In this document: positions 1 through 64,000 of the stretch, one piece after another
How positions within the stretch are numbered: position 1 is the first letter of the stretch
Layout of the letters: every line of letters starts with the position of its first letter
Position numbers and translations under genes: made by a program
The notes under the pieces: model-generated
What the model was told of the DNA's origin: nothing
Database searches by the model: none
Seen by the model: only the letters and a program-made list of their open reading frames with translations
Origin: Arthonia radiata
Taxonomy: Eukaryota; Ascomycota; Arthoniomycetes; Arthoniales; Arthoniaceae
Length of the DNA stretch: 64,000 nt
Reading direction: 5' to 3'
Assembly: GCA_002989075.1 (NCBI GenBank)
Contig: PSQN01000017.1
Coordinates: forward strand, 1 to 64,000

Positions 1-101
1 CCTAACCCTAACCCTAACCCTAACCCTAACCCTAACCCTAACCCTAACCCTAACCCTAACCCTAACCCTAACCCTAACCCTAACCCTAACCCTAACCCTA
101 A
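1..101. repeat. Telomere repeat array (CCCTAA)n
   Basis: About 17 uninterrupted copies of CCCTAA begin at the first base and stop near 101. This is the C-rich strand of a TTAGGG telomere reading inward, so base 1 is at or very near a chromosome end. The TTAGGG type is standard for filamentous ascomycetes and differs from the irregular repeats of budding yeasts. Confidence 0.98.
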
Positions 102-549
102 AAGAAGCAATACGTTAAATCTACTCGAGCCCGCCCTTCGCCTGTCTACTGGACAAATTTGCATTGTTGTTTGTCGCTTATATACGAATTGCGGTGCGTG
201 CGGCGGGTCGAATTAGCCAATTAGCGCTTAAATAAGAGCGTAACTCTTAGTATGCTAATACTGTATTAGACAGTGTTTGCTCTGTATTTAAGCCGTATAC
301 GAGTACTAAGAGCTAATATTTGGGCAATATATTGCGTATAGTATGCAATATTGTTTATATTAATTTGAGCTCAGATAACGTCTGCTAGGGAGATCTATTT
401 AGTGTGTTGCTTGGAGATAGGAGAATTTAATAGGGTCTACCAAGCCGGCGCCCTAGCGTGCGACTAATTAGCGTGCAAATAACACCGTGACTCCGCCCTA
501 TCTCTCTCTACGCCGCATAGAACCCTAATCCCAGAGCTAGTAGAGGTAG
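102..549. repeat. Telomere-associated sequence, terminal copy
   Basis: This ~450-bp non-coding block directly abuts the telomere. It recurs in the same orientation at 11226-11672 with mostly C/T and G/A differences. Both copies share the segments AGCGCTTAAATAAGAGCG and GCCGGCGCCCTAGCG and end at the same place (around GAGGTA / AAGGTA); after that the two sequences differ completely. No open frame of note is seen. It behaves like a subtelomeric repeat. Confidence 0.8.
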
Positions 550-964
550 CAAAGAATTTATCGGTATCCTTGCGCCTACTCTTTATTGGGGTAAATAAGA
601 AATCGTTAAAGTAGTACTTAACCTACTTATAGGCATCTCTATCTATATAAAAGGTAGTAAATAGAACTATAGTAGTATCGTTTAGAAACTAGTCTTTATA
701 AGTTTTAAAGTATATAGCTAGGCGTATTAAAAATAAAGTAACTTCGAAACGTTTACTTAAGAAGCTTTTTTCTATCTTAGTATTAACGTTCAATATCTTA
801 CTTGTATTAGCTATTCTATTAGCTAATCTGTCCGTAGCGTTGCGGCTATTGGGTACTTGTTGGAAATTAATCAACTAGCTGGTTAGCTAGAACCCTTAGG
901 GGCCTAGAGTATCGGATAGGTCCTACCAGCTGTCTCGGCTTAGAATAGAACAAGCCTTTTACCT

Positions 965-1221
965 TGTAAGAGTACTAAGCTAGAGTTGCTACTATTCTTC
1001 TATAAACAAGACTTACGATAAGGAACAACTATCTACAAGCGCTGCGCGCTCTCTAAATATCCAGGCTCGAGGTAAGAGTGCTCGATTGGGCCTAGCGCGT
1101 ACACCTCTGTAGCCAATTATAATTTACCGCGTTGAGACTAGCGCGGCGTAGAAAATATTAGTGCGGGCCTAAGCTTTCCGTTTCGACTCTGTTTCGACTT
1201 ATTTAGCTTATAATCCTTATA
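965..1221 (-). repeat. 3' LTR of the nested Gypsy element
   Basis: This 257-bp terminal repeat is near-identical to 6698-6954, with mostly transition differences. It starts TGTAAGAGTACTAAGC and is preceded by TACCT. The adjacent minus-strand polypurine tract marks it as the 3' LTR. Confidence 0.88.
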
Positions 1222-4200
1222 TTACCCCCCCCTTCTCTTAGTTCGGCGAGCACCTGCGAGCGGCTGTAATTTTTAAGGTTCTAGCTTCGTTGGATATCGA
1301 TTGTAAAAGTCGGATTTCTTCTTTATAGCCTTATTGAGATTCTACTACGGCTGCTATATAGATGCGTTGTAACTAGTCCATTTTATAAGATATTTAAGAC
1401 GGCGCTATTGATATTGAGAGTCCTTAATTAATTAAATCTTATATTTAGAAACACTATCTAATACAACGTTAATAGGTTCGAGTTCTAATGAAAGCTAACT
1501 AGAGAAAGAATTGTCCGATGCCGGGTAGATTTATTTAATATAGAACGTATTATCGATCTTAGTTCCTAGTAGTAGCTAAAGTTTAACATTAAGCGGGCTA
1601 AGTACTTACGTAATCTAGAAGGGGCCTTCCTATAGATAGTCGAGCTTTTCGGTAGGACGCTCTCTACGTAGGTTCTAAACATCTAAGAAGACTATATCGC
1701 TTACCTTGTATACTAGAGCTAGTTAGCGATGTCGGTTAGTATACTCTATTTAGTAGGCCTAAGCAAACTTAATAGCTTTCTTACAGTCTTCGTGTACTTT
1801 CTTTATATCTCTTATAAACTAGGAAGTATTACGGAGTTCTGTAGTTTGTGTCTCTAGGGTTTCAAGGAAGCGAGGGTAGTAACCGAGTATAGCGAAGTAA
1901 GGGGTGTATCTAGTGCTAGCATTAACGTAGTTGTTAATACAGAACTCAGCGATAGAAAGGTAACGGACCTAGTTGTCTTGCTAATTGTTAATATAGTAAC
2001 GTAGATATTGTCCTAGAACCTTATTTACTCTCTTAGTCTAGCTATCTGTCTCTAAATAGTATGCTGTTAACAACTTATGCTTAATGCTAAGAGATTCACA
2101 GAGTTGTTTCTAGAAGTTCGCTAGGAAGGTCCTTCCTTAGTCCGACGTTAAGGAGTCTAGGAGCCCTACTAAGCGGAAGACATAATTTATAAACGCTTTG
2201 GCTATAGAGAAGGAGCCTATGTCTATTATTAATATAAAGAAGACTCTCTTAGTTAGTCTATCTACCACCTATAGGATCTATTTGTATATCTATCCTCTAT
2301 AGATACTCTTCTAGAATAAGCCGATAAAGTTGAGGGTTAGATAGCGGAACGCATTCTAGGATACTAGAAGGGGGTACAGGAGTTTAGATAGCTTTACTGT
2401 TGAGAAGTTGTTGCGGGTATACTAAACATAGCCTTTATAGTAACGGTAAGTGTTCTTATACATTAAGGGCCAAAAGTAGCTTCTCCTAAGCAATCTAAAG
2501 AGAGCTATATCTCCTCTAGAACCGTAAATCGGGGCGTTATAGTATAGCTAAAGTAACTCAACACGGATTAGCTTAGAGACGTAGTACTTATTATAGTAGG
2601 TAAAGCCGTTCTCCGTTAAGGCATACTAGACTAGTTTAAAGACTATATTACTCCAATGGCCGTCTCGTAGGGCTTTCCTGATTCTCTGAGTTGTTTTGTT
2701 ACTTTAGTATGTCTCTTTCTACGGGAGCAATTCTCCGATTAAGGATTAATTTGAATCCGACTCGGGTAGAGTATTAACTAGACGGAGGATCTAGTAGGGC
2801 TTAATTACTTGCTGCTAGCGGTGGCGGATACGTTCGTCTTGGTCCAACTAGAGCCGGTCGGCTAAGATCCGGGTAAGTACGTCTAGCTTTGTGTTCTTTA
2901 CTCTGGAACGGTAGTCGATCTTAAAGTTAAAGTTTGATAGGAACTTACTTTAGCGCGCCTAACGGGAATTAAGCTGCTTCGTTGTCGTAAAGTACTTAAG
3001 ATTCTTATAGTTAGTAACTACACGAATCGGTGTCTCTACCGATTAAAGCTCGTAGTTCCATTCTTCGAAAGCCTGAACGATAGCGAGAAGCTCTTTGTTA
3101 TAGATCTCGTAGTTATACTAAGCTAGGATTATCTTGCGAGACATAAAGGCTACTAATCGAAGTACTCCTTTCTTATTATACTGAGAGAATACTACGGCCG
3201 TTACATGGTCCAATAAGTCTGTCTCAATAACTGTTTCTGCCGAGGGGTTAAAGTAGGCAAGGAAACCTCTTTCTCTAAAACGTTGCTTAATCCGGACGAA
3301 TGCGGCCTAGTACTCTTCTATCTAGCTAAAGGTCTTATTTTTCTTCATAAGGTCGGTAAGTAGGCGGGCGATCTTTAAGAACTTAAAAATAAATCGTCGG
3401 TAAAAGTTCGCGAAGCCGAGGAAACATTGAACGTCCTTTACGTTGCGCGGAGAGGACTAGCTAAGGACTGCTTCTATCTTCTAAGGGTCTATTCTAATAC
3501 CGTCGGTGCTAATAATAAGGCCTAGGTACTTTACCTCTTAAGTCTTAAACTCGTATTTACTAATATCTATCTGAAGACCGAATTCGCGGAGGCGGGCTAA
3601 TACTTTTCGAACGTATTCTCGGTGTTCCTTAAGAGTGTTGCTGTAAATAAGTATATTATCTATGTACGCCGTATAGTGCTAATCTAGCATTTCTCGTAGA
3701 GCGTCGTTGATATATACTTAAAACGAGGCTGGTTCGTTATACAGGCCGAACGGAAGAACGTTAAACTCAAAGAGTCTATAGCGAGTATAGAAGGCTGTTT
3801 TCTACTTATTACCTTCCTTAATACGAAGCTTGTTGAAGGCTAATATAATGTCTAGCTTCGTGTAGTACTTAGCCTGTAACAGGCGGTCTAGAGTTTTAGA
3901 GATTAGCGGGAGCGGGTAACTGTTCTTAACTATAACTAAGTTAAGTCCTCGATAATCTATATAGAAGCGGAGGTCTCTATTAGCTTTCTTAATGAAGAGG
4001 ACGGGCGCAGCGGCTGGTAAGCGAGATAATTGAATAAAGCCGTTAGACGGATTCTTTTTGAGATAGCTTTAGAGAGCAGTAAGTTGTTCCCTGTTTATTA
4101 AGTATATCTTCTTACTTAGTAGCTCTGTACCGGGATGCAGGTCAATAGCGTAGTCTTTTCCTAAGCGTCTAGGCGGAAGCGTGTTGGTAAGTTTTCGGTC

Positions 4201-6361
4201 GAAGACGTCTAAGTACTCTCGATACTGTGGCGGGAGGTATTCTTAAGGATCGACATCTTTAGGTACCACTATAGCTACATTTCTTATACGTATAGTTCTT
4301 AACTAACGAGGCTGAGGGTCTAGTTTAAAAGCTTAGTCTAAGGATCTTATACTAAGAGAAAAGAACTTAGAGCCTTTTATACGGGCTAATTAGTAAAATC
4401 TGATTCCTTTTAACTAAACAGGGTCCTTAAGTTCGGTACAACGAGTCTTAGGTTCTAGACGACGGTTCTATGGCTTAGGGGGGGAAGGCGGTTCCTTCTA
4501 GTAATAGAGTACTGTAGTCTTAAACTCGCAGTATCCTTGCTAAATATAGTGTTCTCTAAAGGTAATCTCGTTGTTCTTGAAAGACGGGCGAAGCTAATGT
4601 TTCTCTATCTAAGGTAGACCGAGAACAAGAGGTTACTTAGCATCGAGAATTATATATACCGCGAGAGTTTCCTTGTGCCTACCTATACTAAGAGGAAGCA
4701 TAGCAGTATAAGTAACGCGAGAGGATACCTTATCGTTGAAGGTAATAATATTAATAGGCTTAGGCAGGGAACAGATAACGGAGTGTATTGATTACGTAAG
4801 AGAAGAGTCGATAAAAGCTATATCGAAAGTACTAGTATTGAGCAGAGCTTTAATTAATTTACTATTTATTAAGGAGTCTACGAATATATATTAGTTTGCG
4901 TTAAGATTCTGTTAGTACTCTAGACTAATGTTTTTAACGAGTCTTTTAAACTCTTTCTCTTGTTCCGGTCTCTAACGGCGACTTCGGCCAGAGACTACTC
5001 TTTTAACTAATCCTAATACTCGGAGGCTAGGGCGACTAAGAGCTAAGGCGGATATTTCTGACCGGGGGACTCTAACAGGGACTAAGCTCTAAAGAGGCGG
5101 TTCTAGCGCTAAAGGTTAAGAGGGCACTAAGTACGGTAGTATCTAGTCTAGCTACAGGCAAGGCAGGCGTTTTAAGAGATACGAGCTTAACGGGCTTAAT
5201 CGGTGAGCTTACTATCTGGGCCTCGCTCGTAAAAAGTAGCTTCCTTATCTACGTCTATACGTAAGGTATTCGGAGCGGTAGACGGAGGCGCTTAGAACGG
5301 GCAAAGCGGCAGAGACGTAAAGACCAACGAAGGTGCTAACGGAGGACTAAACGGCGAAGAACGAAACGGATGAGATTCTGAGCTAAATTAGGGTAAGTTC
5401 TAAGTCTAATTCTGAATCCGGGTTGACTGGTTCTGGTTCTAGTTCGAGGCATAGGCTTTCTTAATTTCGCGCTCTTGCTAGACTATAACATCCTTCTTTC
5501 GGTAGAACGTAATATAGCCGTAATATGTGTCGGGGAGATCTGCTACTATGCGTAGGGACCGAAGTTCTTTACTAACTGCTCTATCGAGGATAGATATTAA
5601 GAACTAACGCTAATCTATAAACTAAGACGATCCGGCAGTTTCTTTAAACTCGCGGATAAAGGTACTGAAAGGGGTATTCTTTTGATAGAGCTTATAGAGT
5701 TAGATATTTGCTTTCTCTCTACGACTGGGGTTATTAAAATAGTAGGCGAGCTTTTCCTAGAACTAAGACATCGAGGTAATAACGAGTTCGGCGGAGGTAT
5801 CGTTGTAGTTTAGGAATTCGTACGATATACGGCGGGCGGTATCGTTTGTAAGACAGGAATAGGCGTATGCTACCTAATCCGCTTCTGCTCGGAAGTGGTC
5901 TACATTGGCTTAGAGTTTATTTATTATACGGGCTCGAAAGACTTTAAGGTTCTCTAGAGTACTATCGTACTGGTCTAAACCTAGGACTTTAGCTAAACGG
6001 CTAGGAGACTGACGGGTACTAAGACTCTAGAGGGCTTAAATAAGGGCTAAAGTATCTAGAGAAGGCTGTTAGTTCTATTGTGCGCCTACTCCTTTCTAAG
6101 CGGCTGCCTGATTTAAACGGGCAATTCCTAACTAAAGGACTAAGAAGGCATAAGAGAGGTGCGTTTATACCGCACGGACAAAGATAGCTTGGTTATTAAG
6201 GTATTCTGGGGTTTACTAATCTAAAGGCAAAAGACTGAAAGAACTAGATGCTAAGGACGGGTCGTTACCTTGTTTTGTTATACTGAATTCTAGCTAAGGC
6301 AATGGGATTTGGGTTGTTGGTTAGGTAACTAAAGACTGACTAAAGACGGACTAGGGACGGA

Positions 6362-6560
6362 GGCGTGAGACTGAGTTAATAATCTCCTGACGGACGATCT
6401 TCCTGAGACTAAGGCGTGAGACTAAGTTAATAATCTCCTAACGGACGATCTTCCTAAGACTAAGGCGTGAGACTAAGTTAATGATCTCCTAACGGACGAT
6501 CTTCCTGAGACTGAGGCGTGAGACTGAGTTAATAATCTCCTGACGGACGATCTTCCTGAA
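6362..6560. repeat. Four tandem copies of a 51-bp unit in the Gypsy 5' internal region
   Basis: Units begin at 6362, 6413, 6464 and 6515, each with GGCGTGAGACT and GACGGACGATCTTCCT; the last is slightly short. The spacing is exactly 51 bp, a multiple of three. The array lies just inside the 5' LTR of the minus-strand element, in the leader or the start of gag. Confidence 0.9.
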
Positions 6561-6697
6561 GGTCTAGTTGTTCTGTAAGATGCTCGGCAACGACGGCGCG
6601 TTCCTATACTCGAGACTGACTGAATCCTAAAACTAAAGCTAACACAAAGACTGTGTTTAAATTGGCGGTAATAATAAAGAGAGACGATCGTAAGTAA

Positions 6698-6954
6698 TAT
6701 AAGAGTACTAAGCTAGAGTTGCTACTATTCTTCTATAAACAAGACTTGCGATAAGAAATAACTATCTACGAGCGCTGCGCGCTCTCTAAATATCTAGGCT
6801 CGAGGTAAGAGTACTCGATTGGGTCTAGCGCGTGTACCTCTATAATTAATTATAATTTACCGCGTTGAGACTAGCGCGGCGTGGGAAATATTAGCGTAGG
6901 CCTGAGCTTTCCGTTCCGACTCCGTTCCAACTTATCTGGCTTGTAATCCTTATA
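6698..6954 (-). repeat. 5' LTR of the nested Gypsy element
   Basis: Partner of 965-1221, with the same 257-bp length. It is followed at 6955-6959 by the TACCT target duplication. Confidence 0.88.
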
Positions 6955-7420
6955 TACCTAAAGGGTCGGGCCTAGTAACCCGGACCTAGGACAAAAAGGA
7001 GCATTATACGACCCGTCTTAGACAGCTGGCCTATAGTCTAAGACAACACAGAATAAACTTAGAGACTAACAGTTTTAGATAGACGGAATTACTGTCTTAT
7101 ACGGTAAGTTACGGGTTATCTGACCCCTATTAAAAGAATAGATATCTAGTAAGTTCTATACGGGCTGCTAGACTTAGATATATAAGCTAGGATCTCTCTA
7201 GAGAATTCTAGCTAATAAGACAGACAATATAACAATAGCTTCTCCTTGCTACTAAGTATTGTACCTGTACCAAGTCTAAGTATTGTACTAGTCTTAAGCT
7301 GGTCTCGTCTTTCTACTCTTTGTAGTAGTATCCTTCTTCTTCCCTGTACCTTTTTAACAGTACTAAAGTAGTAGATATAACTAATCTACTCTCTCTACTT
7401 TTATAGCGAGTCTATTAAAG

Positions 7421-7701
7421 TATAACGCCGGTCGCTAGAAGAACTAAACTAAAGCTTACTTGCCTTATATACTTATTAACCTTAATAGTAGGTATTTTGT
7501 GTGCTAGAGACTAAAAGACAGAAGAGATAAGATAGATTATAAAAGGTAAGAGGGGCTTAACTAGAGTAGATAAAAGATAAAGTACGTTACCTAAATATAG
7601 TTAAGAAACTTATATTTAAATATTAAGTTAATAGACTAAAGTTTATTCTAAGGTCGATTATTAGTTTAACTATATAGTCTAAGGTATAAAGGTATGTTTC
7701 C
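7421..7701 (-). repeat. Partial LTR of the chromovirus family
   Basis: In reverse complement this matches the last ~281 bp of the 450-bp LTR of the element at 13152-20424 and is joined to that family's leader (7365-7420). It is therefore the 5' LTR remnant of the outer truncated copy. It stops at 7701, exactly where a second, complete LTR begins. Confidence 0.8.
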
Positions 7702-8347
7702 TATAACGCCGGTCGCTGGGAGGACCGAACTAAGGCTTACTTATCTTATATACTTATCGACCTTAATGGTAGGTGTCTTGTATGCTAGAGACTAAAAGGT
7801 AGGAGAGGCGAGATAGATTATAGAGGGTAAGAGGAGCTTAACTAAAGTAGATAGAAGGTAAAGTATGTTACCTAAATATAGTTAAGGAACTTATATTTAG
7901 ATATTAAGTTAATAGACTAAAGTCTATTCTAAGGTCAACTATTAGTTTAGCTATATAGTCTAAGGTACAAGAGAGGTCCTCTAAGGCCGCTGTAGCCGCT
8001 AGTGTTCTTGTAGGTAATCGCGGCTTTCTAGCCCAACGTATCCGCTTTGGCCGCTGTCGGTAAAAGAGGTCTTATTGGCTAAAGATACGCTAGTACCTAT
8101 TAGCGTCCTAGCAAGTAGTAGATATTAATGCTTGGGGGTTTGCTTAGCCGTTCTAGGCTTAGTGTTCGTAATATTTTTCTATATCCGACGGTTCTAATAA
8201 TCCCTTTGTCGCGTGGTTGGGATTCTATTGCAATATAGCGACGTTATTAACGTCGCTATATTGAAGTCGTTAGGTATACTATATAATGCTTTAATAAAGC
8301 TGGCTGCGCTTAGCTCTATACTAGCCTAATGTAGTAAGATTGTAATA
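7702..8347 (-). repeat. Complete LTR of the chromovirus family with ~205 bp extra
   Basis: The two ends match the 450-bp LTR of the 13152-20424 element in reverse complement, but this LTR is 646 bp. About 205 bp (roughly 7970-8175) has no counterpart in the other LTRs and is more GC-rich, with motifs such as CCGCTTTGGCCGCTGTCGG. It lies head-to-tail after the partial LTR 7421-7701. No matching target duplication is visible around it. Confidence 0.75.
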
Positions 8348-11225
8348 TATTAGCTCTATATAAAATCTAAAAGAGCTAGTAGTAAGCTATATTCTCTAGT
8401 ATAGGCTGCTTCTAGGTAATATCTATCGTATATAGTAAGTTTCAATAAATATAATACTCTTTATAGATATTAATATTGTACTAAGCTTTAAAGACTGACG
8501 CTCTAAGAACTCTAGCTAGTTGCTAAACGGTTGCTATAAAAGATTAGAGCAATTAAAGATAGTAAATGTAGTAAGAGCGATTTACAGCTTAAATTTTGTT
8601 TAAAGTTTACTTACTGTATACTAAGGTACGTAGCTATATATTCTTAAACGATAAGCTCTTGCTATTAATAGTAGTAAAGAGCTCTTTAGTTAGATTATAA
8701 TTTTAAATGTAGTATAGGCCGCTGATACGTAAAGATAATTGCTTAAGAAAGACGGCTCTAATAGATATAACGTTGCGAGTTAACTACTAATTAAACTACT
8801 ATATATAGTATAATAAGCTTAGCGCTTCTATATTAGCTTTATAATAAGGTATACGCTATAAGAGGTAAAAAACATTCTTTATAAATATAAAATAAGAGAT
8901 TTATAAAATGTCTTTAAAGGTTAAATTAACTTAGACCTTATTAAGGTTTATATATTTAAAATTAAACGTCTTATAGCTCTTAAACTAGTAAGGTATGTGT
9001 TGCATTAAGGAAAGTCGACCGATAGTAAAGCTTATAACTATATATAACGGTAATAAAGAAGATATTATAAAACTATTTATATTTAGAGATATACTCGCGG
9101 ATAGCGTTTATAAAACGATCGAAGAAGTTTGCTTACAGAGTAGAGCCAAGAAGATAGAAAAACAGATAGTAAAAGAGCTTCGTTATATATTAGTTCTTAC
9201 TGCCTGCTTATTTAAGCTATATAAGACAAGACTTATTATAGATATTGTTAAAATTAACTAAATAGTACTACAGTAGATAAAGGTATTAGCCTATAAGTAT
9301 AGATTAAAGTATATATAGTAGAATACTATTAACTTAAAGCTAATACTCTTTGTCGGTAGAGTAGTACATATTTTTAAATAGTTTTAAGTTTAGAAAAACG
9401 GCGATTGTATCGAATAATAAGTCTCTATAGCTTTAAAAAGTATAGACGTACTTAAACTTTTAAATGTCTATACGGCCGCTGTAAAGATATATATACTAAT
9501 TATTAGTTATAGTCTTGCTAAAGTATAAATAGTAGTAAATATTAATACTAGCTCGGTATATAGCAAGAAAGTAAAGCGTTAAGATAATATAATTAATATT
9601 CTATAACTACTGTATCTAATATAGTTTTAAAGGTTGTAAGTCTATAAATAATAGATCTCTATATATATTGTTGCTTACTACTATAAGCGTAGCTTACTAA
9701 TTAGTGTTATTAAGTATAATAGGCGGTAGAGCGTCTAAATCTTAAATTTTAGAGAAAAATAGCTAAAAGCTAGCTATAATATAGTTAAAAAAGTTAATTG
9801 CGCAATATATATTAAGTAGCGGCTTGTCTATATTTAGTGCTATAAACTTATAATTATAGCTAAAGAGGCAGAAGTTACACTAAAGCTGTTACTAAACTTA
9901 ATATAACTGCTCTAGTTATAGCATATTATTAACTCTCAACTAGACAAATAAAATGCTATAGTCGCTAACTACCGCTAAAAAGGACGGTATAGATAAATAA
10001 TAAGAAGATATAAAGATACTACTAAAAGCTTAGCTTAAAGTAAAAAACTAGAGCTATAAATATAATTTAGACTATTTGTATTCTAACTCTAAGGCGGGTT
10101 ATCTATATTCTAAAGATAATAGAGTATACTTATACGGTCGAAATAGTTAAGACTAATTGTAAACTAAAGACTATAGGCTTTATATATTGCTTTAAGAGCT
10201 ATTAAAGATACTAATATAAGTTAAGAGAGTAAGACTGTTATAGCTATCTAAAGAACCTTAAATAGTTTATTTGTTATTTAATACTATTTAATAAAGAAGA
10301 GTTAAGATAAATGCTTACTGTTGCTATAATATTATAAGGAAAGATATTGTATATAGACGTATTATAGAGCGTAACTAATTATTTTATTTAAAGTTAGTTT
10401 ATAGAGAAGATAGTTTATTGTATACTAAAAAGAAAGCGGGTAAAACTAATAATAGCCTAGTAAAAGTAGTAAAAGTAGAAGTATTATTAAATTAAAGGGT
10501 CTTACTATTACTATTATATTTATTATAGGCGCTTAAAGCTCTAGTCCGTTGTTTTTTAAATCTTTTTTATTGTATACTTGTAAGCTAAGAGCGATACTTA
10601 CTGAAAGCCAATAATAAGATTTATAGCTAATAATTAAGTACTTTAGCGATAGCGTCGACTTTAAATATAGATAAAGATATAACTATTAGAGACGCTAATT
10701 AAGAAGCTAGTTTAGTAATAGAAGGAGGTAATAATAGTAGATAAGACGCTGCTAATAGTATTAATGTAGCGGCTTTATTAGCTTTATAAGCTTAAGATTA
10801 TACTTAACGCTCTATCGCTAGTCGCTTTATATATGTAGTGCGCTCTTATAGTTATATTTCAGTTAAATACTTCTTTAGTTTACCTATAAAGCTCGCTATA
10901 GAAGTAAAAGTAGGCCTATATAGAGTAAAAATAGGTAATTTAGAACTAAAAAGAAAGAAGCAAAGGACGCGCGCGTTAAAGAAGAAGTTTTGCTTACTAG
11001 TAAGACTATAGTAGAGAAAGCCTTTCTATTAAAAAGTAGATACTAAAGGTTTTTATTAAGCAGTAAAAAGCCTACTTATAAATAAAGCTTAAAATAAGTA
11101 GTTAGCTTAATTAGCTAATTAGTACTTAAATATTAATATAACTCTTAGTATACTAGTAGCGCTTTAAACCGTCTTTCTTCTATACTATAGCTATCTAATT
11201 AAGCTTAGTATTTAAGCTTTAATAA
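8348..11225. other. RIP-degraded AT-rich block, origin unrecognised
   Basis: About 2.9 kb of TA-rich sequence poor in CA/TG dinucleotides, as expected after RIP. The only sizeable open frame is 8995-9261 (+), 88 residues, with a plausible charged composition (FRDILADSVYKTIEEVC is part of it) but no motif I recognise. Subtelomeres of related fungi often hold RecQ-type telomere-linked helicase genes, but I found no helicase motif here, so that identity is not claimed. A short diverged copy of part of the telomere-associated sequence lies at about 11107-11160. Confidence 0.6.
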
Positions 11226-11672
11226 GAGAAGCAATATATTAGATCTACTTAAGCCCGCTCTTTACCTATTTACTAGATAAATTTGTATTATTGTTTGTTG
11301 CTTATATATAAATTATAGTACGTACAGCGGATTAGATTAGCTAATTAGCGCTTAAATAAGAGCGTAACTCTTAGTATACTAGTACCGTACTAAATAGTAT
11401 TTACTCTATATTTAAGCCGTATACGAGTACTAAGAGCTAATATTTAAACAATATATTGCGTATAGTATATAATATTGCTTATATTAATTTAAGCTTAGAT
11501 AACGTCTACTAGAGAGGTCTATCTAGTATATTGCTTAGAGACAGAAGAATTTAATAGGGTCTGTTAAGCCGGCGCCCTAGCGTACGACCAATTAGCGTGC
11601 AAATAATACCGTAACTCCGCCTTATTCCTCTCTACGCCGTATAGAACTCTAACTCTAGAGCTAATAAAGGTA
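11226..11672. repeat. Telomere-associated sequence, internal copy
   Basis: Same orientation and extent as 102-549, with mostly transition differences. No telomere repeats precede it. It keeps the shared landmarks AGCGCTTAAATAAGAGCG and GCCGGCGCCCTAGCG. Its position suggests a former chromosome end or a subtelomeric duplication. Confidence 0.82.
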
Positions 11673-13151
11673 ATTTCTACTAATACAAGGAGAGAAAAGC
11701 AACTAGTATTAGATTTTAAAAGAAAAAATAGAAAAAACTAAAGAAAATTAGTTGCTAAAATATAAATAAGATATTTTTAAAGTTTCTAGTAGCTAAAATG
11801 CTAATCTAAATTCTAAGAGAACGGCTAAATCTAGAATAGTAATTTCTACTAATTTAGAGAGAGAAAAGCATCTAGTATTAGAAAAAAGTAGAAAAAGTAG
11901 AAAAAAAAGAAAAAAGTAGACAGTTAAAATTTTAAAAGAAAAAAGAGTTGGAATATATAAAATTCTGAGTTAGATATAGAAGAGACTTTTACTAGTAGAC
12001 TTACTTATAAAAGCTAAACTTCTATTACCTTTAATAGAGACTTACTATACTAATATTAGCTATTCTATAAATAACAAACTATTTTAAAACTATAACTTAA
12101 TAATTAGATTACTTAGAAAGTATTAATAATAATAAAATTTAGTAGTATAAAAAAGAAAAATAAAGAATAAGCTTTTTTAAATAAAAATACTAGTATATAG
12201 TCTATAGAGATCTAATTAAAAGTATATAGTATTTAACTAAGTCTACTATATATAATACTTACTTTTAAGATAATAATAAAATCTTTAGATACTATTAATA
12301 GTTACTTATTAAAAAAATATAAGTAAAAGAAAAATATTCTAGAAAATCTATATCTATAATTAGTAGTTTAAAAAAGATTTTGCTATTATATCTTTCTATA
12401 AATAAGCTAATAAATATATTAAAGATTAAAAGTATACTATAATATTAGTCTTTATTAGTATCTAAATCTTTAGTACTAGCTAAATATAGAATTATAGTAA
12501 AGATACTTAAAATAGTTATTAAGTTTAAACCTCTATAAGTATATTAAAGAAAAGTTATTTTTATAAAGATTAAAGTATTATATAGTCCTTAAAAGTTATT
12601 AACAATATTAATTAGTAGTAATTATATAATAGTTCTAAGTTTATATAGAATTTTAAACTTACTATAGCTTTATATATAAATATATTAATATTATAATAGC
12701 TATTAAATAATATAAAGCTTTAGCTTTATAAAAATTAATAACTTATATAGTAATAGCTTCTAATTACTATTAGTACTACTTTAATAGAGACTAGAATTAG
12801 TTTTAGTAGTAAAAGTTAATTATAGTAAGATAGTTAATAGAAGATTCTATAAATAGATCTCTATTATATAATTCTACTCTACTATATTTACTCTTAAGTC
12901 TTAAGTTTACTTAAATAGATATATATATATATATATAATTATATATTAATAGACTTTAAATACTATTTACTATCTACTATTTAATTTATAAGACCTCTCG
13001 CCTCTTTTCTATTATATTATAGTAATATATTTAAATACTTTTAAAACAAGTTTACTTTACTATTAAGTATAGCTTAAACTAAGAGAAAAGATATCTTTAT
13101 AATAATAAAACAAGTACAATTAAAGTAGATTTAGATAGTACTAAGGCTTAG
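11673..13151. other. Extremely AT-rich relic DNA
   Basis: Nearly all A/T with TA-rich runs and no supported open frame. No terminal repeats or recognisable domain remain. It is most likely an old, heavily RIP-mutated repeat; the family cannot be named. The chromovirus at 13152 inserted at its right edge at a CTTAG site (13147-13151). Confidence 0.6.
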
Positions 13152-13601
13152 TATTACAATCTTACTATGTTAGGCTAGTACAGAGCTAAGCGCAGCCCGC
13201 CTTATTAGAGCATTATATAGCATACCCGACGACTCCGATATAGCGATATTAGCAACGTCGCTATATCGCAATAGAATTCCGACTACACGACAAAGAAAGT
13301 ATCGAGACCGTTGGACACAGAGGAACATACCTATATACCTTAGACTATATAGCCAAACTAATAGCCGACCCTAAGATAGACTTTAGTCTATTAACTTAAT
13401 ATCTAAATATAAGTTCTTTAACTATATTTAGATAACGTGCTTTACCTTCTATCTACTCTAGTTAAGCCCCTCTTACCTTCTATAATCTATCTCGCCTCTC
13501 CTGCCTTTTAGTCTTTAGCACACAAGATACCCACTACTAAGATCGATAAGTACACAAGATAAGTAAGCCTTAGTTCGGTCCTCCCAGCGACCGGCGTTAC
13601 A
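13152..13601 (+). repeat. 5' LTR of the Gypsy chromovirus
   Basis: 450 bp, matching 19975-20424 with mainly C/T and G/A differences. It is preceded by the CTTAG target duplication and followed by the leader starting CTTTAACAGACTCGC. Confidence 0.9.
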
Positions 13602-16600
13602 CTTTAACAGACTCGCTATAAAAGCAGAAAAAGCAGATTAATTATATCTACTACTTCGACACCCAACAGCCGCAATGCTGCGAACAGATTGACTAACAGA
13701 ATGACTAGCACAAATAAGATATTAAACGTTAACATTAAGATAGAAAAAAGCTTCTTAGATAAACGTTCCGAAGTTACTTTATTCTTTATACGCCTAGCCG
13801 TATACTTTAGAACTTACAAAGACTAGTTTCCAAACGATATTACTATAGTTCTATTCGCTACCTTTTATATAAACAGAGATGCCTACAAGTAGGTTGAGTA
13901 CTACCTTAACGATTTCTTGTTTACTCCGATAAAGAGCAGGCGCGAGGATACCAATAAGTTCTTCGCTAGCTTTACCTTCTTTTAAAAGAAGCTTCGCAAA
14001 ATCTTTAGACAGACCGACGCCGGACGCGTCGCTACCAGGAAGCTTAGGAACCTTAAACAAATAGGACCAGCAAGCAGGTACGCCGCCGAATTTATATAGT
14101 ATGCTAATTAAACAGGATAGAACGAGAAACCCCTTATCGAGACCTTTTACAAAGGACTTAAGAATTATGTTAAGGAAATAATCTATATTCGTAGAGAAAA
14201 GTTTGATAATCTCAACAACTTTATACAACGAGTAGAGAAGATCGACGACAGCAACTTTAAAAGACAGATAAAAAAGAAGGGTAACCCTACTAATAGGTTC
14301 TATAAAACAAAGAATCGAGCAAACTTACGACAAGACCGAGGCGATCTAATAGAGCTAAATTTTATAAAGCCTCGAGGGAAACTAAACAACTAAGAAAGAG
14401 AACACAGAATAAAGAACAAGCTATACTTATATTGCGAAAAACTAGGGCATTAAGTTAAAGAATGCTGTTTCAAGAAACAACAGTTCAACAGTACCGGCAG
14501 AAACGAGCACAACAATCGATCTTAGAAACCCCGTCTCCCACGACAATAGTTTAACATAACTACCCAGACAAAAGAAGACAACGGTCGTAATAAGGCAATA
14601 GAACTACTAGCAGCCTTCTCCGACCGTTGGCAGAAGGACCCGACCGAGGGTTGTCCTCTCTAAGAATTAGGTCTCCTACAAAAGACTATCCAGAACTAGT
14701 ATAAGTACGTTGCTAAACTAACTAAGGAGCAGAAGGACATCTACTGAGATACCTTCTATAACCAGAAAAACACTCACCAGGTTTCATTCAACGAGAAGCA
14801 CTATAAGTAGAATTTATTTAATTTACACAAAAACTAGGATACAGACATTAAGTTATAGAAAGAAACAAAGGAACGATAAATAAAATAGGAACAACAAAAC
14901 TTACAGAACTAAAACAACATTAACCGCACTATTCTAAGACAGTAGGTATAAGATACCGCTACACCACACGAAACACTATTCTAGACTGCGTGCTACGATA
15001 ATAATTATACGACCCACGAATCTAATAAATTAGAATTAAGATGGTGGTCAAAGAAACCGATATCTCCGAAACAAGGTTCGACACAAGAACTAGGCCTTAC
15101 CCGAGAACGATCTAGGTCACCTTACCTAGAAACCTAAAGGAAATTTAAGGAAGAACAGACCGTAGAAGCTAAGCAAGACAGCAGCTACGATACGTTATAG
15201 GTAAGACAACGACTTAAAGACAAAAATATAGATTCTAATAGTACAGAATTCTCGCTTAAGAACGATACTAACTAGAAAGAGCAAACCTCAATCCGTTAGG
15301 AAGGAATAATATAGAGACTTTGTTAGTTGTCCTTCTACGATAGAAAGTTGAGCGCTAATAAAGATATTAACGATATCCCAAAATATATTTACTTACGCCT
15401 ACGACGACTAGTAGACCACCTTATTAGGGGTCTAGAATTATATAGTCAGTACCAATATCTTTAACTAACAATATACAACCTACAGACACGACGAGTTTTA
15501 ACCAGCGATAGTTGTATAATTAAAGCAGGGATCGTAAACAATAAACTAGACGTTATAATAAAAGCAGTACTAGAACACTCTACACAGGAATTCTTATAGT
15601 AAATTAACCGACAATAGGTTTCGGTACCTAAAATACTTCAGAACGTATACAATTAACAGGAAAAAGACTAGACCGACTGCTTCGAGGGCAGTAGTACCAG
15701 CCCGTCCAACGGTTAGACCCTCTAGGAGTTTAGCTCTATACGAGCTCGACTGCCTATAGAACATACCTACATACTCGGACAACAATAAACTACAGAAACA
15801 TTAAAATTATAATTAATTTAGGCGCAACAGGCAACTTTATCTTAATACGCTGCGTTAAGAAGTGCTAGATATAAATATAAAAGAAGAAATTACCCTACGC
15901 ACTGTTTAAATTTCAAGGAACAGAAAAAAGAGTCGATTACGAGACTTCGCCAATAGGTATAACAATTAGAGACTATTAGGAAGAAATTACTTATAATATT
16001 GTAGATATTAACCAGCACCACGCTATGCTAGGTATACCCTAGTTGCAACAATATAACCTAGAAGTAGATTAGAGAACTAAGAAACTCCTCTTTACTAGGT
16101 ACAAGTACTCTAGACAAGAGTCGTTCTACAGAACGGATACTCTACAAGCTAATTTTAGTAGTAAGGATAAGGAGCGCGATAAGGAACTTACGCAGGTTAG
16201 CACTACTACACTCCAATATTTAGACATTTTACGAGAGGAGTCTAACGCAGTATCTCGTCTATGGCCAACTACACGCAAGTATAAATAAGAGACAACTGTA
16301 CGCCAACGATTTTATACAACGACAAGTACTTAGTTAATTACTAAGATACCCGAGGAATACAATCAATTCCGACACCTGTTTAAAGAAGCTGAGCCGGACT
16401 CAGCTCTCCTAGAACATAAACCGTAAGATTACACAATACCTTTATAAGAAGGTAAAACGCTAATATTCGGTCCAATATACTCTCTATTAGAAGCAGAAAA
16501 TTAAGCGCTCCGCAATTATCTTAACAAGAACCTTAAGAAAGGATTTATCTGAAAGTTAACATTACTAGCCGAATACCCGATACTCTTTGTACCAAAGAAG

Positions 16601-19600
16601 AATAGCAAACTACGACTTTACGTAGATTATAGACAACTAAACAAAGTAACTATTAAAAACCGATACTCTCTACTATATATCGACGAAATAACAGATCAAT
16701 TGTATAACGCGCAATAGTTTACTAAGTTTAACCTACAAGGAGCCTACAATCTAATCTGTATAAAGAAAGGCGAAGAATAGAAAACGGCCTTCTATACCAG
16801 ACACAGACTTTTTAAGTATTGCGTTATACTCTTTAGGCTAACAAACGCTTTAGCATTATTTTAGGAACTAATTAACAACACACTTAGTAATTACCTAGAT
16901 ATATTTATAACTGCTTATCTAAACGATATCCTAGTATATAGCCGTATACTAGAAGAACATAAGAAACATATTAAGAAGGTATTAGAAAGATTAGCGCGTA
17001 CCGATTTACAAATCGATATCAAGAAAACTTAGTTTTACCAACAATCCGTCGAATTTCTTAGATTTATAATTACTGAGCACGGTCTTTAAATAAAAGATTC
17101 GAAGATCTAATCCGTTCTAACCTAGCCTACACTAAAGAATATAAAATAACTGCAACAGTTTCTTAGTTTTACTAATTACTATAGGCGATAGATATCCAAC
17201 TTTAGCCGAATTACAGTACCGCTGTCTTAACAGACGAAAAAATCGATAGAATTCTCCTAGACGTAGAAAGAACAATCAGTATTTAAAGAGCTTAAGGAAG
17301 CTTTTAAGATCGAGCCCGTACTAGCAATATTCGACCCTAAACTACCGATTATTATAGAAACAGACGCGTTAGACTATATAATTGAAGTATGTATAAGTTA
17401 AAACAACAAAGAAAGAAAGCTTAGATCAGTAGCTTTCTACTCAAGAAAAATGTTACTTACAGAACAAAACTACGATATTTACGATAAAGAGCTTTTAGCC
17501 ATTATAGCAGCATTCGAAACATAGCGAGCTTACCTAGAAGGAGCAAACTATACGATTATAGTATATATAGACTATAAGAATCTAACTTACTTTACGACAA
17601 CAAAGAAACTTAACTGCAGACAAGTTAAATAGTTAGAAACTATAGCTCTATACAACTTTATTATTACTTACAAGAAGGGTTCCGAGAACGACAGGGCCGA
17701 CGCTCTAAGCCGACGACCAGATTACCTTAATAACAAGAAACACGTCGAGCATACAATATTCCGAGAACACAATAACGAGATCAGATACAATCAATTAGCT
17801 ATAACAACCGAGTTTGTTATTGAACCAGACAGCCGAATCCCAGATATCCTGAACGACCCTAAGACCTACTAGGAAAACGAGAAACGACACCCAGAATTAA
17901 CTAAGAACAACAGAGGCTACTACGAATTCTAAGGCAAAATCTATGTCCCAAGGAATCTAATCCAAAACATTATTAGTAACTTCTACGATAACCCAACTAA
18001 AGGACACAAAGGCATCGATAATACTATAGAAAAGATTACAAGGACCTATTATATCCTGAGAATCCGACACCACGTTAAGAATTATATCTAAGAATACGAT
18101 ATATACGCAAGAACTAAGCACCCAAGGCATTCACTATACAGTAAACTACAACCACTCGAGACACCCGAGAGACTATAGTATATAGTCTTACTAGACTTTA
18201 TTACTAAGTTACCAACCTCCAAGGATCTACTTACAGGAGTAGCTTACGACGCTATCCTAGTTATATGCGACAAACTAACAAAGTACGCGTACTTTGTACC
18301 TTATAAGGAAGCTAGCAACTTAGAACAGTTAGTATATACCTTCCTTCGAATTATCTTAGCAAACTATAGCTAACCCCAAAGAATTGTCTTAGACAGAGAC
18401 CGGAAGTTCGTCTTACGGTTTTAGATATCTCTAATACAACAGCTAGAGACAAAACAAAAAATATTAATATTATTCTATCTACAAACGGACGGACAGACAG
18501 AACGAACAAATTAAACACTTAAACAGTATCTCCGGGCATACATCAACTACCAGCAAAACGACTAGGTACAGTTACTACTAGTAGCGCAAGCGGCGCACAA
18601 CGATACAAAGAACAATATAACTAAGACAACTCCGTTCTACGCCTTATATAGCTATTACCCTCTTTAGAGAAGATAACTACAAAATACTATAGAAAACGAA
18701 TTAGCTACACGAATAGCTACGAACATAAAACACCTGCACCAGCAGTTAAAGTCTGACAGCAAGTTTATTAACGAACGAACAAGAAAGTAGTATAATAAGT
18801 TAAGAACTACCTCAAACACAAGCATAAAAGAGAGGGGAAGAGCTTACTTGCTTATAAGAAACTTAAAAACTATCAGACTAAGTAAAAAACTCGACTATAT
18901 TAAGATAGGACCGTTTAAAATCTTACAGCAATTGAGACCCGTAATATTTAAACTTAAATTCCCGAAGATAATAAGAATACATCCTATATTCTATGTAGCG
19001 CTATTAAAACTAGTCTACTTTCGAGAAGCGGAACGATCTAACCTAGAAATCCTTTCTGACAATTAAGAATCCGAGTATAAAGTCGAAACAATTCGAGCTT
19101 ATAGACAACACCGAGGCAAACAACAGTATCTCATAAAATAGAAAGGATATCTTAAACACAAAAATTAATAGAAACTAGAACGAAATCTAACTAACTATAA
19201 AGACACCGTTCGACAGTATTAGGACTAGAGTTTCAATCGGTTGTAACAGCACCAATACCCTAATCCACTACCTAGTATACCTTACCGGTACCCAGGTCGT
19301 CTATAAACGAACCAGCCCACCACCTAACTCTGGAAACGGATCGTTACGAAAATCTATACTTAAGCTACTCGGCATATCTACGATATTACTATCGAACATA
19401 GCCGCCAGCTATTCTTCTTTAAACAATATGTTATTCTAATTTATTTTGTTCTGCGCCTAGATACGCAACCTTTTGAGCTCCTTCTCTGAATCTACAACTA
19501 CCGCTTTAATAACTTCGCGCTACCTTTTCGCCGCACGAACGACTTCCTTCTCTTCTAACAAACGCTTACATTGCTCCTAAAAGGTATTCAACACCCGCAA

Positions 19601-19974
19601 GTACTAAGAACGAATACTCCGAGCTAAAAAATAAGTTAAATTAACAAAGACAATAAACGTAGGATAGAAACTAACTATCCTTTAACGATAAACAAACGTT
19701 ATACGACTTCTTATCGCGAGTATATACAAAACACGATGCCTTCCTAGACTTTAGAACACACTTCTTATCTAAGTAAGAGCAACGGGAACACAGAGGCATC
19801 TCTCAACCACAGACTTCGGTAAGGACGGTATTAATCTCGAGCGCTTATCAGCGCTAGGGACTTTCTTAACTTTGGGCATAACGACTTACAGAACTAGATC
19901 TATTACAGAGAGACAACGAGGTTTTAATGTCTCTAGGGCCGTCGAGGACGACTAGCCTTAAAGAGGGGACCTTG

Positions 19975-20424
19975 TGTTACAATCTTACTATATCAGGCTA
20001 GTATAGGGCTGAGCGCAGCCCGCCTTATTAGAGTATTATACAGTATACCCGACGACTCCGACATAGCGACGTCGGCAACGTCGCTATATCGCAATAGGAT
20101 CCCGACTACGCGACAAAGGAAGTATCGGGACCGTCGGACACAGAGGAACATACCTATGTACCTTAGACTATATAGCTAGACTGATGGCTGACCCTAGGAT
20201 AGACTTTAGTCTGTTAACTTAACATCTGAATATAAGTTCCTTAACTATATTCAGGTAACGTGCTTCACCTTCTGTCTACTCTAGTTAAGCCCCTCTCACC
20301 TTCTGTAATCTGTCTCGCCTCTCCTGCCTTTTAGTCTCTAGCACACGAGACACCTACCACCAAGGTCGACAAGCACACAAGGCAAGTGAGCCTTAGTTCG
20401 GTCCTCCCAGCGACCGGCGTTACA
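19975..20424 (+). repeat. 3' LTR of the Gypsy chromovirus
   Basis: 450 bp, starting TGTTACAATC and ending GGCGTTACA, followed by the second CTTAG. It holds the segment CAGCGACCGGCG, which is also conserved in the LTR copies at 7421-8347. Confidence 0.9.
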
Positions 20425-20945
20425 CTTAGAGTTATAAAGACTATAGAATAAAAACTATTAGAAGAATTTAGTTAGAAGTTTATATATATTACTAAACTAA
20501 TATCTTTAACTATCTAATCTAGAAATATTTAAAAATATCTAGTTAGAAAGATAGAAAGCTAGCTAAACTAAGCTTGATTTATAATTATAATAAAAGTAGA
20601 GCTATAGAGCTATATAGAACTAGAACTTATTTATATATTATATAAGTATTCTATATAGTAGTTCTATATCTAAAACTACTTTATAATAAGTATAAAAGAA
20701 AGCTCTTAGAAGAGCTCTTTAGAAGAATAAATATTATAAGTTTATAATATTATTTAAGTAGAATAGATTTTAAGTTATTAAAATATAGATATACTAACTA
20801 GTATTAAGCTTTAAGTTATATAATATAAGAGAGACTTTAATAGACTTAAGTTTATAGATATATATTATAAACTAAAGATACTCTTAATAATTTTAACCTT
20901 TAACTTCTAACTACTTTAATAGTATAAAAATACTAAGGAAAATTG
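20425..20945. other. AT-rich RIP relic up to the gene-space boundary
   Basis: This stretch continues the AT-rich DNA interrupted by the chromovirus. It contains no LTR, terminal repeat or supported open frame. Base composition switches to normal gene-space GC content within a few bases of about 20945, some 60 bp upstream of the first intact gene. Confidence 0.65.
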
Positions 20946-21004
20946 TTTCTCGGCAGGATAGGTGCTAGTATAGCGTATAAGAAGAGTGCTGTAAGCATTC
21001 TCGC

Positions 21005-21631
21005 ATGTTTGTATTGCTTGCAGCGCACCCACCAATGACCTGCATTCCTATGTCTTCTGCAATGTTCGACGCGCTCGAACCACCCACGATCGAACCCACC
21101 TGCTTCAGCGATGGCCGTCCACTACCCAAACTCCTCGTCTTCGACCTCGACTACACCCTTTGGCCCTTCTGGGTTGATACGCATGTCACACCACCATTGA
21201 AATCTGCCGCTGGCCCCTCAGAAGGAAGTGTTGTTCGCGACCGCCACGGCGAGTCGCTCGCATTCTACCCACACGTGCCAAGTATTCTTACAGCAGCGAG
21301 AGAAAATGATTTGAAGGTCGCCGCCGCAAGCCGCACATGCGCACCGGATCTGGCAAGGAAGATGCTGAATCTGCTCAAAATCAATGGCAAACCAGCGAAG
21401 ATCTACTTCGATAGTCTCGAGATATTTCCCGGCGACAAAGTCAAGCATATGGACGGCATTCGCAGGAGTACGGGCATTGAGTACGATGATATGGTCTTCT
21501 GGGATGACGAAGGGCGTAACTCCAACGTTGAGCGAGAACGAGGCGTTACCTTCCAACTTGTCAGGGATGGTGTGACCCAAGAAGAGATCGATCGTGGCAT
21601 CGAGAAATGGAGGAAGAGAAGGGGGTTCTGA
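21005..21631 (+). CDS. MDP-1-type magnesium-dependent HAD phosphatase
   Basis: A single-exon 208-residue protein of the acid phosphatase/MDP-1 branch of the HAD superfamily. The HAD motif I, FDLDYTLWP, is at about residues 46-54, with Asp47 as expected nucleophile and Asp49 as acid/base. A second motif with paired acidic residues (FWDDEGRN) lies near residue 160. Family members dephosphorylate phosphotyrosine or sugar phosphates in the cytosol; the substrate here is unknown. The first Met is used, but Met11, Met16 and Met20 are also possible starts because the conserved part begins near residue 40. The length suits the family. This is the first intact gene from the telomere. Confidence 0.85.
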   Translation: MFVLLAAHPPMTCIPMSSAMFDALEPPTIEPTCFSDGRPLPKLLVFDLDYTLWPFWVDTHVTPPLKSAAGPSEGSVVRDRHGESLAFYPHVPSILTAARENDLKVAAASRTCAPDLARKMLNLLKINGKPAKIYFDSLEIFPGDKVKHMDGIRRSTGIEYDDMVFWDDEGRNSNVERERGVTFQLVRDGVTQEEIDRGIEKWRKRRGF

Positions 21632-22689
21632 TGAGCTGATATTATTTTATTCAAGGAAGCTGTGCAGCAAAGCGAATGGTGCAAAAGTAAACCTTTACAG
21701 CGCGGCCGCTTGCCGACCTCACTGCTACGTATAACGAAAAAAGCAGCAGTTGCCCAGCGTATACGATGTTTAAAGGGCATCGTTGGGCTTCCTTGTATGT
21801 GATAGAGCTAGCTCGCAGGCAGCGGAGCCGGATCACATTGGACGCGTGATTGACTGTATTCGCAAACGCACCAAGAGCTTTTTGGTGTCACCGCGTGATG
21901 TGGACGGAAACCCACAAGACCTGCCGTCAGTGGCTCCATACATTGCAGATCGGCTTCAAACTGAGCAATGTTAAAGTTCGTTGAGCATTGCAGCCGCTGC
22001 TAGACCTTCGTCAGCGAGCGTGTGGCCAGCACTATGCTTGGTACGCATCCAGAGCGTGTTGTGACGGCGCAACATAGTGGGAATCATCAGATGGCTAACT
22101 CAACACCCTGCACACTTATATCGAACAGTTGCAAACAGCATCGATGGAGACTCTCCGGGCCGGGTTGATCGATGTGGCCAACCCCTACAGTGCCATTTGT
22201 CATAATGTGCCGTCCTTGATGCCTCTTCATGAGCCCCTGATACAGCAGATGACCACCACCTGACGCCAATATCAATCATACGGAGATACTGTTAGTCAGC
22301 TGAACACATCATAAAGAACAGCTACCGTGATTTCACTACCAACCCGATCGCACAGATGGGTGTGTTGAAGAATTGGTGTGTTGAAGAACCCCGTGGAACC
22401 AAGGAGCTACAAACAAAACAGATTTGGCCGCCTTGCGGCACATACAAACCGTGAGGGCTCTGCGTTTCGTTTGAGTGCTACGCGTTGGTTTCCTGAAATA
22501 CGTTTGGCGCCACTCGTTAACAAAACCTGCCTGCTGCTCCTCCTTCTTCACTTTCTCTGCACCATCAACACAACCTCCGAAATCCCCAAAACTTCTTCAT
22601 CCTGCACCGTATCATACCAATCTCCGAATATCAAATACAAATCAGCTAATCTCGCCGTCAACGAGCACATCACACGTAACGCGATCGTC
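21632..22689. other. Intergenic region with a short direct repeat
   Basis: About 1.06 kb between two plus-strand genes, holding the 3' end of the phosphatase gene and the promoter of the next. A 14-bp direct repeat, GGTGTGTTGAAGAA, occurs at 22359-22372 and 22375-22388. An open frame runs upstream of 22690 in phase with the next gene but has no ATG, so it is treated as leader. Confidence 0.5.
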
Positions 22690-23397
22690 ATGACTGCCGC
22701 AGTCGAGGCAGCTAGGCCCTATCCCTCTGCTTACGACGCCATGGGTGTACCTATCAAGCTACACGAAGCGTATCAAACCCTCCCGAACCTGTTTGACGCT
22801 GCCAACCTCGTAGCCGAGAAAGAAATAGATCTCATCAAAGGACCCATTTCTGGTGTCTATCTTAAGCATAAGGTCGAGCAGCAGTTCGGCCTGTGCTTGC
22901 TACATCGCCACTTCTCGATGGAGCCCACCGAGCGTCTAGTTGAGCACGGCCCATGCTCGACTCCATGGGATATGAAGGTGACCGAAGACCATGCCGTCGA
23001 TTTGGGCAGTGGTATTGGTTTCGTACAGCCCCGCTCATATCGCTTTGTCAAGGATAGAGCAGTCCCGTTCGAATTTGGCTATACCTCAGAGAAGCCTGCC
23101 ACGGACTTCACGAAAGAGTACGCCGCCTTCTTCGATGACCTTCGCGCTCTCCTCAAGGGGCACAACCTAGAGAATCTCTTCGGTGTTCGCGTCCTGGACT
23201 CTCGTGACGACGACCTGAACCTTGAGGTCACCAAGGGTCGCAACAATGTCATGGTGAAGGGCTCAAGCTACCCAGTGGACAACGTGGTCCCTGCTTCTTG
23301 GACCTTCCATGCTGGCACAACGCCTCACTCAGCTACGACCTGCATACAGGTGTGGTGCACCGCGGGGAAGTACCACCAGCACGATACGCATCCATGA
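22690..23397 (+). CDS. Conserved-looking fungal protein of unknown function
   Basis: A 235-residue single-exon frame starting at the only in-frame ATG (MTAAVEAARPYPSAYDAMG). It contains LLHRHFSMEPTERLVEHG at about residues 75-92 and a Cys/His-containing tail (CIQVWCTAGKYHQHDTHP). There is no signal peptide, membrane segment or recognised domain. The style resembles fungal hypothetical proteins with a shared LLHRHF motif, but I cannot assign a function. The open frame continues upstream without a Met, so an upstream exon is possible though no strong splice acceptor stands out. Confidence 0.7.
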   Translation: MTAAVEAARPYPSAYDAMGVPIKLHEAYQTLPNLFDAANLVAEKEIDLIKGPISGVYLKHKVEQQFGLCLLHRHFSMEPTERLVEHGPCSTPWDMKVTEDHAVDLGSGIGFVQPRSYRFVKDRAVPFEFGYTSEKPATDFTKEYAAFFDDLRALLKGHNLENLFGVRVLDSRDDDLNLEVTKGRNNVMVKGSSYPVDNVVPASWTFHAGTTPHSATTCIQVWCTAGKYHQHDTHP

Positions 23398-24021
23398 GAA
23401 GTGAGATGTATCGACGAGAGATAGGAACGAAGGTCGTGCATGAGTTGTCGGTATGCAGACTACCACCGCAAATACGAGCGAGGCCAGATATTTCTGCGCG
23501 TGAATTCCTCGGATCTGGTCAGAGGCCAGATGCTGGAGCGACCTCGCGCGGAACTTGGAAGCGCCTCGGTGAGAAAGGCCACGGCAACGTGTAAGAGCGC
23601 GATGTCTGCGGCGCAAGCTGAACAGCGTTCTATCGAAATTAAGTAGCGACGTCCACTCTTTTTGATAATGCCATAATTATCAAAGATACGTTGAGCTCTC
23701 AAAATAGTACTTCACATAAACAAAATCCTGCACTTGAAGTTTACACTTGCAGCTTCATGATACCAAATTCGATGCTTCGATTGTCTTCTGTCAAGAGAAC
23801 CTTGCAGAATGAGATGGCATGAGATAGGCAGGTATTTTGAACGGGACTGCGAAAAAGAGGGAGCACGATGAAGGGGCGCATCATCGCTGATGTCACGCAA
23901 AGTGAGCTGTTCGCTGGTGCTTCTGAGCGTCTTTAGCCGTCTTCCAGAATATGATTTACCATTGAACTGCTGCGCCTACTTTGTTGCACCATCAACTCAA
24001 AGTCAACCTTCAGTCATCAAT
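23398..24021. other. Intergenic region, promoter side of the dehydratase gene
   Basis: About 620 bp between two plus-strand genes. No supported coding sequence, RNA gene or repeat is seen. Confidence 0.5.
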
Positions 24022-25183
24022 ATGGGAGATATCACGACAAGCTTTGCGACAGTCAGCCTCGACAACCAGCCAGGTTCACCCACGATCAGCCTCAATGACA
24101 AACTAGACGCTATTGCAAAAGCGGGTTAGTCTTCGATATCCGTGCGTCCTGGGCAGCGAATGTCCTAACATCCACTCGCAGGCTTCCAGCAAATCGAGCT
24201 CGGCTTCCCAGACATCCTCAATTTCGCGACCCAGCACCATGGCCGCGAGATTCAGGCCGATGACTATGATGCGCTCGTTGAAGCAGGGACTCAGATCAAG
24301 GCGCTGGTCGTCAAGCATACGCTGAAGATTCTCATGCTTCAGCCATTCGCAAACTTCGAAGGATGGCCAATTGACAGCTCGGAGCGTAGAGCAGCGGTCA
24401 ACCGCGCAAAGGGATGGATCAAGATCATGCAGGCGGTGGGCACAGACATGCTTCAAGTCCGCTTCTCCTTGCAACGGCTGCACTGCTCTCTGTGCTGACA
24501 ATGATATCTCCTAGGTTGGCTCAACAGATACACCCAGTCCACCGCTCTCCCCTAAGACTGCCGACCTCTCGCGCGACCTGGCCGAGCTCGCCGACCTCCT
24601 GGCCCCTCACAGCTTCCGCCTCTGCTACGAGAACTGGTGCTGGGCGACGCATGGCCAGACCTGGAAGCAAGTATGGGAGATCGCCAAACAAGCTGATCGT
24701 CAGAACATCGGGCTGTGCCTGGACACATTCCAAGAAGCAGGCGCGCAGTGGGCGGATCCAACGAAGAGCTCTGGTCGAATCCAGCACGATGAACTCTCAG
24801 CGAAGCAACTGCACGAGAAGTATATTGCAAGCATGAAAGAGCTAGCAGAGACGGTACCGCCAACAAAAATCTACGTCCTTCAGATCAGCGACGGGTATCG
24901 GCCGACGCCGCCCCTAGAAGATAAGCCGGATGCCAGCGGCTTGCGGCCACGCGCGCAGTGGAGCATGGCGTATAGGCCTATGCCGTTCGACGGCGGCTAT
25001 CTGCCCATTGTCGAGATGACGCGCGCAGTCATGGACACGGGCTTTCGTGGTGTCTTCTCTATGGAGATTTTTGACGGAGGACCTACCGGCAAAGGCAAGG
25101 AGAAGAAGCTCGAGGTGTACACAAAGAAATCGAAGGCCAGCCTACGACGCCTTCTCGAAGAAGCTGAATCGTCGCCATTCTGA
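24022..25183 (+). CDS. 3-Dehydroshikimate dehydratase-like protein (TIM-barrel)
   Basis: Three exons: 24022-24124, 24182-24456 and 24515-25183. The introns are 57 and 58 bp with GTTAGT/CAG and GTCCGC/TAG ends and branch sites CTAAC and CTGAC. The 348-residue product belongs to the xylose-isomerase-like TIM barrel family that includes QA-4 of the quinate pathway, which converts 3-dehydroshikimate to protocatechuate. Visible family features are AGFQQIELGFPDI near residue 34, CYENWCWATHGQTW, a GLCLDTFQ strand, and KIYVLQISDGY followed by a C-terminal FSMEIFDG. No other quinate-cluster gene is visible nearby, so it may be a dispersed paralogue; another sugar-phosphate-isomerase-like activity cannot be excluded. 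Confidence 0.82.
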
Positions 25184-25898
25184 AAATAAGAGCATGCTTT
25201 CCTGCGGCATTTCGGCAGCCTGTTGTCGTCGGTTGCTGTCTCGTCACATACCCTCAAGGCAACCGCGCAGCAGCGCTTGGGTGTGATCCTTTGGCGGTGA
25301 GACATACTTGATATCCTTTCATCCGGCGGTTCAATAGAAATCTCAGTAGCTCGCAACGCGAGCAACATCGTTTCAATGGTCCATGATGATGTCTTTTCAG
25401 TGAGTGTTTGAGCCTCCGGTAATACCTGGACTTTGTGTAGCAAACCTAGCAAGCATCACAGCGAGCGATGCGGGTTTTGTACGATCTGTCCTCGCACATC
25501 GTTAGAATGCTGAACCATTGTCTTCTGCATTCATCAACAGCAATGGAGCAATCAGTCCCTCAGATCACAGACTCGCTTTATTTGCTGGTTTTACAACAGT
25601 CGTTAGTTCCGCAGCAAAGCGCAACTCGCACTGCAACCACAAGATCTCTGTCTCATCTTTTCAGCAGCGTGCACGCCGTTTTCGACGCGAAAACAATCAA
25701 GTTGCAGTTTCACGTCAATTCAGAGCTTCCGCATAAATGGCATGCATGTTGCTATGGCACGCACAGGCCCGCTTGATCCACCTGATCGAGGCTGCTTCAA
25801 GGCTACCTACTAGCTACGCACTACGCGAGGAAGATGCGCATCAGATCGCGTTGATCCTTCGTAGTAGGCGGTTATCGGTCCTGCAATGCAAGTTACGC
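25184..25898. other. Convergent intergenic region
   Basis: About 715 bp between the 3' ends of the dehydratase (+) and LRR (-) genes. Only short overlapping frames without coding character are present. Nothing else is seen. Confidence 0.5.
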
Positions 25899-27960
25899 TT
25901 AGTACATCAAGCAGTCCATCTGCTCCAGGACTTTCCATCGCTGCACGCTATCCGACTTGCCCATAAGCTTTCTCTCAAATGCGAGTGTCCTTCTATCACA
26001 GGCATATTCCATGACGGACGTGACATGTTTCTCCTGAAGAATGTCCTCAACCCCGGCAAGGAACGTGAGCATTCTGATCCATACCAGCTCTGGGAATGGT
26101 CCAATCAGTCGTGGCTCATCATCGGTCGTTTCGATAGCACTCTTTAGCTCTGGCACTTCCGTCGCTGTAACTGTACGCGCAATGTCCGTATCCGGCAAGG
26201 GCGAAGAGGGCGCCTGGGCAGAGCTACTCGAAGTCCTATGCTGGTCCTTCGGCTTAAGCACCGCCGGCGATGCAGTCGGTGTGCGGGTGTCTTCAAGGAT
26301 GGAAAGAACCGGTGCGCCTCTAGTCCTCTCGAATCGTAGCTTCGAGGCGTACGTCGGCACTTGTTGGGGAGTCGCCGGAGGGTTGGGAGTCATGGCGGGC
26401 GACGAATCCTCGGATCGGTAGGAAGTAGAAGAGCTCTCTCGATGTGACAGCCGCGTGGGGAGCGTGTATCCACCAGTGACGGTCTCTCGAAGCATCGTCT
26501 GTCGCACCAGTGGCAGTAAACGCATTGCTGCATGCCACAAACTCACAGATTGAACGCCGTGGATCTCAATGATACTTCGCTGCACTCGCTTTCGCACGTT
26601 ACGAAGATCGCTGAAGCTGGATGTGCGATGTAGAAGCGGCATCGACATGAGTTCACTACCTTCAGAGCTGCGCCTGCGATTGTCTGAGGACATGGCGCCT
26701 GATGTTCGCCTATAAGGGTCAGCGAACAATGTGCAAAGTTGCATTAGCGCTTCCTAACCTGCTGACTGGTGTAGTTGCTGATGATTGCCGTCTCCGTGCA
26801 TGCGCGAAGTTTGTGTCATCTTCTTTCTCCTCATGCTTGAAAGGATGATAGGGAACACTCTCTGCCTCGGCCAGTAGCTTGATGCCGGAAGCGCCCAGAG
26901 TCGCATTGTTGCTTACATCGATACTGGCTCGCTCGACTTCGTCCTTGGCTCGCATCCATAGCTTGCGACCGTGATCGACTTGGGCGTACTTATGCCGCTC
27001 GATGACCCAAGACAAAAACAGCGCTCCGGCATCTTCGAGGGAGACATCCTCAAAGCTGATCACAGCAATCGCTGGTAAGCCATACACTGTGTCAATATCT
27101 TGGTCCAGTGACTGAGCGATCGCATGGCCAAGGGTATTGACCGATGCGCTTTTGCCGACCTCGATGGATAGTGTCTGCAAATCTTCAAGTACAACTAAAC
27201 GTGGTAAACCTTAGTCAAGAATTCGTAGCCGCCGTGCATCAAGCGTAATTTCATATGGCAGTGAGGACGATGTTTGCAAGTCCTTTGAAAGGGACAAGCT
27301 CACCTCTATCGTTGCGAAGAACATCCCCCTCCCAACACGGTGTATTGGCGTCAAATTGCCGCATGTATATCTCCGCAAACAGCTCGAACGCTTGAAAGTT
27401 GCTGAAGTTGTTGCAGGACAGGTCTAGTGTTCTAAGAGCTGTGCAGCGAGCGAAAGACTGCAGAAAGCGCCGCCAATCGTCCTTTTGTGCCTCTGTGTCG
27501 ATTTTGATTGCATTATTGGAGAGATCCAGCTCCTCTAGAGTCGCGCTTGCAGCTTCAATGCAAGGTGCGAGGAGCGCCAACGAGCGCGCTGTGAGACCAT
27601 TGGCCGGAAGGTGGAGGTATTGAAGCTTTGCAGGAGATGCGCCACCGTTGACTGGTGACAGCACTTCGGCGAGCGTCTCCGCAAATTCCACAACACCATC
27701 ATCGGTCAGGCGCTTGCCTGCGAGGTTCAGATCGATCGGGGTATGGACGGCCGTGGCAGATCCTGGGGACTTTGTCCGTCGCTTCTAGAAAGGATATCAG
27801 CTCGATGTCAGTGGAGATGAGGACTGGTAGTGTGTACAAGATCCTTAGCAACGGTTGAGCCGAGCTTGACGCCCTCAGATTTCCGCTGCAGCGCGTCAGC
27901 CCTCTGTACCAGATGGATTTCAAAGGGTTTTCATACATTGGCATAATTGAGCTTCGTCAT
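25899..27960 (-). CDS. Leucine-rich-repeat (RNase-inhibitor-like) protein
   Basis: Five exons on the minus strand: 27960-27937, 27885-27838, 27784-27304, 27194-26759 and 26709-25899. All junctions are GT-AG and in frame, giving 599 residues. The first two coding exons are only 24 and 48 nt and encode MTKLNYAN and RKSEGVKLGSTVAKDL. LRR units are visible in exon 3 (LQYLHLPANGLTARSL, LEELDLSNNAIKID, LRTLDLSCNNF) and probably continue in exon 4. The C-terminal ~270 residues are Ser/Thr/Pro-rich and probably disordered. There is no signal peptide or membrane segment, so it is likely an intracellular scaffold; the partner is unknown. The tiny 5' exons make this gene easy to mis-annotate. Confidence 0.82.
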
Positions 27961-28959
27961 CTTAGCTAAGGGAGGATGGAGATTGGAGAGAAGGCAGCTT
28001 GGGATGGAGCGGGCAGGAACGAAGGGACAATGATGAGGATGCAAGATCAGAGAGAGCGATGGAAGGTGACAGAGGTGTCAGAGTCTGGAAGAGGGAGGCA
28101 CACGATCAGCAGACGACGTGAAAAGTGGGAGGGGGAGGAGATGAGAGCAAACGCGGTCCCATCGGTTGCTTGCAACACACACCGCTTGTCCCTGCGCTTA
28201 CACTTGCCCTTTTCAATCGAACATTCACGCGTGGGAAAGACGACTACCTTATATTCGATGAGCCTCGGTACAGCTGCATCTGGTCTCTGTGCAGATTGAA
28301 GCGATAGTGCATCGACAATGTTTCTACGAGCGAAGGCCAAATGCAACAGGTGCAAACGCGTTGACTGCGAACACCCGTACGCCACTGAACCGTTACGGTA
28401 TGCATGCCTCCTGGTCTCCTTCCTTCTTACAGCTACGCGATGACCGCAAGACATGAACGTGACTGTTTCAATTGATAAGTTGTAGCTTGAGTAGATTATA
28501 TACTCCCTTGGTAAGTACATTTCGGCCTCTGCGCCGTCGACCGCGGCGAGCCCCTTCTCTCTCATGTATCATAACATGATTAGAAACGCTCTGCTCTGCT
28601 GCATCAGATGCGCATCAAGACCGCAGAAGAAGGTGGGAGGGCGCGTGGTCGGACGTGGAAGGAAAGAAGTAGAGGTCTATGAAATGGGCAATGGCGCTAA
28701 TCCTTCTCCGGCTTGACCCTTACCAAAGATGTTTTCTGGCGCTGCAAGATCCCATTCATCATCAGTGATGGTGCACGACACGCTGTCTTTGTCGTCAAGC
28801 ATGGTCGCGTAATCGAAGAGAAATTAGTGTCTCCGCCCAAAAGGTCTTAACACTGCGCCTAAGGCAATTATCTATTGAGACTCCCTCTGCGCCTGGGGCT
28901 ATGCTACGGAGTAAAACATACTGTACAGGTCATCACTCGTATCACACATCAAGGGACAA
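27961..28959. other. Intergenic region between LRR and GH76 genes
   Basis: About 1 kb holding the LRR gene promoter and the 3' region of the GH76 gene. A 172-codon minus frame (28047-28565) and a short Cys-containing plus frame at 28319 were considered and not supported. No repeats were noticed. Confidence 0.45.
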
Positions 28960-30271
28960 TCATGTTGCCGTCGCCAATTGAGGCCCACTGGGCGCCAGTA
29001 GCGCCTGGACAGTCTCCATCGCCGAGAGCTGCTGTCCCAACCCCGACGTGCCATCCCAATCACCCGTGTACCATCTCGTCCCGCATGTGTTATTGCCCAG
29101 TCCAGAGCAAGACGCGGCAGCCCCTTGCGCACTCGCCTGGAGCAATGCGGTGACATTCGACTGGATCGATGGTACGAGTAGGGCGCTCTTGCTCATGAAG
29201 CGAGCCAAGTACGCTTTGAAGCTAAGCTGATCCGTGTTACAGCTGTTTGGTATCTCGCATTGCTGCTCGAACATGACGTTTGTGGCGTTTGGGAACGGAC
29301 TGAAGAACTTGGTCGAAGCCGTCTCGAACAGACCTTCGACGCGCTCAGTCCAGATCGCGCCAGTGTCGTTGCCGTTTGCAGCCGCCATCGCCGCGGCACC
29401 GTAGATGAAGACGGCATTGTTGTAAGTCCACTGTGTTGTGTCGATGGCTGAACAATTCGCTCCATTGGCATCGCCTGCCCCGTCGAACACGTTGAACTCC
29501 GGTGTTATGAAGCCGACAGCCGACTCCCAATCGTAGACACGCGTGGCCCACTCACCATACGTTTCGTTGCCAGTATAGCGGAAGAGACGGGCAGCAATAT
29601 TGAAGAAGCCACCGTTGGAGATGGAGTTCTTGTAATCGTAGCCGACCATTGTCGGTGTATACTGCCACTTCAGGCCACCATTGCAGGTAGCGCTGTCGTT
29701 GAGGTAGCGGCCAACGTAGAGATTGAAGGCGTTGTCGGCCATGGCAAGCCAGCTCGTCTCGCAGGGTCTAGGACCTCCGTCAGGACAAGGTAGGGCAGGA
29801 AGATTATACTCGAGTGCCGTCATGGCATTAAAGACCCAGAACGCTTGATCGTCGTTCGCCTCAAGGTAACGATTAGCGATCGTGGAGACGGCCAATTTCA
29901 AACAGTGCGCTCACCTCATTGAACACTTGCTCCGGTGGGATGAAATCATGGTTCGGACCGACTTGGGCAGCCATAGCATTCAATATGTCTTGCTGGTACG
30001 TTGTATCATTGGTAAGTGCTTGATAGTCCATGAACCCACCCCAAGCCGCCCCACTTTCCCACCAATAATAGGGCGGGAATTCAAAAGTTCCGATTTGCCA
30101 CACCTCAATGCCGTTAGATGTGTTGTAGTTCTGATAATAGCTCAGCACGCCCTGCGTTAGATCAAAGGCCACTGAGCGGACCGACTGAGGGTCAGAAACG
30201 TCGAGCTCGAGCGCGCAGGCTGAGCGTAATGCCGCGTTCAATGCCGCGAGAAGAGTGATCGTTTTGCTCAT
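28960..30271 (-). CDS. Secreted GH76 alpha-1,6-mannanase-like enzyme (Dfg5/Dcw1 family)
   Basis: Two exons, 30271-29915 and 29859-28960, with a 55-bp GTGAGC...GAG intron, give 418 residues. A signal peptide is evident (MSKTITLLAALNAALRSACA). The family Asp-Asp catalytic pair lies in NDDQAFWVFNAMTALE at residues 121-136 (Asp122-Asp123). Other family features are PPYYWWESGAAWGGFMDY, the SNGGFFNIAARLFRYTGN region and a Cys-containing C-terminal part. Family members act on alpha-1,6-mannan of the wall and are thought to cross-link GPI proteins to glucan. The C-terminus (LLAPSGPQLATAT) lacks a hydrophobic GPI tail, so this one is probably released rather than membrane-anchored. Confidence 0.9.
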
Positions 30272-31203
30272 AATGAAGAGAAGATCGAGAGTTTGCTATG
30301 CTCGCGATCCTAATCCAGATGTTCCAAGACTCTGCCGAATTTCAGGCTTGAAGAGACTATGAGCAGAGCGAAGTACAGAATACAGACGCAAGGTATAATC
30401 TCAACGAGCGAACGACGTCGAGCTATCTCAACAGAATCGGTGAGGGAAAGCGTTCAGGTGTAGATGCTATCTCAGCGAAGGAGAGTAAAGTGAGGGTGAA
30501 AATCTAGGCCATCCAGAAGCTACCAAGAGGGAAGAAAGCAGCGTGTTGGTGGTCAGTCGCTCGCAGAAATGACCACTTTCTTGCACGCGGATGTAACACC
30601 TGAAAATCAGAGGCGAGTTGCCAACAGGTGGGTGGAAAGAGTAGCTGCATCCAGCCATGGCCGACAATAGCTTCAGAGCGCCTGCAACGATCATCAGCCA
30701 AGGTGCGCAGTGCTGCAGGGTGATGCATCTTGTTTGAGACTTTCCCAGCAATGAAAGGTGGGCGGTTGCAGGGGACTGTGAAGCGGCGTCGTCGCACGAC
30801 TCGACGAGATGAACAGTGACGCTAACCCCCGCCCGCCGCTGTGGGGGAAACCGGCCCCGCTTTATAACGGCGGAAAAGCTTGGCTCTTTCGTCATGAACG
30901 GTTTCCTTCTCGAGACAAACAAGTCGGGAGTAGAATTGACGGTGTGTTTAGTCGCGCCGGCACTACGACTACAAGTGAAGCATGGTAAAGCACTATTGTT
31001 GTATAAAGTTGGTCCACAGGCCTCACAAGCCTCGTAGCATGAGAGATGTGTCTACCAAAAAGGTCGTTTGATCGTACAGCAGAACTACCGCTCAAAAAAC
31101 AGTCGAAAAGTGTATCTAGCCTTGCCTCGCCCTGATCAAGGGCCATGAGTGTCTCACGCTGCGCGACGCCCAACGCCATGCTCATACAAGAACCTCACGC
31201 CGC
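30272..31203. other. Intergenic region upstream of the GH76 gene
   Basis: About 930 bp between the 3' end of the i-AAA protease gene and the start of the GH76 gene, both on the minus strand. It should contain the GH76 promoter. No additional gene or repeat is supported. Confidence 0.5.
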
Positions 31204-33753
31204 CTAACCACCAATACCGTCACCACCTTGTACGGATGATCCGCTACTCGCTGTGCCTGGAATGGGCGGTATCGGTATGGCCGGTGTCGGCAGTTCTGGA
31301 AGCTTCAAAGGAGCATCACTGGATCCCGACGGCTTCTCATCTTCTGGCAAGCTTTCACCTCTCAACAATCTGTCCACCTCCTCCTTGCTCAGGGTCTCGT
31401 ACTTCATGAGTCCTCGTGCAATGATCTCAAGCTCCTTCCGACGGTCTCTCACCAAAGCCCGGGCACGCTCTTCACTTTCTCTGAGAATGCGATGCACTTC
31501 TTCCTCGATCTGCCTCTTGGTTTCTGGCCCCAGCATCTCGTACGTGCGGTTATCGTACGCAACGGCTCCAAGCTTATCACTCATGCCATAGGACATCACC
31601 ATGCTGTAGGCTGTTCTTGTAGCGTTAGATAGGTCTGACGAACAGCCGCTCGTGACACCGTTCGTGCCGTAGATCAGCTCTTCGACAGCCTTGCCACCCA
31701 TAGCCAAGTCGATGTAGGCCATAAGCTGCGCTTTCGTCTGGGAGACCTGGTCCATCTCCGGGAGGGAGAAAGTGATGCCCAAAGCAGCGCCACGCGGCAT
31801 GATAGTCACCTTGTAGAGCGGATCCGCAGCTTCAGTGAAAAGTGCGACAAGAGCATGACCAGCTTCATGGTATGCTGTGGCCAATTTATCTTTCTCTTGA
31901 ATGACCATACTCTTCCTTTCCGCACCCATGAGTACTCGGTCTTTCGCCCATTCGAGGTCCTTCATGTTGACCTTCTTACGGCCAATCTTGGAGGCATGGA
32001 CAGCCGCTTGATTGATTAAGTTCTCCAGATCCGCTCCGGAGAAGCCAGGCGTCCCACGAGCTAGCAATGACGCGTCGACTTCTGTGGCTATTTGCATATT
32101 TTTCAGGTAGTACTTCAGGATGTCAACGCGACCACGCACGTCCGGAAGGTCAATGTGAACCTGGCGATCGAACCGTCCAGGACGAGTAAGTGCCTTGTCC
32201 AGCATCTGCGGAAAGTTAGTAGCTGCGATGAAGACCACGCCTGTCGTCTGATCAAAGCCGTCGAGCTCAGTCAGCATTTGATTGAGTGTTTGCATGTGAT
32301 ATGCAGCGTCTCGCTCGTTTCGCTTGCCTCCCACGGCGTCCAATTCGTCGATGAAGACAATGGCAGGGGCTTTTGACTTTGCGTTCTGGAACAGCTCACG
32401 GACGCGCTTAGCGCCAACGCCAACGTATACTTCATCAAACTCAGATCCAGACATGTAGAAGAACGGAACACCAGCTTCTCCAGCGACTGCGCGGGCGAGT
32501 AGCGTCTTCCCCGTACCAGGAGGACCGACCATCAAAACACCTTTGGGAAGTTTGCCACCGAGCTGGTTGTATTTGTCAGGCGAGCGAAGGAAGTCGACAA
32601 TCTCTTGCATTTCCTCAACTGCTTCAGGGCATCCTTGAACATCCGAGAAGCGCGCCTTCTGCTGTTCCGGCTTGACTTCTGAGTTTTGAGGACCGCCGAC
32701 TCGTCGAAGAACGCCAGAAGCTTCAATAGCAAACGTGACGACGATGAGCGCAAAGTAGCCAACGAGGCCCCAAACAAGGAGAAAGCGGAGCGCTTTCCAC
32801 AAGGTCATACCCATGGACTCTTGAACAACAACATGCACGGGGTTGCTTCGCTCGCCAGTCTCGCCAGCAGCTCCAGTCGAATATCGCCCGGATGCTGTAT
32901 TCCCACCTCTTGCATTGGCAACAACAGCGCGGCTAACTGAGTTGAGTTGATCCTGTGAAAGTCCCCTTGAAGCGCCTGCACCTGTGGCGTTCCCTGAAGC
33001 ACCTGCGGAACCCATGCGATCTAAAGCTCGATGGTACATAGCGTCACAAGCAGCGTTCGTCGCGTATCGCCCAGTCTCATAGCGCTCGGCCAGGATCTCA
33101 GGCATGCTTGCGCGGAGGAGGGCGGAATAGAAAGCATTCTGAGCAGAAGCACTCCCAGGGTTGTTGTTTGCCGTAGCCTCCATGTGTGCGAGGACATTGT
33201 GGGATGATTCTCCACTGCTTGCGGATCTTGATTGTGTCTTAAGAAATGTGGGCCGATGTGTGCGGAACCGTGTCGAATGCAGACCGAAAAGGGTGGATGT
33301 GGAAAACGAGCGAGAGGAAAAACCTCTATGTGCGGGTATCAATTGCCGCGATCGTGTCAGCGAAGCAAAAAGGCCTAGTGAGCCGTAGTTGGCCTGGAGA
33401 ACCTGGGACGAATAGCGCGGCCTCAGTTGCTCCGCAGAGACGCCGTTGAACGTGTCGGGAATGAGGGGGAGACATTGCGTAGCTGTATTCAGCGATCTGC
33501 TTTGCGACTGTTGAGAAGGTTGCCGGACGATGAAAGACGTTCGAGGATCTGGTCTTGGCTGCGGTCGACGGCCCAGTAGCCGTCCTGGTAGGGTCAAAGT
33601 GCTGGACAGCGAAGGAAGGAGATCCAGCGAAGTGGAGGTGATATGCTGAGCGAACAAGTATTAGTCACTGAGAGTTCGAAAGGAAGATCCGCTGGGAAAG
33701 CGCAGCGAAAGGAAGAAGCATACCTGGACAGTGAAGGGTGCCTGGAACGCCAT
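31204..33753 (-). CDS. yme1: Mitochondrial i-AAA protease (Yme1/FtsH family)
   Basis: Two exons, 33753-33724 and 33645-31204, separated by a 78-bp GTATGC...CAG intron, give 823 residues. The start is taken in exon 1 ([10 protein letters not shown]) because the large exon has no ATG before about residue 160 and would lose the Arg/Ser-rich mitochondrial presequence. One membrane segment lies at about 298-319 ([20 protein letters not shown]), followed by the AAA+ module: Walker A GPPGTGKT at about 384-391, Walker B IVFIDELD, and the arginine-finger region RPGRFDR. The zinc protease motif HEAGH is at about 603-607 with a downstream acidic ligand region. One membrane span fits the intermembrane-space-facing i-AAA enzyme, which degrades inner-membrane and carrier proteins, rather than the two-span m-AAA enzymes. 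Confidence 0.95.
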
Positions 33754-34237
33754 GCCGGCGACCAGCGGATGGTTATCAACACCAAATGTTCAGGCTGTGA
33801 ACAGCTAAAGCGTGAAATAGACGACGAGATGATCGATCTCGATAGTTATGCAGCCTGCCACGCGGAAAGAGCGTTTTTGAAAGGATTACAATAGCGGTGT
33901 TGCTGAGATGGCGATGGAAGATGACGACTTCTACAATAGCGACGAAATAATAAGGCCTTGTGGCCCGTGCGGGTATAAAAAACCCTAGCAGATCCATTTT
34001 CATACACACCAAGTCAGACAGCCTCACTTCGTTGTGAGGCAAAGCCGGGCATCAAAGAGAAATCATTAGCGAGTGCAACATCGGTTCATAATCGTACATT
34101 GGCTTAAACAGATCAGACTATTCCATCACGTATTGGCGTACGCCCATCTATTCCGAGACTCCACGTCATCCTGATGCATACTTGTAGACCCAAACGCTTC
34201 ATATTGTTCCAGTCCATATCAAAAAGTTTCATCATGA
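33754..34237. other. Intergenic region upstream of the i-AAA protease gene
   Basis: About 480 bp between the 3' end of the Uds1-domain gene and the start of the protease gene, both on the minus strand. It presumably holds the protease promoter. Nothing else is seen. Confidence 0.5.
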
Positions 34238-36045
34238 CTACGCTGCGTTGCTGACATTCCTACTCAGCCCGGATCGGCCTAACGGAGGCGGTGAAAGCAT
34301 GGTGGAGGGTGAATTGGGTCCAGGTGAGGCCACGCCTTGGTCTTTGCGGAGCGAACGAATAATGCCTTCCAGACGCCGTCGCTCATCTTGTTCGGCCTGC
34401 ACGTTTGTTAGCGGACAGTGTCATCGTCGACCAGGAGACAGCGGCGAATGTTTACCTTGAGCCCCCTGAAATGCTCCGCTCTCGCGTCTCGCATCATCTT
34501 CTTGAATTCGGATCTCATGACCCGCAAGCTCGTCGCGTCTTCCGCTGCTACTGCTTTCGGCGCTCCATTTGTTGCGGGCGTCGACGCTGCTGATGCAGGA
34601 CCACTACTGCGGCCCATTCGGTGCACTCGCTCTTCGTGCAGCCTCACTTCAACCATCTCAAGTTTCTCGCGCAGGCCGTCAATCATGCCTTCCATCTTCT
34701 CCCGCTCCCTCTCGGCCTCGATGCCTTGCTGTGTCAAGGCTTCGTGCTCAGCCACCAGCTCTCGTAGTTCATTCTGCAGATTCTCCATGTTTGCTTTCGC
34801 AGCATCAATCTCTTGCTGACCCGCAGCTTGTTCCGCCTGCCGTTGTGCACGGCTCCCGTAGGCGCCCTCGAGCTCAGCTTTCGCAATCGTCATTTCAGTC
34901 TGCAACCGTATCATCTCCGCTTCAACTTCTCCATGTCTCGCATCTGACTCTGTCTTCGCCTGCTCCAGAGCGGCTACTCGAGTCTGATGCTCTTCATGTA
35001 TTTCCTGGTGCTTCTCTTTCGCCGCTTGAAGCTGCTGCATCAGCCCGGCGCGGTTGGCATGTTGCGCGGTCTCGGTGACCTTGCGGGCTTCGCGCTCGCT
35101 GTCAAGGTCGTATGAGAGTTCTGCAGCGCGGCTGCAGAGTAATTGCACTTTCTCGGAGAACGCCTCAATGGAGAATACTTCATCGTCGGCACCTTCATCT
35201 TTGTCGCGATGATCGAGCAACTCGTCGTTTGAGTTCAAGACTGACCACAAATCTTGTAGTGTCGCGTCAACATGAGGGTCATTGGCCCCTGGAACATCCA
35301 TAATACCATCCTCGGTATCTGCCAGACCCCCGGGCGCGAACCTCGCAAGACTGAATCCATTGTCCCATTCCTCGCAATCCTCAAAGCCGTTGGCGCGGTT
35401 GAAGCTGTCTTGGTCGTTTCGCCTCTCATGATTCATCTGCAAGACGCCAGCAGTATGCCGCAGTCGTCGCTCTCGAACTTCAAACAGCTTTCGTTCGGAG
35501 CGGTAGAGCTCGTTTGAAAGACTGTCACACTTCTGAGCGCTGGCCGCGTACTCGTCTTGTGACATCCGTCCCGAACCCCGGCCTTTGTTGCTTCTCGAGT
35601 CGACCTTGTTAAAACCTCGCGCTGCGTCACGGTATTTTGTCTCCAGCGTCAGCTCTCTTCGCAAGCCAGGCACCTGTCGGGTTAGCCGGGCCTCCTCTTT
35701 CTTCAAATCCTCGAGCTCTTCCATGGACAATACATCAAACCCGACACTGTCGCTCACAGCAGTCTCGACCAACAGATGTAAGTCGACAGGGTCCACTATA
35801 GGTCGTTGGTTCCGACTCTGTTGCTGTAGACCCTGCTGCTCAAAGTCGAACTGGAGGCTGTTGCGCGCAAACTCGGTCATGACTTTGGGCGACGGTATGT
35901 TGGTGTAGTCATCATACTGAGTTCGAGATGATCGGCTTTCAGAGCGCGAAAAGCTATTCATGCGCTCGTGCCCAAAGCGATAGGAGCCTGTCGAAGAGCT
36001 GGAGGTGTTATAGTTGTGATGAGGGCTGCGCCCATTCGCCTGCAT
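34238..36045 (-). CDS. Uds1-domain (Up-regulated during septation) coiled-coil protein
   Basis: Exon 36045-34456, a 59-bp intron (GTAAAC...CAG) and exon 34396-34238 give 582 residues. The second exon adds a 52-residue tail ending GRSGLSRNVSNAA. A Uds1 domain spans about 80-205 (PVDLHLLVETAVSDSVGFDV, LTRQVPGLRRELTLETKYRD), and a long Glu/Gln-rich coiled coil spans about 310-500. The N-terminus is Ser-rich and disordered. Uds1 proteins are linked to septation and septal-pore or cytoskeletal functions in fungi, but their biochemistry is poorly known. The ATG at 36045 is the first in this frame after an in-frame stop, though a short upstream exon spliced just before it cannot be excluded. Confidence 0.85.
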
Positions 36046-36601
36046 CGCTTTAGTGCCTCCGGACAGAGCCGGAAGATCCTATTGCGCCCGCAGTTGAACA
36101 CCGCTCTCGGTCATGGAGGAGTCAAGAATCACGGCCAATTCAATGGGAGCATGAATAAGAAAGTGCGATCCAACCTGACGCGTTTTTGAGCTCACGGGAA
36201 GAAGAACCACGTTGTCAATACGTGAATGAACGGGTTGAAGCGGGTGTGTATCAGCTAAGGCCGTTAAGGATATCGATGCTGTAGCGCAGCCAAAAGTCTT
36301 CGAGGGATGTGAAATGATTGTCTGAACAGTTCAGACGGATTCAGGAGGGCTGGCGGGAGTTCGCGGGAGTTACCGCTAGCGTATATTACCCCTGCAGCTA
36401 AGCTTCTTCTAGTCATCTGCCATTCTCCATCGATTCCGAACACCTGCCCTTTCCATAATACTATAAAACACTATTACCTCAGGATCAACAGAGAAAATAA
36501 GGGCGAGCCCGGAAACAATAGACTGCTCATCCGGCAGCATCTATACCAGATCACAAATTGCAACAAAGATGTCTTTTCAAAGGCTTCGAGCTCGTAGAAC
36601 G
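36046..36601. other. Intergenic region upstream of the Uds1 gene
   Basis: About 555 bp between the amylase 3' end and the Uds1-domain gene start, both on the minus strand. No other feature is supported. Confidence 0.5.
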
Positions 36602-38268
36602 CTATCGACCACAAAGTCCGCTTCCTGCCAACTTGTCCTCAAGAAACAACACTTGAGGCACGCCTCCAGCAAGCTTCACCTGCAAGTCGCCCGAATTGCC
36701 CACAGTCACTACGTTACAGCTGAGCACCTCCATGAGTGCAGTCCCCTCAGGATAGCCATGCGCTGTTCCCAGATCAAGCGAAGTCTGTCCCGCACCTGAC
36801 CCAAGATTTGACACTGCAAACACTATCTGGCTGCCGCTCGGTCCTTTCGCGACGCCAATGCTGTGCTCGTCAAGATAGAAGAAGTTCGCTCGTGATCTCG
36901 CATACGCGCCAGCGTCTGCAGCGTTGATAGCTGCACGTCGAACAGCATTTAATGTTGTCACAAGTGGAACGAGCGGCCCAGAAGCTGAGTATTTCGATGC
37001 CCATGTCGCTTCGCGGTTGTTGTTCACATCTCCGTTGTAATGTTGCTCTTGCCCTGCGTAAACGATGGGAATCCCGTCTGTCAGTATGGTATAGGCGAGA
37101 ACGTTCCGCGCAAGTGACATGTCTGAGGTGAGTGAGGCGAAGCGGGGCTGGTCGTGATTTTCGGAAAAGGATCCTAACAGACCTGGATCGCTGCAAGAAG
37201 AGTTCATGCCGCCGGCTGTCGAGATGAAGCCGTCTGTGGTACTTGAAGCCGAGGAAAAAAGATCTTTGATGGCATAGTACATCGGATAGTTCAAAACACC
37301 ATCGACACTAGACCTTGCAGCGCTTGACTGAAACGGACAGACATATTCAGCTGAGGCATCTGCCACTTCACCCATGGCATAGATGCCAGCTGCGTCTTGG
37401 AATGGTCCCCAGAAGTCGGGTTCGACGTTTTTCACCGTGTCAATGCGCAGACCATCGATTGTGTAGTTGGAGACCAACGATCTAATCCATGAGGCATACG
37501 TCGAACGGACCTCAGATTGTGTTGTGTCGACTATCAATCATGAGTGGGGGATACCACTGACACATGGACATAATGCTCACCATCGGGAACAGGAAACTGC
37601 TCGTTCCCGAGCCAGCAATCGATCATATTCTGATCATGAGATGAATAATCTGCATCCGTGATCCAGCAAACGTTGTGAAAGTACGACTGCTTGCCGAACG
37701 GTTCCATGGCGCTGAAATCAATGCTCGACGACGGGCCAGGGGCTCCAAAGTGGTTGATGACGATGTCCACCATGAGGTACTAACTGTTGGTCAGTCTCAT
37801 GGGCGACTCCGCGCGTTCAGAAAAATGCACTTACCATGCCGCGACTATGAAGAGCTCGTGACAGTGATTTCAGGTCATCTGAGGTGCCAAAGTTAGAGTT
37901 GATGCCGTAGAGGTTGGTTTGCATGTATCCAGTATAGCCACGAGTTGGGTCAGCAACTTGCTGCGTCACTGGACTGATCCAAATAGCATCGAAGCCCATG
38001 TTCTTCGCCCGTCAGCATCCTAAGTAGGCGCACAGTAAGTAAACCAGCCTCGTACCTGAATATAGTCGAGGTGGTTCTCAATGCCAGCCCATGTGCCCTG
38101 ACAGTAGCCTTGAAAGTTGCCTGTGCATGGGTATGTTGTACTTCCGTCTGTCCTCGCATAACGATCTGTCATCACTTGATAGATTGACCTGTCCCGCCAT
38201 ACATCTGGACCAGCAGCTACAGCATAGCTCGTGAGGAGCAAGGGCCCAATGAGCAACTTGAGGAACAT
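36602..38268 (-). CDS. Secreted alpha-amylase (GH13, TAKA-amylase type)
   Basis: Four exons, 38268-38056, 38002-37835, 37779-37581 and 37530-36602, with introns of 53, 55 and 50 bp, encode 502 residues. This is close to the ~499 of Aspergillus TAKA-amylase. A signal peptide (MFLKLLIGPLLLTSYAVA) precedes AGPDVWRDRSIYQVMTDRYA. The catalytic residues are in place: nucleophile Asp224 in GLRIDTVKNV, acid/base Glu248 in MGEVADAS, and transition-state stabiliser Asp320 in SENHDQPRF; MVDIVINHF is the first conserved region. There is no starch-binding CBM20 domain after the C-terminal beta domain. It hydrolyses alpha-1,4-glucan outside the cell. All junctions keep the frame. Confidence 0.93.
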
Positions 38269-39457
38269 CGTTCTGGTCCCAACATGCAAGTAAAATGTTG
38301 ATGGGATTTTGATTCTGTAGAGTAGTGGTATGTGGGTAATACCATGAAGGCACGGCTCGCAGCTACAGATGGCTCCCCAATGACTTGACACGCTCGTTGT
38401 GGACTGGCGTTTGAATGTGTGAGATGAAGAGAGATGATCAGCCTGCGCCTATAACAGCAGCGCGGAGCCCATGCAGCGGTGTCGCAACCCATGTGACGAT
38501 CGCAGAGTGGTCAAATTGTTGGCGTCGAAACTGGCATATTAATGGGAGGGATGAAAGGCCGTGTGCTCTTCAAAGGGATGGGGCGAGAGCGGGTGATTCA
38601 TCAGCAACGTGCCATGCTGTGGGCCGCTTGCGGTAGTCTAAAGGCTGGTGAGGCAGCTACTGTTACTGCTACCTTTTGTGGGCGCGTGACCCAAATGGAA
38701 TAATTGTCATATCCGGGTTTCCGGATGTTCGACGACATCAACCGTCGCATTAGCATTGGGTAATTTAATAAGACAGTCAAAGCTTTTGCTTAACAGCTGC
38801 CCTCAGCGGGACAGCAAGAAGATTATTCAATCCTTTGGGAACGTAGATCGACGTTCGAGTGGTAGGTAGACTGCTTCTAAGAACTTGCAAGAAGGCGAGA
38901 TAGCAATGATATCAGCGCAGGGCATCTCATGGAGCTTTAGCGTTGGTTGGTGACAGCTACGAAAGCCCATGCTTCGTGGAGCTAGGCGCGGATCAGCGCT
39001 ACTGACGCACACAGAATAGGTGTCAAGAAAGTGTGTATAATTGACATCGAGGGGTGAAGTAAGCCCCGTCATTAGCATCGGCATGTCGAATGTGGGATAG
39101 ACGCTGATTGGTTAGACGTGTCGAGAGCGAACGTTCCATTACATGGGCGCCTCTGTAAGCGCGCTTTGAAAAGATCCAAATATACAGGGTATCTTTGGTC
39201 TATGAACGGTCATGCGCTGCTGGTTGAGAGATCGATGTATTGGCCCAAATGGTTCGTCTCCGAAGGCGGGGAAGTGCAAGATTGGTTGGTGAGCTCTGAG
39301 ACCGCACACGGTTGCCGAACTGGAGGTTGTCTGGCTCTTCAAATCTTGCGACCACATCTTGATCGGTTGATTCCAGTCTTCTCAGGATGAAATGGAATCC
39401 GGAAGGTTGCTGGCCAACAACCGATTTGCGTTCTCGATTCCACGCTTGCTCGAAGCC
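38269..39457. other. Intergenic region upstream of the amylase gene
   Basis: About 1.2 kb between the 3' end of the PHD-finger gene and the amylase start. It should hold the amylase promoter. Only short frames without coding character are present, and no repeats were noticed. Confidence 0.45.
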
Positions 39458-41599
39458 TCACGCCGACGAGCCAGTGCTTCTAGCTTCTCTTTTGCATCTT
39501 TCGGAGCAAAACCACTTGACTTTGCCTTTGGGTGCCTTCGTCAACTCGACGCACTCCAGATGAAACCACTCTGTCGGACATCGGTCATTATCGCACGCAA
39601 TCATATCCCCAAAGGACACTCGGTTGCAAGTGCAATAGCGTGGCTCGTCCTCATCCTCAATGTCGTCTCCTGGAATATCCATTGCACCATCTCCGCCATC
39701 TTTTAGGGCCGTGCGACGGGACGGGCGTGGCTCCTCCGGCTCCTCTGACGTTGCTGGCGATCCTGTGATCAATGCCGATGAGCCATTCCCACCTTTCCTC
39801 TGGGGTCTTTTGGGCGATGATGGCGCCACGGTCGGTGATGGCGCTCCATTCGACTCCTTTGCGCCGTTCCTAGTACTCCTAGATCGAATCAAGGGCGCCG
39901 ACTCACCGAAGACGGCGTTTACTGGCGTCGCTGGTTTCGATGAGCGACTCGCAGCTCTTGAATGCCGTCCTACGGAAGGTGCGGGCACATCTTCGACCTT
40001 TGGCAACTGCTTCATCTCCGTAGTGTCAGGCCGCTCTTGCTTCACAGTAGATTCCCGTCGCGGAGCACTTCCGTTGACTGCTTGTTGGGCACTCCTGATG
40101 GGGCTGTGCTCGTTTGCTTTTCCTGCTCTTATTGAAGGCTCGTCGACGACAGTTTCACTTTGAATGAGACTGGGAGGCGCAGGCACTGAGACATCGTCGC
40201 CAACGCCATGGTTGCGAACCGACGACGTGGAAGATGGTCGCCGCCCCCTGACGTTTTCTTGTACAAGGTTCTGAAGAGGTTGTTGCCGCGCCTTCGAAAA
40301 TTGCTGCCGTGCCGGACTTAGTGCACGATGTGATGTAGTTGGGAAAGTGCCGCGGGTAGGCGAGGAGGTAATCGAAGAAGGTTTTGCCGCAGGTCTGGGG
40401 TTTCCATCAGTATTGATCCCTTCTTGAATACGCTTTTCTTGCACATACTTTTTGCGTGCTGCTGACGGTGCTACTGCGGGTTTGGCTCGTTTGCGATTCG
40501 CGTCTGGCGCTGGGCTGCCCCGTGGACTCGGTCGGGCGGCACCCAAGCGTCCGTTGAGCGCAGCACCCAACGATCTTTCAGAAACTGGCGGCTTCTCAAT
40601 TTTGCGTCGCTTTTGTGCTTGTCCTCCCGAGCTGACTTTGCCGTCACCGGTGGCTTCGGCGACCTTTCGCACCTTGCCATTGGCGGGCTTCCTTTGAATT
40701 GTGCGGTCATCCAGATCGGAATCGAAGTCTCGTACACGACTGCGCTTAGCCAGCATAGCTTCGCGTCTGGCTTCGCTCCTTGTGGCCGCGATTTCTCCTT
40801 CATGGACTGCGGCCGCCGCTGCCGCGAGATTATTGACGTTGTTCACCTCGCGTCGACCTCGATCACCAAGTCCGGCGCCGGTCGTACGGCGCATCTCTTT
40901 CATGTGCGGCAGTGCCCAGTGTGTATTACTTCCAAGCCTTGCATCCTCACTGATCTCATTCTCTATGTGCGGTATGGCGCTATCGAACCGGGACAGCTGA
41001 CGCGAGAGGGTCTCGTTGGCGGCAGAGAGTGTCATGTTCTTTTCGTCCAGTGCCGATGTCATCTCTTTGAGCCGTGCAATCAAGCTCCCAAACAGCTCCT
41101 TACGTTTTGCGAGATGTGGATCCTGAGCGAGGGCTTGCTCTGTGGTTAAATCGGCTTCGGGTGAAGTCCGCAGATGTCGCGGTGTCACGCCGTTGGCCAC
41201 AGACACTGCAGCGCTGCCATTGACGCTTGCCATGAGAGATAGTTGCATGTAGGCCTGTGCGTGGTCTCGAAGTGGGCGTCGTGGAGCATCTGGGAGGTGA
41301 TGGATCGAGTTCACCAAGTCCGTGACAGCTTGATCTGGCTGGTGGAGCTTGCCTTCCGTTTCTTTGAGCACTGTGAAATGTTTCTGTGTTTCTTTTGGCA
41401 ATGCAGCAACGGCGTCCGCGAAGAAGCTAAGTGCTGGGAAGAAGCCCGGTGGTGTCGGTGCTGGGGGGTCATTTTCGATGGGCGCCGGCGCGGCGTTGCG
41501 ATAAGAGAAGGGTTTGGCGTAATAGTTCGACGGTCTTGTGGCCGTGCTTCTTACTGATCGTGTTGGCTGTCTGCGACTGGACCCTCCCTGGTTGTTCAT
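39458..41599 (-). CDS. ING-family PHD-finger chromatin protein (Pho23-like)
   Basis: A single-exon 713-residue protein starting [11 protein letters not shown]; the open frame extends 27 codons further upstream but only from a TTG. An N-terminal ING-type helical region is visible ([17 protein letters not shown] near residues 52-70; [20 protein letters not shown] later). The middle is a long disordered Lys/Arg/Ser/Pro-rich linker. A C4-H-C3 PHD finger at about 655-703 begins [20 protein letters not shown] and continues through EWFHLECV to WFCSERC. ING PHD fingers bind H3K4me3 and recruit Rpd3L-type deacetylase or NuA3/NuA4-type acetyltransferase complexes. The length and domain layout fit the Pho23-like group best, which would place it in an Rpd3L complex; that assignment is inference. 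Confidence 0.88.
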
Positions 41600-42158
41600 G
41601 GTGGTAGGATCAGAGAGACACGCGCCTGTGGAGGTGCTCGGAAGGGGAAAGGCTGATAAGAAGGCTTCAAGGTGCCTCAAAGATTATAGATTCAACTCAG
41701 GGCATTATTGTCCAAGGTTGTGCACGTACATTGAGAGAGCGTCGAACGAACTACATGGTGAGCAATGAGAGAATGCGCACATGAGAGCACCCTAACTTTA
41801 GCTTCGCTCAAAGGGTCAAGGCACGGGCAGGGTAGACTGCAAATGCTTGATTTGTGTGATGTACGCCAAGAACTTCGGGTGTTGCGTGCTCGTTAGTCTC
41901 AAGAGGTGAAATGGTGTTTACCTATACTACAATCAATAATACAATTTGACACGTGAGATCGCAGATGGCCGCGGCTGAATTGCTCGCAGTCTTGACTTTC
42001 CAACTGGCAACGGTCGCGCCGTCGAAATCCAGTAACATAACGTCATGGGAGTCACTCCTCCCAACCGAGGCTGTCTCGACTCTCTTCCTTTTCGTTGTAC
42101 ACAGACAAGTCGATTTCAATCATTCTAGCTAGACAAAAGCCCGAATTTTCCATCAACT
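41600..42158. other. Divergent promoter region
   Basis: About 560 bp between the PHD-finger gene (-) and the MAPEG-like gene (+). No further feature is seen. Confidence 0.5.
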
Positions 42159-42906
42159 ATGGCGTCTGGAAGGTACGTCCTGCTCCACCGTCAACTGCAC
42201 GTTGCATTATTGGCACACCCACAAGTTGCTGACCTGGCTGCTACAGTGCATCCAACGATGGTGTCGTCAACCCATCTGGCGCTGCCATGGCCGGCATAGC
42301 CCCTCCTATCTTCATTGCTGCCGTCCCGTTGACGTCTTACCTCAGCCAACCGAACGGTCTGGTTGAAAAGCTCATGAATGGGGTCATCAGAACCACCATG
42401 TACATCGGCTCAGCAGGTTCAAGCTCGCAGATCCCGAGTGGCCGCGCTATACCCGCACTCAGCGCTTTGTATCTCTTCTTGACCTATGGGCTGGGAGGCG
42501 CGACGAGCGCAGCTGCAATCGATATGAGCTCGTCGAGGGGTCGGGATAACAACTGTACGTGTCTGCCAGCACATTACAGTATTGATTACGTTGCCTGACA
42601 GCTAGCTCAACAGACCCGCGCGCTCAGATTTCCAGTCTGTACGGCTTACCTCTGCGAATGCATTCCGCCCATGCGCACATCATGGAAACGTTCGGCGGGT
42701 ATGCGCTCGCCGCCAGCATGGCCTTGGCTATCGCACCCAATAATCAGCATGTCATCAACTTGCTGGGTTTACATGTGATGAGCAAGGTTTTCTTGTTCTG
42801 GCCAAGCTACCTAGCCAACATTGGTCCTGCTCGCTCTATAGGACACATACTCTCAGTTGGCAGTCTAATCGGCGTTGCTTGGAAGCTTGCTTGCGGCGCC
42901 GCTTGA
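42159..42906 (+). CDS. MAPEG-like membrane protein
   Basis: Three exons, 42159-42172, 42247-42554 and 42602-42906, with introns of 74 and 47 bp; the first coding exon is only 14 nt. The product is 208 residues. Hydrophobic helices are visible near IFIAAVPLTSYL, ALSALYLFLTYGLGG, GGYALAASMALAIA, VINLLGLHVMSKVFLF and SVGSLIGVAWKLA. The DPRAQ...RMHSAHAHIMETF segment recalls the MAPEG signature (Asn/Asp-Pro-Arg followed by a Glu-Thr/Asn-Phe helix). MAPEG enzymes are small membrane glutathione S-transferases and related proteins. The similarity is convincing as a fold family, but the substrate is unknown. Confidence 0.78.
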
Positions 42907-43418
42907 GTCGCTTATCCAATAAATTCTGGGTGGACAGAATTCTGTATTGACGTGTCAATTCTCACAACAACGTTTCGACCAAATTGCAGTAAATACACGG
43001 CTCTTTACAGTAGTTGAACAAGTCCAGCTGTTATTCTCCGTGTCAGATTTGGTTGCCGTGCATCTATCTGAGATCAGCAGAGCCCTCACCAGGAACCAGA
43101 TTTGTCTTCGTCTTCACAAAATACCCGTCATGCCAGCTCTTGGCTGTTCATACGACTAATTCGGAGACGAAATCATCCTTGCGCATGTGCTTGACGTCTC
43201 GGACGCCGGTTGTGTCGTAACGACAAGCAATTCTAATGAGCACAACACACGCGGCCCTCCGTGACGTCACTCTCGCGTTTCGAGCTACCCTTCATGGTTT
43301 GTAATCCGCTGTTGTATGCTCAGTGACCTACCTGCAATATCCTCCTCTTCTGCCTGATCGAATTGATCCTGCTCTAAGCACCTCCTCGCGCACCGTCAAG
43401 ATTGTCAAGTTTTCGAGG
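42907..43418. other. Intergenic region upstream of the aminotransferase gene
   Basis: About 510 bp between two plus-strand genes. The aminotransferase frame is open for ~95 nt upstream of its ATG but without another ATG. Nothing else is supported. Confidence 0.5.
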
Positions 43419-45228
43419 ATGGCGCCAAGCACGACTCTGGGAAGGCGTGGCTACGAGTTAGCAAGCGGTCCGAACCTGAGAGAGAAGTTCGGCGCGATAC
43501 TGGGTGACATGTATGACCCGGATACCAACCCTAACGGCTTCGTCAATTTGGGTGCCGCAGAGAATGTAGGAATGCAACTTACAGAGACTCGCAGTGGACC
43601 TTGGTGCTAATGCCAAGGCACAGTATGCCATGCTTCCGGAGGTCACTGAATTTGTCAATAACAAGGTAGACTAAATCGCTCACGATGGACAGCATCGGCT
43701 AGACAAGTCGTGGAGGCGCAGTTTGATGAGGTGGCAGCTGACCGCAGAGTAGGTCACGCTCACCAAGAGCGACCTTTCCTACGGAGAGGGTCCTTGGGGT
43801 ACCGATCGTCTGAGGTAAGCTGCAAGCTGGGAGCTGGTGGTCTCAAATCTTGTCTTGTGAATGTGCTTACGCACAACAGAAAAGCCATGGCTCGATACAT
43901 CAATAGATATTTCGGCGTTCATCAGCCGATTGATGCCAGCAATCTTCTGTTCGCGAATGGCGTGACGTCGATCTGTGAAATGCTTGGATACTCTCTTGCT
44001 GATGCTGGCGATGGCATTCTGCTATCGAAACCGATCTATCAAGCCTTCCAGATGGACTTTGGGCTCAAAGCCAAGTAAGTGGAACTTTAGGGCTGCCTTT
44101 GGATAATACGACTTAGACGAACTGTTAGAATCCAGCCGGTTTTCGTCGAGTTTGGCGACATCGATCAATTTTCGCCCGACGCAGCAGCAAAGTATGAGCA
44201 GGCTTTGCTAGAGGCCGAAAAGCAAGGGATTAAGGTCCGAATGCTGATGCTGTGCAACGTATGTCTCCCTTCATTACCTGGGTTTACAGTCCAAACAGCT
44301 GATGAAAATGACATCTAGCCACACAATCCACTCGGCCAATGCTACCCGAAATCAAGCATCATATCGTTGATGAAACTATGCGCCAAGTATCAAGTACATT
44401 TGCTGTGCGACGAAATCTACGCCACTTCAGTCTATGAGGTTCCCGACAAGGACGCTATTCCGTTCACCTCCGCATTATCCTTTGATCACTCAGTAAGTCG
44501 GAAGCGGTAACGTACACGTTTTTTGTTACCCACGTACGATGCTGACTCATTTTGTTCCTCAGTCTTACATCAGCCCAGACTTGTGCCACGTAATGTACGG
44601 TACGTCGCACAGCACGGCAAGGTTTAGCATTGGCTGATCATGACCATAGGCCTCAGTAAGGATTTTGCTGCAGGAGGCATCCGGATCGGGTGCATCTATG
44701 TTCGTAACAAAGAGCTCGAGCGAGCAATGAGCTCCATCAGTCAGTTCCACTGGTCCGGAGGACCCAATCAAGAGATTGCAGTCACAATTCTGGAGGATGA
44801 ACAATGGCTAGAGCAGTTCCAACAGCTAGCCCGAGAGCGACTTGCAGCTAGGAACAAGCTGACAAGGCGTTTGTTAGAAGAAGCAGGTATTGGGTCAGTC
44901 ATCTACAAGATGCCCTTGCGTTGTGGTACATCGACTTACCAAGTGCAGGTACCACACTGGCGCCAATGCTGGATTCTTCATCTGGGCAGATCTGAGGCAA
45001 TTCTTACCGCCCAAGGCCCCAACCATGAATTCCGAGTGGGAGCGAGAACAAGCGCTGGTAGAGAAGCTGTTCAATCATAAGGTTTTCATCACAGATGGAC
45101 AGTCGCTGTCCGCCAACGAGCCCGGCCATTTCCGCATAATCTTCTCGCAGGACGAGCGCACAATACGGGTTGGGTTCAAGCGAATGTTTGAGGCTATTGG
45201 GAAGAAAGAGCTTGCGGCATCGATTTGA
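43419..45228 (+). CDS. ACC-synthase-like class I/II aminotransferase
   Basis: Nine exons were placed by frame and splice signals: 43419-43565, 43624-43665, 43753-43814, 43880-44074, 44129-44258, 44319-44492, 44563-44599, 44650-44893 and 44949-45228, giving 436 residues. All introns are GT-AG, 50-87 bp. PLP-fold landmarks are GFVNLGAAEN near the N-terminus, YGEGPWGTDRLR, LLFANGVTSICEML, the NPHNPLGQCY turn, LLCDEIYATSVY (Asp and Tyr for PLP), GLSKDFAAGGIRIG with the Schiff-base lysine, and FRIIFSQDERTIRVGF with the carboxylate-binding Arg. These resemble fungal 1-aminocyclopropane-1-carboxylate-synthase-like aminotransferases, a group that also includes C-S lyases such as GliI. True ACC synthase activity is not implied. 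Two exons, of 42 and 37 nt, are unusually small. Confidence 0.88.
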
Positions 45229-46968
45229 CAGCTCGTTCTGCAAGTGCGGCACGTGTCTCCGTGGAATAGCGCTCTAAGTCTATCGCCCGTGCTCAGAAGG
45301 GAGTGGTGCAGCTGCGTGCGAGAGCAGCGACACACAGCACACTCTTCGAGCTAGCGACCCAGCGCATACTGGACTTTCGCGACAGCCACTGCTGTAAGAC
45401 GGTTTTCGTGTACCGTCTATCCACGTGGAAAAAGCACAGCCGTACTGCAGAAATAGCAAAGCGCACGTGGCGGACGATGGCGACTGTCGCGCGTAGAATG
45501 CGTCTTTCTCGGGCGGTACAGATCGGTAAGGGCGAATGAAATGCTCTTTAATCAGCGCTACACATGTGATGTATGTTCGCCAGGCTGACCATGAATCTTC
45601 TGTTGGTGGCGAAGACGAATGAGCATGCAGAGGGCTGTTGAAGAGCAATCAATGGAGGAGCTGTCGAAGCGAGGAGGCTGCTGAGGGACAGACGCGTGAG
45701 ATCGTCCGAGGTGGTAGTGGAGGCGCGCGCAAGAGCAGAATCTCCCCCGTTTCACCATCGATCTTGTAAGGCTGATCAATGCACGATCCTCGCCCTTTAC
45801 CACATCGAGCTCAAGCGAGGACCTGAGTATAAGCTCGAGCCAATCACCGCCGTCTACCGAGATACATCACCAACTCTTTTCGGACTCGCCTACACGATTC
45901 AGGCACCGGCGTCTCCTTTCCGTCGCCGACCAACAACCTAAGATGATGAGCCCCGCCAAGCAACAACACACGCGCTTGCTCATCCTTCACGCGGCTCACT
46001 GCGTCGTCATTCTTATTCTTCACCGACCACCATCGCATACGGGCGCGTGAGGCAGCTCATCACGGCCGTGAGCGTTGGTCTTCGCTGTCAGTCTTGTGCG
46101 GCCGTGAGGAGGGCGAGCCCTGGTCTGTTTCAGCAACTGGTACGGCGTCGAGAAGCTGGCCTCCACCCCCGTGCAGCAACCACTCCTTCCTTCCTTCCCC
46201 ACCACTCACCCTTGTCTCTCGTTTCTGCTCCTCTACTCTTCGCGCACCTCGCCAGCCCGGTAACAGACTGTACATACCGTATCAGCCAGATCAGGCTGCT
46301 GCGCTCCCTCGGTTACCGGCCCCGCGCTGTCTGCTGCTTTTTCAGGCAGGCGTTCCGTCTGTTTAAACAAGCGGCCTGTGCTTCCGCGCGACGGAGCCAA
46401 ACCATCCCAGCACCTGTCCCGTGTCAACCCTCTATTTTCAGTTCGATCTTTTCTACCCCCCTCCGCCTCTTTCTTAACGGTACGTTAATTGTCTATTCCG
46501 TAGCCGTCACCCTCCTTGACCGAAAGCAGTCAATAATATATTTCCCACGCTCCTTCTGAAACCCAAAAGGCTACACGATCGCTTATCACAAAAGCTTCAG
46601 CCAGTCTCTCCTTTAGAAACATCAGAGAGCTACTCCGCCGCATGCTCCATTACTCGACGTCTCACCGACGTGGCTCTGAGCTGTTGTATCACCGTCACCT
46701 TACCACTCGACAGCCCCCAAATCCGATTCATCTCTCCCATCCTGGTCAAGTCAGACCGCGGATCGCAACTTCCACGGCCTCCTCTGGCTTGCATTGATAC
46801 TCAGCGTTCTAACATCCGCATTTTCCATCGTATTAGCATCTCTTGCCCTTGAAGTTATTCATCCTTCTGGCGTCATTGAAGTCGTCATGAAAGAGTAGAA
46901 TAGCAAGCGTCCATGTCAAGCGTGTGAGGTATTCTCGTGCGTGGTACTAAGCTCTCAGAAGCGGCGCC
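45229..46968. other. Long intergenic region or 5' leader
   Basis: About 1.74 kb between two plus-strand genes. From ~46150 to 46900 it is pyrimidine-rich with many CT and CCTT tracts, typical of fungal promoters and long 5' leaders. Several short frames occur but none shows coding character. It probably contains the promoter and leader of the next gene, perhaps with leader introns that cannot be placed. Confidence 0.45.
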
Positions 46969-49128
46969 ATGGGTGGACAAGAGGACCTGGCCGCTCGCAA
47001 ATACAGCGGGACTGCCCCGACTTCAAGCCCTTGGATCGATGAGGTCACCTTCACGCTCAGTAACAGCGTTTCTCATGAAAATGGACGTATCAGCAGATCT
47101 CCCCCGCAAACGACGTCGCGAGCAAAACGAGAGATTCCTCGTCTGGATCTTGGAAAGCTCTTCTCCAGGCGAAAGTCTTCAAAAACCCCTTACGACGTGA
47201 CCAGTCCGCTGGCGACCCCTGAATCAGGCGAATTCGACACTCAGCCCAAACCATCCCCGCAGGTGTGGCAACAGATTACGACCAATCCGTGGGGCATTCG
47301 CATCCGGAAGGCGAAGTCTGCCACCGTCGCCGACCTGCTTGATCCTCGTGCCAACGGACTCGATGTCGAGAACGCTGGTTTTCAAAGTCCCAAGATTCAC
47401 GTACGCAAGCCGCCGCCCGGTATCAAGTACTGGTTCGATGGCGTCGAAGACGACGGTGCATCGGTTAGATCTGAGCCTGGAGGTCGACCGAGCCTGAGCT
47501 CCGAGAAGTCGCTTTCCAGACGAAATCGTGACACCTTCCTGAGCGTTTCATCGGGCATGTCTCCTTCCAGTGCGTCAAGCATATCTTCAGAGTCGATCGA
47601 GGAAGATTCACCGATGGAGAAGTTGAATGATTACGACATGTCCGCAACGCCGACGAGGAAGCGTGCCAGCACACTCAGCGTATCGCCTACAGATCCGTTC
47701 ACAAGGCCAGTCTCAAAGCGCTCGGTGTCGTCAGTATCAACTCTGCGCATGAACAACCATCTAACCTATCGTAACGCGCCTACACCGACTCCTTCCCGTC
47801 AACAGCAGTTGCCCGATTCTATCAACAAGGGCGAGAGTGTCCTTGTACTGTCGGAAACCGATGACAGCGACGAGGAGGAAAACAATGAAGATGGTGAGCA
47901 ATCCGAGACACGCTACGAGGACTGTCTCGACGTATTTGCGCTGAGATCTCCCACGGACGCGGCATGTACAGGTCCCGATCAAGTCGTGCCCCCAGAGCGC
48001 ACGCGGCACACGGATCTAGCAGCCAAGAGGCTTAACAATGTGCCCGATCTTATCTCGCATACCTCTATCGAGGAGCGTAGCCAGGTTTCGATGGACGATC
48101 ACTCGCCAAGAACATCGCTGCTGTCTGATTTGAGAACAATCTCTTTTCGGAGTTCATATCGGCCAATGTCTTTCAGAACCGAGGACCGTCCACTGTCCAT
48201 TGATACGTATAGAGGTAGCGAGCGAAGCCCTACTTGGCTGACCTCGCCCACTGCAACCGTGTCTCAGATCACGCCACCATCCGAGCTGGCGACATTTCTT
48301 TCAGAGCCTTCGTTACCAATGTCCCGCCCGCACACTGCGACGCAGAGCCAATCCTCGGTCAAAGCACAGCGTATCATGGTCGTCACTGATGAGGAGGCGA
48401 GGCTGCTGGCCAGCATTCGCCGCAAGCGCGCCGAGATGGATCAGGAAAGACAAGACGCGCGGTCGATTCATGAGGTTGGTAGAAGACCAGCGCAGAGCCC
48501 TCTCAAGCACCACCGTCGCCCATCCACCGCCGATCCTGCAAGCGGAAGACGCTCGGGAAGCCAACAGACAACGCCGAATGCGGTTGCTGGCAACGTTCCG
48601 TCGTCACCTCCGACGAGATTGAAACACGGCTCTCAAGATGGTCTTTTGTCACCAGTCTCTCTCAGCGATGACCACGTCCGGCGGCCATCTTCGGGCACTG
48701 TGCAACAGGTCTGGGGTGACGTGCAGGAGTGGCGTAAGCGTCCCGGGACCCCTCCCGCTCAACCATCATCCGACCATCGTCCACCTCTCCCAAGGATTGA
48801 GACTGCTGCGCGAGCCGCCCCCCCGTTTCCATGGCACCATTTGTCGCCCGACACAGTTTCATCCGGAACAGCCAGTCCGCGCACTCGCATGGCGCTGGCA
48901 CAACGAATGGCTAGTGACGGTGCCATCAAGACCCGCCCACGCACTGATCTGCTGGATGAGACGCACGTCCGACCCTCTAAACGTCGAAGTCAGAGTCTTG
49001 GCGACAAACTTGCGAGGAGAGACAAGACGGATGTCCAGAAAGATGTCTTGGCGGCCTGGGGCGACCTCGGTGGTTGCAGAAAAAATTCTGTTGGGGTGAC
49101 CAGCCCTGTGCCTTCATCAAATGTCTGA
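46969..49128 (+). CDS. Large Ser/Pro-rich disordered protein, function unknown
   Basis: A single-exon 719-residue protein from ATG at 46969 (MGGQEDLAARKYSG). It is dominated by Ser/Pro/Thr/Arg low-complexity sequence with an acidic patch near residue 300 (SETDDSDEEENNEDGEQSE). A short structured-looking helix contains VVTDEEARLLASIRRKRAEM near residue 470. There are many Ser-Pro and Arg-x-x-Ser sites, suggesting phospho-regulation. There is no signal peptide, membrane segment or recognised domain. It looks like the large fungal regulatory or scaffold proteins conserved only in short motifs; I cannot assign a role. Confidence 0.8.
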   Translation: MGGQEDLAARKYSGTAPTSSPWIDEVTFTLSNSVSHENGRISRSPPQTTSRAKREIPRLDLGKLFSRRKSSKTPYDVTSPLATPESGEFDTQPKPSPQVWQQITTNPWGIRIRKAKSATVADLLDPRANGLDVENAGFQSPKIHVRKPPPGIKYWFDGVEDDGASVRSEPGGRPSLSSEKSLSRRNRDTFLSVSSGMSPSSASSISSESIEEDSPMEKLNDYDMSATPTRKRASTLSVSPTDPFTRPVSKRSVSSVSTLRMNNHLTYRNAPTPTPSRQQQLPDSINKGESVLVLSETDDSDEEENNEDGEQSETRYEDCLDVFALRSPTDAACTGPDQVVPPERTRHTDLAAKRLNNVPDLISHTSIEERSQVSMDDHSPRTSLLSDLRTISFRSSYRPMSFRTEDRPLSIDTYRGSERSPTWLTSPTATVSQITPPSELATFLSEPSLPMSRPHTATQSQSSVKAQRIMVVTDEEARLLASIRRKRAEMDQERQDARSIHEVGRRPAQSPLKHHRRPSTADPASGRRSGSQQTTPNAVAGNVPSSPPTRLKHGSQDGLLSPVSLSDDHVRRPSSGTVQQVWGDVQEWRKRPGTPPAQPSSDHRPPLPRIETAARAAPPFPWHHLSPDTVSSGTASPRTRMALAQRMASDGAIKTRPRTDLLDETHVRPSKRRSQSLGDKLARRDKTDVQKDVLAAWGDLGGCRKNSVGVTSPVPSSNV

Positions 49129-49447
49129 CTATGACGGTCAGCGACAGCAAAATCTATGCCGCATCTCGATACCATCTCATTTCACCTTTCTGGACATTCC
49201 TAGCGATGGCGTTGGAGGAACAAATTTCTCCGCTGCCCCGCAGCCGGTGTATATAAACAATACAGTCTCTAGCAGACAGAGTCGGTAAACAGATTTGTAT
49301 CCATTGTAATAATAGCTAAAGCCACGAAGCCAAGCCCGTCATGACACATATGTTTCTTTGATCTCGCCTTCTTCGGCTCATCGCTGCAGTCAGTAAAGCA
49401 TTCACAATGTTGATCCGCAACCTAACCACACGACGGTTTTCAGGTGC
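49129..49447. other. Short convergent intergenic region
   Basis: About 320 bp between the 3' ends of a plus-strand and a minus-strand gene. Nothing is recognised in it. Confidence 0.5.
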
Positions 49448-50512
49448 TCAATGTCCGCCAAAGTCAACAATTTCCATGGTTCTCCCTGCGTCTTCCCGCC
49501 CCTCTCCCATCATCGTCTGCCAATGCGCAAGAAATCCCTGTAAAGCCTCCGACCCTACGCCCCTCCGCATGCCCGTCTCTTCATCCCAGCTCGAATGCAG
49601 TCCCATCAGCTCTCCCTCCTTTGACCCCTTCCTCTCCGCCGTTTCCTTGCCCTTTCTCCCGTTCCCCTGAAAGTCAACCACCAAAGGCGCTCCGCTGTGA
49701 CCCCAATATGTCCAGCAGTCATGTTTCAACGCGCCAATGTCGGAATTATCCTCGGGATCCTGATCCTCTTGCATTCCCCGATATCGACCTTTGGAGACGG
49801 TGAGGACGTCGTATCCTGTTGCTTTAAGTTTGCCTGTGGATGAGGCGGGTGCTTCGAGATCCTCGGAACCAGGATGGCCGATGCAGACCAATCTGGTGTT
49901 CCTCGGGGCTGGAGTGGAGGCGGTGAGAACGAACGGGAAAGTCATCTGATCATTTGAATGATTATCGGCAATTTGAGCATGGGTAACGCGAAGCAGTACG
50001 AGGTCTCGATATGGATCCCACAGCAGCGGCCGAGCGCAGACTGCTCGACCATCACTGAATAGCAGCCACGCCGGGTCCTGCTTGGCTTCTGCGAGCTCTT
50101 CAGGCGTCTCCGCGACACAGTGGGATGCTGTCAATAGAAGACCATCCGCGCATATGCAGACAGCGGTGCCGGCTTGATGTGCAGCGAAAACAAGCGTGGC
50201 ATTGATTGCACTGGTAATTGCCGGCGTCTCGGAAGTCGTTAAGCATGTAGAGCGGAGGAGCTGTTGTTTGCGGAGTAACAATGAGTGATTACGCGTTGAC
50301 AGACTTGTGTGAATGCGAAGCAGAGACGATGGGAGTGGCTTGATCTGGTCGGCATTGAGAGACTGGGGCATACCAGCGTTTGAGGAGGACGTGGCCATTG
50401 ATGCATGTGAAGCGGCCTGAGCCACGACGTCCACCCCAGGCGCAGATACTCCTCTGCTTCGAGAGCGCGTGATTCGCACACCGCCATCTTGGTCTTGGGA
50501 CATTTCCGACAT
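49448..50512 (-). CDS. Trypsin-like serine protease, apparently intracellular
   Basis: A single-exon 354-residue protein. A chymotrypsin-fold protease domain is indicated by the catalytic triad in the usual order: His131 in TASHC, Asp170 in YRDLVLLRV and Ser273 in WGHSGAPLV. There is no N-terminal signal peptide. The first ~60 residues are polar, with a basic patch (RITRSRSRG), so it is probably cytosolic or nuclear. A Lys/Arg/Glu-rich insertion (GNGRKGKETAERKGSKEGE) follows the catalytic serine. It resembles the family of trypsin-like proteins that includes HtrA-type peptidases but lacks a PDZ domain. Substrates are unknown. Confidence 0.82.
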   Translation of the reverse strand: MSEMSQDQDGGVRITRSRSRGVSAPGVDVVAQAASHASMATSSSNAGMPQSLNADQIKPLPSSLLRIHTSLSTRNHSLLLRKQQLLRSTCLTTSETPAITSAINATLVFAAHQAGTAVCICADGLLLTASHCVAETPEELAEAKQDPAWLLFSDGRAVCARPLLWDPYRDLVLLRVTHAQIADNHSNDQMTFPFVLTASTPAPRNTRLVCIGHPGSEDLEAPASSTGKLKATGYDVLTVSKGRYRGMQEDQDPEDNSDIGALKHDCWTYWGHSGAPLVVDFQGNGRKGKETAERKGSKEGELMGLHSSWDEETGMRRGVGSEALQGFLAHWQTMMGEGREDAGRTMEIVDFGGH

Positions 50513-51705
50513 CCAAATTATGGTTGAGTAAGATCATCCCTGAGCTGGAAGTAGGCCTAATCATAACATGTAACGACTCGGTTGCGAACAAGTGCGCCTA
50601 AACGTCTCGATAGAACTCATATCGACCGGCAGAGGCCGTACGTCTTGTTGCTCTCGAAAATAATGAAAAGTTCAAGGAAGGAAAAGGGTGAGATAGTACG
50701 CGACGTCTGCATTTAAGAGTCGCGGCGAGCGGGGCTGCTGCCTAGCACGCACAGTTTGTTGCAGACGTCGTTGTATAGGACATGCAATTGCTCGGGGCTT
50801 CCGACATGATGAAGTGCCGTCCTTCATCTCTATGCAGCCTTACCTTAGTACTTAGCTGCGAAGGTATGGTTCCGCTAAGAGGAGTGTTCCTCTATCGTTG
50901 TCGTCTTACCCAGGCGGTGTCACGTGGTGCACAACGAAGAACCCTAAGGTGATAATGTTATGCAATGGGACCTCACGGCTCCCGTGGAGAACGTGACGCC
51001 AGGTCGCAAAATACTCCGTCCTTTTGTTCGAACACGGGGATGGAGATTAAATGCAAGAAACAATAAAACTTGCTACCAATCCACGTGGAGGGACAGGGGC
51101 TTGCTGCGGCCTCATGCACGACCGAGTCGGCCCCGAGAGGTTCACGTCAAATCGCCAGCTGTCAACTGAGCCGCGATCTCGGGAGAGGCTACATACGCGA
51201 TGCCACTGAATATACGAAGTGATTGCTTCAGCGGTTTTGTGTTGTGAAAGGCGCATTTTCATAAAGCAGGCTCGTTCAAAGGAGAGATTAATGCGTGGCT
51301 TGGCGAGGTGGAAGGGCAGGGATGTACTAAGATTAGAAGATGGATGGGGGCCAAAAACGCGTGCTTGGCGGCTTGGCAGATGCAGTGACGTTGGCGTGGC
51401 GCGTTGTCGTGGACACTAGTGGCTCTGCAGATTCAGAATCATGGCTGTGCTCTCTGTTGTCCCCAAAGCCCCCATCCATGCGTTTGCTTCGACTCTTCTC
51501 TTAAGATCTCCTCGCAAGCCTTTTCCTCCTCCTGCTTACTACTCGCAACCTACCTTCGTTTCACCTTTGCCTCATCCAGCGTTCGTTCGCTGTCACTTAT
51601 TGAACGTCCATTCAACCGCCAACTCTCTTCACTCTCGCTATCCGGCACATCCAACCATTGGAAAGAGCCACCTAGCCAATAAACCACACCTCACAACTCA
51701 CCAGG
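50513..51705. other. Divergent promoter region with pyrimidine-rich leader
   Basis: About 1.2 kb between the protease gene (-) and the SUR7-family gene (+). The last ~250 bp before 51706 is C/T-rich, typical of fungal leaders. No supported gene lies in it. Confidence 0.5.
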
Positions 51706-52665
51706 ATGGGCACAATCGGCCGCAACATCTTCCTCTTCTTCCCCTTCCTTCTGACCGGCATCTCCCTGGGTTTGCTCATCACCATCATGCTTTCCCAGCA
51801 TTCTACCTCCATGCTGTCTAACCTTTACTTCCTTCGAGTCAACACCAAGGACCTCAACGTGAACATCAATGTCCAGAACGTCAATATCAACGCCAATCTG
51901 GGCCAAACCGGCCTTGTGCCTGGGTACTACGATATCGGCCTCACCAACTACTGCACGGGTCCAGACAACAAAACCTCCCCCAATTTTTGCTCTAAACCAA
52001 CCGCAGGCTTCTACTTCAACCCGCTCGACGTCTGGAATCTTGAAGACAGTCCCATTAAGAACCTGGTGCCAAATGAGTGGGAGAGCGCTCTCAAGACGTA
52101 CAAGCAGGCCAGCAAGTGGATGTACGCTGCCTACGTCGTTGCGCTTGTCGCCACGATCATCACGCTACTCCTAGGCATTGCCTCATTCTTCCTGTCTCGC
52201 ATCACCTCGATCTTTACTTGGATTTGCGCGGACATCGCTGCCCTGTTCACCGCCGGCTCTTCAGCGGCTGCCACTGCCATCTTTTCAATATTGGCGGGCG
52301 TTGTCCGGACCAAGCTCCATGACGAGGGCATTACCACCACGTTTGGCACAAGAATCATCGCTATCACATGGATTGCCACCGCAGCTAGTATAGCTGCGGC
52401 CCTGCTCTTCAGCTGCGGCATGTGCTGTGGCCACAGTAAACATAATGATACCAAGCGATCGCGCAGCTTGAAGGGACGGAGTGCGTATGAGCGGGTACCC
52501 AGTCCTTTTAAGCATGAGAGTCAGCCTCTGCAGCATAATGAGGAGGGCTTTGGAGCACAGCACAACAACATGCCAATGTACGGGCAACCTCAGCACCAAT
52601 GGCCGGGCAACTCGGGCATGACGCGCGATACACATACCGGGTATGAGCCGTACCGACAGGTATGA
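51706..52665 (+). CDS. SUR7/PalI-family eisosome membrane protein
   Basis: A single-exon 319-residue protein. Four hydrophobic helices are visible: near residues 7-29 (FLFFPFLLTGISLGLLI), about 140-165, about 180-205 and about 225-245. The extracellular loop between the first two contains the family-type GYYDIGLTNYCTG segment and further Cys residues. The C-terminal tail is cytosolic, Gln/His-rich and Tyr-containing. SUR7-family proteins mark plasma-membrane eisosome/MCC domains and influence wall stress and endocytosis. Length and layout match Pun1/Fmp45-like members. Confidence 0.88.
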   Translation: MGTIGRNIFLFFPFLLTGISLGLLITIMLSQHSTSMLSNLYFLRVNTKDLNVNINVQNVNINANLGQTGLVPGYYDIGLTNYCTGPDNKTSPNFCSKPTAGFYFNPLDVWNLEDSPIKNLVPNEWESALKTYKQASKWMYAAYVVALVATIITLLLGIASFFLSRITSIFTWICADIAALFTAGSSAAATAIFSILAGVVRTKLHDEGITTTFGTRIIAITWIATAASIAAALLFSCGMCCGHSKHNDTKRSRSLKGRSAYERVPSPFKHESQPLQHNEEGFGAQHNNMPMYGQPQHQWPGNSGMTRDTHTGYEPYRQV

Positions 52666-52878
52666 GGTGACTGGGGAGCACCACGGCCTGAGTTGCTCTG
52701 GAGGTTATTTGGAAAGCTCACGATCACTGCACGGCCCTGTACAAATACTACATACATTGACGAGTGTAATGGCATAAACATAATACCAATATCTGTGAAT
52801 CCAGTCTGTTCATTTTTATGCAGGCGTCTTGCATTTCACTCAATTCTGATCTTGCTATGGGGTCTCGCAAATCAGAAT

Positions 52879-53838
52879 CTACTCATCAGCCTCGATAGAA
52901 TCCTCCACTGTTTCACTGTTCAACCACCGCGACGCCATTTTACCAGTCCTCTTCCGCAGCCTCTCTACTTTCTCCTTCCCACCCTTGACACTCATCCCAT
53001 GATCCGCTCCTTTCACCACAATGATCGTGCTCTCCGCCTTCATCTTCGTCCTTACGTCTTCCAGCATCTTCATATCACACATCTCGTCCCCATCTCCACT
53101 CATAAACAGCACCCGCACGCCCTCAGGGATGCCCTCAAGCGCTTTTGCTCGACTCTCGCCCTTCGGCGATGTAAGCGGGAAACTCACCAGCACCAGTGCC
53201 TGGATGTCGTTCAATTCCTGCGCCGCAAGACACGCCGCCCGCGCACCCATCGATCTCCCACCCAATGCCAGGCCTTTTGGTTGCTCACTTTCGTTTTGCT
53301 GCGACTGCACGTGCTCAACCACCGTCTTGAAGCTTCGTGCCCGATTCTGCAGATTCATCGTCCCCTGGAAGCACAGCACGCCGTCCTTCTCCGCAAAGCC
53401 TCTGGCAAAGTCCGCAGTCGCAGGGTTCGCCAGGCCTCCTCCAGCGCCGTGCGTGAATATCAGTTTCGGCGTCGGAGCATTGCCGTACTGCTGGCAAATG
53501 ATTTCCTTACCTTCGAAGGGCACCTTGAGGCTCACCACGCCATCCTCCTCAGCCGCCGGCTCGCTATCTACGCGAGAGCCCCCACGCATGCCGCCGAGCA
53601 CCGAGTGCGACGTATCGTCGCCATCAGAGCCGTCCGGCGCAGCACGAGACGCTGGGTTACGCGTACTTTGTGCATTGGCATCGGCTGCAGTCGTCGAGCG
53701 GGTGCTGCGGCGGCGTTTTGGTATCTCGAATTCAGAATTAGTTTCATGATTGGTGTCAGTGGCCGGAGATGGGCGTTTGCGGGAGAGACTAGGGATGTCC
53801 AGCTTTGAGATGCGTGCGATGTGGTTGTGCGGAGGCAT
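52879..53838 (-). CDS. TEX30/KANSL3-like alpha/beta hydrolase
   Basis: A single-exon 319-residue protein, convergent with the SUR7-family gene and separated from it by 213 bp. Residues 1-100 are disordered with basic clusters (SRKRPS, PKRRRS) that could act as nuclear targeting. The alpha/beta-hydrolase core begins near residue 102. The nucleophile elbow is GGRSMG with Ser196, the acid is probably in SGDGDEMCD (about 247-255), and the His is in GADHGMS (His280). An oxyanion-type turn is seen in THGAGGG. The family includes human TEX30 and the KANSL3 subunit of the NSL complex. All triad residues appear present, so it may be catalytic; the substrate is unknown. Confidence 0.85.
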   Translation of the reverse strand: MPPHNHIARISKLDIPSLSRKRPSPATDTNHETNSEFEIPKRRRSTRSTTAADANAQSTRNPASRAAPDGSDGDDTSHSVLGGMRGGSRVDSEPAAEEDGVVSLKVPFEGKEIICQQYGNAPTPKLIFTHGAGGGLANPATADFARGFAEKDGVLCFQGTMNLQNRARSFKTVVEHVQSQQNESEQPKGLALGGRSMGARAACLAAQELNDIQALVLVSFPLTSPKGESRAKALEGIPEGVRVLFMSGDGDEMCDMKMLEDVRTKMKAESTIIVVKGADHGMSVKGGKEKVERLRKRTGKMASRWLNSETVEDSIEADE

Positions 53839-54223
53839 TCTCCCGCGCGTGACTACTTGTCGTGAAAGCGAGTACTAGTATCCTTAGAGTCGCTCAAGAA
53901 GCTGAACTCGTCCCTGTCTGAAATTTGCAGCTGTGGCAGCGAATGCAAGTTGAGCTTGCTAACAGTGCCGCCCTATGATGAGGTTGTCGAAGTTTGAACC
54001 GTGGCGTACGTGTGAATTGAAGGAGCTCTGTATGTAAAGGCTTTGATTGCTGGACGGTCGGGGAGAGACTCAAGATTGTTTCTTCAAGTTGACACTCTTG
54101 GTGAGTTCGCATTTAGCATACTATTCACAGACATTAGGCTACTTCTGCTCGCAGCAAATGTGCGCCACAAAAGCTAGATTGGCAACAGCAATAGATATTT
54201 CAAAACAATTTTGGCAGCTGATA
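53839..54223. other. Intergenic region upstream of the hydrolase and the tRNA
   Basis: About 385 bp between the hydrolase start (-) and the tRNA-His gene (+). Nothing distinctive is seen. Confidence 0.5.
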
Positions 54224-54363
54224 GGTGGTGTGGTGTAGTGGGTTAGTTTCCACCGGAGATGCACCCCGAAGAGACCTCTCTGACAACCGCAATAGTAGCA
54301 TATCACGTTGTGGTCTTTCCTCGAAATTCCGTGCTGACGGCGGTTCGATTCCGCCCACCGCCA
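54224..54363 (+). tRNA. tRNA-His (GTG) with two introns or inserts
   Basis: The 5' acceptor strand GGTGGTG pairs with CACCGCC before the discriminator A at 54363. An A-box-like TGGTGTAGTGG (54231-54241) and a perfect B box GGTTCGATTCC (54342-54352) are present, and the T-arm is GGCGG-TTCGATT-CCGCC. The anticodon loop reads TTGTGG with GTG at 54310-54312, as in yeast tRNA-His. Two insertions interrupt the gene. One is ~15 nt (54314-54328) at the canonical intron site next to the anticodon. The other is ~54 nt (about 54242-54295) inside the D-loop, starting GTTAGT, with CTGAC at 54280-54284 and ending TAG. With both removed a ~71-nt cloverleaf forms, with a possible mismatch at the outer anticodon-stem pair. 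A pseudogene is the main alternative. Confidence 0.8.
54242..54295 (+). other. GT-AG-type insert in the D-loop of tRNA-His
   Basis: Begins GTTAGT, contains the branch-like CTGAC 11 nt before the final AG, and is 54 nt long, matching protein-gene introns in this window (for example 24125-24181). The exact borders can slide because TAG is repeated at both edges. Confidence 0.6.
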
Positions 54364-54413
54364 GCGATTCGCTGGACGTTCAAGTCGTCCCAAGGAGCTA
54401 CGCACTCAAGTTG

Positions 54414-54419
54414 TTTTTT
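54414..54419 (+). terminator. Candidate RNA polymerase III terminator
   Basis: A run of six T about 50 nt downstream of the tRNA-His 3' end. It is the first T run of this length after the gene. Pol III usually stops at a nearer T tract, so a long trailer is implied. Confidence 0.4.
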
Positions 54420-54529
54420 GCTCTTGTCGACACACTCTCTTCTACTGTTCATTGTACTCCATGTGAAGCGCCGGTATCTCTAATTGAGTATAGCTACATC
54501 TCATATTGTACCTTAGGGTGAGGGGGGGG

Positions 54530-55200
54530 CCAAGATTACTATATATACACCGTATTTATACCTTAATTTTAGATACATGTAACCTATAGCATTACTATCC
54601 GATGTTAGTAATACTACCAACTACATAAAAGCTTAACTTATATATTGCGCTAACAACACATAGCAATACAGTATATATACTATATCTATTGTATTTTATA
54701 AGTAGTAAAAAAGTAAGAGCCTAACAGGTAAAAAGAGTATACCTATAGTAATATAGCATACTATATAATACTTATATTATATAAGGTAAAGTAAAGATAT
54801 ATAGTAAGCGAGGCTTAAACCTCTTACTACTAGTAAGTCTATAGAATAAATATACTACTACTAAGCTACTTAGGTAAATATATAAAGATAAAGATTGTTT
54901 ATTTAACTATAGAACATATTTACTATATTATATTCTAGAGCGCTAGCTTTGAGGCATACTGTTAATATAGTATAAATACGGTATAAATATAGTAATAATT
55001 GAAGTAAAGAAAGCGTAATTTACGTATAAATTAAAGTATATAAGCCTTAGAAAACTGTATATATACTGTAAATTAACAATTATCGTGTATATACCGTAAT
55101 TCCTACCCGGTGCTCCTCTCTAAGGTACAACGTTGCCTACGAGTAAGCGTATAAGCAGAGCAATTCTCTACTTTCAATTAAATTAACAAGTCTCAGGTCC
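54530..55200. repeat. AT-rich RIP-like island beside the tRNA gene
   Basis: About 650 bp of strongly AT-rich, TA-dominated sequence begins about 170 bp downstream of the tRNA gene, within otherwise normal gene space. Short related motifs such as CCGTATTTATACC near 54549 and its reverse complement near 54966 recur. No coding remnant or LTR is recognised. It looks like a small decayed repeat insertion. Confidence 0.55.
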
Positions 55201-55432
55201 CAAAAGACCTATTCCGATTTTAGATTACTGTAGGACTAAATTCGGTTCCACTCTTCAATACATATAAGGACCATACCGTCTCAATTTGCCCAGTTTCCTT
55301 CTCAGCCCACCGGGCCTCCATTGCACATACTTCAGCGAGCAAGCCTTGCGATTCGTAGGCTGAAGTCTCGAGAGCGTAAGATCCTCCAGACACCCTTCAC
55401 AGCCTAAGCTAAGCACTATCACTGTACCGAAA

Positions 55433-55963
55433 ATGTCGGGAATGCACATTCACAAACACATTGTACTCGTGTTCCCCGCATCAAACGATGCGCTTAAGCA
55501 GCCAAGTGACACTGAGATTGAGAGGTTCAAGAAAGGCGTTGCCAAGATCTACGAAGGGGAGGAAGATCACGAGAGCTCCCGATGGACGCGGTTGTCGGAG
55601 GCAGACAGCGAAAAGGGCACGAAGATATGTAGCTACAACGCGGGGAAGCTCAGCCCAGCCGCGCTTGCAAGACACCGCGATGTCAAAGAAACCTTGTGCG
55701 AGGACCACCGGGAATTCCAGTACGCGCCCATTGCTCGATACCTGAAGCAGAGTCACGAAGCGCCGACAATGGGGTTCCTCAAAGCTGCGCGAGCGTCGGA
55801 CAGTGAGGATGAGGAAGACCGAGAACGATCCGGAGAAGCGGCCAGGGAGCACGCTGAGAAGATATTAGACTTGCAGATGGAGAGATTCGCCGGGAGACGG
55901 GAAATGCAGGCCTTATTGGACAAAGCAAGACATCCGATGCATCCGTTTGGGGGCAGCAGGTAA
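55433..55963 (+). CDS. Small charged protein, function unknown
   Basis: A 176-residue single-exon frame from ATG at 55433 (MSGMHIHKHIVLVFPASND). The N-terminal ~20 residues could form a beta strand, and the rest is highly charged. An acidic stretch (ASDSEDEEDRERSGEAAREH) near residue 125 is followed by a predicted helix (ILDLQMERFAGRREMQALLD). No domain, signal peptide or membrane segment is recognised. Codon usage looks like its neighbours and the frame is the longest here. It may be lineage-specific. An intron after GGSR is possible because GTAAGT follows directly, overlapping the stop. Confidence 0.6.
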   Translation: MSGMHIHKHIVLVFPASNDALKQPSDTEIERFKKGVAKIYEGEEDHESSRWTRLSEADSEKGTKICSYNAGKLSPAALARHRDVKETLCEDHREFQYAPIARYLKQSHEAPTMGFLKAARASDSEDEEDRERSGEAAREHAEKILDLQMERFAGRREMQALLDKARHPMHPFGGSR

Positions 55964-57155
55964 GTATAGTCGTAATGGCGTAGTTCTCTTAGCTAGTTGG
56001 GTGAGGCCAAAACAAGTGATGTGTCTGCTACAAATGTAGAATGCATATCTCAGTCACTCCGGTGTCCCAGCCAGCGCCCCATGCTCACACATAAAACATC
56101 GAGCCAGACGAAGATTATCAAGTAGAGACAGTACTACGTTCGCACGTACTGCCGCTATACATGAGTAGCCATTAATTATGTGACAGTGGATTTTAAACCC
56201 TCCTTGGTACATCCTTTGCGTTGCACTTTGAAAGCAGGCATGATTTACCAACGTTCTGATTTAGCTAGTAATCAGCACAGCCGTCATACCCTATGGCAGA
56301 TTGGACAATAGCAGCACAGCGAACACTACGACCCGTCAAGAGCATCTCGGACCTTTCCAGGTGGCGCAAGCCCTACCACCAGTCGACATCCTCGGACGCA
56401 GTTCGTCGCTTCCCAAGTTTGAGAGGCCTCTCCAGAGCTGCGAGGGGCTGGCCTCCCTTGGCCGTAGAAGAGTCAACCTTGAGGAAAGGTGGAGCCACCT
56501 TGCGCAGGATCACGTTACTGGAATGAAGGTCCAAAGAACCGAATGACTCTGGCAGGCGTGGCTTCGTGAATGCTTGTGCCTGGGGGGAAAGCTAAGGCGA
56601 CGATTCTGTGAAAGCCCGAGTCATTCAAGCCAGTGCGCTTGCGAATGTGGACTGTTTCGGAGAACGTGGTGTCAATTGAGGGTCATGCTAGCGGGGTTTC
56701 GTCGATGTCAAGAGATTCAATGACTTCTGCTTAATGATCACTGGCGATCCGGATTTCAAGCACTGGTAATGTGTCTTGCCCCGCCGTGGTGCTTCAAACG
56801 CCGAGATTGTACACGCATGAAGCTTCTTGCGCAATTCAATAAACAAGCCAAGGACGGGACTTACCGGCAGGGCTGATAGCATGGCGTGATGTTGTGGACG
56901 TAAAGATGCGAAGTTATTCGCACGGTAGACCATGTTCATAGAAGCTCAGTTAGATAGAAAACCCATTCACCGTGACATTGCCTCTGCTATCGTGACTACC
57001 ATGACCATCTAGTACTACTTCCGGACTCGTTCATTCATGGGAAGTCCATCCGCCCCCCTTTGCACCTGCAAGGATGAACGGCAACCAAGGTGGGGTGTCT
57101 TCGCCTCGAGAAGCGCGTACGTGAATGTCGTTCCGCTCGGGCTCCAGATTCACCA
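55964..57155. other. Intergenic region, no convincing gene
   Basis: About 1.2 kb. An 81-codon frame at 56301-56546 lacks an ATG at its start and was not called. No repeat or RNA gene is recognised. Confidence 0.4.
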
Positions 57156-57467
57156 TTACTGGCCGAGCTTCTCTTTGACCTTGTCGATGGGTCCGCTACT
57201 CTTCTTGCCCGTCTCAGCGTCCTCTGGGCGACCGCCGACTTCGCCAATGCCGTGCTCGCCCTCTTTTCCGACGGAAGATGTGCCCTCAGAGACTGCGCCG
57301 CCCGAGCTGGCTTTCTTCACGGGGTTGGTCTGCTCCTCATGTCTGCCCATCTGGGGATCAAGATTTGGAGGGGGCTTCTGAGCGGTGCTGCTGCTAGGGG
57401 CTTGTAGAGGATTGCCGGAGATTTCATTTGGATAGACGGCACCGGGGATGCTCTGGTTGCTGGACAT
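57156..57467 (-). CDS. Small hydrophilic protein, function unknown
   Basis: A 103-residue frame starting MSSNQSIPGAVYPNEISGN. It is rich in Gly, Ser, Pro, Lys and Glu, has almost no hydrophobic core and ends KSSGPIDKVKEKLGQ. This composition resembles small disordered stress-type proteins common in filamentous fungi. No domain is recognised. The start is the first ATG of the frame and there is no evidence of introns. It lies divergent from the Kei1 gene, with about 440 bp between them. Confidence 0.65.
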   Translation of the reverse strand: MSSNQSIPGAVYPNEISGNPLQAPSSSTAQKPPPNLDPQMGRHEEQTNPVKKASSGGAVSEGTSSVGKEGEHGIGEVGGRPEDAETGKKSSGPIDKVKEKLGQ

Positions 57468-57910
57468 GATCGCTTGAGGTGTGTGGTTGCTGAGTGTGAG
57501 ACTGGATGGGAGCTGCTAAGGTTGCTCTGATGTTGAAGAATCAATCAACACCACCGTCGGCACAGCAGATAAAGCTCGCCTTTGATGATGTCCCACTTGC
57601 ATCAGATGACGTACGCAGGCTAAGGTTGTGGCCAGCCAATGAGATGAGACGCGCATGTACAAGACGGCTTGGCAAATGCCAAGGTAATTTCCCGCCGTCG
57701 AAAGTCCGAGTGCGAAGAAGGCCAGCTGCGCCCTCGTCTCATCTTCATCTCCCTCACTTTGCCCGTTACTGCTGCCTGAGCACCCTGTGAATACACTTCG
57801 ACTCTGAGAGGCATCCTCACCTCCATATACACATGTCCACATCATAGCGCACCTCGACACAACCTATCACTCCCGGCTCATCCACGCGACACATCAATAC
57901 ATCCGCCGGC
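57468..57910. other. Divergent promoter region
   Basis: About 440 bp shared by the small hydrophilic protein gene (-) and the Kei1 gene (+). No other feature is seen. Confidence 0.5.
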
Positions 57911-59184
57911 ATGGCGCCCGCGCGCTTCATTCCCGTCTACAAGCCCAAGGTATACTCTCCAACAAGGACAATGTAATCTGTACAATCTCCAAGCTTACAA
58001 GGCCTTTCCAGAAATTCCTTGGCCTGATGTCCCTGCGCACCGGCGCCCAGCTCATCATCCTTGCCTTTCTCATCAACAAGCTCACCGGCTTCTACGGCCT
58101 GCTCGCCATCGCAACCGGCTACGAGATCTCCCCCGTTCAACTCTCCATGTACATCTACTCCCTCGTCGCTCTCGGTCTAGGCGCCTATCTCATGCCCTTC
58201 ATTCGCAAGGGTCCACAGGCGCCGCTGCAAAACCTGGCCCTCGGATGGCTCTACCTGATCGATTCGGCCGTGAACCTGCTTTATACCCTCGCTTTCGGCC
58301 TTTCATGGTTCCTCGTCCTTGCACAGAGCACCGCCGATCCATCCGCCGGCGCCGACGGCCCTGACAAGAAGGCGAGCGCTGGTGCGGGACAGGGCATGAT
58401 GGACGACACCGCGGGCTTCACGAATCCGTCCTTCACCGTTTCTTCAGTCGACGTGGTCGTCACATCCGGCTCTCCGCGCGCAACGATGGATGCAGCGTTG
58501 GTTGGTAAACCAGGCCGCTCTCATCAGACCTCCGACGCAGCCGCCCACGCTGCAGCCATGACCGGCGGCGGTGCCCTCACTCACGCGGTTCTATCCCGTG
58601 AATCTATGTCCTCACTCATGACCATCACGGCTCTTTGGCTCCTTCGCGTCTACACTATCCTCGTCATGCTCGCCTACGCCCGCTCAGTCCTCCGCCAGCA
58701 TATTGTCATCCAGTCACAAGCCGTCGGCGGCCTCAACGAATTCACACCAGTCGACAAGGACAGTTCCAGCGCGCACACATACGTGCAAGACCACCCGTTC
58801 GCGAAAGGCACGCCTGCGGGCGAGGGCTGGCAAGGCGCCATTGGGCGCATCATGCTCAGCTGCGGCAAGAATTACTGGCTGGGCATGGAGGACGCGTCGG
58901 ATGCCGCCAGCCAAGATGAAGAGTGGGCTAGAAGCCTCGGCGAGCGGTTCCAAGGCCGCTCAAGAAGGAGGGCGAGCACGAGAACCAGTGTTGGGACCAG
59001 TATCGGCAGTTTTCAGGAGGCGCAGGCGGGACGTGGTGAGAGGGAAAGGAGACGACGAGCCGGCACAGGTCCTCCACCGCCTCCCCCGCAAGGCTTGGGC
59101 GTGACCACGAACCTTGCTGGCGAGGGGGGGAGTGGGAGTGTGCCGAGGGTTAGGCCGATTGAGTTAAGCAGTATAAGCAAGTGA
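57911..59184 (+). CDS. kei1: Kei1, regulatory subunit of inositol phosphorylceramide synthase
   Basis: Exon 57911-57949 (13 codons, MAPARFIPVYKPK), a 62-bp intron (GTATAC...CAG), and exon 58012-59184 give 403 residues. The N-terminal KFLGLMSLRTGAQLIILAFLINKLTGFYGLLAI segment (broken here by residues 14-46) is the family hallmark, with further membrane helices near QLSMYIYSLVALGLGAYLM, AVNLLYTLAFGLSWFL and TALWLLRVYTILVML. The C-terminal ~150 residues are cytosolic and Arg/Ser/Pro-rich. In yeast Kei1 is a Golgi protein that binds Aur1 and is needed for IPC synthase activity in sphingolipid synthesis. The acceptor at 58011 was chosen because it restores the conserved KFLGL reading. Confidence 0.88.
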
Positions 59185-59926
59185 GACATTGCTTGTAAAG
59201 TACTTTGGTTGCGGTCATCGTGCTGGTTGGGATGGATGGTCACTCGTTAAAGCGGGCATTAATCGCACGAAACGGCGCTCCAAGGCTGACGCTTGTGCAG
59301 CAATGATATTGTACAGATGCATCTTGCCCCATACAGACGCTCCAAGTGAAAGATCCAGCCAGAGTCACTTTTTGATCGAATGGTCTGTCATGCGCACCTG
59401 CCGTTAAATCCCAGCACCAATTGAGGAGGCTGCGGAACAGACAAATCTAACACCTTTGTGTTCGGTCCCCGTCAGCGTAAGTGCAATGTTCGAGGTATCT
59501 AGTCGATGCTCGACACCCATGAAGCGATCGATCCTCGTACTTCCTCCTTCTGCGGACTCTGCTACTACGTCCACTCTGGCGCCTTCGAAATGAGAGTGAT
59601 GGAGGAGTATGTGTCATTTGCTTATGTTGACAATCGACATCTTACATTCTCTCCGCTGTCTTTTGCATGCGGCTGCTCGCTGATATTGCCATCCTCGATT
59701 CGACACCGCAGACCAAGAGAAGATCGTTACCGTCTTGTGCTGGTACGTTCATGAAACGAGTTCAAGGTATCTATGCCGCCTAGTTACGACCAATCCAGCC
59801 TATGTATCGTCCTGGCCGCCTTGGGTGGACTTCGTAGCATCGTGTCCACGAAGCGATCCTGGAGTTGCCGGTCTTGTTGCTGAGTCGTCGCATTCATGGT
59901 AGCAATCCGCATTGACACAGTCAGAA
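59185..59926. other. Convergent intergenic region
   Basis: About 740 bp between the 3' ends of the Kei1 (+) and FAD monooxygenase (-) genes. Short frames here lack coding character. Nothing else is recognised. Confidence 0.45.
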
Positions 59927-61882
59927 TCACAATTGTGCACGTGGGGCCTGACTCTGTGTGACAGACTCTCCAATCCCTACAGCAAACGAGCCAAAGTAAG
60001 CATTCAGCGCATCCACCGTACCCGAACCCTCCACAAGCTTGACAACGCAGCCGATGTAACCATCCGGCCTCACCACGATAACGGCACTTTGGGCGTCTTG
60101 AGCACCCTCTGTCCATGGGCCACCAAGCATCTTCGCATGTCCCGCTGCTTTGGCGTCTGGCACGCGCTTGTCCCAGACATTGTCCGCGTACACGCTGTCC
60201 CTGTATCGTAGTAGAAGTGTTGGCAGGCAAGTGTCAACCTCAACTTCGGATCGTTGGGCGGCGAACACCGTGCAGAAGCTGAAGAAGTGCGAATGCGGGT
60301 TGTGCCGCTCGTGGTAGTCGACCGTGGCAATGTCGCGTCGAAGATGCGCGCCAAGGTAGCTGTTGGGGCGCATGCTCGCTTTTGCGAAGTCTTCGAGGTT
60401 GCGATTCATCCGGTCTTTGGCCTGGAGCTTGCCTGCAAAGACGAAGATACGGAAAGAGCCATTGACAGGTATCTCCTGCTCCAGGTTGACTACGTTGGCA
60501 TCTGTAACGCGCGTGGCGGTGACAGGTGGGAGAATGCGGCCGGTGCGCAGAGGTGTCTGTTCCGGATATGATAAGAAAAGGCCCGAACGCGCGGGATGCG
60601 AAGGAGACCAGTTGAAGATGTTGTTCTGATACGCGACACCATACCCGCTGGTGAATTCGCAGTTCTCTTTGAAAGTCTTGACGAAAGGATTTTCCTCCAT
60701 ACTGGAGTGCCCACCAGAAGCGTTGCTCGCGCTGCCCACTTCGGCACTGCCGGGCTGCTTCGTCGAGAAGAGCTTGGAGTACTTGGCGTCAAAGTTGAGG
60801 AGTTCCTCTGCGATGTGCTTGCGCTCGGACTCGTACGTGGAAAGTACTGAGCGTTGCAGGAAGCCTGTTTCGACGCCGTGCATCTTCCACGCCAGATTTT
60901 GGGCATCGAGAAAGGCTGTATTCATGCCTTGGCCGGCTTTCGGCGAGTGGGTGTGACATGCGTCGCCGCCCATCAGCACGCGGTTATCGACGGTATATCG
61001 TTCGGCAATGCCTTGACCGATGGGATAGACTGAGTACCACTCTACATTTTCCCATTCGATGAAGTAAGGCTTTAGTATCTTTTTCGCAGCCAGCTGAACC
61101 TCCTCAGTCGTGGCGGTCTTGCGAGGGTTAAAGTCTGAATCTGTCGATGACGCAAGCTGAATGTACAGACGGACCATGTTGGCTTCACGAGGAATCACCA
61201 TGATCGACCCGGCGTCGGAGTGGATGGTGCACTTCATCTTGATATCCGGAAAGTTGGTCCGTACAACTCCGTCCATTACACCCCACACATGGCTGATGGG
61301 GTCTTTGTGGCGGACTGGGATGTCTAGTTTGTTACGTACAAGCGACCTGGCGCCTTCCCCAGAGAAGAGATACTTTGCGCGAACTGTCTCTCGAGATTTG
61401 TCATCCACGTGCTCCAGTTGCACTTGGACGGGATGATCTGGATCTGCGCCGTCATTTTCAAAGTCGAGGATCGTCCACGGTCGCTGGATAGAGCCTCCAT
61501 TATTCTCTATGTCTGCGATGAATGTCCTTTCGATGAGTCCTTGATGCAACAGCGCGGTAAAGGGATAGCGAGCGTCAATGAAGTCAGGACACGAAGCCCA
61601 GGTGCCGGTTCGTACGATGCCATCCTTGCCATTTGGATCCCAAAAAGCCACCTCATAGACGCGCGCAGGCTTGTGTTTGAAAATGTCGGCTTTGAGGCCC
61701 ATGTTCTTCAGGAGCTCAATAGACCGCGGTTGGATGCCATCGGCTCGACCAGTCGGTGTAGGCTCGGCTCTGTTGTCGATGTGCTTGATCTTGTAGCCCC
61801 ATCTTGCGAGATAGCAAGACAGTAGCAGTCCTACAGGACCAGCACCTATAACAACAATGTCGAACGTTTCTTGGCGAGGCAT
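59927..61882 (-). CDS. Phenol-hydroxylase-type FAD monooxygenase
   Basis: A single-exon 651-residue protein starting [18 protein letters not shown]; the open frame runs 20 codons further upstream but only from a TTG. The Rossmann FAD motif GAGPVG is at residues 13-18, and the second FAD motif is [19 protein letters not shown]. In place of the usual DG motif it reads [10 protein letters not shown]. The ~200-residue C-terminal part corresponds to the thioredoxin-like dimerisation domain of phenol 2-monooxygenases. The family hydroxylates phenolic rings using NADPH and O2, either in aromatic catabolism or in secondary metabolism. It is divergent from a P450 gene, with 779 bp between them. Confidence 0.9.
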
Positions 61883-62661
61883 CCTAGCGAACGCCACCAA
61901 TACCACAGCAGTGATGAAACGGAAGTCACGGGAATGGCGCAAGTGAGGTCGATATCAGGATGGACGCGAGAAAGGGAGTACTACGTGATGCTTGCAAGAT
62001 CTATCGAGCAAGCCAGAATAATGAAGAGGAACGAGCTTATAAGCTTATGGGATGGGAAGCTTTGTGGTTAACATAGGCTAGACCTTCAGGGCTTCGGAGG
62101 GCGAGATGTTGATAGATCGCTGAAGATGCGAAATCTTGACGTTGAAAGTACCGTTTGCAGATACCATTATCATAGCATTTGCGCCGCAGCTGCTCGCAAA
62201 GAGGAGAGTATCGAACAAGGTGTGGCGGAATCTGAGGGTCGGGAGAAGAAGTCGGGATGAGTCGACCTCGTCCGAAACGCGTCCTCGACCAGATTGCCGC
62301 TAGCGCTGCCGAGTGTGGGGTAGCGCATCTATAGCACCGCATATGCTTCCTCCCCTCTTTTGAGGAGATGTGAGCAGGTCGAGCAGGAACCGGGGAGATG
62401 AGTATCGACCACATGACATATCTTGAAGGCTTCAAGTCGAGGAAAGCTCACGCCGCAGACCGTCAGATGAAGCAGATCGACGTCCAAAGTCGGCTATCAT
62501 CCCTCTACAGCGATTAGGTATACTTACTCGGTGCTGCGAGCTCCCCGAGTGGATGCGAAGGCCGAGCTTGCCTTGCTTCGCTATAAGAAAAGACGCCCTG
62601 GCATCACATTCCCTGATTTGTCACCCTACCGTATACGCTTTGGCTTCGCACAAAAGCTGTA
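61883..62661. promoter_or_regulatory. Divergent promoter between FAD monooxygenase and P450 genes
   Basis: A 779-bp spacer between two oppositely oriented oxygenase genes. A TATA-like CTATAAGAAAAG lies at 62581-62592, about 80 bp upstream of the P450 start. The arrangement would allow co-regulation; no specific operator is recognised. Confidence 0.5.
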
Positions 62662-64000
62662 ATGATGCAGTCCCCTAACGAAATTCTGGTCAATAACGCC
62701 ACACTCTGGTTGATTGTGCTGCCTGTAGTAGCAAGCGTACCACTGATCCTATATATTGTGTATCAACGCCTTTTCTCGCCACTCGCCGGAATACCAGGGC
62801 CTTTCTTCGCGTCAATCTCGCGCCTTTGGCTGACCTACGTGGTCTACAAGGGGGGGATGAATGAAAGATTGCCAGCCCTCCATCGCCAATATGGAAACCT
62901 CGTCAGAGTGGCGCCCAATGAAGTGCATGTCTATTGACCTGGGATACGAACGGATAAGGCTGACCTTGACAGGAGCGTATCTGATCCAGACGCTATTCGA
63001 AAGATTTACAGTGGGTCACTACAACAAGCACGGGACCGAGTGGAGGCTGACTCTCCTGCAGCTGCTGGGTCTGGCTTCCGTAAATCAGACTGGTGTATGT
63101 CTCAACTTTGGCATGGAATGCGCTTAAATTTGTCTTCAATTGACGTCTTCCTGCTGTAGACAGTGTATGGCAAGGTCATCGCAAGTTCGATCTTTTTGGC
63201 GAGCGCGACGAGAAAGTGCACGGAAATCAACGGAGGCTTGTGAGCTCAGCATACTCTATGAAGTCAATTCAAGACCTGGAGAAGTATATCGACAGTGCGC
63301 TGGGTCACTTCCTAAGGCGCATGGACGACATTAGGTCCGACACCGTCGACATGGCCCAATGGATCCAATTATTCGCTTTTGGTATGGCTGTCGAGCCTAC
63401 CCTCGGTACTCGTACTTACTAATGTCAACAGACGTCATTGGCGAGGTAACTTTTTCGAAGCGGTTTGGCTTCATGGATGTTGGAGACCAAGATGGATCTT
63501 TCGGGTACGTCTCAGAGCATTCACACACATTGTTCTGTTGCCTTGGATGCAGTGTTCGCCAGCCGGTGCATCGACGTCACATTAATGCACCTTGTTTAAA
63601 TTGTTAGAATCCTCAGAAGTAGCTGCGTTGACACCTTGCTACTAGGACTATTCATAGAGCCATTAAATCGGCTTCTTGGCTGGGCCAGATCCCTTGGCTT
63701 TACTGGCTCGGTGTGTATTGCGGTGCACTTACAAGGAGACCGGATGAGATGTTCTGATGCTTCTGCAGATGATTACCTTAGTCCACTATTTGGACATCAG
63801 GCCGCGTGCCAAGCCCGTCACGGTAGCATTCGCTCTTTCGCTGTTCGTGAGGTCGCTGCACGACAGGACCGTGGTAGCGATCATGATGACATACTTGGCA
63901 AACTCTTCACCGTTCACGCACAACGGCCAAACGAGTTTGACGAAGCAGCTGTTGCTTCCGTCAGTAAACCTATGCACGAGCCTCGTTGGCTTTACTGACC
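62662..64000 (+). CDS. Cytochrome P450, N-terminal part (gene continues past the window)
   Basis: Six exons were placed: 62662-62924, 62973-63094, 63160-63381, 63432-63504, 63646-63710 and 63769-63963, with a further intron starting GTAAAC at 63964. About 313 residues are visible. An N-terminal anchor (LWLIVLPVVASVPLILYIVY) and a Pro-rich hinge (LAGIPGPFFA) are followed by RVAPNEVSVSDPDAIRKIYS, WQGHRKFDLF, HGNQRRLVSSAYS (C-helix region), DVIGEVTFSKRFGF and WLGQIPWLYWL. The I-helix and the heme-binding Cys lie beyond 64000. Intron 1 is GC-AG (GCATGT...CAG); this choice alone yields the conserved PNEVSVSDPD junction. The last residues before the edge (PNEFDEAAVAS) precede the I-helix. Confidence 0.88.

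Follow-up and report, generated by a model that had tools for sequence, protein, structure and literature searches.

In the genome of this filamentous ascomycete a single tRNA-His(GTG) gene was found; its D loop is interrupted by a 54-nt insert, and this insert is very likely to be a U2-type (GT-AG) spliceosomal intron. It is most likely one of at least 24 such introns that are spread over at least 16 of the genome's tRNA genes, and they may be the first spliceosomal introns to be recognised as a set in nuclear tRNA genes. Introns of nuclear tRNA genes are usually credited to the tRNA endonuclease. The gene lies in the window, that is the whole stretch of DNA that was analysed, which comprises the first 64 kb of contig C1 in a genome of 33.5 Mb and 16 contigs.

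The tRNA-His locus

The initial annotation of the window had placed a tRNA-His gene at 54224-54363, and the acceptor, A box, B box, anticodon and T loop it described were all found (Table 1). With a predicted cloverleaf, a GTG anticodon, A73 and both A and B boxes, the locus can be read as tRNA-His(GTG). The acceptor strands pair as GGTGGTG/CACCGCC and a T27/C43 mismatch forms a blemish in the stems, with both boxes, the T-loop and anticodon-loop residues, A73 and a 37/38 intron all being kept. Both of the inserts that had been described could be located, one of about 54 nt that starts with GTTAGT, contains CTGAC and ends in TAG, and a separate one at the canonical site. It is also the case, as had been stated, that the A box ends exactly where the larger insert begins and that the B box is intact. 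The 54-nt insert sits in the D loop and not at 37/38, which is occupied by the 15-nt intron; the same gene thus carries a canonical tRNA intron and an insert that differs from it in site, length and signals.

Table 1. Features of the tRNA-His locus and the alpha-amylase and U6 introns or genes compared with it; positions refer to the window unless another contig is named
Feature	Position	Strand	Remark
tRNA-His(GTG) gene	54224-54363	+	read from sequence; ARAGORN after insert removal
5' exon of tRNA-His	54224..54241	+	acceptor strand, positions 8-9, D stem, start of D loop
A box TGGTGTAGTGG	54231..54241	+	end coincides with start of insert
GT-AG insert in D loop, 54 nt	54242..54295	+	GTTAGT...CTGAC...ATAG; read as spliceosomal-type intron
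CTGAC, candidate branch site	54280..54284	+	12 nt between its A and the end of the insert
Middle exon	54296..54313	+	rest of D arm, position 26, 5' anticodon stem, loop with anticodon GTG
Intron at canonical 37/38 site, 15 nt	54314..54328	+	tRNA-endonuclease type; ARAGORN on spliced sequence
3' exon	54329..54363	+	position 38, 3' anticodon stem, variable loop, T arm, acceptor strand, A73
B box GGTTCGATTCC	54342..54352	+	intact
ATATTT, weak TATA-like stretch	54195..54200	+	predicted; 29 nt upstream of tRNA-His gene
T6 run, candidate Pol III terminator	54414..54419	+	51 nt past tRNA-His gene
alpha-amylase intron, 50 nt	37531..37580	-	GTGAGC...TTGAT...TAG; YTNAY motif only, no CTRAY
alpha-amylase intron, 55 nt	37780..37834	-	GTAAGT...ACTGAC...TAG; placed by eye from reading frame
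alpha-amylase intron, 53 nt	38003..38055	-	GTACGA...GCTGAC...AAG; placed by eye from reading frame
U6 snRNA gene L109	C12:477511		
U6 snRNA gene L110	C14:1994194		
U6 snRNA gene L111	C2:1988232		

When the sequence is given to ARAGORN with and without the insert, tRNA-His(gtg) with its 15-nt intron is called only after 54242-54295 has been removed, which agrees with the initial reading of the gene; with the insert left in place the program calls a spurious tRNA-Ser at the locus. The intact window gave no match with ARAGORN in bacterial mode and none with Rfam at the gathering threshold. A weak tmRNA-like match across the locus was rejected, as it is due to the acceptor and T arms. A comparison with a plasmid collection returned 21 records with short matches, none of which covers 80% of the query.

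The cloverleaf score was calculated for every possible removal of 20-99 nt from the gene. Thirty of the 6280 excisions tie for the top score and two of these have GT-AG borders (0.19 expected by chance), with the control border type AG..GT restoring the gene equally in score and anticodon. The spliced gene scores 54.5, which is at the low end of the 52.5-60.5 range of the other spliced genes. Taken singly the borders of the tRNA-His insert are not significant and are at most suggestive of GT-AG; because this test is weak, the other tRNA genes of the genome were examined.

Interrupted tRNA genes across the genome

Two routes were used to find tRNA genes. The Rfam tRNA model gave 16 matches at E<=0.001 and 20 at E<=10, with 63 of 1065 candidates scored; 19 of the 20 matches were read, a weak one at C9:1401980 (19.7 bits) being left out. 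Three B-box patterns gave 36, 56 and 22 matches, mostly by chance, and 112 of these 114 sites were read, with two on C15 left out. All of the resolved genes except tRNA-Glu(TTC) were found without regard to introns; tRNA-Glu(TTC) surfaced as a stray match of a His-anticodon pattern and was noticed through its GTATGT.

Thirty tRNA genes were resolved, 16 of which carry a total of 24 GT-AG inserts, with the other 14 having no insert outside 37/38. The GT-AG inserts touch 11 of the 17 amino acids for which a gene was resolved. A single insert is found in each of the genes for His, Arg(TCT), Gln(CTG), Thr(AGT), Ala(TGC), Lys(TTT), Ile(AAT), Leu(CAG) and Leu(TAA), two are found in each of those for Arg(CCG), Thr(CGT), Thr(TGT), Ala(CGC), Glu(TTC) and Tyr(GTA), and Asn(GTT) has three. 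The genes with no insert outside 37/38 are those for Cys, Met (three genes), Arg(TCG), Arg(CCT), Trp, Gln(TTG), Phe, Pro, Lys(CTT), Asp, Leu(AAG) and Ala(AGC). Canonical 37/38 introns are present in many tRNA genes of the genome. For Thr (three genes), Tyr, Asn, Ile, Glu and His the only genes among those resolved are ones that bear GT-AG inserts.

The inserts are not confined to one part of the molecule. Counted by hand, one lies in the acceptor stem, eight at 9/10 or in the D arm, seven at 25/26 or in the anticodon arm, four in the variable loop and four in the T arm; the acceptor-stem insert, in tRNA-Leu(CAG), leaves a first exon of 4 nt.

No tRNA-Gly, -Val or -Ser gene was found either by the Rfam model, with 63 of 1065 candidates scored, or by the B-box patterns, and the catalogue of tRNA genes is therefore incomplete. 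Genes for Gly, Val and Ser may be hidden behind inserts in the T arm, or may have T stems that fall outside the patterns used. Two further loci, L053 (C15:1542260, minus strand) and L133 (C10:1653446), have tRNA-like acceptor and T arms with a middle that could not be parsed and were excluded from the counts; L133 reaches a score of 55.0 with a GT-AG excision and the same score with a control border type. A locus called as tRNA-His by ARAGORN (L015) makes a better tRNA-Arg(CCG) that carries two GT-AG inserts.

Are the GT-AG borders forced by tRNA structure?

For 15 of the insert-bearing loci all 256 border types were compared, with as many as three stretches of 45-65 nt taken out of each locus and a score of 52 or more counted as a pass. 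Only GT..AG restores all 15 loci, the next best types restoring seven and six, a comparison that favours GT-AG somewhat because the loci were chosen after hand parsing with GT-AG had worked. In all 15 the GT-AG optimum is the same as the hand parsing.

The 23 inserts of these loci can also be taken one at a time, after any others in the gene have been removed. For 11 of 23 inserts there are at most eight equivalent registers and no better excision, and in 11 out of 11 cases GT-AG is among these registers; the product of the chance expectations for these 11 is 6e-20, a value that is too optimistic, again as the loci were chosen after GT-AG parsing. Elsewhere there are excisions that score better and are not GT-AG, 59 of them for Ile, 14 for the first insert of Arg(CCG), six for the first of Asn, three for the second of Tyr and one for the first of Thr(CGT). 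The first insert of Arg(CCG) has 826 tied excisions, so the test is powerless there.

A blind run over the 112 B-box sites gave a maximum of 46.5 for sequences that are not tRNA and scores of 53.5-60.5 for ten intact tRNA genes. It recovers 11 of the 15 GT-AG genes, placing their inserts identically, and these score 52.5-60.5. In this run each of five control border types also lifts some of these tRNA loci to 50-55. The remaining genes lie outside the filter of the run, with a split T stem in Gln(CTG) and Ala(CGC), a split acceptor in Leu(CAG) and no B box in Glu.

ARAGORN was run on the same 15 loci. With the inserts in place eight of the 15 loci receive no call and seven receive a wrong one, and with the inserts removed the right isotype is called in 11 of the 15. 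Among the others, Thr(AGT) and Leu(TAA) receive an anticodon of four bases that is ambiguous, Leu(CAG) comes out as SeC(tca), and insert-free Asn(GTT) is misread as Ala from another start; the cloverleaf score used for the excisions gives Asn(GTT) 58.5 with the anticodon GTT.

A hold-out case is provided by tRNA-Arg(TCT), which came from a partial Rfam match on C6 that covers model positions 8-63, with no intron criterion used. The T loop of this gene is split by 55 nt of the form GTCCGT...CTAAC...CAG, with 10 nt after the branch A. Among 6040 excisions the best score is shared by three, including one with GT-AG borders, against a chance expectation of 0.005; ARAGORN makes no call on the intact gene and calls Arg(tct) after removal of the insert.

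Splice signals and comparison with U6 and protein-gene introns

The signals inside the inserts were not used in the border-type or blind tests. CTRAY with its A 10-15 nt from the end is present in 19 of 23 inserts, compared with a mean of 1.8 and a maximum of seven when the interiors are shuffled (1000 rounds). A G at +5 is found in 21 of the 23 and a T at +6 likewise in 21 of the 23, the tRNA-His insert having both in its GTTAGT. The inserts are 49-61 nt long with a median of 54 nt, the introns of U6 being 51, 55 and 56 nt and those of the alpha-amylase gene 50, 53 and 55 nt.

It had been suggested that mRNA-type introns in some fungal U6 genes are a parallel to the tRNA-His insert, and this parallel is present in the genome itself. 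Three U6 snRNA genes score above the Rfam cut-off, and each has a GT-AG intron in the same place, CCCTGCA/GT...AG/CTAAGGATGACAC (slashes mark the borders), with TACTGAC and 11 nt after its A. At least seven matches to 5S rRNA and the one to SRP RNA fit their models from end to end, and at the level of these model matches there is no sign of an intron.

A likeness between the insert and the protein-gene introns of this genome had also been claimed; it holds for the three alpha-amylase introns of the window on which the comparison rests, with the qualification that CTRAY is present in two of these three, its A being followed by 9 and 11 nt, and that the third has only the looser TTGAT. The exon downstream of the third intron is tied to solved amylases by homology, the other borders being taken from the reading frame, and the encoded enzyme is closest to alpha-amylase A/Taka-amylase chains. 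Such gene content, together with the short introns, suggests a filamentous ascomycete. Since 15 further tRNA genes and three U6 genes appear to carry introns of this type, the GT-AG reading put forward for the tRNA-His insert is the best supported one and is stronger than the initial annotation could show.

Alternative explanations

Inserts outside 37/38 are also known from other tRNA genes. In the red alga Cyanidioschyzon merolae 34 of 43 tRNA genes are disrupted, permuted ones included (PMC3978253), and there as in nucleomorphs ectopic introns occur, like the inserts described here, in the T and anticodon arms as well as the D arm, with more than one in a gene and alongside a 37/38 intron (PMC3978253, PMC4090602). 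The 54-nt insert could accordingly be an ectopic intron that is cut by the tRNA endonuclease at a bulge-helix-bulge (BHB) motif, the hallmark of introns removed by this enzyme, an enzyme that is presumably present because tRNA-His has a 37/38 intron, with its GT and AG being coincidental. This is very improbable. The C. merolae introns have a BHB and depend on the tRNA endonuclease, whereas the BHB score at 23 inserts averages 5.30 of 10 compared with 5.19 when borders are drawn at random within the same loci, a near-complete BHB is found in none of the 23, and the tRNA-His insert forms two of the four central pairs. Nor would a BHB predict GT-AG borders, G at +5 and T at +6, or a branch motif at a fixed distance, all of which are seen here. 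As many nucleomorph introns are also without a defined BHB (PMC3978253), its absence is not absolute proof against such an origin.

Another reading treats the locus as a pseudogene: an old gene for tRNA-His that an insertion has broken, the genome having an intact copy at another place. In eukaryotic tRNA genes insertions in the D and T arms mostly affect one of many synonymous genes (PMC4090602), the T27/C43 mismatch would fit a decaying gene, and with an incomplete catalogue a hidden His copy is conceivable. The initial annotation had singled out a second intact tRNA-His gene, together with a lack of spliced reads from this locus, as the finding that would point to a pseudogene, and no such gene was found within the reach of the searches. 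Used as a DNA query against the whole genome, the gene matches itself only at E<=10. None of the 19 Rfam matches that were read, out of 20, is a tRNA-His; the window gene itself is absent from this list, and therefore another disrupted His copy could be missed too. A pattern of the His anticodon and T arm gave 18 matches, with a full 5/5 T stem in the window gene only; 14 of the remaining matches have four or fewer T-stem pairs and the other three allow no judgement. A search with the pattern of the His acceptor end matched one place besides the window, on C7, which is not a tRNA. These searches are of limited reach, but tRNA-His also retains its two boxes, the conserved residues of the T and anticodon loops and a 37/38 intron, which argues against decay. 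Furthermore, the same interruptions are found in the sole genes detected for Thr (three genes), Tyr, Asn, Ile and Glu, and it follows that not all of the interrupted genes are dispensable. Within the reach of these searches the pseudogene reading is very improbable.

That the inserts stem from a recent burst of mobile introns, introner-like elements which would still be spliceosomal, is the least probable reading: such elements are reported in fungi including Dothideomycetes (PMC4457414, PMC9860276) and AGGTTCG is present at both ends of the insert in tRNA-Gln(CTG), but no two tRNA inserts are alike at E<0.01 in a comparison that covered the inserts themselves and 298 kb of fetched loci, two U6 introns sharing the sole similarity, one of 19 nt, and the His gene has no other match genome-wide. 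Old and decayed introners are a possible origin of the introns.

Transcription and a proposed route to mature tRNA

If the 54-nt insert is a spliceosomal intron, a route can be proposed for the tRNA-His gene that is modelled on the introns of U6 transcripts. RNA polymerase III, directed by the A and B boxes, would transcribe the gene in full, and the spliceosome would then use GTTAGT as the 5' site, CTGAC as the branch site and the final AG to join 54241 to 54296 in the nucleus. The cloverleaf could form only after splicing of the D loop, presumably followed by trimming of the ends, and the tRNA-splicing endonuclease and ligase would then remove the separate 15-nt intron at 37/38 to give what is predicted to be a functional tRNA-His.

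Sequences that may direct transcription are found around many of these genes. A run of at least four T residues occurs within 80 nt of 13 of 15 GT-AG genes and of nine of the 12 other tRNA genes that were checked. An AT stretch is present 29-50 nt upstream in 11 of 15 GT-AG genes, including Glu(TTC), and within 65 nt in seven of 12 insert-free genes. In tRNA-Glu(TTC) (L117, C15:955600-956000, minus strand) an insert splits the B box, GGTT/CGATTCC, and a TATA-like ATTATATAA starts 41 nt upstream of the gene. Because this insert destroys the B box, a purely internal promoter is hard to reconcile with tRNA-Glu(TTC). We know of no precedent for the spliceosome acting on a Pol III transcript whose first exon is 4 nt long, as would be needed for tRNA-Leu(CAG).

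Taken together, spliceosomal introns have probably invaded the whole nuclear tRNA set in this lineage, affecting most isotypes at any place from the acceptor stem to the T loop, with as many as three in one gene in addition to the endonuclease intron. The tRNA supply, and hence translation, would then depend on the spliceosome, and Pol III would use an upstream element in at least one gene, Glu(TTC).

Relation to known systems and significance

The closest likeness is to the U6 snRNA genes of fission yeast and other fungi, which resemble the tRNA inserts in having GT-AG borders and a branch site within a short non-coding Pol III transcript. There is reportedly a paper by Canzler and co-workers on the introns of fungal U6. 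In fission yeast the U6 intron is spliced by the spliceosome (PMC10484740). U6 lies in the active site of the spliceosome and this gives a reason for reverse splicing into it, whereas a tRNA has no such reason; reverse splicing, as proposed for U6, is one candidate for how the introns entered the tRNA genes. Unlike in U6, at least 16 tRNA genes are affected here, at many sites and one gene three times.

The nuclear rRNA genes of lichen-forming and other ascomycetes likewise contain mRNA-type introns in a gene that does not code for protein, with the difference that rRNA is a Pol I transcript. Spliceosomal introns in these genes are said to have been described by Bhattacharya and co-workers, and an 18S example reportedly by Rogers et al. 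in 1993. Such introns in ascomycete rRNA genes are also the subject of PMC8527467.

A 2014 review of tRNA introns states that insertions in the D or T arms of eukaryotic tRNA genes are mostly deemed pseudogenes, those of algae and nucleomorphs excepted, and its main text has no word beginning with "spliceosom" (PMC4090602). No report of spliceosomal introns in nuclear tRNA genes was seen among the matches listed in open PubMed Central, judged by titles and the starts of abstracts, with subscription journals and preprints lying outside this scope.

If the reading is true, the spliceosome is able to act on Pol III transcripts that are very short and uncapped and whose first exons can be just a few nucleotides long, and the supply of tRNA is tied to splicing by way of essential and apparently single-copy genes. 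It would also provide countable gains of introns outside protein-coding sequence, on which reverse splicing and other theories of intron gain could be tested. As ARAGORN misses or miscalls all 15 of 15 insert-bearing loci, similar cases may sit unseen in other fungal genomes.

Other observations

Some of the tRNA genes lie very close together. The genes for tRNA-Phe and tRNA-Pro (L009/L014, C7:416249-416544, minus strand) are arranged head to tail 3 nt apart, with inserts of 72 nt and 76 nt respectively at the canonical site according to ARAGORN, and possibly form one transcript. Those for tRNA-Trp and tRNA-Met (L007, C3:815151-815302) are 7 nt apart and are likely to form a two-gene transcript.

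Within the window, an A+T-rich stretch (66-77% A+T) extends over 54500-55249, from about 130 nt behind the tRNA-His gene, and is perhaps what is left of a mutated repeat that had inserted next to the gene. Near the contig end the region 8001-20000 has a G+C content of 28-36% and a strong skew, compared with 49-55% G+C from 24 kb on.
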